From positions 1 to 38,110 of the forward strand of contig NZ_JAPEHT010000016.1 of assembly GCF_028823615.1 (NCBI RefSeq): a stretch of 38,110 nt of DNA, written 5' to 3'. This DNA comes from Planococcus sp. A6. Its GTDB lineage: Bacteria; Bacillota; Bacilli; Bacillales_A; Planococcaceae. Shown here one piece after another: positions 1-38,110 of the stretch (position 1 is the first letter of the stretch; each line of letters starts with the position of its first letter). Made by a program: the position numbers and the translations under genes. The notes beneath the pieces are model-generated. The model searched no databases and was not told the DNA's origin. It saw only the letters and a program-made list of their open reading frames with translations.

Positions 1-707
1 GTTTGACTGGCGTCATTCTTTGGCGGCCCGATTTCTCGCGCATTGACATCAAGCGTCTGCGCTACGTAAAGTTCACTTTGATGCAGATGTACGTTTTTCC
101 ACTGGAGCGCCAAGGCTTCTCCGATACGCAGGCCCGTATAGAAGAGCAGTTCTGTCAGCTCACGATAGTGGTGGAGCGTGAATCGTTCCAGGCGGCTCTC
201 GTACACGCTTTTTCTCATGTAGTTGACCTGCGGCTTCTCGCGCTTGATGGCGGACACAAGAATCGTCGGGTCCTGTCGCAATCCGTAGAATTTCACTGCA
301 TGATTCACTAACACTTTGAAATTGCTGTAGACCGTCCGGGCAGTATTCTTTGACTTGAATTCGTTCTCTACATACTTCTTAAACTCCTCGACCATCTGAA
401 GCGTCAAATCTGCCACTTGGACATGCCCGAACCTGGGCTTGATATGCCGATTATATTCGAGCGTGCGGCGCCTTACGGTTTTAGTGGCGTAAGTCTTATA
501 GGAGATGTTGTGAAGAAATACATCATCGAACGTCACCTTATCGGAGAACGCGCCCTCTACTGCGGCCAGGAACTCAGCTTCAGCTTGTTTGGCTTCTGAC
601 TTCTTCGAAAATCCTCTTTTCAACTTCTGTTTTCTTACCCCGAAAGCGTCTTTGTACCATGTTTTGAAATACCAGGTCTTTCTAGCTTCGTCTTTGTAAA
701 CCGGCAT
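1..707 (-). CDS. int: Tyrosine-type phage integrase (partial, C-terminus off the left edge)
   Basis: Site-specific recombinase expected to insert and excise the prophage at att sites. I translated the open minus frame from ATG at 707 to the edge: 235 residues with no stop. The N-terminus (MPVYKDEARKTWYFKTWY) is the AP2-like arm-binding type. A SAM-like core-binding domain spans about residues 58-145. The catalytic domain begins near 175 and carries the first catalytic arginine in LLFYTGLRIGEALALQW (R194); K230 in GPPKNDASQ could be the beta-hairpin lysine. The H-x-x-R and Tyr motifs lie outside the window. A GGAGGAG ribosome site precedes the ATG. It starts 18 nt after the repressor stop, so the two are probably co-transcribed. 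Confidence 0.93.
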   Translation of the reverse strand, partial: MPVYKDEARKTWYFKTWYKDAFGVRKQKLKRGFSKKSEAKQAEAEFLAAVEGAFSDKVTFDDVFLHNISYKTYATKTVRRRTLEYNRHIKPRFGHVQVADLTLQMVEEFKKYVENEFKSKNTARTVYSNFKVLVNHAVKFYGLRQDPTILVSAIKREKPQVNYMRKSVYESRLERFTLHHYRELTELLFYTGLRIGEALALQWKNVHLHQSELYVAQTLDVNAREIGPPKNDASQ

Positions 708-725
708 GAACAGCTCCTCCTACCC

Positions 726-1349
726 TCATAGGTTTCGCGAATACCTTACGGCCTTTCCGATAATACGTGCCGGATTATCCGACGTCACGACATATGGATC
801 ATACTTGCTGTTATCCGGCACCAGCACCATCATATCGCCTTGTCTCTTTACACGCTTCAGTGTAGCGTCCGTATCGCCGTTCAGCTGGACAGCTGCAATC
901 TCGCCGTTTTCCACTTCACACTGTTCGCGGATCGTGACGATCGCACCGTTCGGGATGGTCGGCTCCATCGAGTCCCCTTTAATCCGGAGTGCGAATAGCT
1001 TGCCTGATGGCAGGCCGTCACCAGACTCCGTGATGTACCCGATAATGTTTTGCTCGGCCACAATCTCAGCGCCAGCCGCGATAACTCCGATAATCGGAAT
1101 CTTGATGGTGTAATCAGCTTCTCCTTTTAAGTTCTCCGGCAGGCCCGGGTTATCCAGACGAGTTAGATCATCGATACCTACATCCAGTGCCTGACAAACG
1201 GCAATTACATTCTCAATCGCTGCTTTCTTTAAATCCCGCTCGATCATCGAACGGATCGTCGTGTATGGAACTCCGCTTTCCCTGGACAGCTGCCGCATGT
1301 TCAGTCCTTTCGATTCCATCCTTTTGAGTAGAAACTCACCCTTTTTCAT
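726..1349 (-). CDS. CI/LexA-type phage repressor (HTH plus S24 peptidase)
   Basis: Maintains lysogeny by binding operators and is expected to self-cleave after RecA activation. The 207 residues hold an XRE helix-turn-helix at about 17-40 (MRQLSRESGVPYTTIRSMIE) and an S24/LexA-like domain from about 85. The Ala-Gly scissile bond is A92-G93 in IAAGAEI, the nucleophile is S127 in KGDSMEPT, and the general base is K165 in ATLKRVKR. All key residues are present, so it should be SOS-inducible. The gene is transcribed leftward from the operator region at 1371-1527 and followed by the integrase. An 18-bp operator just upstream of its start implies autoregulation. Confidence 0.93.
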   Translation of the reverse strand: MKKGEFLLKRMESKGLNMRQLSRESGVPYTTIRSMIERDLKKAAIENVIAVCQALDVGIDDLTRLDNPGLPENLKGEADYTIKIPIIGVIAAGAEIVAEQNIIGYITESGDGLPSGKLFALRIKGDSMEPTIPNGAIVTIREQCEVENGEIAAVQLNGDTDATLKRVKRQGDMMVLVPDNSKYDPYVVTSDNPARIIGKAVRYSRNL

Positions 1350-1370
1350 TTTCGTTACCTTCCTCTCTCA

Positions 1371-1388
1371 GTTACGACACTTCGTAAC
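1371..1388. promoter_or_regulatory. Operator O1 (perfect 7-4-7 palindrome)
   Basis: GTTACGA-CACT-TCGTAAC is a perfect palindrome with a 4-base centre. It sits just downstream of the leftward repressor promoter's -10, near its expected start site, so binding should repress the repressor gene itself. The same motif recurs at 1436, 1477 and 1510. Assignment to this repressor is inference from position. Confidence 0.75.
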
Positions 1389-1397
1389 GCTTCCTAT

Positions 1398-1427
1398 ATA
1401 GTATCACCGTTTTCAGTCCAGCCGCAA
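1398..1427 (-). promoter_or_regulatory. Leftward repressor/integrase promoter
   Basis: Read on the minus strand there is TTGCGG (1422-1427), an 18-base spacer and TACTAT (1398-1403) preceded by TGA, which gives an extended -10. The -35 is weak. O1 lies at the expected start site and O2 just upstream of the -35, the usual layout of an autoregulated maintenance promoter. Confidence 0.5.
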
Positions 1428-1435
1428 TAAATTAC

Positions 1436-1453
1436 ATTACGATTTTCCGTAAT
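1436..1453. promoter_or_regulatory. Operator O2 (one mismatch)
   Basis: ATTACGA-TTTT-CCGTAAT has the same 7-4-7 geometry as O1 and O4, with one mismatched arm position and a different centre. It lies between the two divergent promoters, upstream of both -35 elements. Confidence 0.6.
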
Positions 1454-1469
1454 TATTTTGGTTTTTCCG

Positions 1470-1498
1470 TTGACAAGTTACGACACCTCGTATAATAT
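1470..1498 (+). promoter_or_regulatory. Rightward early promoter
   Basis: TTGACA at 1470-1475 is a perfect -35. TATAAT at 1491-1496 gives a 15-base spacer, or TAATAT at 1493-1498 gives 17. Operator O3 fills the spacer and overlaps the -10, and O4 lies just downstream, so repressor binding would shut it off. It drives the Cro-like gene and the early operon. Confidence 0.75.
1477..1494. promoter_or_regulatory. Operator O3 inside the early promoter
   Basis: GTTACGA-CACC-TCGTATA matches the operator consensus except for two positions in the right arm, where it doubles as the -10 element. It occupies the spacer between -35 and -10. Confidence 0.65.
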
Positions 1499-1509
1499 GG
1501 GTTTTAAGC

Positions 1510-1527
1510 GTTACGACACATCGTAAC
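1510..1527. promoter_or_regulatory. Operator O4 (perfect palindrome)
   Basis: GTTACGA-CACA-TCGTAAC is a perfect 7-4-7 palindrome located just downstream of the early promoter start and 23 bases before the Cro-like start codon. Confidence 0.75.
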
Positions 1528-1550
1528 CGAATCGGCGGGAGGTGATGAAC

Positions 1551-1763
1551 ATGTACAAAAACTTAGAAGCGGAAATGGCTCGCATCGGACTTTCCAAGAA
1601 GGATCTCGCGGAGAAAATCCAAATGCCGTACGTGACGCTTGCAGATAAGATGGCTGGCCGTTCTCGGTTCTGGTATGAGGAAGCCGTGCAGATCCGCGAT
1701 GCAGCGTTTCCGGACTTCAAGGTTGAGTATCTATTTCAGGCGTCGGAAAAGATGATGGCGTGA
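1551..1763 (+). CDS. Cro-like XRE-family regulator
   Basis: First gene of the rightward operon, 70 residues: MYKNLEAEMARIGLSKKDLA. It is one HTH unit (about residues 7-30, IGLSKKDLAEKIQMPYVTLA) with short flanks, the usual size of a Cro-type or antirepressor-like regulator. I chose ATG 1551 because GGAGG at 1538-1542 sits 8 bases upstream; the GTG at 1542 and ATG at 1545 overlap that site. Position opposite the repressor across shared operators suggests it competes for those operators to commit to the lytic cycle. Operator binding is inferred. Confidence 0.82.
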   Translation: MYKNLEAEMARIGLSKKDLAEKIQMPYVTLADKMAGRSRFWYEEAVQIRDAAFPDFKVEYLFQASEKMMA

Positions 1764-1779
1764 GAAAGGGGGGAGAGTA

Positions 1780-1971
1780 GTGAAGAATTTTTATACGGCC
1801 GACGAGGTCAAGGAAATGCTTGGCCTCGGCACCATAAGAACAGCTCACTTGCGCATCCAGTCGATGAATGAGGAGCTGCAGGCGAAGGGCTTCTGGATCG
1901 AGCGCGGCAAGGTTCCGGTTTCATTCTTTCATGAGAAGTATCCCTATCTCAAGGTGGTGGAGAAAGCATGA
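1780..1971 (+). CDS. Small DNA-binding protein, excisionase/MerR-like fold
   Basis: 63 residues (MKNFYTADEVKEMLGLGTIRTAHLRIQSMN). The FYTADEVKEMLGL start resembles winged-HTH excisionase and helix-turn-helix proteins that begin with 'ytakEvaelLgv'. It starts with GTG at 1780 after a GGGGGGAG ribosome site. The stop overlaps the next start as ATGA. Possible roles are excision directionality or early gene regulation; the sequence does not decide between them. Confidence 0.65.
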   Translation: MKNFYTADEVKEMLGLGTIRTAHLRIQSMNEELQAKGFWIERGKVPVSFFHEKYPYLKVVEKA

Positions 1972-2066
1972 ATGAACAAAACATCATTTGCTTCTTGATT
2001 CTCGGCACGATCATCGCTGGATTCATCGGCACAGTCATTGGCGCACACCTCTACAAAGAGGATTAA
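1968..2066 (+). CDS. Small single-pass membrane protein
   Basis: 32 residues: MNEQNIICFLILGTIIAGFI followed by GTVIGAHLYKED. Residues 6-26 form one hydrophobic helix containing GxxxG-like glycines, with a charged tail. It is translationally coupled to the preceding gene by ATGA overlap. Function is unknown. Coding status rests on overlap, composition and the strong transmembrane pattern. Confidence 0.55.
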   Translation: MNEQNIICFLILGTIIAGFIGTVIGAHLYKED

Positions 2067-2131
2067 TTTTTTGCCAGTCAACTGTAAATATTTTCTTAAC
2101 CAGTTTTTAACCTTGGAAGGGAGTGGGAAGG

Positions 2132-2242
2132 ATGGAAGTTCTGAAAAATGCTTGGGAAGAATCCCCAGAGTTTTTGAAGATCGCACTAATCTCCGCAGCT
2201 AATATCCTATTCGGTTTAGGTCTCTGGACGATGTACCTTTAA
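2132..2242 (+). CDS. Small membrane-associated protein
   Basis: 36 residues (MEVLKNAWEESPEFLKIALI and SAANILFGLGLWTMYL). An amphipathic, acidic N-terminal third leads into a hydrophobic segment at about 15-35. GGGAAGG lies just before the ATG. Not recognised. It is the second tiny hydrophobic gene in a row in this early operon. Confidence 0.5.
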   Translation: MEVLKNAWEESPEFLKIALISAANILFGLGLWTMYL

Positions 2243-2279
2243 TTTTTTACCTCTATTAGGAAATAATTGACTGAAAGAG

Positions 2280-2348
2280 GTGCCAGTACGAACGGCCAGC
2301 AAGAAAGGTTTTCCAGTTGGTTGGGAAGGAGGTACAGACCATGAATGA
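2280..2348 (+). CDS. Possible 22-residue basic peptide (weak)
   Basis: GTG at 2280 preceded by GAAAGAG opens a 22-codon frame (VPVRTASKKGFPVGWEGGTD) that overlaps the next start codon by 8 bases. It could be a real micro-ORF or a leader coupling translation to the 46-residue gene. Nothing beyond the ribosome site and overlap supports it. Confidence 0.2.
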   Translation: MPVRTASKKGFPVGWEGGTDHE

Positions 2349-2481
2349 ACAAATCATCGAGCAAGCAGCTGATGTCGTCGCAGAAATGCTGAAACGTAAC
2401 GAACAGACAGACTTTCTCGCTATCAGCCGCGAACAGCTTCTGGCACTCGGTATTTTGGTACACGCAGCACAAGCTGAATAA
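2341..2481 (+). CDS. Small helical hypothetical protein
   Basis: 46 residues starting MNEQIIEQAADVVAEMLKRN, with a predominantly helical, amphipathic composition. The start is fixed by GGAAGGAGG 8-10 bases upstream of ATG 2341. Not recognised. It is soluble by composition and lies between two small early genes. Confidence 0.55.
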   Translation: MNEQIIEQAADVVAEMLKRNEQTDFLAISREQLLALGILVHAAQAE

Positions 2482-2511
2482 CAGAATAGGCACTGAGAGG
2501 AGGTGAGTACG

Positions 2512-2736
2512 ATGGAGCATCCGGATATTACACGCACGCTGAAGACCGGCTATCCGATTCAGGATGAACGTGAACAAGCGGTATCGGATTTCCCGATAGA
2601 AGATCACTTCGGTTCGGAGATTCGTGAAGGCGATAAGTATTTCGAAGATGGCGCCGGACGAGTTGTCCTGGAGAGCAACGCAGAAGATTATCTGATTGAA
2701 GTCATCGGTGTTAACTACCGAGACGCAATCAACTAG
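2512..2736 (+). CDS. YqaI-like phage protein
   Basis: 74 residues from ATG 2512, with GAGAGGAGG at 2495-2503; a GTG at 2503 overlaps the ribosome site and is less likely. The pattern HPDI...GYPI...D.FG.EI..GDKYFEDGAGRVVLESN.EDYLIE resembles the YqaI family of the B. subtilis skin element, where a 'G-D.Y...dG.vil.eNle.YL' core recurs. No biochemical role is established for the family. It stands in the expected early region, soon after the Cro-like gene. Confidence 0.6.
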   Translation: MEHPDITRTLKTGYPIQDEREQAVSDFPIEDHFGSEIREGDKYFEDGAGRVVLESNAEDYLIEVIGVNYRDAIN

Positions 2737-2751
2737 AGAGGGGGAAAGAAG

Positions 2752-3000
2752 ATGAGATGGTATGTAGTGAGATTCGAATCAGAAGATGCAAGATACTCTG
2801 ATGACGAGATTAAAACATTCAGCAATGAAACTTCAGCATTACAATTTGCCGCGGATCAGATGGCCGACCCTGATGGGAAAGTCAAAAGCATCATTTCCTT
2901 GAATTATAACTATGGTGAAACTCCTTCAGTGACTGGTTATCAGATTGAAGTCAAAAACGGCAAATTCGCTCTAGTCGCAATACCTGAAGAAGGCAAATAA
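2752..3000 (+). CDS. Hypothetical protein
   Basis: 82 residues (MRWYVVRFESEDARYSDDEI...). Alternating beta strands and one helix suggest a small soluble alpha/beta protein; there are no transmembrane segments. AGAGGGGGAAAG precedes ATG 2752. Codon choice is more AT-rich than the nuclease and polymerase genes downstream. A hairpin and possible terminator follow the stop codon immediately. Not recognised. Confidence 0.6.
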   Translation: MRWYVVRFESEDARYSDDEIKTFSNETSALQFAADQMADPDGKVKSIISLNYNYGETPSVTGYQIEVKNGKFALVAIPEEGK

Positions 3001-3030
3001 AAAACGACCGTTTGCAGACGGCCGCTTGAA
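3001..3030 (-). terminator. Hairpin with minus-strand U-tract
   Basis: Arms 3002-3011 and 3018-3027 with a 6-base loop. Only minus-strand RNA gives G-U pairs at the two imperfect positions and a run of seven U after the stem. It would end leftward (antisense) transcription. On the plus strand it is only a hairpin after a stop codon. Confidence 0.35.
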
Positions 3031-3053
3031 AAAACTTAGATTACGGATATTTT
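3026..3053 (+). promoter_or_regulatory. Possible secondary early promoter
   Basis: TTGAAA (3026-3031), a 16-base spacer and TATTTT (3048-3053), 25 bases before the next start codon. It would give the replication genes an extra start after the hairpin. Only sequence similarity supports it. Confidence 0.3.
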
Positions 3054-3077
3054 ACCACAGAAAGGACGGAATAGCAC

Positions 3078-3578
3078 ATGAATATCACAGTAACGATCGA
3101 GGCTCCTGAGCTAGTCGGAGCATTAAATAACTTGGCAAACGCATTCGGCAACGCAAACCCACTGGAGGGCGTGCAGATCAACAAGCCGCTGGGAACGCAA
3201 GTACCTGAAGAAACGCCAGCTCCGAAGAAAGAAACACCAAAACCGGAGAAGAAAGCACCGGCTAAGCCAAAAGCAGAACCGAAGCCGGAACCAACTCCTG
3301 AACCTGAACCTGAACCTGAACCTGAACCTGAACCTGAACCTGAACCTGAACCGGAGACAGTCGAACCCGAGCCGGAGTCAACGGAAGAGCCTGAAAGCAC
3401 TCCGAGCATCTCGCTCGATACGCTCACCACCAAGACACGAAAGTTCGTGCAAGGCAATCCGGAGAACCGCAAGAAGCTAAAAGGCTTCCTGGAAGAGATG
3501 GGCGTGCCGAAGATTTCGGAACTGCCGCCGGCTGAGTACGGGGCTGCCATCCACTTCATGGAGACGAACGGCGAATGA
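3078..3578 (+). CDS. Pro-Glu-repeat protein preceding the nuclease
   Basis: 166 residues. The N-terminus (MNITVTIEAPELVGALNNLA) is a short folded segment seen at the head of several Bacillales phage replication operons. It is followed by a K/P/E-rich linker containing ten consecutive Pro-Glu dipeptides (residues about 74-93). A helical C-terminal domain follows from about 115 (LDTLTTKTRKFVQGNPENRK). Two folded ends joined by a stiff acidic rod suggest a tethering or adaptor role, perhaps for the nuclease or SSB; this is inference. The stop overlaps the DUF2800 start (ATGA). Confidence 0.7.
   Translation: MNITVTIEAPELVGALNNLANAFGNANPLEGVQINKPLGTQVPEETPAPKKETPKPEKKAPAKPKAEPKPEPTPEPEPEPEPEPEPEPEPEPETVEPEPESTEEPESTPSISLDTLTTKTRKFVQGNPENRKKLKGFLEEMGVPKISELPPAEYGAAIHFMETNGE
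3297..3350 (+). repeat. CCTGAA hexanucleotide repeat, nine perfect copies
   Basis: Nine uninterrupted CCTGAA units, each encoding Pro-Glu, followed by one CCGGAG variant. The unit is a multiple of three, so copy-number change by slippage would alter linker length without shifting frame. Confidence 0.95.
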
Positions 3579-4738
3579 CGGGCCATGCAGCAAGAGCGCA
3601 CGCCGTTCTCTCTGCGAGTGGATCCAGTCGCTGGTTAGTCTGCACGAAATCCGCAAGCATGGAACGCGGCATACAGGACCGCACCTCAACGTTCGCTGAA
3701 GAAGGCACGTTCGCACATGAACTGTCCGAGCTGTACTTCGCTCAAATGTACCAGGGCATGACGAAGCGCACCTTCAACAGCAAGCTCAAGAAGATGAAGG
3801 AAAACGAATACTACTCAGAAGAACTACTCGGGTACGTTGAAGAGTATGTCGACCTGGTAGCGGAACGCATCAACGGGGCAAAAGCCCGTGATGAGAACGC
3901 CGACTGGATGTTTGAAGAACGGCTCGACCTCTCCGATTATGTGCCAGGCTCGTTCGGTACGGGAGATGTGGTGTTTTACGCAGACGGTGTCGTTGAAATC
4001 ATCGATTTGAAGTTTGGAAAAGGCATTGAAGTCAGCGCAGAAAACAACTCACAGCTTCGGCTGTACGGTCTCGGCGCTCTCGCCATCTTCGACATGATCG
4101 AGGACGTGAGAGAAGTCAGCATGACGATCATCCAGCCGAGACTCGATAACATCTCCACAGAAGTGCTATCCGCTGATGAGCTTCGGAAGTGGGGCACAGA
4201 ATACGTAAAGCCAAGAGCTGAGATGGCGTGGAAAGGCGAGGGCGAGTTCGTGCCTGGTGAACACTGCCGGTTCTGCAAAATCAAAGCGACCTGTAAGGCA
4301 CGAGCTGATAAGCAGCTGAACATGCCAAACAAGCTGAAAGACCCGAACCTTCTAACTCCGGCAGAGATTGCCGACATCCTCTTCCAAGCCGATGAGCTGA
4401 AGAAGTGGGCCGGCGATGTGCAAGACTTCGCACTGGAGAAAGCGCAGAACGGAGTGGAGTTCGAAGGATTCAAGGTGGTCGAGGGAAGAAGCACCCGGAA
4501 ATATGCGGATGAAGATAAAGCGTTCGACATGCTGAAAGGCGCATACAAGCCGGAAGTGCTGCTGGAGACGAAACTGCTGTCTATCTCGAAACTGGAGAAG
4601 GTCATTGGCAAGAAGACGCTCACCGATAAGCTTGGCGAGTTGATCATCAAGCCACCAGGCAAACCGACACTGGTTCCTGAATCGGACAAAAGACCGGCGA
4701 TGGGTGCGGAATCAGATTTTGATGTAATTACAGAATAG
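3575..4738 (+). CDS. DUF2800 family RecB-like exonuclease
   Basis: 387 residues. Probable PD-(D/E)XK nuclease with an iron-sulfur cluster, related to AddB/Cas4/RecB nucleases, used in phage recombination or replication. The DUF2800 signature is clear: N-terminal RWLVC (C23), FGTGDVVFYADG then EIIDLKFGKG (D144, K146 catalytic), QLRLYGLGAL, and the C-terminal cluster HCRFCKIKATC (C231, C234, C240). C23 plus these three would bind 4Fe-4S as in AddB. ATG 3575 overlaps the previous stop. The DUF2815 SSB two genes downstream is its usual partner, resembling an exonuclease/annealing pair. Function follows from fold; no substrate is shown. Confidence 0.85.
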   Translation: MTGHAARAHAVLSASGSSRWLVCTKSASMERGIQDRTSTFAEEGTFAHELSELYFAQMYQGMTKRTFNSKLKKMKENEYYSEELLGYVEEYVDLVAERINGAKARDENADWMFEERLDLSDYVPGSFGTGDVVFYADGVVEIIDLKFGKGIEVSAENNSQLRLYGLGALAIFDMIEDVREVSMTIIQPRLDNISTEVLSADELRKWGTEYVKPRAEMAWKGEGEFVPGEHCRFCKIKATCKARADKQLNMPNKLKDPNLLTPAEIADILFQADELKKWAGDVQDFALEKAQNGVEFEGFKVVEGRSTRKYADEDKAFDMLKGAYKPEVLLETKLLSISKLEKVIGKKTLTDKLGELIIKPPGKPTLVPESDKRPAMGAESDFDVITE

Positions 4739-4749
4739 GAGGTACCGGA

Positions 4750-5070
4750 ATGGCCGAGAAACCGGAAATGGTTAAAGTTGAATCTTGGATTCTGTACTTA
4801 GGCGATTATGATACCGAAGAACCTGCATTCTACTATAACCCGAGTACCGATGCTTTCGATAGAAAGTTTACAACTGTATGTGCTTTTCACAGTGAGAGAG
4901 AAGCAAAAGTAAAAGAACTTGATTTGAATTTAGAAGGCTTGCAGATTGCAAAAGGCACATTCGATTTTCCAAGAGAAGCTTTAATCGAAATAGTCACGCA
5001 AGTTTTTGAAGAATCTGGATTGATTGAAGGTAACGAAACCAAAAAACTAAAAACGAAAAGAGGAAATTAA
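4750..5070 (+). CDS. Hypothetical protein inserted between nuclease and SSB
   Basis: 106 residues (MAEKPEMVKVESWILYLGDY...). Predicted soluble and acidic, with a Lys-rich C-terminal tail. ATAGGAGGT precedes ATG 4750. It is markedly more AT-rich than the DUF2800 and DUF2815 genes on either side (many AAA, TTT and GAT codons), which suggests it was acquired separately between two functionally paired genes. Not recognised. Confidence 0.65.
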   Translation: MAEKPEMVKVESWILYLGDYDTEEPAFYYNPSTDAFDRKFTTVCAFHSEREAKVKELDLNLEGLQIAKGTFDFPREALIEIVTQVFEESGLIEGNETKKLKTKRGN

Positions 5071-5072
5071 TC

Positions 5073-5627
5073 ATGGCAATCAAAGCGAAACGTAAAGGCA
5101 CACTAGTAATCACCGGCGAGGTACGCGCATCATACGCAAACATCTGGGAGCCGAAGTCGATTAATGGCAGCGACCCGAAATTCTCCATCAGCTTGTTGAT
5201 TCCGAAAGATGACACGGACACGATTCAAGCCATCGAGGAAGCCATCGCACAAGCGAAAGAGGACCACAAGGGCAAATGGAACGGCAAGGTTCCGGCCAAC
5301 TTGAAAACGCCGCTGCGTGACGGTGACGAAGAGCGCGAAGACGACCCGTCATACGAGAACTGCTATTTCATCAATGCAAACTCGACGACTGCGCCGCAGA
5401 TCGTGGATGCGTACAAGAACAAGCTGACGGACTCGACGGCTGTTTACTCCGGCTGCTACATCCGTGCCAGCATCAACTTCTACGGCTTCAACACGAACGG
5501 CAACAAAGGCATCGCCGCAGGACTCGGAAACATTCAGAAGGTGCGCGACGGAGAAATGCTTGCCGGCGGAACAACGGCCGCTGATGACTTCGACGAGTTG
5601 GACATGGACGATGATGACATCATCTAA
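5073..5627 (+). CDS. DUF2815 single-stranded DNA-binding protein
   Basis: 184 residues. Binds ssDNA during phage replication or recombination. It matches the DUF2815/Enc34-like ssDNA-binding pattern: N-terminal GTLVITGEVRASYANIWEPK, FSISLLIPKDD, AIEEAIAQAKEDHKGKW, GCYIRASINFYGF and a final GLGNIQKVRDGE. It ends in an acidic tail (DDFDELDMDDDDII), typical of SSBs that recruit partners. It begins two bases after the previous stop. A strong terminator follows at 5637. Confidence 0.85.
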   Translation: MAIKAKRKGTLVITGEVRASYANIWEPKSINGSDPKFSISLLIPKDDTDTIQAIEEAIAQAKEDHKGKWNGKVPANLKTPLRDGDEEREDDPSYENCYFINANSTTAPQIVDAYKNKLTDSTAVYSGCYIRASINFYGFNTNGNKGIAAGLGNIQKVRDGEMLAGGTTAADDFDELDMDDDDII

Positions 5628-5636
5628 GAACTGAAC

Positions 5637-5664
5637 AGGGGGCAGAAATGCTCCCTCTTTTTTA
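5637..5664 (+). terminator. Rho-independent terminator after SSB
   Basis: Stem AGGGGGCA/TGCTCCCT (one G-T pair) closes a GAAA tetraloop (5637-5656), followed by CTTTTTT. It lies inside the early operon, ahead of the HNH gene, so polymerase expression needs read-through, antitermination or another promoter. Confidence 0.75.
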
Positions 5665-5726
5665 TAACTATAAGCTGTCAGATTTAAACAGAAAAAGGGG
5701 CTGCTGTCCTGTAAGGGAGTGAGAAA

Positions 5727-6254
5727 ATGGAAAACGAAATTTGGAAAGACATTCCCGACCACTCGGGATACCAAGTGAGCAATAAAGGAAACGTCCGAAG
5801 CGTTGACCGTTACAAGGATGTCTACACAAGAGGAAAGCTTCAGCGCAGACTTTACCGAGGCAGGCTGTTAAAACCTGCTGCGTATTGCAAGACTGGCCAT
5901 CTGTCACTGCCATTAGGCAGAGGGTGCAATGGTATACCCGTTCATCAGTTAGTCTTATCGGCTTTCGAAGGTCCTTGCCCAGAAGGCATGGAAGTGCTGC
6001 ATAAAAACGGAATATCGACCGACAACCGATTCGAAAACCTCCGGTACGGATCGAGAACCGAGAATATCCTAGACACCTACACTGATGGCGGATCTTGGCG
6101 AAAGCTCACTACTAATGAAGTTCATCAGATCCGGGATTTAAGAGCGTTTGGATTCCGGCTTACAGAAATAGCAGAGTGGTACTCAATTTCAGCTGCTACA
6201 GTTTCAAGCATCTACCTAAGGAGGTCGTTCTCATGGTTACCTACCTCTCCATAG
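5727..6254 (+). CDS. NUMOD4/HNH homing endonuclease
   Basis: 175 residues. NUMOD4 DNA-binding motif at about 5-27 (EIWKDIPDHSGYQVSNKGNV). HNH core around residues 72-112 (VHQLVLSAFEG...MEVLHKNGISTDNRFENL) with the expected His, Asn/Asp and Asn positions. A C-terminal helix-turn-helix follows (EVHQIRDLRAFGFRLTEIAE...). A free-standing mobile endonuclease probably targeting the neighbouring gene in uninfected genomes. It sits between SSB and polymerase, after a terminator. Its last seven codons lie over the polymerase ribosome site and start, so the 3' end was set by the polymerase leader. Confidence 0.85.
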   Translation: MENEIWKDIPDHSGYQVSNKGNVRSVDRYKDVYTRGKLQRRLYRGRLLKPAAYCKTGHLSLPLGRGCNGIPVHQLVLSAFEGPCPEGMEVLHKNGISTDNRFENLRYGSRTENILDTYTDGGSWRKLTTNEVHQIRDLRAFGFRLTEIAEWYSISAATVSSIYLRRSFSWLPTSP

Positions 6255-8242
6255 ATTTGGAAACCTATTGCGAACTGGATCTCCGCGATGTCGGAGTGTA
6301 TCGATACGCAGAACATGAAAGCTTTGAAATCCTCATGCTTGCCTATTCGGTTGAAAATTCATCGGAGACACGGAGTGGAAAGGTCCACATCATCGACTTT
6401 GCTAGTTATGAGTACGACAACTGGGGACGCAACAAGCTCGCAGATCACGAACAGAAGCTGGACGACTTTATGAAGCTACTGATGGACCCGACAGTCGTCA
6501 AGACGGCGCACAATGCCAGCTTTGAACGAACGTGTATGGCTGAATGGTTCAAGACGACGATGCCGCCGGAAGAGTGGCGCTGCACGATGGTCGACTCGAC
6601 ACGGCTCGGACTTCCAGCAGCACTCGGTCAAGTCGCGGAAGTGTTAAGCTTGGACGCGCAGAAGGACAAAACCGGTACCGCATTGATCAACTTCTTCTCG
6701 AAGCCGTGCAAGCCAACCAAAGCAAACAACGGCCGCACACGAAACCTTCCGGAGCATGACCCGGGGAAGTGGCGTCAGTTTCTTGAGTATTGCCGGCAAG
6801 ATGTACTGGTCGAATATCAGATACGCCGGAAAATCGATTCCTTCCCAGTACCAAAGTTCGAACAAGACCTCTGGACACTTGATCAACAGATTAACGACCG
6901 AGGCGTGCAAGTGGATGTGGAGCTGATGGAAGGCGCGGTCGCATGTGACATCGAGGCGAAAGAAAAGGCCGTCGAACGGGCCAGAGAGCTGACAGGGCTT
7001 GAGAATCCGAACAGCCCGACACAGATGCTCGGCTGGCTGCAAGAGCAAGGCGCAGACATTCAGAACATGCAAAAAGCAACTATCGATGCCGCACTTGAAG
7101 AATATACGAGCGGACCCGTTCACGAAGCGCTAAAGCTTCGGCAAGAGCTGTCGAAAAGCTCCATCAAGAAATACAGCAAGATGCAATCCATGGTCTGCAA
7201 CGATCATCGGGTGCGCGGCATCCTCCAGTTCTACGGCGCATCGAAAACGGGCCGGTGGGCAGGACGAGGCGTGCAGGTTCAGAACCTCACGAAAAACAAG
7301 ATGAGCTTATCCCGAGTGACGGATGCCCGGGAGTTGATTAAGCAGCACGATTTTGACGGACTGGATCTCCTCTTCTCGGAAAGCCATCAAGACATTCTCA
7401 GTCAGCTGGTCCGGACGTGCTTTGTCGCAAAGCCGGGTCACAAGTTCGTGGTCAGTGACTTCTCAGCCATCGAGGCGCGCGTCATTGCCTGGTACGCCAA
7501 AGAGAACTGGCGGCTGAACGTATTCTCGACACACGGAAAAATCTACGAAGCTTCGGCTTCTCAAATGTTTAACGTTCCAATAGATGAAATCGGCAAAGGC
7601 TCACCGCTACGGCAAAAAGGGAAAGTCGCTGAATTGGCTTTAGGTTACCAGGGCGGGCCAGGCGCACTTCAAGCCATGGGCGCTCTCGATATGGGACTAG
7701 AGGAAAAAGAGCTCAAGCCGCTGGTCAATGCCTGGAGAAAGGCAAACCCGAACATCGTGAAATTCTGGTACGCCTGTGACGCTGCAGCACTTGAAGCCGT
7801 GAAAGAAGGTTATCCGGTCACGACACACGGCATCACGTTCCGCCGCGATAAGGGATGGCTGGCGATTGATCTACCGAGTGGCCGCAGCCTGATGTACGCA
7901 AAGCCGCACATCGTAGACGGAGCTTTCGGAGATGCAGTAGCGCACTTCGGTTTGAACGCCGCGAACAAATGGGACCGCGTTGAGTCCTACGGCGGCAAAT
8001 GGGTGGAGAACATCGTCCAGGCGACTGCCCGGGACATCCTCGCTGTCAGCATGGTGCGCTTAGAGCGTGCCGGCTACCCGACCGTTATGCATGTACACGA
8101 TGAGGTCGTGTGCGAGGTGCCGGAGACGGAAGAAGACGCGCTGGCGATCGTTGAAGACACGATGGCGCTCCCGATTAGCTGGGCTGAAGGGTTGCCGCTT
8201 GAAGCCGATGGATTTGAAACGAACTTCTATAAAAAGGACTAG
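6233..8242 (+). CDS. Family A (Pol I-type) DNA polymerase with 3'-5' exonuclease
   Basis: 669 residues. Replicates phage DNA. Exo I is YLSIDLETY (D8, E10), Exo II lies in KTAHNASFERT, and Exo III is CRQDVLVEYQ. Motif A is VVSDFSAIEAR (D409), motif B RQKGKVAELALGYQGG (R460, K464), motif C HVHDEVV (D623). All catalytic acids are present. The start is ATG 6233 because AAGGAGG at 6218-6224 is 8 bases upstream; the frame is open back to 6176 but lacks support there. It overlaps the HNH 3' end by 22 bases. Length fits compact phage Pol I without a 5' nuclease. Confidence 0.93.
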   Translation: MVTYLSIDLETYCELDLRDVGVYRYAEHESFEILMLAYSVENSSETRSGKVHIIDFASYEYDNWGRNKLADHEQKLDDFMKLLMDPTVVKTAHNASFERTCMAEWFKTTMPPEEWRCTMVDSTRLGLPAALGQVAEVLSLDAQKDKTGTALINFFSKPCKPTKANNGRTRNLPEHDPGKWRQFLEYCRQDVLVEYQIRRKIDSFPVPKFEQDLWTLDQQINDRGVQVDVELMEGAVACDIEAKEKAVERARELTGLENPNSPTQMLGWLQEQGADIQNMQKATIDAALEEYTSGPVHEALKLRQELSKSSIKKYSKMQSMVCNDHRVRGILQFYGASKTGRWAGRGVQVQNLTKNKMSLSRVTDARELIKQHDFDGLDLLFSESHQDILSQLVRTCFVAKPGHKFVVSDFSAIEARVIAWYAKENWRLNVFSTHGKIYEASASQMFNVPIDEIGKGSPLRQKGKVAELALGYQGGPGALQAMGALDMGLEEKELKPLVNAWRKANPNIVKFWYACDAAALEAVKEGYPVTTHGITFRRDKGWLAIDLPSGRSLMYAKPHIVDGAFGDAVAHFGLNAANKWDRVESYGGKWVENIVQATARDILAVSMVRLERAGYPTVMHVHDEVVCEVPETEEDALAIVEDTMALPISWAEGLPLEADGFETNFYKKD

Positions 8243-8253
8243 GAGGGATTCAG

Positions 8254-8670
8254 ATGGACTTGAAAACAGAAATGAAGTACCGAAGCGACTTATGCACAGA
8301 AGGCTTGAAACAGCTGAAGAAACAACGCAAGTCAGCCGAGAAAGAGAAGGACTCAACGGAGATGCAACGACTGGCCAAGCTGATTTCGCATCAGGAGAAA
8401 CGGAAAACGTTCTTCTCAGCTTCAAAGTACGAGCCGGTTCGGTTCGAAAATGGTCTGGTGATCAACGCGAAGCTTGTCGACCAATACCTAAAGAAACTGC
8501 CGAAAATGGCAATGGTCACGATCTTCCTGCAGGAAGGGCTGCTGAAGATTGAATGGGAAGTGCCGCGAAGCTCTTCGGGGGTTCTGGCACTGAAGGACTT
8601 GGCCGACCACTATCAAGGTTTTGAACTTCAATCCGGAGAGGAGCGATTCCATGAGCACGACATTCTTTGA
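8254..8670 (+). CDS. Hypothetical early protein
   Basis: 138 residues (MDLKTEMKYRSDLCTEGLKQ...). A Lys/Glu-rich helical N-terminal half, probably coiled coil at about 10-55, then a beta-rich part (MAMVTIFLQEGLLKIEWEVP). AGGAGGG precedes ATG 8254. The 3' end overlaps the clamp-like gene by 20 bases, so the two are probably coupled and may be partners. Not recognised. Confidence 0.65.
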   Translation: MDLKTEMKYRSDLCTEGLKQLKKQRKSAEKEKDSTEMQRLAKLISHQEKRKTFFSASKYEPVRFENGLVINAKLVDQYLKKLPKMAMVTIFLQEGLLKIEWEVPRSSSGVLALKDLADHYQGFELQSGEERFHEHDIL

Positions 8671-9232
8671 CCACGTCTCCTCATTCGTTGATGTGAAGCA
8701 CACGAACCGGAAAGCCCGGGGCTACACGCGGGATGAGAACGGCTGCTTGTGGGCAACCGACGGCATCATGCTGCTCAAGACGGACAGAGAGTCGGAAGGC
8801 GTATCAGGCTTTCACGATTTGAAGCATCGGCACCAGGCAGACTTGGAGCCTCTTCCTGGGTCTTCGTTGAATCGATTGGTGCTGGACTTGCCGGTCGCCG
8901 CCGAGCTGGATGTACGGGAACTGCGAAACGCCGTGAAGATGCTTGGCGCGATCGGTGCGGTGCTCGGTGTAGAGAACCTATTGCTGACAGCCGAGAACGA
9001 ACGGCTCTGCATCTCCTTTAAGGAAGAAGAGTCTGGAAGCTCTGGGCACCACCGCATGGACGGCATCGTCCCAGGAGCCTCCTTCGAGAAGCGCATGAAC
9101 GCCAAGCGGCTTCTCACGTGTTTGGACGTATTCAAGGAAGTCGACAAAGTGAAGCTGTTTGTTGGTTCCGATCGGATTCAGTTACAAGCTGCAGGCGTCA
9201 CGGTGATTCTGTTGTGCATTCGCAAATACTGA
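8651..9232 (+). CDS. Possible sliding-clamp-like (DnaN-fold) protein
   Basis: 193 residues. ATG 8651 is chosen because GGAGAGGAG lies 7-12 bases upstream. Two stretches look like bacterial beta-clamp elements: GCLWATDGIMLLKT near the N-terminus, like the clamp 'l.ATDg.rl' strand-turn, and FEKRMNAKRLLTCLDVFKEV then RIQLQAAGVTVILLCIRKY at the C-terminus, like 'fna.yLld.L.......v...'. The protein is about half the length of cellular DnaN, so it could hold two clamp repeats or be a degenerate relative. Location just after the polymerase supports a processivity role. Tentative. Confidence 0.5.
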   Translation: MSTTFFDHVSSFVDVKHTNRKARGYTRDENGCLWATDGIMLLKTDRESEGVSGFHDLKHRHQADLEPLPGSSLNRLVLDLPVAAELDVRELRNAVKMLGAIGAVLGVENLLLTAENERLCISFKEEESGSSGHHRMDGIVPGASFEKRMNAKRLLTCLDVFKEVDKVKLFVGSDRIQLQAAGVTVILLCIRKY

Positions 9233-9244
9233 GGGGGCGGCCGC

Positions 9245-9421
9245 ATGTGGTACCCAGAAAAGCATATGGCGTTTTGGATAAAAGAACTTCATGACTACGG
9301 CGTATACGAAGGACCGAACGGCGAACCACTGGAAGAGCTCGAATATCACGACCTTCGGGCTTTCCTCTCAAAGAAGAAACTTCAGCGCGATCTGCACGTG
9401 AAGTCGAGCCCGTGGTTTTGA
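9245..9421 (+). CDS. Small hypothetical protein
   Basis: 58 residues (MWYPEKHMAFWIKELHDYGV then YEGPNGEPLEELEYHDLRAF). GAGGGGGCGG precedes ATG 9245. The pattern 'FWIxELxxYGVYExPNGxPLxxLxYxDLR' looks like a conserved short protein of Bacillales phages and prophages, but I know no function for it. Soluble, aromatic-rich N-terminus and basic C-terminus. Confidence 0.6.
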   Translation: MWYPEKHMAFWIKELHDYGVYEGPNGEPLEELEYHDLRAFLSKKKLQRDLHVKSSPWF

Positions 9422-9466
9422 GTTATGGCGTAGTTGACGGAAACGCTAAATTAGGAGGAATGAAAA

Positions 9467-9862
9467 ATGAAACAGCGAGATATAAATTTTAAAGTCAAGA
9501 ACTACATGTTCAAAGACCAATATAAAAACGATGGTTGTCCTACGCTGTATTTTGAATTTAACAAGCATGAATACTATGGATTGGTGTCAGTAAAAATAAA
9601 CGAATCAGAATATGAGGGTGTTCCAATTGCCTTGGTGAAAGGTGTTGAAGAGAGAGCTTATCAGGTTTATTTAGAAACTGTTGGCGGCGAAAGCATTAAG
9701 GAGATTAAGCAGGAAGGTTATGCAACACAGATTTCTAAATCAGAAGCATTGCTGAAATTCCTTCTTGCGGAAGATGGTCATGAAACCAAGGTTGGCGATT
9801 TATTAAAGCAATTCGAAGAGTGTGAAAACGGATGCCTGTTGGTCGATTCATCATTACTTTAA
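9467..9862 (+). CDS. Hypothetical AT-rich accessory protein
   Basis: 131 residues (MKQRDINFKVKNYMFKDQYK...). Mixed alpha/beta composition with no transmembrane segment. TTAGGAGGAATGAAAA precedes ATG 9467. Codons are clearly more AT-rich than in the polymerase and clamp-like genes, which suggests separate acquisition. Not recognised. Confidence 0.65.
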   Translation: MKQRDINFKVKNYMFKDQYKNDGCPTLYFEFNKHEYYGLVSVKINESEYEGVPIALVKGVEERAYQVYLETVGGESIKEIKQEGYATQISKSEALLKFLLAEDGHETKVGDLLKQFEECENGCLLVDSSLL

Positions 9863-9908
9863 TTTCGGTGTCCGATGGAATTCTGAAATAAGAATAGGAG
9901 GAAATAAA

Positions 9909-10094
9909 GTGAACGAAAACACGAAAATCAAATATACATTTCATAATCAACACGGCGAAACAGTCGATTTAACTTTCACAATACTTGAGATAGAGGGAAC
10001 TGTCGGCGGATTTATGAGCAAGGTACAGGAAACTTTAGACGAAATGAATTTCGGTGACATAACAGAAGTATATCGAATGTTGTTAATCGGATAG
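9909..10094 (+). CDS. Small hypothetical protein
   Basis: 61 residues from GTG 9909, fixed by ATAGGAGGAAATAAA just upstream (VNENTKIKYTFHNQHGETVD...). Three predicted beta strands and a helix. The same frame is open back to 9822 but without a ribosome site. AT-rich like the gene before it; the two may form one acquired pair. Not recognised. Confidence 0.6.
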   Translation: MNENTKIKYTFHNQHGETVDLTFTILEIEGTVGGFMSKVQETLDEMNFGDITEVYRMLLIG

Positions 10095-10132
10095 TCCGAC
10101 CAAACACGGTAGTAGAGAAAGGAGCCAAATCG

Positions 10133-10684
10133 ATGAATGAACGACAACGCATCCTGCACCGCATCGACGAGCTGGAGCTGGAGCTTGAACGGTGCGAGCG
10201 ATGCCATAAGCATAATTACAGCGCCATCGACACTCATTGCCAGTGTTCAGCCGCTGTTAAGATTCGAGAGCTCGGTGAAAAGTTACTCACTGAGCGCGCC
10301 AGCCGGCGCAGTAAGCCGACCACCAATTCACATAGCCTAGTTCGCCAGTTTAAAGAGGAAATGACCGTGGATGTGTATCAGCAGTTACGCGAGAACAACT
10401 ACTCGATCGCACGGATTTCTATAGAAACAGGGATTCCGAAAACGCGCCTGCATCAGTGGCGTCAGGAAAATGGATTTGTGCACACGGAAGAAGTAGTGAA
10501 GCGCGACGTGCAAAAACGCGAGCCGCCGAACTCGGATTACACCAAATACCGCAAATTAGTGAAGGCGAATGGCATTTCAAATCACACGTTCTATCATCGC
10601 GTGAAGATTTCCCACTGGGATATGAAGCGTGCGGCAACTGAGCCAGTCCAAAAACAGACGCATAAACGGAAAGTGAAGGTGTAA
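10133..10684 (+). CDS. Zinc-finger/HTH phage regulatory protein
   Basis: 183 residues. An N-terminal helix (RQRILHRIDELELELER) leads to a Cys cluster, C21-x2-C24 ... H35-C36-x-C38, as in zinc-finger proteins of Bacillus phages. A helix-turn-helix follows at about residues 85-110 (QLRENNYSIARISIETGIPK), and a second, weaker HTH (KLVKANGISNHTFYHRVK) near 140-160. The basic C-terminus would bind DNA. Probably a transcription or replication accessory factor. AAAGGAGCC precedes ATG 10133. Confidence 0.7.
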   Translation: MNERQRILHRIDELELELERCERCHKHNYSAIDTHCQCSAAVKIRELGEKLLTERASRRSKPTTNSHSLVRQFKEEMTVDVYQQLRENNYSIARISIETGIPKTRLHQWRQENGFVHTEEVVKRDVQKREPPNSDYTKYRKLVKANGISNHTFYHRVKISHWDMKRAATEPVQKQTHKRKVKV

Positions 10685-10687
10685 GTG

Positions 10688-10978
10688 ATGGGAAAACTGA
10701 ACAGCTATTCTCCTGAAGAGTTACGTGAATCAAAGGCAGCATACGACAAACGCAAAGAAGAAGAGAGTGTTCTCGCCCCCGCGCATTACCACAGCGGAGG
10801 TGTGGATGTCATCAAGTTCTCGGAGTTGCAGTTTTCAAGCGACGAGCTGAAAGGCTTTCACCGAATCAATGTGATCAAATATATTACTCGGTACGACAAA
10901 AAGGGAACACCGCTGCAGGATCTGCAGAAAGCAAAAGTGTATCTCGACAAACTAATTGAACTGGAGGAATCGAAATGA
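10688..10978 (+). CDS. DUF3310 family protein
   Basis: 96 residues. The core HYHSGGVDVIKFSELQFS then FHRINVIKYITRYDKKGTPL and DLQKAKVYLDKLIE matches DUF3310, found in many phages and sometimes labelled 'nucleotide kinase', though it lacks a P-loop and its role is not settled. The start is ATG 10688, with GTG 10685 as alternative. The stop overlaps the MazG-like gene as ATGA. Its pairing with a nucleotide pyrophosphohydrolase suggests nucleotide-pool control. Confidence 0.75.
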   Translation: MGKLNSYSPEELRESKAAYDKRKEEESVLAPAHYHSGGVDVIKFSELQFSSDELKGFHRINVIKYITRYDKKGTPLQDLQKAKVYLDKLIELEESK

Positions 10979-11820
10979 CGAAACTACTATCGGTTGAACG
11001 CTATACGTTCTATAAATCAAAAGCGAATCCGTTGTCTGATACAGCCATTGGAAACTTGTACGGGATGGACAACAACGCCATGCAGAAATTCAAACGGGAG
11101 AACGACTTGATTGGCAAGAAGTTCACGCCTTCTGCAGAGAGCCCTTCTGAGGTGCGCATCATTCGGGAGAAGAAACAGCCCGAGCCAGTTGCTGCTGAAG
11201 AGCCGAAAAAGAAGACCTGGAACGAAGTAGCCGACGCGCTGAAAGAAGCTCCGGCCGAGAAACAGGAAGCCGCGAAAGTTGTGGTCACGGAGACGATAGG
11301 TGCATTGGAAAGTGAAGCGATAGTGCCGGTCAAGTTGCTCAAGGAAAACGATATCCCAGAAGGTGGGCTCAAGATGATGGGTCGGCCGAAACAGGCGCTA
11401 AGCTACAAAGCAGCTTCAGATGTAAAGGCCGTGCCTGATGCACCGAAGAAAGTGGCTGCCGAGTCACAGCTTCTGCTCGATGCCGAGAAAGAGATCGCGG
11501 ATCTGCGGAATCAGGTGAAAGCCTTGAAGCAGGAGAAGGAAGCCGCCAAGTATCGAGAGCTGATGCGAGAAGTCATCGAAGATGTGAAGGCAGAGCGCGA
11601 ACGGCAGAACAAGCTATGGGGGCACCAGCGGCACGATTACTTCAAATGGCTGGCCATCTTGGCTGAAGAGTTCGGCGAAGTCGCACAGTCGCTGCAGAAG
11701 GGCGAAGGCTGGGGCAAGGACTCCGATTCGGATGATACGTATACCGAGTTGACGCATCTTGCCGGTGTAGCCGTTGCGTTCGCTGAGCATGTGAAGGAAG
11801 CAAAAGAAAAAGCCGGCTAA
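10975..11820 (+). CDS. MazG-like nucleotide pyrophosphohydrolase with N-terminal HTH-like extension
   Basis: 281 residues. The C-terminal about 90 residues carry the all-alpha NTP-PPase pattern: ILAEEFGEVAQSLQ (E-E-x-x-E metal site) and TELTHLAGVAVAFAEHV (E-x-x-H-x-A). It would hydrolyse (d)NTPs to monophosphates. The N-terminus (YKSKANPLSDTAIGNLYGMD...MQKFKREN) looks like a helix-turn-helix used in phage proteins. A low-complexity K/E/A/P linker and coiled coil lie between (about 60-190). The stop codon lies inside a hairpin that terminates the reverse gene beyond. Confidence 0.7.
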   Translation: MTKLLSVERYTFYKSKANPLSDTAIGNLYGMDNNAMQKFKRENDLIGKKFTPSAESPSEVRIIREKKQPEPVAAEEPKKKTWNEVADALKEAPAEKQEAAKVVVTETIGALESEAIVPVKLLKENDIPEGGLKMMGRPKQALSYKAASDVKAVPDAPKKVAAESQLLLDAEKEIADLRNQVKALKQEKEAAKYRELMREVIEDVKAERERQNKLWGHQRHDYFKWLAILAEEFGEVAQSLQKGEGWGKDSDSDDTYTELTHLAGVAVAFAEHVKEAKEKAG

Positions 11821-11829
11821 TTGCCGGCT
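11800..11829 (-). terminator. Terminator of the reverse gene
   Basis: Perfect stem AGCCGGC (11811-11817)/GCCGGCT (11823-11829) with a 5-base loop. On the minus strand it is followed by TTTTTCTTTTG; on the plus strand no U-tract follows. It therefore ends the leftward gene at 11835-12047 and overlaps the 3' end of the MazG-like gene. Confidence 0.8.
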
Positions 11830-11834
11830 AATAG

Positions 11835-12047
11835 TTAAAAACTGCTTAATAAAGAGTTTATAACCTCATGGTTAGCTAAGTTTTCGTGCTTCGAATCAGG
11901 GATTTTCCGTTCCCCGGTTTTTATGCTCTCTACGTACTGTACTTGGTAGCCTATGTCTCTTGTATGACATACCAAATACTTTTCATCCTCATGAACAACA
12001 ACATTAAAACTGGCTTCGTTATGAAGGTGCCATCTATCATTCACCAT
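11835..12047 (-). CDS. Reverse-oriented small protein (moron-like)
   Basis: 70 residues from ATG 12047 on the minus strand (MVNDRWHLHNEASFNVVVHE...). AAAGGTGGTGAT is just upstream; an ATG 11 codons earlier lacks a ribosome site. Predicted beta-rich (FNVVVHEDEKYLVCH, YQVQYVESIKTG) with a helical C-terminus. It is the only minus-strand gene between the lysogeny operon and the right end, with its own terminator and a likely promoter, so it can be expressed in the lysogen while the rightward genes are silent. Not recognised; a superinfection-exclusion or host-fitness role is possible but unproven. Confidence 0.7.
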   Translation of the reverse strand: MVNDRWHLHNEASFNVVVHEDEKYLVCHTRDIGYQVQYVESIKTGERKIPDSKHENLANHEVINSLLSSF

Positions 12048-12086
12048 AATATCACCACCTTTATGAAAAAGAATGAACACACAAGT

Positions 12087-12095
12087 ATTGTATCA
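12087..12095 (-). promoter_or_regulatory. Extended -10 promoter for the reverse gene
   Basis: Minus strand TGA-TACAAT (12095-12087) is an extended -10 about 40 bases before the reverse start codon. No clear -35. It lies just before the primase ribosome site, so transcription from it would run away from that gene. Confidence 0.45.
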
Positions 12096-12116
12096 GATTA
12101 GAAAGGAGTGAGCCGA

Positions 12117-14570
12117 GTGGCGAAGACAGAACAGCAGCGCAAGCCCCGGCTCGTCCATGACGGTGACATCAGCATCGCCACTGCGAGCAGTCGGCACGCC
12201 ACGAAATGGACGAATCAGGAACTGTTATGGTCGGACTTCCTTGAGAAGCTGACCTCGACGGTTCGCACGAAAGAATCGATCACGGAATACAAGAAACTCA
12301 CCAAGGGCCAGCAGTCGGATGTGAAGGATGTCGGCGGTTTTGTCGGAGGCAGGCTCAAGGGCGGTCGCCGGAAAGTCGGTCACGTGTTCAACCGGTCACT
12401 GTTGACGCTGGATATCGACTTCGGGGAAGAGGGCATGGAAGACATTATCGACATGCTCTTCAGCAAGGCGTACGCGCTGTACTCCACGCATAAGCACACG
12501 CCGGAAAACCCGCGCATCCGGTTCGTCGCACCACTGAGCCGGCCGGTCACAGAAGAAGAGTACGTGGCACTCGGCAAGAAAGTCGCCGAACAGATCGGCA
12601 TCGATTACTTCGATGATACGAGCTACCAGCCGCACCGGTTGATGTACTGGCCGTCGACGTCCTCGGATGCCGAGTACCTGTTCACGCATCAGGACACGGA
12701 CTGGCTGAACCCGGATGAAGTATTAGATCAGTACGTCGATTGGCGCGACCCGCTGGAGTGGCCGACAAGCTCACGCCAACAGCTCGACCACAAGAAGTTA
12801 GCCGATAAGCAGGGCGATCCGCACGAGAAGCCAGGCCTCATCGGCGCCTTCTGCCGGACGTACACAATCGAAGAAGCGATCGAAACGTTCCTGCCGGATA
12901 AGTACACGCAGTTCCAGGAAGGCCGTTACACATATGTCGACGGATCCACTGCCGGCGGGCTTATCATTTACGAAGACGGCAAGTTCGCATACAGCCACCA
13001 CGGCACGGACCCGACAAGCAATCAGCTGGTGAACAGCTTCGACTTGGTACGGCTGCACCTGTTCGGCTTGCAGGACGAGGACAAGGCAGCCGATACGCCA
13101 GTGACGAGGCTACCGAGTTACACAGCGATGAAGCGTTTCGCGCAGCAGGACGAGGGTGTGAAAGAAGCCCTCAGCCGGGCGCAAATGGAGACGGCGCTTG
13201 ATGAGTTCGACGAAATCGAAGTAAGCGAGGAAGCGAAGAGCGACTTCAAGTGGACCCGCCAGATTACGCGCGATAAAGCCGGAGAAGTCGAAATCACAGT
13301 ACCGAACATCGTTTTGATACTGGACAACGACCCTCTGCTAAAAGGCAAGATCGCAACGAACGCCTTCAGCAACCGTTTGATGCTACTTGGCGATGTGCCG
13401 TGGCGCAAATTGAAGACGAAAGATATTTGGCGTGACCAGGACGAAGCCGGCATACGCGATTACTTAGAACGTGTGTATCAGTTATACAGCCGACCGAAAA
13501 CGCAAGACGCCATCAGCAAGATCAGCATAAAAAACACATTCCATCCAGTGCGCGATTACCTGGACCCGCTGACGTGGGACGGCGTACCGCGGCTTGAAAC
13601 GCTCTTTATCGACTATTTAGGTGCTGAAGACTCCGAGCTAAACCGGACGGTCACACGAAAGGCTTTTGCCGCAGCTGTTGCTCGGGTGTATCGTCCGGGC
13701 ATCAAGTTCGACTATATGCTCACGTTGTACGGTGCTCAAGGCATCGGAAAATCGATGATCCTTGACCGCATGGGTCGTGAATGGTTCTCGGATTCTCTCA
13801 CTTCCGTAACGGGCAAAGATGCTTTCGAAGCGCTGCAGGGTGCCTGGTTAATTGAGATGGGGGAGCTTGCCGCGACGAAAAAGGCAGAAGTCGAAGCCAT
13901 TAAAGGATTCATCAGTAAACGCGAAGATCGGTTCAGGGTCGCTTATGGCCGTCACGTGGAGGACTTCCCGCGCCAGTGTGTATTCTTCGGCACAACGAAC
14001 GACCCGAGCTTTTTAAAGGATAAGACAGGCGGTCGCCGGTTCTGGCCGATTACCGTGAAAGCCGATCTCCGGAAGAAGCGATGGTCAGAACTGAAAGATG
14101 AGGAGATCAACCAGCTATGGGCCGAGGCGAAGCATTACTACCTTCAGGGGGAGCCGCTATACCTGACAGACACCTTAGAAGCAGAGATGCGTGAAACTCA
14201 GGAAGCGCATACGGAGGAGTCGCCATGGACAGGCTTGGTGCAAGAATACCTTGACACTTTGTTGCCGGCAGACTGGGAAGAGATGGACCTTTACGCAAGA
14301 AGGGATTATCTGTCGGGATTTGATGACTTAATCGAGGACAAGAAAGGTACTGTTTTACGGGATCGCGTTTGTGCCTTAGAGGTTTGGTGCGAATGTTTGG
14401 GGAACGATCCGAGACGGTTCACGATGCTGGAAAGAAGAGAGATAAATGATATTTTGCGAAATGCTAAGGGCTGGAAAGCCTACGACGGGAACAAGCGAGG
14501 GACGCTAAGATTCGGGAAATTTTACAGTCTGCAACGGGCATATGTAAGGGAAGATGATGACCTGATTTAA
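12117..14570 (+). CDS. Primase/SF3 helicase (VirE-family) replication protein
   Basis: 817 residues. The N-terminal half resembles archaeo-eukaryotic primase-like domains of phage replicases: RSLLTLDIDFGEE, YSTHKHTPENPRIRFV, TSYQPHRLMYWPS. The C-terminal half is a VirE-type SF3 ATPase: LYGAQGIGKSM (Walker A, residues 539-546), GAWLIEMGEL (Walker B), CVFFGTTNDPSFLKDKTGGR (sensor/Arg-finger region). It should unwind the origin and prime synthesis. The start is GTG 12117, because AAAGGAG (12102-12108) is 8 bases upstream; GTG 12108 overlaps that site. An iteron array follows directly, a likely binding site for this protein. Confidence 0.9.
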   Translation: MAKTEQQRKPRLVHDGDISIATASSRHATKWTNQELLWSDFLEKLTSTVRTKESITEYKKLTKGQQSDVKDVGGFVGGRLKGGRRKVGHVFNRSLLTLDIDFGEEGMEDIIDMLFSKAYALYSTHKHTPENPRIRFVAPLSRPVTEEEYVALGKKVAEQIGIDYFDDTSYQPHRLMYWPSTSSDAEYLFTHQDTDWLNPDEVLDQYVDWRDPLEWPTSSRQQLDHKKLADKQGDPHEKPGLIGAFCRTYTIEEAIETFLPDKYTQFQEGRYTYVDGSTAGGLIIYEDGKFAYSHHGTDPTSNQLVNSFDLVRLHLFGLQDEDKAADTPVTRLPSYTAMKRFAQQDEGVKEALSRAQMETALDEFDEIEVSEEAKSDFKWTRQITRDKAGEVEITVPNIVLILDNDPLLKGKIATNAFSNRLMLLGDVPWRKLKTKDIWRDQDEAGIRDYLERVYQLYSRPKTQDAISKISIKNTFHPVRDYLDPLTWDGVPRLETLFIDYLGAEDSELNRTVTRKAFAAAVARVYRPGIKFDYMLTLYGAQGIGKSMILDRMGREWFSDSLTSVTGKDAFEALQGAWLIEMGELAATKKAEVEAIKGFISKREDRFRVAYGRHVEDFPRQCVFFGTTNDPSFLKDKTGGRRFWPITVKADLRKKRWSELKDEEINQLWAEAKHYYLQGEPLYLTDTLEAEMRETQEAHTEESPWTGLVQEYLDTLLPADWEEMDLYARRDYLSGFDDLIEDKKGTVLRDRVCALEVWCECLGNDPRRFTMLERREINDILRNAKGWKAYDGNKRGTLRFGKFYSLQRAYVREDDDLI

Positions 14571-14885
14571 GCCGAAAACAGGTGTAGGCGAAGTGCATTT
14601 TGGTGTAGGCGGTGTATACCTGCCATAAAATGGGAGTGTAGGCGATGTAGGCGCAATTTATCGTATCGCCTACACCTTACGCCTACACCTCAAACCCTTG
14701 CCTGACATGGGCTGAAAGCTAAGTGTAGGCAATGTTACATTAATTTAAAGGTAAATATTATTTATAAGGATAAGGGGTAGAATTACACACAATACGCGTC
14801 ATATACACCTAATCCCTAATATAGTCTGGAAAACCGAAAAACATGCATACATGCACACACCTCAATTTTGAAAGGAGATTTCCCG
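14571..14885. other. Probable replication origin: iterons plus AT-rich region
   Basis: 315 bases without a gene. Four GTGTAGGC(G) copies start at 14582, 14603, 14636 and 14723 (the last ends GCA); a variant ATGTAGGCG is at 14645. Two inverted copies, CGCCTACAC, are at 14667 and 14680, and a partial GTGTATACC at 14612. The segment 14731-14770 is 34/40 A+T (TTAATTTAAA, AAATATTATTTATAA), fitting an unwinding element. Repeats beside an AT-rich stretch, directly after a primase/helicase gene, are the usual form of an iteron origin. I see no ORF and only weak promoter-like sequence. Confidence 0.7.
14582..14731. repeat. GTGTAGGCG iteron array (5 direct, 2 inverted)
   Basis: Direct 9-mers at 14582-14590, 14603-14611, 14636-14644, 14645-14653 (A in place of the first G) and 14723-14731 (A in place of the last G); inverted 9-mers at 14667-14675 and 14680-14688. 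Copies at 14645 and 14667 can form a 7-bp stem (GTAGGCG/CGCCTAC) with a 13-base loop. Other copies are irregularly spaced. Confidence 0.9.
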
Positions 14886-15182
14886 ATGCGAGAAAGTGAA
14901 GTCGAGAACTACCTGAAACGAAACATTGAACGGACCGGCGGCATGTGTTTGAAATTCGAATCACCTGGATTTTCCGGAGTGCCGGACCGTCTCTGCCTGA
15001 TGCCAAACGGCAAGCACTTCTTTGTCGAACTGAAAGCACCAGGAAAGAAAGTCCGGCCGCTGCAGGCGAAAGTGATTCGGATGATTCGAGAGCTTCAGCA
15101 TCCGGTGCATGTAGCTGACTCGAAAGAAGAAGTGGATCTGTTGATTGCCAAATGGGTGACGGGATGTGGCGAAGATGCCTAA
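14886..15182 (+). CDS. VRR-NUC domain nuclease
   Basis: 98 residues. PD-(D/E)XK-fold nuclease of the VRR-NUC type, often beside SNF2 helicases in phages and thought to process DNA junctions or flaps. Conserved elements: MRESEVENYLKRNI (E near the N-terminus), FSGVPDRLCLMPNGKHFFVE (catalytic PD ... E) and LKAPGKKVRPLQ (K after E). ATG 14886 has AAAGGAG 8 bases upstream. The 3' end overlaps the following HNH gene by 8 bases. The SNF2 gene that usually follows directly is here separated by the HNH gene. Confidence 0.88.
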   Translation: MRESEVENYLKRNIERTGGMCLKFESPGFSGVPDRLCLMPNGKHFFVELKAPGKKVRPLQAKVIRMIRELQHPVHVADSKEEVDLLIAKWVTGCGEDA

Positions 15183-15639
15183 ACGTAAATATGATCGAAC
15201 ACGAACCTGCAGCCGCTGCGGAAAAACGTTTGAGGGTTATCCAGGGAAACCGAGAGGCGAAAGAACATTCTGCACTAAAGAGTGCCGATTAACCCAAATG
15301 AGCGAAGACAACCTTTTGAAACGAGTCAATCAGAAAGGTGGACTCACGGAAGAAGAGAAAACTAAAATACGTGAAGCACAAATCAACCGATGGCAGAAAG
15401 AAGACAGACCTTTGTCGCCGGACACTTACCGAAAGGTGCACGGAAGACACGAGCACCGAGTCGTAATGGAGCGTATTATTGGCAGACCGCTAAGCGCAGA
15501 AGAGGTCGTCCACCATATAGACAGTAATAAGCACAATAATGAACCGGAGAACCTGATGCTTTTTGCGAATCAAGCAGAGCATTTAAACTGGCACCGGAAA
15601 TTTGATCCGAGATACGGAGGTGGTTTATCCCATGACTGA
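15175..15639 (+). CDS. HNH endonuclease with zinc ribbon
   Basis: 154 residues. N-terminal Cys4 ribbon (C12-x2-C15 ... C33-x3-C37), a helical linker (TEEEKTKIREAQINRW), then an HNH_3-like core with H92/H94 in HGRHEHRVVMER, H113-H114 in VVHHIDSNKHNNEPENL and N126. A free-standing homing-type endonuclease. It lies exactly between the VRR-NUC and SNF2 genes, which are usually adjacent, and its stop overlaps the SNF2 start by 8 bases. ATG 15175 is preferred; GTG 15166 is possible and neither has a strong ribosome site. The SNF2 gene carries a 6-base insertion 86 bases downstream, possibly linked to target protection. Confidence 0.85.
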   Translation: MPKRKYDRTRTCSRCGKTFEGYPGKPRGERTFCTKECRLTQMSEDNLLKRVNQKGGLTEEEKTKIREAQINRWQKEDRPLSPDTYRKVHGRHEHRVVMERIIGRPLSAEEVVHHIDSNKHNNEPENLMLFANQAEHLNWHRKFDPRYGGGLSHD

Positions 15640-17017
15640 ATTCATTCCACATGCATACCAAACATATGCGATCGAGAAGATTAAAAATAATGCTTCTTAC
15701 GGACTGCTTCTAGACATGGGTCTGTAGCTGGGCAAAACAGTTGCAACCCTAACAGCAATTCAAGATTTAATGTTTGATGATCTGGCGATTGAAAAGGTGC
15801 TGGTGATCGCACCGAAGCGAGTGGCTGAAGATACCTGGAGCCGCGAAGTATTCAAGTGGGAGCACACCAAGCATCTCCGTATATCGAAAGTGCTGGGCCC
15901 GGAGAAGAACCGGCGCCAGGCACTGATGCAAGAAGCTGACATCTACGTCATCAACCGCGAGAACGTGGAGTGGCTAGTGGAGTTCTACCAAGACAAGAAA
16001 ATGCCATTCGATATGTTGGTGGTGGATGAGCTATCGAGCTTCAAGTCGCCAAAGTCGAACCGGTTTAAGGCACTGCGGAAAATACGGCCAGCCTTTAAAC
16101 GGTTTGTCGGATTGACAGGCACGCCGGCGCCGAACTCACTTCTTGACCTTTGGAGCCAAATTTATCTAATTGATCAGGGCGAAAGACTTGGCCGAACCGT
16201 TACGCATTACCGGAACCGCTACTTCTATCCTGCTTCAACGGATCCAAGCAATGCCCGAATCGTGTACAAGTACGAACCGAAGCCAGAAGCTGAGAAGAAC
16301 ATCTACGGCTTGATCGATGACATCTGCGTCTCGATGAAAGCGAAAGACTACCTGCAGCTTCCGGATCGCATCGATAACACGGTGACTGTGGAAATGACAG
16401 CGAAGGAACGGACCGAATACGAACGGCTGGAACGTGACCGGATCCTTGAATATATGGACGGCGATATCGTCGCCTTAACGGCTGCAAGTTTGAGCCAGAA
16501 ACTGCTTCAGCTTTCAAACGGTGCCAGCTATAACGAGAACCAAGGCGTCCAAAAGATTCACGACCAAAAGCTGAAAGCCTTGGAAGAGATTGTGGAAGAA
16601 GCGCAAGGCCAGCCAATCCTTGTCTTCTACAGTTTCATTCACGATAAGGAACGGATCCTGAAGAAGTTCAAGCAGGCTGTCAGCATCGATGAAGACAAAT
16701 CGATTGAGCGCTGGAACTCTGGAAAGATTGAAATCTTACTGGCACATCCGGCATCAGCTGGGCACGGGCTAAACCTGCAGGACGGAGGGCATATCATCGT
16801 ATGGTTCGGGCTTACCTGGTCATTGGAGCTATACCAGCAAGCGAACGCAAGACTGCACAGGCAAGGCCAGGAACAGAGCGTGATGATTCATCATATCCTG
16901 ACCGAGAACACCATCGACCAGCGCGTGCTGCAGGTGCTGCAAGGAAAAGAAAAAGGGCAAGATGCTTTGCTTGATGCCGTGAAGGCACGAGTCGAAGAAG
17001 TACAAAGGGGGTCCTGA
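15632..17017 (+). pseudogene. SNF2-type DEAD/DEAH helicase interrupted by TAG in the P-loop (pseudogene or translational bypass)
   Basis: In-frame from ATG 15632 (ribosome site GGAGG 15616-15620): 461 codons with a single TAG at 15725-15727. Motif I reads DMGL-stop-LGKT where the family has DMGLGKT. Everything after is intact: Ia VLVIAPKRVAEDTW, II VVDELSSFKS, III FVGLTGTPAPN, V AHPASAGHGLNLQDGG, VI QQANARLHRQGQ. It normally acts with VRR-NUC nuclease as a DNA translocase. Downstream internal starts (e.g. ATG 15770) would lack Walker A and be inactive. Removing TAGCTG, or a CUG-to-CUG hop, restores a 459-residue protein with a perfect motif. No other mutation has accumulated, so it is either a very recent pseudogene or still expressed. 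Confidence 0.85.
15722..15730 (+). other. Candidate stop-hopping site CTG-TAG-CTG
   Basis: Codon 31 CTG (Leu), codon 32 TAG, codon 33 CTG (Leu), then GGC AAA ACA (GKT). A peptidyl-tRNA(Leu) moving six bases from CUG to CUG over UAG would yield DMGLGKT. T4 gene 60 likewise has matched take-off and landing codons with a stop right after take-off. No stimulatory structure is obvious by eye. Function is inferred. Confidence 0.4.
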
Positions 17018-17019
17018 GA

Positions 17020-17436
17020 ATGGAAATGATGAAAGACTATACGGATCTGGTGAGGATCATCAGCATCCTGAAGAATAGAATTGAGTTGGTTGATAACGAT
17101 CTTATGTACTGGTTAGGCGAGAATGAGGACCATCCGTTGTGGAGTGAGGGCGCGAGAGTCTACGGGCTTGATACGGCAGCACAGCGATCAGACAGAATTC
17201 ACAGCCGGAAAAAGGAATTGGAAAAGCAGCTGGAGTTCTACGAAGAGATTAGAGATGAAATCGAAACTAATATTAACGCCTTGGAAGGAATTAATTATAA
17301 AATAGCAAAATTAAGGTTCATTCAGGGATATTCTTACCGAGAAATAGCAGAAATACTCGGGTATTCGTACAGTTATATCCGTAAAACCGTATCAAAAGGG
17401 AACAAAGAGGGAACAGTTTTTTCAAAAACAAGGTGA
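17020..17436 (+). CDS. ArpU/RinA-like late transcription regulator
   Basis: 138 residues. A coiled-coil rich N-terminal and middle part (ILKNRIELVDNDLMYWLGEN, RIHSRKKELEKQLEFYEEIR) and a sigma-70 region-4-like HTH at about 100-130 (LRFIQGYSYREIAEILGYSY). This layout and position, directly before the packaging genes, is typical of ArpU/RinA-type activators of late operons in Gram-positive phages. AAAGGGGGTC precedes ATG 17020, two bases after the SNF2 stop. An extended -10 promoter overlaps its 3' end, a possible target. Confidence 0.82.
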   Translation: MEMMKDYTDLVRIISILKNRIELVDNDLMYWLGENEDHPLWSEGARVYGLDTAAQRSDRIHSRKKELEKQLEFYEEIRDEIETNINALEGINYKIAKLRFIQGYSYREIAEILGYSYSYIRKTVSKGNKEGTVFSKTR

Positions 17437-17442
17437 TATAAT
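17434..17442 (+). promoter_or_regulatory. Extended -10 promoter (possible late promoter)
   Basis: TGA-TATAAT (17434-17442) is a perfect extended -10 overlapping the regulator's stop codon. No good -35, as expected for an activator-dependent promoter. A strong terminator lies only about 50 bases downstream, so it makes a short leader unless read through. Confidence 0.6.
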
Positions 17443-17448
17443 AAGAAC

Positions 17449-17531
17449 ATGGACAGCTGACCATCCCCTTCAGTGATTCCAGCCTATCCCTTTTTCTCCT
17501 GTAGTGCGTATTTCGCATTGCAGGAGTTTTT
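17449..17531 (+). ncRNA. Possible short leader/regulatory RNA (about 83 nt)
   Basis: From the expected start of the promoter at 17437 to the end of the T-tract at 17531. It includes only a three-codon ATG GAC AGC TGA frame, a pyrimidine-rich middle and the 13-bp terminator hairpin. It could be a discrete small RNA or an antitermination leader for the late genes. Boundaries are predicted. Confidence 0.35.
17496..17531 (+). terminator. Strong rho-independent terminator
   Basis: A 13-bp stem (17496-17508 with 17514-17526, two G-T pairs), a 5-base loop, then TTTTT. The U-tract is on the plus strand only. It separates the late regulator from the AT-rich cassette. Confidence 0.85.
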
Positions 17532-17570
17532 GATTATTGGTAATATTAAGTAAAAGGGAGGTCGAATGAC

Positions 17571-17942
17571 ATGGAAGAGACAACGATTTTAGAGTTCGAG
17601 TCATATTTGTTTGGCATGAAAGGCAATAAAGAAGGTATCCTCAAAATCCCAAAAGAGTATTATGAGCTTACAAACGAACGACTGAAAGTAAAGAAGCAAG
17701 GCGTTATGACCCAGACGAAACACGATATGGATCTTTATAAGATAAACGATATTCGGGTCTATCAGCGTTTACGCGATAAGGCGATGAATGTTGGGACCAT
17801 TTATGTTGAAAGTTCTGAAGCATATGATGAAATGTTAGTTTTAAAAGATGTTAGAGATCCGCACACTGTCCGCGAAGTTATCCGTGATGCCACTAAAAAG
17901 GCGAAGCTAGAAGCTGGAGTTACATATAGACAAGAGATTTAA
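17571..17942 (+). CDS. Bacterial PH-domain-like protein
   Basis: 123 residues. The pattern LFGMKGNKEGILKIPKEYYELTNERLKVKKQGVMTQTKHDMDLYKI then NVGTIYVESSE, EMLVLKDVRDPHTVREVIRD is the bacterial PH (bPH_2) layout, in which an 'L.i.t.ri.i..G......d.i.l..i' barrel ends in 'i.dp..v...i..a'. No transmembrane segment, so it is presumably cytosolic. AAGGGAGG precedes ATG 17571. It forms, with the next gene, an AT-rich pair bounded by terminators. Role in phages unknown. Confidence 0.65.
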   Translation: MEETTILEFESYLFGMKGNKEGILKIPKEYYELTNERLKVKKQGVMTQTKHDMDLYKINDIRVYQRLRDKAMNVGTIYVESSEAYDEMLVLKDVRDPHTVREVIRDATKKAKLEAGVTYRQEI

Positions 17943-17962
17943 AATTAAAGGGGATGTAAAGT

Positions 17963-18412
17963 ATGGATAAAGAATATCTTGATGAGCGATTAAAAGAATT
18001 GATCGATCACGCTCTTACAACAAATAACTTTGAAAAATTTAAGATAGAAGAGTCTTTAAAAGACATATTTACAAATGACGATATCACATTCGTCTATCCT
18101 AAAAATGTATTTGAAGAAGATGCCGAGAGCCGAATTTTTTATGTGCTCCACGGAGAATTTTTCTCGGAAGTTAAGTTTGAAAAGGATATGCGATACGTGT
18201 CTACGAAACCACTAGAATTTGAAGAGCTTAGATATGCAGTACAAAGAAAGCCTGAAAGACACGGAAAAGGGCTTGAAATAGTCTTTTCTGAGGAAGAATC
18301 TTATCTTTTGAATTCAAACGATGATTGTATAGCTAACTGGACAGAAACTTATAGCGAATACATCGGACTTATATACGCACACCTTTTAGAGAAAAAGTCA
18401 TTGGAAGAATAA
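17963..18412 (+). CDS. Hypothetical protein, possibly DUF3908-like
   Basis: 149 residues (MDKEYLDERLKELIDHALTT...). An acidic helical N-terminus, beta-rich centre (IFYVLHGEFFSEVKFEK), and an aromatic C-terminus (NWTETYSEYIGLIYAHLLEK). The overall pattern resembles DUF3908 proteins of Bacillus phages, but I cannot confirm this. AAAGGGGATG precedes ATG 17963. AT-rich, second gene of the terminator-bounded cassette. Function unknown. Confidence 0.6.
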   Translation: MDKEYLDERLKELIDHALTTNNFEKFKIEESLKDIFTNDDITFVYPKNVFEEDAESRIFYVLHGEFFSEVKFEKDMRYVSTKPLEFEELRYAVQRKPERHGKGLEIVFSEEESYLLNSNDDCIANWTETYSEYIGLIYAHLLEKKSLEE

Positions 18413-18419
18413 CCCCATG

Positions 18420-18444
18420 CGCCTCCTTAACCGGAGGCGTTTTT
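18420..18444 (+). terminator. Rho-independent terminator before the packaging genes
   Basis: Perfect stem CGCCTCC/GGAGGCG with loop TTAACC, followed by TTTTTC. It ends the accessory cassette transcript. Confidence 0.88.
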
Positions 18445-18486
18445 CTTATGTCGTAAAACGGTAAATAACCTGAAAGTTGGTGGTAA

Positions 18487-18978
18487 ATGGTGAAACTGAC
18501 AGTCAAGCAGCAACGATTTGCAGACGAGTACATTCTTACTGGAAATGCTACACAGGCTGCTATTTTGGCAGGGTACAGTGAGAAGACGGCGAGATCGATT
18601 GGACAAGAAAACCTGACAAAACCTGTAATTCGAACTTATATAGAAAATCGGCTGGAAGAGCTGCGTTCTGAGAAGGTTGCCGATCAGCAGGAAGTCATGG
18701 AAACTTTGACGCGTATTCTCCGGCGAGAAAGTAAGGAAATGGAGACAGTGGTCGTCAAGAGAGCCGCCACAATCGATTACACGCTCGCAAATGGCGAGAC
18801 GGCCGAGAAGGTAGTCTACAACGAATACGCTCAGACAATCGAACTGGACACCCGAAACAGCGATGTGAACCGTGCGGCTGAACTTATCGGCAAGCGCCAC
18901 GCTATGTGGACAGATAAGGCAGAAATAACGCAACGCGTAATTGAAATCAACGTAGGTGACTACGATGACGACGATTAA
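18487..18978 (+). CDS. Terminase small subunit
   Basis: 163 residues. Recognises phage DNA and recruits the large subunit. The N-terminal terminase_2 signature is clear: LTVKQQRFADEYILTGNATQ then AAILAGYSEKTARSIGQENL and KPVIRTYIENRLEELR, which form the HTH DNA-binding domain. A central oligomerisation part contains VMETLTRILRRESKEME. It ends in an acidic tail (VGDYDDDD) that probably contacts the large subunit. ATG 18487 has only a weak ribosome site. The 3' end overlaps the large subunit gene by 14 bases. Confidence 0.9.
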   Translation: MVKLTVKQQRFADEYILTGNATQAAILAGYSEKTARSIGQENLTKPVIRTYIENRLEELRSEKVADQQEVMETLTRILRRESKEMETVVVKRAATIDYTLANGETAEKVVYNEYAQTIELDTRNSDVNRAAELIGKRHAMWTDKAEITQRVIEINVGDYDDDD

Positions 18979-20215
18979 ACTGAACTTCCCAAAACCTGCG
19001 AAAGTGTTCAACCGCAAGATATTCAATGTACTGGACGACTACAGCCATTTCACCGAGGTTCATTACGGTGGTGCCTCGTCAGGTAAGTCGCATGGCGTGG
19101 TCCAGAAGGTTGTAAAGAAGGCTCTGATGCCTTGGGAGCGTCCTAGACGGGTACTCTTTACCCGCAAAGTAGCAGCTACTATCAAGGACTCTATTTTTGA
19201 GGATGTCTTGTCCTGCTTATCCAGTTTCGGTATCTTGCAGCACTGCAAAGTGAATATGACTGACTACCGCATCACGTTACCCAACGGTGCGGTTTTTCTG
19301 TTTAAAGGGATGGACAATCCAGAGAAGATTAAATCCATCAAAGGCATATCGGATGTCGTCATGGAGGAGGCCTCAGAGTTTAACCTGGAAGACTACACGC
19401 AGCTGACGCTTCGCTTACGTGAGAAAAAGCATAAGTACCGGCAGCTGTTTTTGATGTTCAACCCAGTGTCTAAACTGAACTGGGTTTATAAGTATTTCTT
19501 TGCACCAAAGGAGCCGCTAAAGAATGCGATGATCCTGCACTCCACTTTTGAAGATAATAAGTTCCTTGACGATTCGGTTAGAGAAAACTTGCGGAATCTA
19601 GCGGACAGAAATCCTGCGTACTATCGCATTTATGCGCTCGGGGAGTTTGCTACTCTCGACAAATTGATTTTTGCAAATTACGAGAAACGGTTGCTCAACG
19701 CACAGGAGCTTCGGCACCTGCCTTCTTATTTCGGACTGGATTTCGGGTACATCAACGACCCGTCTGCTTTCATTCACGTAAAGGTGGATGACGAGGAGAA
19801 GAAGCTCTACATCATGGAAGAATACGTGAAACAAGGGATGCTAAATGATGAAATTGCCAAAGCCATAAAGTCTTTAGGCTATAGCAAAGAAGTCATCACA
19901 GCAGACAGCGCCGAGCAGAAGAGTATTGCAGAGATTCGCCGGCACGACATCAACCGAATCCGTGCAGCACGAAAAGGCAAGGACAGCATCATGAACGGCA
20001 TCCAGTTTATCAATCAGTATCAGATAATCGTCGATGAACGGTGCTTCAAAGTCATCGAAGAGCTGGAGAACTACACCTGGAAGAAGGACAAAAAGTCAGG
20101 TGAGTATCTGAATGAGCCAGTAGATTCCTACAATCACACGATTGACGCTATTAGGTACGCCGTTGAAGGCATCCACAATACCGTGAAAGTAAAAACCTTT
20201 AAAGGAGGGCTGTAA
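18965..20215 (+). CDS. Terminase large subunit (PBSX/SPP1-type)
   Basis: 416 residues. ATPase-nuclease that packages DNA. Walker A is HYGGASSGKSHG (residues about 33-44), Walker B SDVVMEEASEF, and coupling motif FLMFNPVS. The RNase H-like nuclease has FGLDFGYINDPSA (first Asp), VITADSAEQKSIAEIR (second Asp) and NHTIDAIRYAVE (third Asp). All catalytic residues are present. ATG 18965 is preferred over GTG 18956, which overlaps the likely ribosome site (GTAGGTG). The portal gene starts at the next base after its stop. Confidence 0.94.
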   Translation: MTTIKLNFPKPAKVFNRKIFNVLDDYSHFTEVHYGGASSGKSHGVVQKVVKKALMPWERPRRVLFTRKVAATIKDSIFEDVLSCLSSFGILQHCKVNMTDYRITLPNGAVFLFKGMDNPEKIKSIKGISDVVMEEASEFNLEDYTQLTLRLREKKHKYRQLFLMFNPVSKLNWVYKYFFAPKEPLKNAMILHSTFEDNKFLDDSVRENLRNLADRNPAYYRIYALGEFATLDKLIFANYEKRLLNAQELRHLPSYFGLDFGYINDPSAFIHVKVDDEEKKLYIMEEYVKQGMLNDEIAKAIKSLGYSKEVITADSAEQKSIAEIRRHDINRIRAARKGKDSIMNGIQFINQYQIIVDERCFKVIEELENYTWKKDKKSGEYLNEPVDSYNHTIDAIRYAVEGIHNTVKVKTFKGGL

Positions 20216-21763
20216 ATGCCTGAAGTATTTATCCATCCCAGGGAAGAAGAGATTACGGGAGAAGTCGTCTCGCAATTTATTGATAAACACAAGGGAGAGC
20301 TGCTGCGTTATCAGCGGTTAAAGTACATGTATGAAAGTCAGGCGCCGATTCTGGCATTAGAGGAAAAGCCGGAGCACAAGCCCGATAATCGGCTAGTCGT
20401 CAACTATGCCAAGTACATCACCGATACATTCAATGGCTACTTTATCGGCATTCCGGTGAAGATCTCGCATGATGAAAAGACCATCAACGATAAGGTGAAC
20501 GACTTCCAGCGCAGAAACGATATGGACGACAATCAAGCCGAACTCAGTAAGCTTTGTTCTATCTACGGCCACGGCTTTGAATTTCTCTACCAGAATGAAG
20601 AATCAGAGACGTGCTTGATCTACAACAGTCCGCTTGACATGTTCATTGTCTACGATGACACGATCGCACAGAAGCCGCTATTCGGGGTACGGTACCGAAC
20701 GACTGATGACGGCATCAAGGGCGAGCTCTTCACCGATTCGAAGACCGTTAAAATCGTTGAAGGGAAAGATGGCATCTACTTGGCAGATGAAGAGCCGCAT
20801 TACTTTGGTGGCGTTCCGGTAATCGAGTACATGGAGAACGAAGAGCGCCAGAGCGTATTCGAATCTGTGGAAAGCCTAATCAATGCTTACGATAAGGCTT
20901 TGTCAGAGAAAGCGAATGATGTAGATTACTTCGCAGATGCCTACATGAAACTGCTCGGCATGGAATTAGATGAAGAAGGAATCCGCAATGTTCGAGACAA
21001 CCGAATTATTAATCTGTTCGGGTCCGAAGATGTGAAGAACTTGATTGTCGAGTTCATGGATAAGCCGAATGGCGATAGTACGCAAGAGCATTTGTTGGAC
21101 CGCCTTGAAGAGAAGATCCACCAGATTAGCATGACTGCAAATATCAACGATGAATCCTACGGGAATGCATCGAGTCTGTCGCTGGAGTTCAAGCTGCAGC
21201 CGATGAAGAATCTAGCGATTATGAAAGAACGGAAGTTCAAGTCCAGCATGTCACGGCGATTCAGTTTGCTTTTCAATATTCCTCTCTTTATTCAAGCAAG
21301 CAAAAAAGACGAATGGCGTAACTTGAATTATCAGTTCACACGTAACATGCCGCGTAACTTGAAGGATGAAGCTGAGACAGCTGCTAAGCTACAGGGCATT
21401 GTTTCAGAGGAGACGCAATTGGCTGTCCTTTCAATGATTGAAGATGTGAAGGCAGAGATGGAACGGAAAAAGGCTGAAAAAGAAGTCCGCCGATACCGCC
21501 GCAAAACCAAAATGAAGAAGGAGCTGAAGAAGATGATCAGTGAATTCATTAGAGGGTTCGTAAAACTTTGGGAACTCGTAAAGGAAAAAGTCCGATCAAT
21601 TTGGAACAAGCTCAGCAAGTTGCATGAAAGTCCGGAAGACCGTGCCCGAAAAGAGTTGTACAGCATCGCTACGGAACGCTGGCACCCACCGAAGGATATG
21701 CGCAAGCCGCATCAGGTCATGTCGAACAAGCCGCGCTTCGCAGTCCGAAAGATCATCAAGTAA
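20216..21763 (+). CDS. Portal protein (SPP1 gp6-like)
   Basis: 515 residues. Forms the dodecameric DNA gate at one capsid vertex. SPP1-family traits: N-terminal HKGELLRYQRLKYMYESQAP, NRLVVNYAKYITDTFNGYFI, GHGFEFLYQNEESET, then SLSLEFKLQPMKNLAIMKER and a helical C-terminal crown (EEVRRYRRKTK-like stretch). About 80 extra basic residues at the C-terminus (RGFVKLWELVKEKVRSIWNK...WHPPKDMRKPHQ) exceed what I expect of the core fold. AAAGGAGGG precedes ATG 20216. It follows TerL without a gap. Confidence 0.93.
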   Translation: MPEVFIHPREEEITGEVVSQFIDKHKGELLRYQRLKYMYESQAPILALEEKPEHKPDNRLVVNYAKYITDTFNGYFIGIPVKISHDEKTINDKVNDFQRRNDMDDNQAELSKLCSIYGHGFEFLYQNEESETCLIYNSPLDMFIVYDDTIAQKPLFGVRYRTTDDGIKGELFTDSKTVKIVEGKDGIYLADEEPHYFGGVPVIEYMENEERQSVFESVESLINAYDKALSEKANDVDYFADAYMKLLGMELDEEGIRNVRDNRIINLFGSEDVKNLIVEFMDKPNGDSTQEHLLDRLEEKIHQISMTANINDESYGNASSLSLEFKLQPMKNLAIMKERKFKSSMSRRFSLLFNIPLFIQASKKDEWRNLNYQFTRNMPRNLKDEAETAAKLQGIVSEETQLAVLSMIEDVKAEMERKKAEKEVRRYRRKTKMKKELKKMISEFIRGFVKLWELVKEKVRSIWNKLSKLHESPEDRARKELYSIATERWHPPKDMRKPHQVMSNKPRFAVRKIIK

Positions 21764-21777
21764 AGGCGGTGGCGTAA

Positions 21778-22674
21778 ATGGCGAGTCGGAATTACTGGGA
21801 TAAGCGAATGTCGCAGCTACTGGATGCCCAGGACAAGAAAGACCTGAAGTTCACACGGAAGATGGCGAAGGAATACGACCGGACTGCAGCCGCTATCGAT
21901 AAAGACATCGCCGCTTACTATGCAAAATACGCAGTTGAAGATGTCATCGAATATCGTAAATTAGTTGAACGGCTTTCAAAGGATGAACGCGATTTACTGT
22001 ATAAGAATTACGATGCATTTGCGGAAAAGTATCCGGAGTATAAGAGCTTGATGCCGATACGCGAATCGATATACCGGCTGAACCGGTTGGAAGGTCTCCA
22101 GATATCCATTCAGCAGCACTTGCTGGACCTCGGAGCCATCGAACAGGAGGAGTTCAGGAAACACCTCACAGCTGCTATCGAGACAGGCTATTTGTCCACG
22201 ATGCGAGACCTGCAGAACAGCACGAGCTTTTTTGGACTCAACAGCGCAGTCCTCGAGAAGACGCTTAACAGCCGATGGGTAAACGAAGAGAACTTCTCAG
22301 ACCGGATATGGGGCAACAAACAGAAGCTGGTTCGATCGCTTAACTCGGAAGTACGAGACGCCTTTATCAGAGGTGAGGGTTATGCAGCGATGACGAAGAT
22401 CATTCAGAACCGCACAGGCGTCGGCAAATACGCCGCGAAACGGCTGGTGATGACCGAGAGTGCATTCATGATGACGCAAGCCAACGGACAAGCGTTTATG
22501 GACGAGGGTATTTTGCGTTACGGCTGCAGTGCTGTAGGAGATAGCAAAACAAGTGAGTTCTGTCAGAACATTGACGGCAAAGAGTTTCTGTTCAAGGAAG
22601 CGAAGGTCGGCATCAACTATCCGCCATTCCACAGCTTCTGCCGGACGACGGTCTATCCAGTTGAAAACGATTAG
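21778..22674 (+). CDS. Head morphogenesis protein (SPP1 gp7/Mu gpF-like)
   Basis: 298 residues. Minor capsid protein bound to the portal. The long helical N-terminal part has YWDKRMSQLLDAQDKKDLKF. The C-terminal phage Mu gpF-like module is clear: RIWGNKQKLVRSLNSEVRDA, AAKRLVMTESAFMMTQANGQ, YGCSAVGDSKTSEFCQNIDG and YPPFHSFCRTTVYPV. The last segment holds the characteristic 'P..H..CRt'. AAAGGCGGTGG precedes ATG 21778. Confidence 0.92.
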   Translation: MASRNYWDKRMSQLLDAQDKKDLKFTRKMAKEYDRTAAAIDKDIAAYYAKYAVEDVIEYRKLVERLSKDERDLLYKNYDAFAEKYPEYKSLMPIRESIYRLNRLEGLQISIQQHLLDLGAIEQEEFRKHLTAAIETGYLSTMRDLQNSTSFFGLNSAVLEKTLNSRWVNEENFSDRIWGNKQKLVRSLNSEVRDAFIRGEGYAAMTKIIQNRTGVGKYAAKRLVMTESAFMMTQANGQAFMDEGILRYGCSAVGDSKTSEFCQNIDGKEFLFKEAKVGINYPPFHSFCRTTVYPVEND

Positions 22675-22684
22675 GAGTGAGGAA

Positions 22685-22852
22685 ATGGAAGCTTCTACTT
22701 TTAAGCCGTGGGAGACGATTCAGTTTTCATGGGGCGTCGGCGTCCGCCATCGTAAGGGCGGATGGGAATTGCTTATACTCTCAAACGGCCAGGAATGGGA
22801 CGTGAGCAAAATGAATGTGATTCTTCATGATAACGGTATTGAGTTTATTTGA
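22685..22852 (+). CDS. Small hypothetical protein
   Basis: 55 residues from ATG 22685, with TTAGGAGTGAGG upstream (MEASTFKPWETIQFSWGVGV...). Trp-rich and beta-rich (GGWELLILSNGQEW). First of four tiny genes between the head morphogenesis and scaffold genes. Not recognised. Confidence 0.6.
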   Translation: MEASTFKPWETIQFSWGVGVRHRKGGWELLILSNGQEWDVSKMNVILHDNGIEFI

Positions 22853-22859
22853 GGAGGTG

Positions 22860-22949
22860 ATGGATTTTGCTTTACCACAAGTCAAATTCGAGAAATGGAG
22901 AGTGATCCATCATCTGCCGGCTCAGGCTTACGAGCAAACTAAAGAATAG
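22860..22949 (+). CDS. Possible 29-residue peptide
   Basis: MDFALPQVKFEKWRVIHHLP followed by AQAYEQTKE, from ATG 22860 or GTG 22857. GAGGAGGTG lies only 2 bases before the ATG, which is too close for an ideal start. It fits exactly between two other small genes, so coding is plausible but weakly supported. Confidence 0.35.
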   Translation: MDFALPQVKFEKWRVIHHLPAQAYEQTKE

Positions 22950-22960
22950 GAGTGGTTGAA

Positions 22961-23212
22961 ATGGGATTAACAAAACAATCTTTGACAGAAACCTTCAAAA
23001 AAGCAAAAGAAACTGAGGCACCCTTTGTCTTTGTGGCAATTGTTGCCGAAAATACAGAAGAAGTCATCGCTGTACCTGCCAAATCGTTTGAAGCTAAGGA
23101 GCAATTTTACAGCAAAGCTTATAACGACGACTTGGTCCACGTGATGAACAGTAAAGTATACATTCGAGGAATGGCTTACGGCAATGCAGAAGAATTAAAC
23201 AACATCGTCTGA
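22961..23212 (+). CDS. Small hypothetical protein
   Basis: 83 residues from ATG 22961 (ATAGGAGTGG upstream): MGLTKQSLTETFKKAKETEA... A helix, then a beta hairpin (FVFVAIVAENTEEVIAVPAK), then a helix-strand end. The pattern suggests a compact alpha/beta protein; function unknown. AT-rich relative to the head genes around it. Confidence 0.65.
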   Translation: MGLTKQSLTETFKKAKETEAPFVFVAIVAENTEEVIAVPAKSFEAKEQFYSKAYNDDLVHVMNSKVYIRGMAYGNAEELNNIV

Positions 23213-23229
23213 AGATAGGAGCGTTACTT

Positions 23230-23406
23230 GTGAACAAAAAACAAATGATAGACTCAGCAATTGAGATGTTAAAAGCGGTAGACCCTGAAACTATAGAAGT
23301 TATCAACTTCGACCGAACGGACTACGATGACGGCTCGGTCGGGTTCAGCGTGAATCTGACAACGCCCGCTAAAAAGGAACCAACAGAAGAGCCCGCCATC
23401 CGGTAG
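23230..23406 (+). CDS. Small acidic hypothetical protein
   Basis: 58 residues from GTG 23230 with ATAGGAGCG upstream (VNKKQMIDSAIEMLKAVDPE...). N-terminal helix, acidic centre (NFDRTDYDDGSVGFSV), and a Lys/Pro/Glu tail. Its last codons form the left arm of the terminator at 23388. Not recognised. Confidence 0.55.
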   Translation: MNKKQMIDSAIEMLKAVDPETIEVINFDRTDYDDGSVGFSVNLTTPAKKEPTEEPAIR

Positions 23407-23417
23407 GCTCTTTTTTC
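23388..23417 (+). terminator. Rho-independent terminator overlapping a stop codon
   Basis: AGAGCC (23388-23393)/GGCTCT (23406-23411) with a 12-base loop, then TTTTTT. It lies between the small-gene cluster and the scaffold gene; partial read-through would set different levels of packaging and capsid proteins. Confidence 0.75.
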
Positions 23418-23500
23418 ATGCCCGAAACATGCTCACGGCATAAAAAGGCGCAAGGCTGAAAATAACCGTCAAACAAGACGTTAAAAAGGAGCAAACCTAT

Positions 23501-24127
23501 ATGCTAAAACAGAAATTCCCTTTAAAGCTTAATATTCAATTCTTTGCTGATGAAGCCGAAACGAAAGAAACCGAATCTCAGGATAAAGAGACGGAAAACA
23601 ATGCGGATCAACAGCAGGAAAAGGAAAATAAGCAAGAAGAAAAACTGTTCACTCAGGCAGAGGTGGACAAGATTGCTGCCGATCGGGCGAAAAGAGCCGA
23701 GAAGGACAAGGAGAAGGCAATCGAAGAAGCCGCCAAGCTGGCGAAGATGAACGCGGACGAGAAAAAGGAATACGAGTTCAAAAAGCTCCAGGACGAGCTG
23801 GCAGAACTGAAGAAGAAAGACGCTTTCTATGGACTCTCGAAAGAGGCGACTAAGATGCTTACAGAAGAAGGCATCGCTGCCGATGATGAGCTTCTCGCAT
23901 TCGTCGTTAAAGACACTGCAGAGGACACGCAGACAGCCGTCAACGCTTTTGTCGGACTAGTAAATAAGAAAGTCGAAGAAGGCGTGAAAAAAGCGCTGGC
24001 CGGCGAATCGCCGAAAGTGACTACGCAAAAACCAGGAGCCGTTACGAAAGAAGCCATTCTGGCGATGAAGGACAGCTCCGCGCGGATTAAAGCCATTCAG
24101 GACAATCCGCATCTTTTCAAAAAATAA
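23501..24127 (+). CDS. Capsid scaffolding protein (DUF4355-like)
   Basis: 208 residues. Directs capsid assembly and is removed before DNA filling. Long Lys/Glu-rich coiled coil (about residues 20-110), helical C-terminus ending AILAMKDSSARIKAIQDNPH, typical of DUF4355 scaffolds placed just before the capsid gene. Its N-terminus, MLKQKFPLKLNIQFFADE, is nearly the same as that of the major capsid protein. AAAAAGGAG precedes ATG 23501. Confidence 0.88.
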   Translation: MLKQKFPLKLNIQFFADEAETKETESQDKETENNADQQQEKENKQEEKLFTQAEVDKIAADRAKRAEKDKEKAIEEAAKLAKMNADEKKEYEFKKLQDELAELKKKDAFYGLSKEATKMLTEEGIAADDELLAFVVKDTAEDTQTAVNAFVGLVNKKVEEGVKKALAGESPKVTTQKPGAVTKEAILAMKDSSARIKAIQDNPHLFKK

Positions 24128-24154
24128 ACTTAGAAAACAGGAGGTCATTTTAAT

Positions 24155-25066
24155 ATGACAGTTAAAAAGCAATTCCCACTTAACCTGAACATCCAATTCT
24201 TTGCAGCAGAAACAAACCTCACTCGTGACTTGGGTGCAGCTCTCTCTATCGATTTCTCTGAGCGCTTCGGACAGCGTTTCAAATCTTTGTATGAACTACT
24301 CGGCATTCAACGTATCCAGCCGATGGCATCCGGTACGATCTTGAAGACGTACACTTCTAGCGTAACGCTTGATGGCACTGCTGTTGCACCAGGCGACATC
24401 ATCCCGCTTTCAAAGGTTGTTATGGAAGACGGTCCGACACAAGAGTTGACGTGGGACAAAAAGCGTAAAGCTGTACCGATGGAAGATATCCAGAAATACG
24501 GTTTCGAACGTGCGATCACAATGACAGATGACAAGCTGATCGGCGAAGTGCAGAAGGGTGTTCGCTCGAAGCTTTTGGCGCAGCTTGCAACAGGCACAGG
24601 AGTCGCTGAAGGGGATGGCCTACAAGCAGCTATGGCGCAGAACTGGGCAGCCGTTACAGCGAAGTTTGAAGAAGATGATGTTCAGGTCATTTCCTTCATG
24701 AACCCATTCGATGTGGCAGACTACCTTGGGCAGGCGAACATCACGACTCAGACCGCGTTCGGCATGACTTACGTCGAAAACTTCTTGAACAACAAAGTCG
24801 TATTCTTGCACGGCGATGTGCCTAAAGGAACAATCTACTCAACTGCTGATGGCAACTTGATTGCAGCATACGCATTGATGTCTGGCGGCGAAATCGCGAA
24901 AACCTTCGACTTCACAACCGATGAAACGGGTATTGTCGGCGTAACTCATGATATCAACAAGCAGCGTTTGCAAGCAGAAACAATCACAGCATACGGCATT
25001 GTGCTATTCGCTGAACGTTTAGACGGCGTTGTTGTTGGCTCTACTACAGTAACTCCAGAAGTATAA
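24155..25066 (+). CDS. Major capsid protein (HK97 fold, SPP1 gp13-like)
   Basis: 303 residues. Builds the icosahedral shell. N-terminal LNIQFFA motif, then FSERFGQRFKSLYELLGIQR, a beta-rich P-domain-like region, FEEDDVQVISFMNPFDVADY, TYVENFLNNKVVFLHGDVPK and GVTHDINKQRLQAETITAYG. Length and order fit small capsid proteins of SPP1-type siphoviruses. AACAGGAGGTC precedes ATG 24155. Favoured codons and a strong ribosome site fit high expression. Confidence 0.92.
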   Translation: MTVKKQFPLNLNIQFFAAETNLTRDLGAALSIDFSERFGQRFKSLYELLGIQRIQPMASGTILKTYTSSVTLDGTAVAPGDIIPLSKVVMEDGPTQELTWDKKRKAVPMEDIQKYGFERAITMTDDKLIGEVQKGVRSKLLAQLATGTGVAEGDGLQAAMAQNWAAVTAKFEEDDVQVISFMNPFDVADYLGQANITTQTAFGMTYVENFLNNKVVFLHGDVPKGTIYSTADGNLIAAYALMSGGEIAKTFDFTTDETGIVGVTHDINKQRLQAETITAYGIVLFAERLDGVVVGSTTVTPEV

Positions 25067-25095
25067 AAAAAACTTAATCTGAAAGGATGATTAGA

Positions 25096-25386
25096 ATGAA
25101 TTTCCCAATCTATAAATCTTTTAAAGACAAGCAAGACCAAAAGCGGCTGAATGAAAAGAACAAGTTCTATCCTCGGGAGGGCCTAGAGCCCACTGAGGAA
25201 CGTGTGAAGGAATTACAAGATAAAGGGTACATCGGTGACAAAGTTGTTGAAGAATCCGATGAAACCGATGTGGTTGAATACCCTGTCCATAAAGGCGGCG
25301 GCAACTACTTGCTCTCTAACGGTGAATCCGTGAAAGGGAAAGAAGATGCACAGAAAGCTGAAGACGCACTGAAAAGCGGTGAGTAA
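25096..25386 (+). CDS. Head-associated hypothetical protein
   Basis: 96 residues from ATG 25096 (AAAGGA 8 bases upstream; ATG 25087 overlaps that site). Contains EKNKFYPREGLEPTEERVKE then LQDKGYIG, which resembles a short SAP/HeH-like or Rho N-terminal-like unit found in proteins downstream of capsid genes. The acidic C-terminal part has VVEYPVHKGGGNYLLSNGES. Possibly a head decoration or connector accessory protein; not certain. Confidence 0.65.
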   Translation: MNFPIYKSFKDKQDQKRLNEKNKFYPREGLEPTEERVKELQDKGYIGDKVVEESDETDVVEYPVHKGGGNYLLSNGESVKGKEDAQKAEDALKSGE

Positions 25387-25388
25387 TT

Positions 25389-25715
25389 ATGGCCATTAAA
25401 GAGCGCGTCCAGGTACGCATTCCGGACATTTCAACCGATTTGCTGGAAGAGTACACGAAAACAGCGACTGATCGTATCAATTTACGGGTCGGTCTTACGA
25501 TACTGCCTCCGGAACTGGAGTCGGTGGCCGTTGATGTCGTCTGCGCTCTCTATAACCGGAAATACCACGAGGGCATTAAAGACGAGACAGTCGATACGTT
25601 CCGCACAAGCTTCGTCGAGAATATCCTGAACGAATACGAGACGGACTTCGAGCTTTACCGGCAGATGAAGCAAACGCAGGACAATGATAAGCGCGGAAAG
25701 TTGCGATTCATATGA
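25389..25715 (+). CDS. Head-tail connector (SPP1 gp15/HK97 gp6-like)
   Basis: 108 residues. The adaptor ring under the portal. Mostly helical: ISTDLLEEYTKTATDRINLR, LPPELESVAVDVVCALYNRK, DTFRTSFVENILNEYETDFE, the known three- to four-helix adaptor pattern. It starts 2 bases after the previous stop and overlaps the next gene by 4 (ATGA). Order here matches SPP1 genes 15, 16, 17. Confidence 0.85.
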   Translation: MAIKERVQVRIPDISTDLLEEYTKTATDRINLRVGLTILPPELESVAVDVVCALYNRKYHEGIKDETVDTFRTSFVENILNEYETDFELYRQMKQTQDNDKRGKLRFI

Positions 25716-26044
25716 GACTGCTGCCAATGAAGCTATTCAAGCATCTGAAAACCGGCGAGGATGCTCTTGGCAATCCGATTCAATCACTTGAGTTGATAGG
25801 CACAGCCGAGGGGCGCTTCTCCAGCTGGTCTTCTGAAGAGATTGCTTTAGATACCAGGGAAATGACCGCGAACCATCGCAAGATTGTCACAGCTGCAGCG
25901 AAAACTGAATTGGAGGGCGTCGAATATGTCGAGCTTCAAGGCTCGCGCCATGAACTGACGGACATACGAGGCGACGATCTACAGCGATGGCGCTTGCTGG
26001 TTGTGAAACGGTACGGGAGTGCTGCAGATGCGAATACAGTTTGA
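25712..26044 (+). CDS. Head closure protein (SPP1 gp16-like)
   Basis: 110 residues. Expected to plug the connector after packaging. Beta-rich: IQSLELIGTAEGRFSSWSSE, KIVTAAAKTELEGVEYVELQ, RWRLLVVKRYGS, with the strand-loop pattern and acidic loops of head-tail stoppers. Overlaps the adaptor gene by ATGA and the next gene by 17 bases. Assigned mainly from pattern and order. Confidence 0.75.
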   Translation: MRLLPMKLFKHLKTGEDALGNPIQSLELIGTAEGRFSSWSSEEIALDTREMTANHRKIVTAAAKTELEGVEYVELQGSRHELTDIRGDDLQRWRLLVVKRYGSAADANTV

Positions 26045-26363
26045 TGGAATCGAGCGACTTGAAAAGAAGTTGATGGCCAAAAGCCAAACAGACTTTCAAG
26101 CAGTCGGCCGGAAAAATGTCCGAGCTATATACACACGTTCACAGAAGCCGGGAGGCACGCCTGTTGATTCGAATGAGCTCCGGATGTCTGCACGATACGC
26201 TGGTGATGAAATGGGTTACGGCGCACAGCACGCGCCCCATGTCGAGTACGGGCACCGCACAGTAAGCGGCGGTTTCGTGCAAGGCCAGCACTTTCTGCAG
26301 GCGAACGTCGACACGCAGCGACCAATCTACAAGCAGGACTTAAAAACTAAAATAAGTGAGTGA
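26028..26363 (+). CDS. HK97 gp10-like tail component
   Basis: 111 residues from ATG 26028 (GGGAG 8 bases upstream). The gp10 family pattern is recognisable: IQFDGIERLEKKLMAKSQTD, TPVDSNELRMSARYAGDEMG, APHVEYGHRTVSGGFVQGQH, FLQANVD. Likely bridges connector and tail tube. The gene overlaps the head closure gene. Confidence 0.85.
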   Translation: MRIQFDGIERLEKKLMAKSQTDFQAVGRKNVRAIYTRSQKPGGTPVDSNELRMSARYAGDEMGYGAQHAPHVEYGHRTVSGGFVQGQHFLQANVDTQRPIYKQDLKTKISE

Positions 26364-26369
26364 TGCCCC

Positions 26370-26774
26370 ATGTATCAAAGACCGAACCCAACGATTGTGA
26401 GAGCCGCAATCATCGGACGGATTCAAAGCTATACCGGGAAGCGATGCTATGACAAGGTGCCAGCGAATACGCCGGTGCCTTTTTATGCGTTGCCTACGGT
26501 TCTGCAGAAGCCGGACGACAGCAAAACGATGGCCCGCGACACATTCGAGATTCTAATCTATGCCTTTGCTGAAGGCGATTCATCAATCGCTATTGATACG
26601 ATGACCACAGGTCTGTATGAAGCGTTCTCCACAGAACTGGAGATTCCTGATTACGAGGTTACGCTGCAGCAGTTTGAAGGCGTCAATCAGATTATGGATC
26701 AAGAAGATGGCAGCACGATGGCCGTGGTCAGCTTACGCATCACCATATTTTACGGCTACAAAATGAAAATATAG
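26370..26774 (+). CDS. Tail terminator/completion protein (SPP1 gp17-like)
   Basis: 134 residues. The sequence YDKVPANTPVPFYALPTVLQ then DTFEILIYAFAEGDSSIAID and MTTGLYEAFSTELEIPDYEV is the tail-terminator pattern (DUF3168-like): a beta sheet with two helices. It ends the tail tube and joins it to the head. No strong ribosome site before ATG 26370, so it is likely coupled to the preceding gene. Confidence 0.8.
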   Translation: MYQRPNPTIVRAAIIGRIQSYTGKRCYDKVPANTPVPFYALPTVLQKPDDSKTMARDTFEILIYAFAEGDSSIAIDTMTTGLYEAFSTELEIPDYEVTLQQFEGVNQIMDQEDGSTMAVVSLRITIFYGYKMKI

Positions 26775-26785
26775 GAGGAATTCAC

Positions 26786-27259
26786 ATGAGTGAAACATTG
26801 AAAACGGAACTATCAGGCAAGCTAAACAAGGCAATTGCCGGTAAAGATATCCTGCTTTCCATTTGGGATTCAACAGGCAGCGCACTGCTCGCTATCGCAG
26901 GTCAGCAAGGTCTAACGATCAACCGTGACAAAGATACGTTCGAAGTCACATCTAAGGACTCAGACGGCTGGAAAGAATTTCTCGGCGGTTTCAAGGAGTG
27001 GTCCATCGATAACGACGGCATTTATGTACGTGACAGCGATTCTCATAAAATGCTGAAAACGCTATTTGAAAGTGACGAGCCTTTCTTGATTAAAGTAACG
27101 AACCAAAAAACCGAAACGGATCTATTCGGCGGTATGGCCATCCTACAGTCTTATCCGGTCGAAGCTCCATACGATGATGCAGTAACGTACACGGCTAGCT
27201 TGCAAGGCACTGGCGCGCTGGTTGACTTGGAAGACGCACCATTTGCACCTGAAGTATAA
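26786..27259 (+). CDS. Major tail tube protein
   Basis: 157 residues (MSETLKTELSGKLNKAIAGK...). Polymerises into the tail tube. TP901-1/SPP1-type pattern: KDILLSIWDSTGSALLAIAG, TFEVTSKDSDGWKEFLGGFK, WSIDNDGIYVRDS and VTYTASLQGTGALVDLEDAP. ATAGGAGGAATTC precedes ATG 26786, a strong site fitting high expression. No Ig-like C-terminal extension. Confidence 0.9.
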   Translation: MSETLKTELSGKLNKAIAGKDILLSIWDSTGSALLAIAGQQGLTINRDKDTFEVTSKDSDGWKEFLGGFKEWSIDNDGIYVRDSDSHKMLKTLFESDEPFLIKVTNQKTETDLFGGMAILQSYPVEAPYDDAVTYTASLQGTGALVDLEDAPFAPEV

Positions 27260-27287
27260 AAAATAGAGAGACGGAGTGTGATTCACC

Positions 27288-27590
27288 ATGTTCGAACAAA
27301 ACGGCGTAACCTATACCCTGAAATTTACACAGCAGAAACTCAAGACCATCGAAACGATTACGAAAGTAAGTATCGTCGGCGAGATCACTCGTGCAAACGG
27401 CTTTATGCCATATAACATCTTAGAATCACTGTTTTCTTTTGCACTCATCGAGGAGCAAACAAAAGAAGTAGTGAAACAATCCAAAGCGACAGAAATGTTC
27501 GAGAAAGTCGTTGAAGAAAACGGACTGGCAACTACAAACATGGCGATTGTTGAGAAACTCCAAGAGGACCTGGGGTTTATGTTCCGTTAG
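27288..27590 (+). CDS. Tail assembly chaperone, short form (gpG-like)
   Basis: 100 residues (MFEQNGVTYTLKFTQQKLKT...). Coats the tape measure during tail assembly. It has the size and position of gpG, between the tail tube and tape measure genes. It ends GLATTNMAIVEKLQEDLGFM with TAG at 27588-27590, where the -1 frame is open and continues to 28030. Confidence 0.85.
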   Translation: MFEQNGVTYTLKFTQQKLKTIETITKVSIVGEITRANGFMPYNILESLFSFALIEEQTKEVVKQSKATEMFEKVVEENGLATTNMAIVEKLQEDLGFMFR

Positions 27591-28030
27591 AACTGATTGA
27601 AAGCTCGATTCCGAGCGAGCACACTCCGACACCTGAAGAAAAAAGACTGAACAAGCTGGCTGAACCTTTTCGTTATGAAAAGGAGCTGGCTTTTTTTGTT
27701 GTCCGTGTTGGGATGAGCCGTGCGGAGTTCGATGGTCTGACAGAGGTTGAAAAACTGTTCATCTCCAAAGAGTACGAAAACAAATTTATTCACGACACCA
27801 CCTGGATGCGAAACGCCGTTCTGAATGCTGAAGCGAATGTCAATCGGGGCAAGAACAAACCGTTCAAGGAACTGTTTCCGAAGAAGCAGACAAAAGCCGA
27901 TAAGGAATACAACCAAAATGCTGAGAAGACAATCGAACGCATCGAGAAGAAAAACGGCAAGGGCTGGGTCGCTCGAATACTTGAACGGAATGGAATCACC
28001 ACACCTTCGAAGAAAGGAGGTAAAAAATAG
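27288..28030 (+). CDS. Tail assembly chaperone, frameshifted long form (gpGT-like)
   Basis: A -1 shift near 27572-27578 would join the first 96 codons to 151 codons in the -1 frame, giving about 247 residues. After the junction the protein reads VYVPLELIESSIPSEHTPTP, then ELAFFVVRVGMSRAEFDGLT, then a basic C-terminus rich in Lys/Arg (FKELFPKKQTKADKEYNQNA...). An internal ATG at 27713 has no ribosome site, so separate translation is unlikely. The extension presumably binds the tape measure, as in the lambda G/GT system. Confidence 0.75.
27572..27578 (+). promoter_or_regulatory. Probable -1 frameshift site GGGGTTT
   Basis: The shift must happen between TGA at 27551-27553 (-1 frame) and TAG at 27588 (zero frame). 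In that span G-GGG-TTT gives perfect re-pairing for the GGG codon but not for TTT, so it is an imperfect heptamer. Confidence 0.5.
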
Positions 28031-30915
28031 TGGCAGATTATACGTTATCGGCACGCATTACAGGCGATGCCAAAGGCTTTACAGGCGCTATCGGAAAAGC
28101 TGTTTCGGGGCTAGACGATTTATCAGCTAAAACAAAAGGTATCGCAGATCGGCTGAATAATATGAGCAAATCCGTAATGGATGCAGGCGGTCGGATGTCT
28201 ATTGGATTAACGGCACCGCTGCTTATAGCAGGAAAGAAAGCTATCGACTACGCCTCGGATCTGCAGGAAGTGCAAAACGTTGTAGACGTCACATTCGGCA
28301 ATGCGGCGGGGGAGATTAACTCTTTCGCTCAGGATGCAGGCAAGAGCTTTGGATTGTCCGAACTTCAAGCCAAGCAGTTCACCGGTACTCTAGGGGCTAT
28401 GCTCAAATCTAGTGGGATGACCGGCAAGGGTGTGTCCGACATGTCGACCGAACTCACAGGTTTATCTGCGGATATGGCGTCCTTCTACAACCTTGAACAT
28501 GAAGAGGCTTTCGACAAGATCCGCGCCGGTATTTCCGGCGAGACAGAACCGCTTAAACAGCTCGGTATCAACATGTCAGTCGCCAACTTAGAGGCCTACG
28601 CGATGGCTCAAGGCATTAATACAGCTTACAACGAGATGTCACAGGCGGAACAAGTGCAGCTCCGTTACGGTTATCTGATGCAAGCGACGGCTGATGCGCA
28701 GGGCGACTTTGCCCGCACAAGCGAAAGCCACGCCAACGTTACCAAACGCCTGCAGCTTGCCATTGCGAATATGTCGAACACGGTCGGGACACTACTCCTG
28801 CCTTATGCAACAAAAGCCACGCTCTTCATTACAGAGTTGGTCGACAGCTTCCAAAACCTAAGCCCTGCCATGCAAAAAGGCGCCATTCTTGCGGCTATTA
28901 TTGCAGCGGCTATCGGTCCTCTCCTGGTCGTCATCGGGATGCTCGGCATGGGACTAGCGACCTTGGTCACCGGGTTCGGATTCTTAATCAGCCCGGCAGG
29001 CTTAGTCATCGCGGCTGTCGTCGCTATGGTCGCCGCATTCGCAACCGCAATGCTCCGAAGTGAAGAGTTTAGGAACAAGGTGATGACGGCTTTCAATCAG
29101 GTCAAGGAAGTCGTTATGGGCGTCATAGAAACGCTCAAACCCATTCTGCAGAATATGTGGTCCGGTGCTTTAACAAGCGCGACTGCCTTTGCAGATGGGC
29201 TGGCAGGGAAGTTCATGACAGCTTTCACCTTAGCCGGAACAGCTTTCACCATTATTTCAAACGCCGTGAGTAGCTTTGTCGCTTTCGCTGGTCCTATCTT
29301 GTCCAGTCTTTGGACATCAGCTTCCGCGGCCATTTCACAATTCGTCAGCACCGTCGTTCCGATTCTGCAGCTTGTCTGGGATTCGATTTCAAGTGGTGCT
29401 GCCGCTGTCTCAGAGGGCTTTGGTGCGAAAGTGCTAACCGTCTTCGAGACTGTTAAGTCCGTCATCATGACGGTAGTTGGAGTTGTGGCGCAATTTGTCA
29501 TGAGTATTGTCAGCGGCTTCACAAGCGCAGGCGGCTCGGTCACATCTCTTGCTACGCTGTTCTTAGGGTTCAATCCGATTCTGAAACTGGCAATGCTTGC
29601 ATTGACGCAGTTCGGGCCGCAGTTAGCCGCAGGGTTCTCGCAAATCGCCTCACTGATTCTGCCTTTACTCACGACACTCGGCACGGCCCTCGGTCAACTA
29701 GCCGCAGCGGTGATTCCGCTTGTCATGAACGTGATTGCAAACTTAATACCGATTGTGATAATGCTCGCCAGCGCGATTATGGGTATCGTCTCGGCGGTCC
29801 TTCCGGTTCTGGTGAATCTGTTCATGCAGCTCGTGCCTGTGGTCATGTCGCTTGTTGCAACGGTAGCAAGTCTGATTGGACAGCTGCTGCCACTTGCAGC
29901 AACCATCATCGGCGCTGTAGTGCCTGTCATTATGATGCTAGTGGACGTCATCTTGAATATCGTTCAAGCTGTGGCGCCAGCACTCATTGCCATTATCGGG
30001 GCGATCATAGCGATACTTCAGGCCATCATACCTGTAGCGGTTGCTATCATTTCAGCTATCGTGAACATGGCAGCAAGTATCATAGCCGCTCTCATGCCGA
30101 TTATCGCATTTGTGGCAGGGTTGATAACCACGATTATCGCGATTATTGCACCGATCGTAACCTTCATCGCGGGCATTATCGCCTCTATCTTCAATGTCAT
30201 CACACCGATTCTCGCTTTCGTCTCCGGTGTCTTTACGACGGTATTCTCCATCATATCCGGTATCTTCCAGAACATCATGGCGTTCATCGGTGGGGCGATT
30301 CAAACCATCGCGAATACTATTTCGCAGTTGAGTGGGACTGTCTCTGGCGTATTCAACGGCATCTGGTCAGTCATCTCGACCATTATGACTCGGGTGTCAA
30401 CGAAAATAACTGGCGTTTTCACTGCGATTCAGACAGCTTGGACCGGTCTTAAAGGTTTCGTTTCTACGGTTTTCAGTGGCATCGGCGACAACATGGAGGC
30501 GCTTGTCTCCCGAGTGAAAGGGTTTGTCAATAACGTGATTAGCGGCATCAACTCAGCCGTCAGCCTGATCAATAAGATTCCGGGCGTGAGTATCGGCAAG
30601 ATTCCTATGCTTTATCGAGGAACGGATGACTGGCAAGGCGGCTTTGCTCGGATGAACGAAGGCGGACGCGGGGAGCTTGTGAATCTCCCTAACGGCGCGC
30701 AAGTCATCCCGCACGATGTGTCGATGAAGTATGCACGAGAAGCAGGCAAATCCTCTTCAGGAGATTCTGGACGCGGCGCACAAGTTATCAACGAAGGTGC
30801 TGTAAACGTGCATATTGGGAAGTTCGAAAACCATTCAGATCGTGACATTGAAACCTTGTCTCACGACTTGGCTTGGCTCACGAAAAGAGAAAGGGGGCGT
30901 CTAGCGTATGACTGA
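28030..30915 (+). CDS. Tail tape measure protein
   Basis: 961 residues from GTG 28030 (GAAAGGAGG upstream). Sets tail length and enters the host envelope. The N-terminal TMP core includes QEVQNVVDVTFGNAAGEINS and GISGETEPLKQLGINMSVAN. The centre (about 280-740) is very hydrophobic with many Ile/Val/Ala helices (e.g. PVIMMLVDVILNIVQAVAPA). The C-terminus has NEGGRGELVNLPNGAQVIPH. No peptidase domain is evident. At about 1.5 angstrom per residue the tail would be near 140 nm, an estimate only. Overlaps Dit by 8 bases. Confidence 0.93.
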   Translation: MADYTLSARITGDAKGFTGAIGKAVSGLDDLSAKTKGIADRLNNMSKSVMDAGGRMSIGLTAPLLIAGKKAIDYASDLQEVQNVVDVTFGNAAGEINSFAQDAGKSFGLSELQAKQFTGTLGAMLKSSGMTGKGVSDMSTELTGLSADMASFYNLEHEEAFDKIRAGISGETEPLKQLGINMSVANLEAYAMAQGINTAYNEMSQAEQVQLRYGYLMQATADAQGDFARTSESHANVTKRLQLAIANMSNTVGTLLLPYATKATLFITELVDSFQNLSPAMQKGAILAAIIAAAIGPLLVVIGMLGMGLATLVTGFGFLISPAGLVIAAVVAMVAAFATAMLRSEEFRNKVMTAFNQVKEVVMGVIETLKPILQNMWSGALTSATAFADGLAGKFMTAFTLAGTAFTIISNAVSSFVAFAGPILSSLWTSASAAISQFVSTVVPILQLVWDSISSGAAAVSEGFGAKVLTVFETVKSVIMTVVGVVAQFVMSIVSGFTSAGGSVTSLATLFLGFNPILKLAMLALTQFGPQLAAGFSQIASLILPLLTTLGTALGQLAAAVIPLVMNVIANLIPIVIMLASAIMGIVSAVLPVLVNLFMQLVPVVMSLVATVASLIGQLLPLAATIIGAVVPVIMMLVDVILNIVQAVAPALIAIIGAIIAILQAIIPVAVAIISAIVNMAASIIAALMPIIAFVAGLITTIIAIIAPIVTFIAGIIASIFNVITPILAFVSGVFTTVFSIISGIFQNIMAFIGGAIQTIANTISQLSGTVSGVFNGIWSVISTIMTRVSTKITGVFTAIQTAWTGLKGFVSTVFSGIGDNMEALVSRVKGFVNNVISGINSAVSLINKIPGVSIGKIPMLYRGTDDWQGGFARMNEGGRGELVNLPNGAQVIPHDVSMKYAREAGKSSSGDSGRGAQVINEGAVNVHIGKFENHSDRDIETLSHDLAWLTKRERGRLAYD

Positions 30916-31678
30916 AGCATGGATGGATGACATCACAGTTCAATCTTACGAACGGGCCTATTTTGAATATAACGACCAGGCATCATCGGAGATGGGGCTA
31001 ACTATCAGCGCAGACACGACGCAGCACAGCCCCGGCTATGATGTCGAGTTCGAAACCGTACAGGGCAGAGACGGTGACCTTGCGATGGACAATGATCGTT
31101 TCGAGTCGTTCATCTACCCGATACGTGTATATCTAAGAGCTGAAGGGGAGGACGCTCACGCAGCATCGAGCAGAATCTCCCGATGGCTAAAGAAGAACGT
31201 GCGGTACAAGCCGCTTTACTTATCATGGGATCCCGACTACATCTATTCAGCAATCTTTTACGAGCAATTCGATGTAGAGGATCTGCTGCCGAGATTCGGG
31301 AAGATCCCACTTAACTTTAAATGTCATCCGATTAAATTTGCACTGCTCGGACTGGAACCGCAGAACATGACAAATGGCGCCGCACTTTATAACTCGGAGG
31401 ATCGTACGGCAAAACCGCTTATCGAAATCACAGGCAGCGGCAACATTCAGCTCAACCGGAACGGAGAACCCTGGGCCATCCTGACAAGCGTTGACGGAAG
31501 CATCACCATCGACTCCGCCAGCATGTCGGTTTACAAGGGAGAGGCGAACGCAGGAAATAAAATGAACGGCAACCTTCGTCCGATGTTTCCGCAGTTGCCT
31601 CCAGGCAATAACGTCATCACATGGACGGGCAGTGTAACGGCTCTCCAGATCACGCCGCGCTGGGAGGCGGTAGTTTGA
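30908..31678 (+). CDS. Distal tail protein (Dit, SPP1 gp19.1-like)
   Basis: 256 residues. Forms the ring joining the tail tube to Tal and the receptor-binding proteins. The N-terminal belt domain has VEFETVQGRDGDLAMDNDRF, IYPIRVYLRAEG, ISRWLKKNVRYKPLYLSWDP; the C-terminal galectin-like half has ITGSGNIQLNRNGEPWAILT and PPGNNVITWTGSV. AAAGGGGGCG precedes ATG 30908. Its TGA overlaps the TTG start of Tal. Confidence 0.9.
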   Translation: MTEAWMDDITVQSYERAYFEYNDQASSEMGLTISADTTQHSPGYDVEFETVQGRDGDLAMDNDRFESFIYPIRVYLRAEGEDAHAASSRISRWLKKNVRYKPLYLSWDPDYIYSAIFYEQFDVEDLLPRFGKIPLNFKCHPIKFALLGLEPQNMTNGAALYNSEDRTAKPLIEITGSGNIQLNRNGEPWAILTSVDGSITIDSASMSVYKGEANAGNKMNGNLRPMFPQLPPGNNVITWTGSVTALQITPRWEAVV

Positions 31679-33577
31679 GCAATCCGATTTTATATAAAGC
31701 GAATGAAACAGATTTTAACCACTTAGGGCTCGGCGTGTCGTTTTGAGTTAGAACTGAAATATCCGGTAGCCGGAAAGCATTTTCACGATTTGCAATACGA
31801 CCGCTTGATAAAATGCGATGCCGGCCATCTATTGAAGGACCAGCGTTTTAAAATCATCCGGATCAGCAAGCCGATGAAAGGCTTGGTCACAATCGATGCA
31901 GAACATATCAGCTATTTGGCTCAGGACTTGTCATTGAAGCCGGACATTCCGTTCAGTGGCAATGCTAGTGTAGCGCTTGCAACTTGGGCGGCATCAATGG
32001 TCGATGAGCATCCGTTTACGACGTTCAGTGACATTCTGACAACAGGTCAGGGCAAATGGACCTTATCGGACACAGAGAACGCCAGAAAGGCGCTCGGCGG
32101 TATGTCCGGATCTATTCTCGATACGTATGGCGGCGAATACCGCTTTGATAACTACCATGTCGGACTCTATGCACAGCGAGGGAATGACAGCGGCGCTTTA
32201 ATCGCTTACGGCCGGAACCTAACCGAGCTGACGCAAGAAGAGGCGATAGACAGCACGTATACATCCGTCTATCCGTATTCGATTTATACAGACGATGACG
32301 AGAACGAAATCACTGTGACGCTGCCGGAGTATTTTGTTGACAGCGAACACGTCGAGAACTTCGCTCGGCGCAAGATTTTAAAAGTAGACTTTTCCGAGGA
32401 TGAAATCACAACTGTCTCCGCTTTGCGCAGCCGGGCTGAAAGCTACATCACTTCGAACAACATCGGCGTCCCGAAAGTGAATTTGAAACTGAAGTTCGTC
32501 GACTTGGCCAAAGCACTCAATTCAGAGAATCAGCAAGCAGTCGAAGCAATCGGACTGTGCGACTTGGTGACGGTGTATTTCGAGAAGTTCGACATCCAGA
32601 CGAAAGCAAAAATCATCCGGGTTATCTGGAACGTGCTGCTTGATCAGTACGACGAGATCGAAGTTGGGGAAGCCCGGACCAGCTTGAGTAAAAGCATCGA
32701 CTCTACAATCGATGACAAGGTTGAACGAGTCGATAAGCGCGTCACTCGTGTTCAAATCGCCGCAAACGGCAAAAACAAAGTGTATCGAAGCCTGGTTGAA
32801 CCTACCGCCGGTACGAAAGGCGACTTATGGTACCGCCCTGTCGGTGACGGAGAAGTTGAGATGCATATCCACGACGGCAGCATGTTTGTCCTGGAGGCAT
32901 TCTCGGCGGATGCTCTCGGTGGCACGGTCAACTTTGCGAACGTTAACGGAATCAACTTCAACGCAAATAACATCGTCACCGGATCGCTGGACACGCATTT
33001 TGTCCAGATTGTCGGAGAAGAGAACCTCTTCTTTTGGGATGGAGCAATGCTGAAGGCCATCAATCCAGCGGACGTAACGAAATTCGTCGAGCTGACATCG
33101 AATGGGCTTTATATTGCGCGCGGGGCGTTGACAATCGAGCGGCCCGATGGGGCCCTCTCTGTGAGCAATGGCTTGCTTCAGAATGATTTTTCCCTGCAGC
33201 CGACGAACCCGACATTTCGAAACAAGCCAACCGTTTCAGAAGTAGGCGTGTACTGGGCGACAACTGAAACAGATCCGCAGAACTGCGAAGCTTACTTCTT
33301 CGCCCATAAGAGCCGTTACCTGAAGATGATGGTCGTCGCGCACGACCTAGGCAGCGGCAAAGGGTCCCGGATTGGGATTTATGAAGTAGGTGGTGGCGGT
33401 GCAACCTTGGCTCAGACAGCCGTTTACGGAGAGACGGACGCGACATCAGCTTCAACGGTTTTGACAGTAGATTTAGGTGTTCCGACAGGCGATCAGCGCG
33501 GCGTATACGTTCGGCTGAATACCACGGTCGGCGGAGAAGCAAGAGGGCGTATCGTAAAAGCTTGGTTAGAACAGTAA
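31675..33577 (+). pseudogene. Tal (tail-associated, Prophage_tail family) gene broken by a frameshifting deletion
   Basis: TTG 31675 overlapping the Dit stop begins the normal Tal N-terminus (MSNPILYKANETDFNHLGLG), but the frame ends at TGA 31744. The rest resumes one frame over: RFELELKYPVAGKHFHDLQY, then RFKIIRISKPMKG to 33577. Homologues carry about 15-18 residues between GLG(V/I) and (N)GxxELELxYP ('...DaisceVtEErNG'); these are missing, so a deletion of 3k-1 bases (about 44-50) is the simplest event. The remaining 610-codon frame has possible internal starts (TTG 31790) without a good ribosome site. Tal forms the tail tip, so virions may be defective. Confidence 0.8.
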
Positions 33578-33589
33578 GGAGGTTAACCC

Positions 33590-33796
33590 ATGGGAGCCCC
33601 CATTCAATTATATGTAGACGTTAATGAGGCTGGAGAAGTCAAAAGCGTTTACGCAGGCAAGGACATTGTCGCTACTGAGCAATATGACTATTTCTTTATA
33701 GCCGACGAGGAGACTGCAAACAATGCAGGTCTTTACAAAGTAGTTATCGAGAAAATGAAACCAAAATTGGTTTTAAAGGAGGCGCCGAATGAATAA
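33590..33796 (+). CDS. Small tail-region hypothetical protein
   Basis: 68 residues (MGAPIQLYVDVNEAGEVKSV...). Beta-rich N-terminus and basic C-terminus (VVIEKMKPKLVLKEAPNE). AAGGAGGTTAACCC precedes ATG 33590. Small proteins of this kind often lie between Tal and the receptor-binding protein in Bacillales phages. Function unknown. The stop overlaps the next start by 8 bases. Confidence 0.65.
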   Translation: MGAPIQLYVDVNEAGEVKSVYAGKDIVATEQYDYFFIADEETANNAGLYKVVIEKMKPKLVLKEAPNE

Positions 33797-35807
33797 CAAG
33801 GTTAATAACACATCGCTGAAACTGATCGAGGGTGGGTCTTCTTTTAAGCAAGGGGACCGTCCTACCCTCGCTTTTAAAGCGCTAAATTACCGAGGAGAAG
33901 TCGATGATCTAGCGGGAAAAAACATTAGTACAACAATCAGAGGTAGCGGTAATGGGGTCGTCTTTGAAGGTTCTGCAGGGTGGGATGCTTCTAAGCAAAC
34001 CATCACGCAAAAGATGCCGAAAGAGTTAGACCACGGTACACTCCTAATCGAGTTTATCGTAACCGATCCTGCCGATCCTGAGTTCCAAGTGATCTACCCT
34101 TCCAATGAAAGCGACGGCCGCCTTCGAGTTGCCGCCTCTTCTGAGAGTATGGATGTAGTAGGAGTTAAATCAACAACGGTGACGCAGTTGCGCAACGAAC
34201 AGACGCAGTTGCAGCAGGAGTTTGAGTCCACAATTGTTCCAAAGGTCGATGAGCTAAAACAGCGTGTAGATGATGGCGTGGGTGCGTTCACAGAGGACAC
34301 GGAAGTATTGGATGCTCGAATGGGCGAGCCGAACTTACGTGCTTTTAATGAGAAGCTTACTACGCAGTTGGCAGATAAAGTCGGAGGGGGTAAGAAGGCG
34401 GCGCCAGAAGATATTAACGATGACTTGATGGCACTTGTTACAGGGAATGGAACGGTTAATGTTCTTTCGGAGCCACAAAATGATTCAGTAGGATATGAAA
34501 AACTTCAAAAAGCTTTCTTCGACTTATCTGTTGATTCGGTAACTCTTCAAAACCTTACACCTAATGGAAACTTTACCAACCCGTGGATTTACAACGCATC
34601 CAACGTAACCCATTCGGTTTTAGATAACATCGGTAAATTCCTTCCAATTGCAGCTGGTAGTCGTCTTTGGCAAAATTTCGCTACGGTATTAGGGAACAAA
34701 TATTATGTAGGTATGGAAATCAAAGCAGATTCTTCATCAGTGGGCATCCGCATTCCTGGAAATGATTCCGTATTTCACAGCGGTTCAAATCAATATGAAG
34801 TCGTGAGCGCTATCAATACAGGAGCTGTCACAGGGACGGCATCGCTTAGGGTTGAGGATTTTCGAGCCAGTGGTTGGACAGAATCCCTTTTAAAGAATTC
34901 ATTCGTTATCGACTTAACAGCATCATTCGGCGCAGGAAACGAACCTACAGCCGATGAAATGGATCAAATACTTTCGGCGATAGGGTGGTTTGGAGATACC
35001 TATAGCTACCGAAAGCCGAAGCAAGAAGAAATCATGGTTTTTGATGGGAATAAGGTGACCAGCAAAAGCGCTGAATCGTTTAGTGTTCAGTCGGCAACTC
35101 ACTTGAAAGGTGAAGTAACGGTTTCTTTCGGCGATAGCATGGCAGACAGAGAACCCTCCTATTTAAATACATTGGCAGAGCGCACAGGAATGACAGTGCA
35201 TAATGCAACGGTAGGTGGGACAAGAATGTCCTATCACACGATTGCGGATTATGAAGCTTTTAGCATGATGCGATTAGCGGACGCGATTGTTTCGGGGGAT
35301 TTTACAGCGCAGGAAGCCGCGGCTGTTAATCTTGGGAAATCAGCTTTAGTAGAGTTTCTGAAAAACTTAGATTACAACACCGTGTTTGCCATTACAATTG
35401 CATTTTCGACAAACGATTTCAGGGGCGACAGACCGATTGGTGTTAATGCTGACACCAACGCCACTTTCAAGGGCGCTATTAATTACGTCATCCAGACCAT
35501 TCAAACAGCATATCCGCATATTAAATTGTTCTTTATTGGACCAACGTTCCGGTCAAGACTGTCTAGTGGTGATGGGTTAAATTCAGACGAAAACGGAAAC
35601 ACCAACGGGGATTTTCTTATCGACTTTCAAGACGCAATTAATGAAGTATGCGCTTTGAATCACGTAACTGCATTTGACTTCTACCGAACGTCAAGTATCA
35701 ATAAATATACAGCTGACTATTATTTAGCTGACGGTTTACACCCTAACGAAATCGGATCGGCGATGTTAGGGAATCAGTTGGCATCGAATATTCTTGCGTC
35801 TGTTTAA
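33789..35807 (+). CDS. Baseplate upper/receptor-binding protein with SGNH hydrolase domain
   Basis: 672 residues. The N-terminal BppU-like domain (about 1-120: SLKLIEGGSSFKQGDRPTLA, LLIEFIVTDPADPEFQVIYP) attaches to the baseplate. A coiled coil follows (TVTQLRNEQTQLQQEFESTI), then a beta-rich middle part with FGAGNEPTADEMDQIL. The C-terminal SGNH/GDSL hydrolase has VSFGDSMAD (S450), NATVGGTRM (Gly block), FSTNDF (N542) and DGLHPNE (D648, H651). It probably deacylates cell-surface glycan during adsorption. AAAGGAGGC precedes ATG 33789. More AT-rich than Tal, suggesting exchange of host-range genes. Confidence 0.82.
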   Translation: MNNKVNNTSLKLIEGGSSFKQGDRPTLAFKALNYRGEVDDLAGKNISTTIRGSGNGVVFEGSAGWDASKQTITQKMPKELDHGTLLIEFIVTDPADPEFQVIYPSNESDGRLRVAASSESMDVVGVKSTTVTQLRNEQTQLQQEFESTIVPKVDELKQRVDDGVGAFTEDTEVLDARMGEPNLRAFNEKLTTQLADKVGGGKKAAPEDINDDLMALVTGNGTVNVLSEPQNDSVGYEKLQKAFFDLSVDSVTLQNLTPNGNFTNPWIYNASNVTHSVLDNIGKFLPIAAGSRLWQNFATVLGNKYYVGMEIKADSSSVGIRIPGNDSVFHSGSNQYEVVSAINTGAVTGTASLRVEDFRASGWTESLLKNSFVIDLTASFGAGNEPTADEMDQILSAIGWFGDTYSYRKPKQEEIMVFDGNKVTSKSAESFSVQSATHLKGEVTVSFGDSMADREPSYLNTLAERTGMTVHNATVGGTRMSYHTIADYEAFSMMRLADAIVSGDFTAQEAAAVNLGKSALVEFLKNLDYNTVFAITIAFSTNDFRGDRPIGVNADTNATFKGAINYVIQTIQTAYPHIKLFFIGPTFRSRLSSGDGLNSDENGNTNGDFLIDFQDAINEVCALNHVTAFDFYRTSSINKYTADYYLADGLHPNEIGSAMLGNQLASNILASV

Positions 35808-35836
35808 GTTAATGACTTTTTCAGTACACAAAATAA

Positions 35837-35858
35837 AGACCTGATAGGTCTATTTTTT
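35837..35858 (+). terminator. Rho-independent terminator after the receptor-binding gene
   Basis: AGACCT-GAT-AGGTCT followed by ATTTTTT. Short 6-bp stem with a 3-base loop. Confidence 0.7.
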
Positions 35859-35920
35859 ATACCTAAAATTCGGTGTAGGAACAAACTGCGTAGTACGAAA
35901 ACCAAAATAAATTAATATTC

Positions 35921-35951
35921 AGAGTGTCCTTTCCCAGAGGGCGCTCTTTTT
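35921..35951 (+). terminator. Terminator, first copy of a repeated hairpin
   Basis: AGAGTGTCC (35921-35929) pairs with GGGCGCTCT (35939-35947) using two G-T pairs; TTTT follows. The same arms recur at 36101-36122, 180 bases on. Confidence 0.7.
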
Positions 35952-35969
35952 GTTTTGATAAAAATAAAA

Positions 35970-36007
35970 CCCCTGGCGCGCTGGTCTTGGGAGACACGCA
36001 TCAGGGG
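35970..36007. other. Compound hairpin, terminator-like on the minus strand
   Basis: CCCCTGGCG (35970-35978) pairs with CGC-AT-CAGGGG (35997-36007, two-base bulge), and an inner GTCT/AGAC stem closes a TGGG loop. On the minus strand it is followed by TTTTATTTTTAT, so it may end leftward transcripts; on the plus strand it may be a structured RNA. Confidence 0.45.
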
Positions 36008-36044
36008 AAGGATATAGAAAGATGAGAACATTATTAGAATACCC

Positions 36045-36066
36045 TATTCACAAATATTTGTGAATA
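36045..36066. repeat. Perfect 22-bp palindrome
   Basis: Centred on AATATT, arms TATTCACAAAT and ATTTGTGAATA, with no mismatch and no loop. It could be an operator for a dimeric regulator or a cruciform/hairpin element. It lies 37 bases before the second repeated terminator. Confidence 0.85.
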
Positions 36067-36100
36067 AAAATTTTAGTTATTTGAAAAAATATAAATTACA

Positions 36101-36125
36101 AGAGTGTCCTAGAGGGCGCTCTTTT
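36101..36125 (+). terminator. Terminator, second copy of the repeated hairpin
   Basis: AGAGTGTCC-TAGA-GGGCGCTCT then TTTT; the arms are identical to those at 35921 but the loop is shorter. It lies just before the lysis cassette. I see no convincing ORF between the copies: MRTLLEYPIHKYL at 36022-36063 has a plausible AAGG site but is only 13 codons. Confidence 0.75.
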
Positions 36126-36158
36126 TATATACCCATAAAGAGAGCAAGGGGGATTGAT

Positions 36159-36572
36159 ATGCCAAATACGAAAGAAGGCGGATCAATGTATAAGATGGTG
36201 GAAGATCATGAAAATCGAATCGTCAATCTTGAGCAAGCCGATAAAGAAAAAGCAGAGTCCATCGAAATGCATGAAGAGTCCATTAGAACACTTAAGCATG
36301 AGTTTAAAACCATCAATATGAGTTTCTTGGATTTAAAGAACACCGTGCTCCAAGGGAATAGCGATACGCAATCAGTTATGCGCGAGCAGAGCTCTCAGCA
36401 GTGGAAGATGATTGAAGCCTTGATGGGTAATAGAGAAAAAGGCGAAGAGCGAAAACACGAACTAAAAAAAAGCCGTTCCGAAAAGTTCTGGGAGGTATCG
36501 GGTAAGGTCGCGGTCGCCTTGGTCGGGTCGGGGAGTATCTTAATCGGGATTTTGGAGCTTTTATCAAAATAG
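36159..36572 (+). CDS. XhlA-like lysis accessory protein
   Basis: 137 residues from ATG 36159 (AAGGGGGATTG upstream; the frame is open from 36060 without a ribosome site). A long coiled coil (HENRIVNLEQADKEKAESIE...) then one C-terminal transmembrane segment (VSGKVAVALVGSGSILIGIL). This matches XhlA-type proteins, which sit in the membrane and help holin and endolysin. First gene of the lysis cassette, longer than PBSX XhlA. Confidence 0.75.
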   Translation: MPNTKEGGSMYKMVEDHENRIVNLEQADKEKAESIEMHEESIRTLKHEFKTINMSFLDLKNTVLQGNSDTQSVMREQSSQQWKMIEALMGNREKGEERKHELKKSRSEKFWEVSGKVAVALVGSGSILIGILELLSK

Positions 36573-36587
36573 AAGGAGTGATTTTGT

Positions 36588-36839
36588 ATGACAGCAGACA
36601 AGTTGAAACAGGTGATTGCGGCGGTGGGCGGAGTGCTCAGCGCTCTTTATTTATTCTTCAAAGCTATTGATGTAGAGCTCGCACATTTCAATGAGATGAC
36701 GATTGAAGCGTTTATCGGATTTTTAACGGCTCTTATCCCGCTAATCCTTATCGGGTACGGCATCTGGAAGAATCAATACCTAGTTACTGAAAAAGCCAAG
36801 AAGCAAGAGGATGCGTTGAAGAGAGCGAGGTTGAAATAG
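36588..36839 (+). CDS. Phage holin (SPP1/phi-LC3-like)
   Basis: 83 residues. Two transmembrane segments (about 9-24, VIAAVGGVLSALYLFF; about 42-60, FIGFLTALIPLILIGYGIWK) and a basic tail ending TEKAKKQEDALKRARLK, characteristic of this holin class. Makes the membrane lesions that release the amidase. AGAAGGAGTG precedes ATG 36588. Confidence 0.85.
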   Translation: MTADKLKQVIAAVGGVLSALYLFFKAIDVELAHFNEMTIEAFIGFLTALIPLILIGYGIWKNQYLVTEKAKKQEDALKRARLK

Positions 36840-36840
36840 A

Positions 36841-37881
36841 ATGGCTTATGAAATACTGAATCGATTCATACCCGAATCAAAGTATAAAACAAAAGCACCC
36901 TATCACATGATTCCGCAATCGATTACGATCCACAACACCTGGAATGATGCAGCTGCACTCAGCGAGATTTCCTACATGACAAACAACGCGAACATGGTTT
37001 CCTACCATGCAGCTATTGACGACCGTTACGCTGTCCAGGCGATTCCGTTCAGCCGCAATGCGTTTCATGCGGGCGATGGTGGCAACGGCAAAGGTAACCG
37101 GACATCCATCGGTATTGAAATCTGTTACTCGAAGTCTGGCGGCCCGAAATACGCAGCAGCCGAAGAGAACGCCATCGAATACGTGGCGCACATCTTGAAA
37201 GATAAGGGGTGGGGCATGGACCGTGTGAAATGGCATCGGGATTGGTCAGGCAAGAACTGTCCGCATCGCATCCTGGATGAAGGCAGAGCGCAAAGCGTTC
37301 GCAATCGAATCGGGGCAAGGTTGGCGGAGTTGAAGGGTGAGAAAGTGCCCTCCAAGCCCTCTGCGGTTGTCAGGGACTATCTATTGAACGGCGACAGCAG
37401 CCCCGCCGTGAAGATCCTGCAGGAATCATTAAATAAGACTGGCGTCCGTCCACCACTTGATGCAGATGGCATCTTCGGAGATGCGACGGAGAAAGCGGTC
37501 AGAGCGTTCCAGAAGTCAAACAACCTATTAGTAGATGGTATTTGGGGGAAAGCCTCTCAATCTAAGCTAGATGCCATTCTTGCAAATCTGAACAAACCGA
37601 ATCCGCCAGCCAAACCAGCAGAAAAACCGAAGGAGGACGAGGAAGTGAAAGAGGCAATCGTAATCGGTTCATCGGCAGACTATGGATCCGCTGAAATCTT
37701 ATCCATCCGAACGAAGACAGGCATCTACCCTAAACGGGGGCTGCCAGATAACAGACTAGAACACGTGTACCTGGTAGGTGCAACGAAGGATGGAATTGAT
37801 GCAGCGAAGTTTACCGTACTTTCAGGCGGAACCCGATTTAAGACAGCTCAAAAAGTGGAAGAATATCTGAAGAAGATGTAA
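36841..37881 (+). CDS. Endolysin: N-acetylmuramoyl-L-alanine amidase
   Basis: 346 residues. Cleaves the amide bond between muramic acid and the stem peptide. Amidase_2 domain at 20-155: ITIHNTWND (H31), SYHAAIDD, WHRDWSGKNCPHRIL (H132, C140) give the zinc site. PG_binding_1 at about 178-252 (LLNGDSSPAVKILQESLNKT, DADGIFGDATEKAVRAFQKS). Then a Pro/Lys linker and a C-terminal SPOR-like repeat (SADYGSAEILSIRTKTGIYP...GTRFKTAQKVEEYLKK). It starts 2 bases after the holin stop. No signal peptide, so holin-dependent export is expected. Confidence 0.93.
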   Translation: MAYEILNRFIPESKYKTKAPYHMIPQSITIHNTWNDAAALSEISYMTNNANMVSYHAAIDDRYAVQAIPFSRNAFHAGDGGNGKGNRTSIGIEICYSKSGGPKYAAAEENAIEYVAHILKDKGWGMDRVKWHRDWSGKNCPHRILDEGRAQSVRNRIGARLAELKGEKVPSKPSAVVRDYLLNGDSSPAVKILQESLNKTGVRPPLDADGIFGDATEKAVRAFQKSNNLLVDGIWGKASQSKLDAILANLNKPNPPAKPAEKPKEDEEVKEAIVIGSSADYGSAEILSIRTKTGIYPKRGLPDNRLEHVYLVGATKDGIDAAKFTVLSGGTRFKTAQKVEEYLKKM

Positions 37882-37917
37882 AATAAGAAGTAAGTAACAC
37901 TATAGTATTATTACACT

Positions 37918-37969
37918 AAAAGCCCCTCGCCTCGACTGCGGAAACAGTTGAAGCAGAGGGGCTTTTTTT
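37918..37969. terminator. Strong bidirectional terminator at the end of the late operon
   Basis: GCCCCTC (37922-37928)/GAGGGGC (37956-37962), flanked by AAAA and TTTTTTT that extend the stem, with an inner ACTG/CAGT stem. It works in either direction and marks the right end of phage genes. Confidence 0.9.
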
Positions 37970-38110
37970 ATTACCCTGATACCGCTGGTGATACCAAAAA
38001 TTAAAGAAGAGCGCGAAAATGGCGCAAAAGCCGACACCCGAAACGCTATTAAACTGCGTTTCCTTGTTTTAAATTCTTCATTTTCTCTTAAAGATAGTTG
38101 AGATGGAAGG
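37970..38110. other. Unassigned right end (possible att-proximal or host DNA)
   Basis: 141 bases without a supported gene. It contains the direct repeat GATACC-N6-GATACC (about 37978-37995) and a hairpin GAAACGC (38040-38046)/GCGTTTC (38056-38062) followed by CTTGTTTT, a weak terminator. It should lie near attR given the integrase at the other end, but no core repeat can be tested because attL is outside the window. Confidence 0.3.

What the first reader, a model, noticed from the sequence alone, without database searches (positions are those of the whole stretch)
15722..15730. CTG-TAG-CTG inside the SNF2 helicase P-loop: candidate minimal translational-bypass (stop-hopping) element
Seen: the SNF2 frame is open from 15632 to 17017 except for one TAG, and motif I is DMGL-stop-LGKT. 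Deleting exactly six bases gives DMGLGKT. The stop is bracketed by identical Leu codons, so a CUG-to-CUG slide of peptidyl-tRNA over UAG would restore the exact conserved motif. Known: T4 gene 60 bypasses a 50-base gap that begins with a stop between two GGA codons, and hopping between leucine codons over UAG has been reported in E. coli reporter constructs. Inference: a six-base bypass element in a P-loop. The 3' part shows no further decay. Simple inactivation remains the main alternative.
Basis: partly seen in the sequence, partly recalled or inferred. Interest (0 to 1): 0.85.

Follow-up and report, generated by a model that had tools for sequence, protein, structure and literature searches.

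The report
Ribosome stop-hop in a phage helicase
A prophage helicase gene has a stop codon in the middle of its most important motif; comparison with relatives suggests that ribosomes jump over it, and that the interruption may shield the gene from a selfish DNA-cutting gene next door.

Summary
It is not private decay. Among 111 related helicases examined, 41 are interrupted at this spot (23 by 6 nt, 9 by 7, 6 by 5, one by 4, two by 1), with both parts open. In an IMG/VR scan that left the extra codon free between Leu/Phe codons, it is a stop in 14 of 14 helicases. Gaps that change frame and three kinds of stop argue against readthrough.

An HNH endonuclease gene lies directly 5' in 13 of 41 interrupted but 2 of 70 uninterrupted genes. 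Relatives with and without the gap are about 94-97% identical around it, except for some 115 nt ending at the gap, as homing after a cut there would leave. Interrupted genes as a group have a 5' RNA hairpin at the take-off codon; the window does not, reliably.

Best reading: a miniature of the T4 gene 60/mobA cassette. Neither hop nor cleavage is shown; corrected for kinship, the HNH and hairpin links are not significant.

The parts
14868..15182 (+). VRR-NUC nuclease gene, 5' neighbour
   Evidence: PF08774 E 4.3e-7; phrog_93 E 5.2e-31
15166..15639 (+). free-standing HNH_3 endonuclease gene; its end overlaps the helicase start
   Evidence: PF13392 E 2.7e-9; related genes at the same place in 13 of 41 interrupted and 2 of 70 uninterrupted helicases
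15632..15724 (+). helicase 5' segment (31 codons, to DMGL)
   Evidence: related 5' segments in the other interrupted genes
15722..15724 (+). inferred take-off codon CTG (Leu)
   Evidence: relatives
15725..15727 (+). in-frame stop TAG
   Evidence: TAG, TGA or TAA in relatives
15728..15730 (+). inferred landing codon CTG (Leu)
   Evidence: CTN in 21 of 23 six-nt cases
15731..17017 (+). helicase 3' segment (GKT onwards)
   Evidence: the piece 15770-17014 matches SNF2-rel_dom PF00176 E 2.6e-17, Helicase_C PF00271 E 5.6e-8 and phrog_62 E 8.9e-159
15697..15727 (+). weak possible hairpin (15697-15705 with 15719-15727, three G-U pairs) over take-off codon and stop; not robust
   Evidence: a longer stretch folds otherwise, z -1.02; synonymous-codon test p 0.536

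Best explanation
The element is a natural, minimal programmed bypass ('stop-hop'). A ribosome with Leu-tRNA on CUG in the P site meets UAG; the peptidyl-tRNA detaches, re-pairs on the CUG six bases on, and translation resumes at GGC, giving one helicase chain with the conserved motif I. The interruption is kept because motif-I DNA is the target of a homing endonuclease of the HNH family: a phage with the interrupted motif is immune to the enzyme and can carry its gene. HNH gene, helicase 5' end and gap then spread together by homing, like mobA and the 50-nt gap of T4 gene 60. Shown: recurrence at one spot, the stop rule, open frames, HNH association (uncorrected for kinship), a diverged tract ending at the gap, a group-level hairpin. 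Inferred: the hop itself, cleavage at motif I, immunity.
For: 41 of 111 helicases interrupted at one spot and at least 20 changes of state on a quick tree. Free middle codon a stop in 14 of 14 helicases. Three kinds of stop; gaps of 1, 4, 5 and 7 nt, which readthrough cannot serve. In the one scan that left take-off and landing codons free (DMG type, six nt), take-off is Leu in 17 of 17 helicase rows and landing is Leu in 15 of 17; the seven-nt class includes TTA to TTA. Codon changes: synonymous above non-synonymous before the gap in 12 of 20 pairs (1 tie), just after it in 18 of 20 (2 ties). HNH upstream 13 of 41 vs 2 of 70, Fisher 3e-5; in genomes not chosen by the gap 4 of 9 vs 2 of 57, p 0.0023. 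L017 vs phiFL4A (L323): 93 of 115 identical in the tract ending at the gap, 286 of 305 just upstream, 1211 of 1250 downstream (p 2e-4 and 5e-10); L020 vs L019: 60 of 87 vs 1037 of 1250 downstream, p 0.002. Hairpin: p<0.05 against synonymous-codon draws in 17 of 41 interrupted vs 1 of 70 uninterrupted genes; covariation score of a 15-pair helix reached by 0 of 500 shuffles.
Against: No protein product, ribosome profile or cleavage data. The window's own RNA has no significant hairpin. 14 of 41 interrupted genes have neither HNH nor significant hairpin. On independent tree pairs neither the HNH link (median p 0.125) nor the hairpin link (median p 0.5) is significant. Landing is mismatched in L083, L103, L321 and L389, and L368 has a sense codon in the A site. 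Two HNH-bearing relatives have an uninterrupted motif (L391, L398). The phages used for the tract also diverge throughout from about 420 nt upstream of the motif, so ordinary mosaicism is an alternative, and the tract limits were set after seeing the profile. For the hairpin helix two of five measures do not exceed shuffles (pairs changed on both sides 121/500, pair types 234/500).
Confidence: 0.72

Rival explanations
1. Natural bypass is real but serves regulation (a low or conditional supply of helicase), and the HNH gene is an incidental neighbour.
For: 14 of 41 interrupted genes have neither HNH nor a significant hairpin; the kinship-corrected HNH test is not significant; the window has a second free-standing HNH gene before an uninterrupted DNA polymerase gene.
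Against: A regulatory stop could sit anywhere, yet the interruptions found lie at motif I (the pattern scans looked only there; the genome searches, which did not, flagged a stop elsewhere in four helicases that were not followed). The diverged tract ends at the motif. HNH 13 of 41 vs 2 of 70.
Confidence: 0.15
2. Inactivation: the stop kills a dispensable helicase, perhaps as a cheap way to resist the endonuclease, and no full-length product is made.
For: Motif I is essential for such ATPases (recalled); no product has been seen.
Against: Both sides stay open in the 41 interrupted genes; synonymous changes prevail just after the gap; no helicase in the free-codon scan has a sense codon in place of the stop; some hairpin pairs change on both sides.
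Confidence: 0.09
3. Stop-codon readthrough inserts an amino acid at the stop.
For: UAG C and UGA C are weak termination contexts (recalled); frame is kept in the six-nt class.
Against: TAG, TGA and TAA all occur; the 1-, 4-, 5- and 7-nt classes change frame; no tRNA gene in the window; no helicase with a sense residue at this place in the scan.
Confidence: 0.02
4. Split protein: two chains, the second begun at an internal start.
For: The longest start-to-stop frame of the 3' part begins at ATG 15770.
Against: That would leave GKT and the next codons untranslated, yet in interrupted genes the 13 codons after the gap change mostly synonymously (18 of 20 pairs); landing codons CTT, CTA and CTC are not usual starts.
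Confidence: 0.02

Closest known systems
Phage T4 gene 60 programmed bypass with the HNH gene mobA
   Same: One protein from two parts split by a gap that begins with a stop; matched codons; a 5' stem-loop (here at group level only); an HNH gene upstream; the gap proposed to protect against the nuclease (passages of PMC5009743, and of PMC3014915).
   Different: Gap of 1-7 nt instead of 50; target is motif I of a helicase, in many phages and prophages; in the six-nt class both parts are in one frame; mostly Leu codons instead of Gly GGA; nascent-peptide signal unknown.
Synthetic stop-hops in E. coli (Weiss et al. 1987, seen only as cited in passages of PMC5009743)
   Same: Nine bases with a stop between matched codons, read as one amino acid.
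   Different: Here natural and recurrent; the 2016 review says of natural in-frame stop hopping that no occurrences are known.
Mitochondrial bypassing elements of the yeast Magnusiomyces capitatus (passages of PMC5009743)
   Same: Short inserts that ribosomes skip; imperfect codon matches tolerated.
   Different: 81 sites in one relaxed mitochondrial system; here one fixed site in a phage gene.
[quoted passage not shown]
   Same: Short bypass proposed in a phage gene.
   Different: Linked to UUA decoding, not to a stop codon or a homing endonuclease.

Membership tests
Programmed translational bypass (T4 gene 60 type) | Two coding parts separated by a gap, together one conserved protein | tested here: met
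Programmed translational bypass (T4 gene 60 type) | Stop codon directly after the take-off codon | tested here: met
   window TAG; 33 of 33 Leu-type cases, but most pattern scans demanded it; free, where it held in 14 of 14 helicases; L368 (one-nt class) lacks it
Programmed translational bypass (T4 gene 60 type) | Take-off and landing codons match | tested here: met
   CTG/CTG in the window; 10 of 23 six-nt and 5 of 9 seven-nt cases exact, 15 more within the Leu family, 2 CCN; L321 and L389 mismatched
Programmed translational bypass (T4 gene 60 type) | 5' stem-loop before the take-off codon | tested here: inconclusive
   group: 17 of 41 vs 1 of 70 at p<0.05, not significant over independent tree pairs; window p 0.536, z -1.02
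Programmed translational bypass (T4 gene 60 type) | Stimulating nascent peptide | not testable with these tools
   needs reporters
Programmed translational bypass (T4 gene 60 type) | Full-length product lacking the gap | not testable with these tools
   needs mass spectrometry or reporters
Homing endonuclease cassette (intronless homing, mobA type) | Endonuclease gene beside its target gene | tested here: met
   HNH_3 gene overlapping the helicase start
Homing endonuclease cassette (intronless homing, mobA type) | Co-conversion tract between relatives with and without the cassette | tested here: inconclusive
   diverged tract ending at the gap in L017, L027 vs L009, L010, L323 and in L020 vs L019, but the first set is mosaic farther upstream; no close uninterrupted relative of the window was found
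Homing endonuclease cassette (intronless homing, mobA type) | Enzyme cuts the uninterrupted allele and spares its own | not testable with these tools
   needs purified enzyme

The most novel reading that the evidence does not exclude
Motif I of phage SNF2 helicases is a recurrent homing target. Phages escape again and again by breaking the DNA of the motif with 1-7 nt, nearly always placing a stop in the A site, and ribosomes overcome the break by hopping or slipping exactly that distance, helped in many lineages by a 5' hairpin whose base closes as the mRNA moves. This would be the first natural class of in-frame stop-hops, and would turn T4 gene 60 from a curiosity into one case of a general arms race.
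Probability: 0.58. Interest if true: 0.95.

Novelty: new variant of a known kind. Interest (0 to 1): 0.9.

Why it matters
A 2010 review says bypassing appears to be unique to T4 gene 60 (passage on T4-related phages) and a 2016 review says no natural in-frame stop-hop is known (passage). Here are 41 interrupted genes with gaps of 1 to 7 nt, close relatives with and without the gap, and a testable reason for the gap. They give a comparative data set for how ribosomes leave and re-find a frame. Gene finders are likely to start such genes at an internal codon and miss the 5' part (inference).

Tried and rejected
Sequencing error: rejected, similar interruptions in independent contigs and genomes. 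Suppressor tRNA in the window: none found. Known RNA element or intron: no Rfam family at gathering score in the window. Readthrough and split-chain readings: see rivals. A +1 shift like that of prfB (recalled) could serve the seven-nt class (TGA in 9 of 9), but would leave two extra residues in the motif and cannot serve the five- and six-nt classes. Downstream RNA structure: no difference between interrupted and uninterrupted genes (p 0.44). Named phages: of the hits only three were fetched (SBK1, phiFL4A, phiCDKH02), all with an uninterrupted motif; megablast with L032 and L029 found no named record. In genomes: the helicase DNA was found in 1 of 46 genomes of the genus, the window's own; the six-nt pattern in 1 of 261 of the order, again the window, and in 2 of 398 of the class, the window and a chance match, L207.

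Rows set aside: one search kept 34 of 120 candidate rows by similarity to helicase pieces, and L227 (TGG, other protein context) was then dropped; chance matches include L035, L041, L044, L067 and others shown. In the final table L399 (contig end) was dropped, leaving 111. L369 has a substitution (DMGMRKT) and no frame change and counts as uninterrupted. Some loci hold little upstream DNA (L103 about 290 nt, L022 about 404 nt), so HNH genes may be missed there. Genome set: searches gave 75 distinct matches, 66 were counted; the other 9 were not fetched, cut or identical; extra fetches favoured rows whose alignment began near motif I, so 9 of 66 is not a rate. Four rows flagged with a stop by the genome search (L333, L379, L391, L392) have an uninterrupted motif; where their stop lies was not followed.

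Literature: nine searches of open-licence PMC papers listed no title or abstract start that reports this helicase interruption; two lists were short extracts of long results (20 of 315; 15 of 6,768); most subscription papers are not in that library and no bioRxiv set is held. Of PMC5009743 and PMC3014915 I saw passages only; of all others, search listings only.

Changed on checking: confidence lowered from 0.75 to 0.72 and novel-case odds from 0.6 to 0.58, because the phages behind the tract also diverge from about 420 nt upstream; the co-conversion row is now inconclusive.

Full report
What is there. The window is a tailed-phage stretch inside a bacterial genome assembly with exonuclease, single-strand binding protein, DNA polymerase, VapE-type primase/helicase, VRR-NUC, HNH endonuclease, SNF2 helicase, terminase, portal, head and tail genes and an amidase. 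The helicase begins at ATG 15632, overlapping the end of the HNH gene, and meets TAG at 15725-15727 between two CTG codons inside motif I; the rest is open to 17017. The 3' piece from 15770 matches SNF2-related and Helicase_C domains.

It recurs. Searching with that 3' piece found relatives interrupted at the same spot: an 84% identical one with CTT TAG CTT (L008), the Enterococcus timonensis prophage with CTT TAA CTG (L006) and a third with CTT TGA CTA (L017), next to relatives with an uninterrupted motif. A pattern scan of IMG/VR for DMG, Leu/Phe, stop or Trp, Leu/Phe, GKT gave 14 contigs, all SNF2-type helicases with a true stop. With any codon allowed in the middle one more contig appeared, an unrelated protein. 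So in this scan the extra middle codon of helicases is a stop in 14 of 14.

Other classes. Wider patterns found the six-nt form in a second helicase type (ADEMGL motif) and a seven-nt form with TGA in 9 of 9, CTN to CTN or, in L157, TTA to TTA. Searching 398 genomes of the window's class and 398 of its phylum with an uninterrupted relative (L005) brought five-, four- and one-nt forms at the same place. In five of the six five-nt cases the upstream frame reads MGLG-stop with GGT before TAG or TGA, so a Gly-tRNA could move from GGT to GGN (AGC in L389). In the one-nt form of L367, GGG is followed by TAA and a one-base slip puts the tRNA on GGT. The final table has 111 helicases: 41 interrupted (23 six-nt, 9 seven-nt, 6 five-nt, 1 four-nt, 2 one-nt) and 70 uninterrupted. 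The 3' part is open for 267 codons or more in the 33 IMG/VR and window cases (the shortest runs to the end of its locus), and the stop-to-stop frames of the eight further genome cases are 428 codons or longer.

Codon changes. In 20 pairs of interrupted genes, compared without gaps and without correction for numbers of sites, synonymous changes outnumber non-synonymous ones in 12 (1 tie) over the 26 codons before the gap, in 18 (2 ties) over the 13 codons after it, and in 9 over the next 100. L006/L017 gives 10 vs 3, 8 vs 1 and 42 vs 19; distant pairs of the ADEMGL type fail in the last stretch (L056/L057 1 vs 96).

Codon rules. Among the 32 six- and seven-nt cases the take-off codon is Leu (CTT 21, CTG 7, CTA 2, CTC 1, TTA 1) and the landing codon is of the same Leu family in 30; L083 and L103 have CCN. 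Exact identity holds in 10 of 23 and 5 of 9. Most scans demanded Leu/Phe codons; the one that left both free (DMG type, six nt) gave Leu take-off in 17 of 17 helicase rows, the window included, and Leu landing in 15 of 17. L321 (CTT TGA CC) has no matched landing codon, L389 would land on AGC, and L368 has CGG in the A site. So re-pairing is favoured but not strict.

Neighbouring endonuclease. A related HNH gene lies directly 5' of the helicase on the same strand in 13 of 41 interrupted and 2 of 70 uninterrupted genes (Fisher 3e-5). In the genome set, not picked by the gap, it is 4 of 9 against 2 of 57 (p 0.0023). It occurs with the one-, five-, six- and seven-nt classes. Eight of the 13 were scanned with Pfam and all eight match HNH_3. 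The two uninterrupted exceptions, L391 and L398, have DCGL where most have DMGL; that is a post hoc remark. On a quick tree the interruption changes state at least 20 times and HNH presence 14 times (gain and loss cannot be told apart). Over 11 independent pairs HNH goes with the interruption in 3.9 and against it in 0.2 on average, median p 0.125: suggestive only.

Footprint. L017 (HNH, gap) and L027 (no HNH, same gap) are close to L009, L010 and Enterococcus phage phiFL4A (L323), which have neither. L017 and phiFL4A agree at 286 of 305 positions just upstream and 1211 of 1250 downstream, but at 93 of 115 from the HNH insertion point to the gap (p 2e-4 and 5e-10). L017 and L027 agree there at 116 of 123. 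L020 and L019 show the same in weaker form: 60 of 87 against 1037 of 1250 downstream (p 0.002). The tract limits were set after seeing the profile. That profile also shows that L017 and L027 differ from phiFL4A throughout beyond about 420 nt upstream. A tract with its 3' edge at the gap is what co-conversion after a break at motif I would leave, but ordinary phage mosaicism is not excluded.

RNA. The stretch 5' of the site folds better against dinucleotide shuffles in interrupted genes (mean z -1.64, n 41) than in uninterrupted ones (-0.07, n 70; p printed as 0.000), while the 3' side does not differ (p 0.44). Against synonymous-codon draws, with all genes aligned at the Met-Gly codons, 17 of 41 interrupted but 1 of 70 uninterrupted genes reach p<0.05; at the laxer z<-1 it is 23 of 41 against 16 of 70. 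In the ADEMGL type, CCCATCT or similar pairs with AGATGGG, in stems of up to 18 pairs next to the take-off codon (L056, L321). In one DMGL group, eight members that I chose because they showed it, the codons of HPYQ pair with those of DMG: the 15-pair helix is complete in 7 of 8, three pairs change on both sides, nine never vary and say nothing, and the covariation score of 0.238 was reached by 0 of 500 shuffles, while two other measures were reached by 121 and 234 of 500. In the same register uninterrupted genes make 9.5 pairs on average, 12 or more in 9 of 70, and the nearest relatives 11-12, since the protein code itself favours part of the match. Over independent tree pairs the hairpin link is not significant (median p 0.5). 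The window is among the genes without a convincing hairpin (p 0.536; z -1.02).

How it most likely works. Peptidyl-tRNA-Leu sits on CUG, UAG is decoded slowly, pairing is lost and regained six bases on. In hairpin-bearing relatives, closing of the base of the 5' stem as mRNA leaves the ribosome could pull the message by a few bases; for T4 gene 60 such a motor is the current model in passages of PMC5009743. That the hairpin here does the same is inference. The reason for the gap is most likely protection of the motif-I DNA from the HNH enzyme, as suggested for the T4 gap (passage of PMC5009743).

Known and new. The design is that of T4 gene 60 plus mobA, in miniature. Differences are the size of the gap, the same-frame form, the target gene, the repeated occurrence and the close relatives with and without the gap. 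The nine literature searches named under Tried and rejected listed no earlier report in open-licence papers.

Noticed in passing
window 5727-6254 and 6176-8242: A second free-standing HNH endonuclease gene overlaps the start of the DNA polymerase frame, the same layout as HNH and helicase; the polymerase is uninterrupted, with 97% of it covered by Staphylococcus phage relatives.
   Followed up: partly
L391 about 3088-3105, L398 (reverse strand) about 3581-3600: Two relatives with an upstream HNH gene have an uninterrupted motif I with Cys in place of Met (DCGL); perhaps another way to change the target DNA.
   Followed up: no
L322 1576-2846: Staphylococcus phage vB_Sau_SBK1 has its helicase annotated as two genes, but motif I is uninterrupted; the break lies further downstream.
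   Followed up: no
L046 flanks: Three further weaker HNH-like matches around this helicase besides the one directly upstream.
   Followed up: no
L333, L379, L391, L392: The genome search flagged one stop inside each match although motif I is uninterrupted.
   Followed up: no
L369 about 1590: Motif I reads DMGMRKT, a substitution of a conserved Gly in an otherwise open helicase.
   Followed up: no
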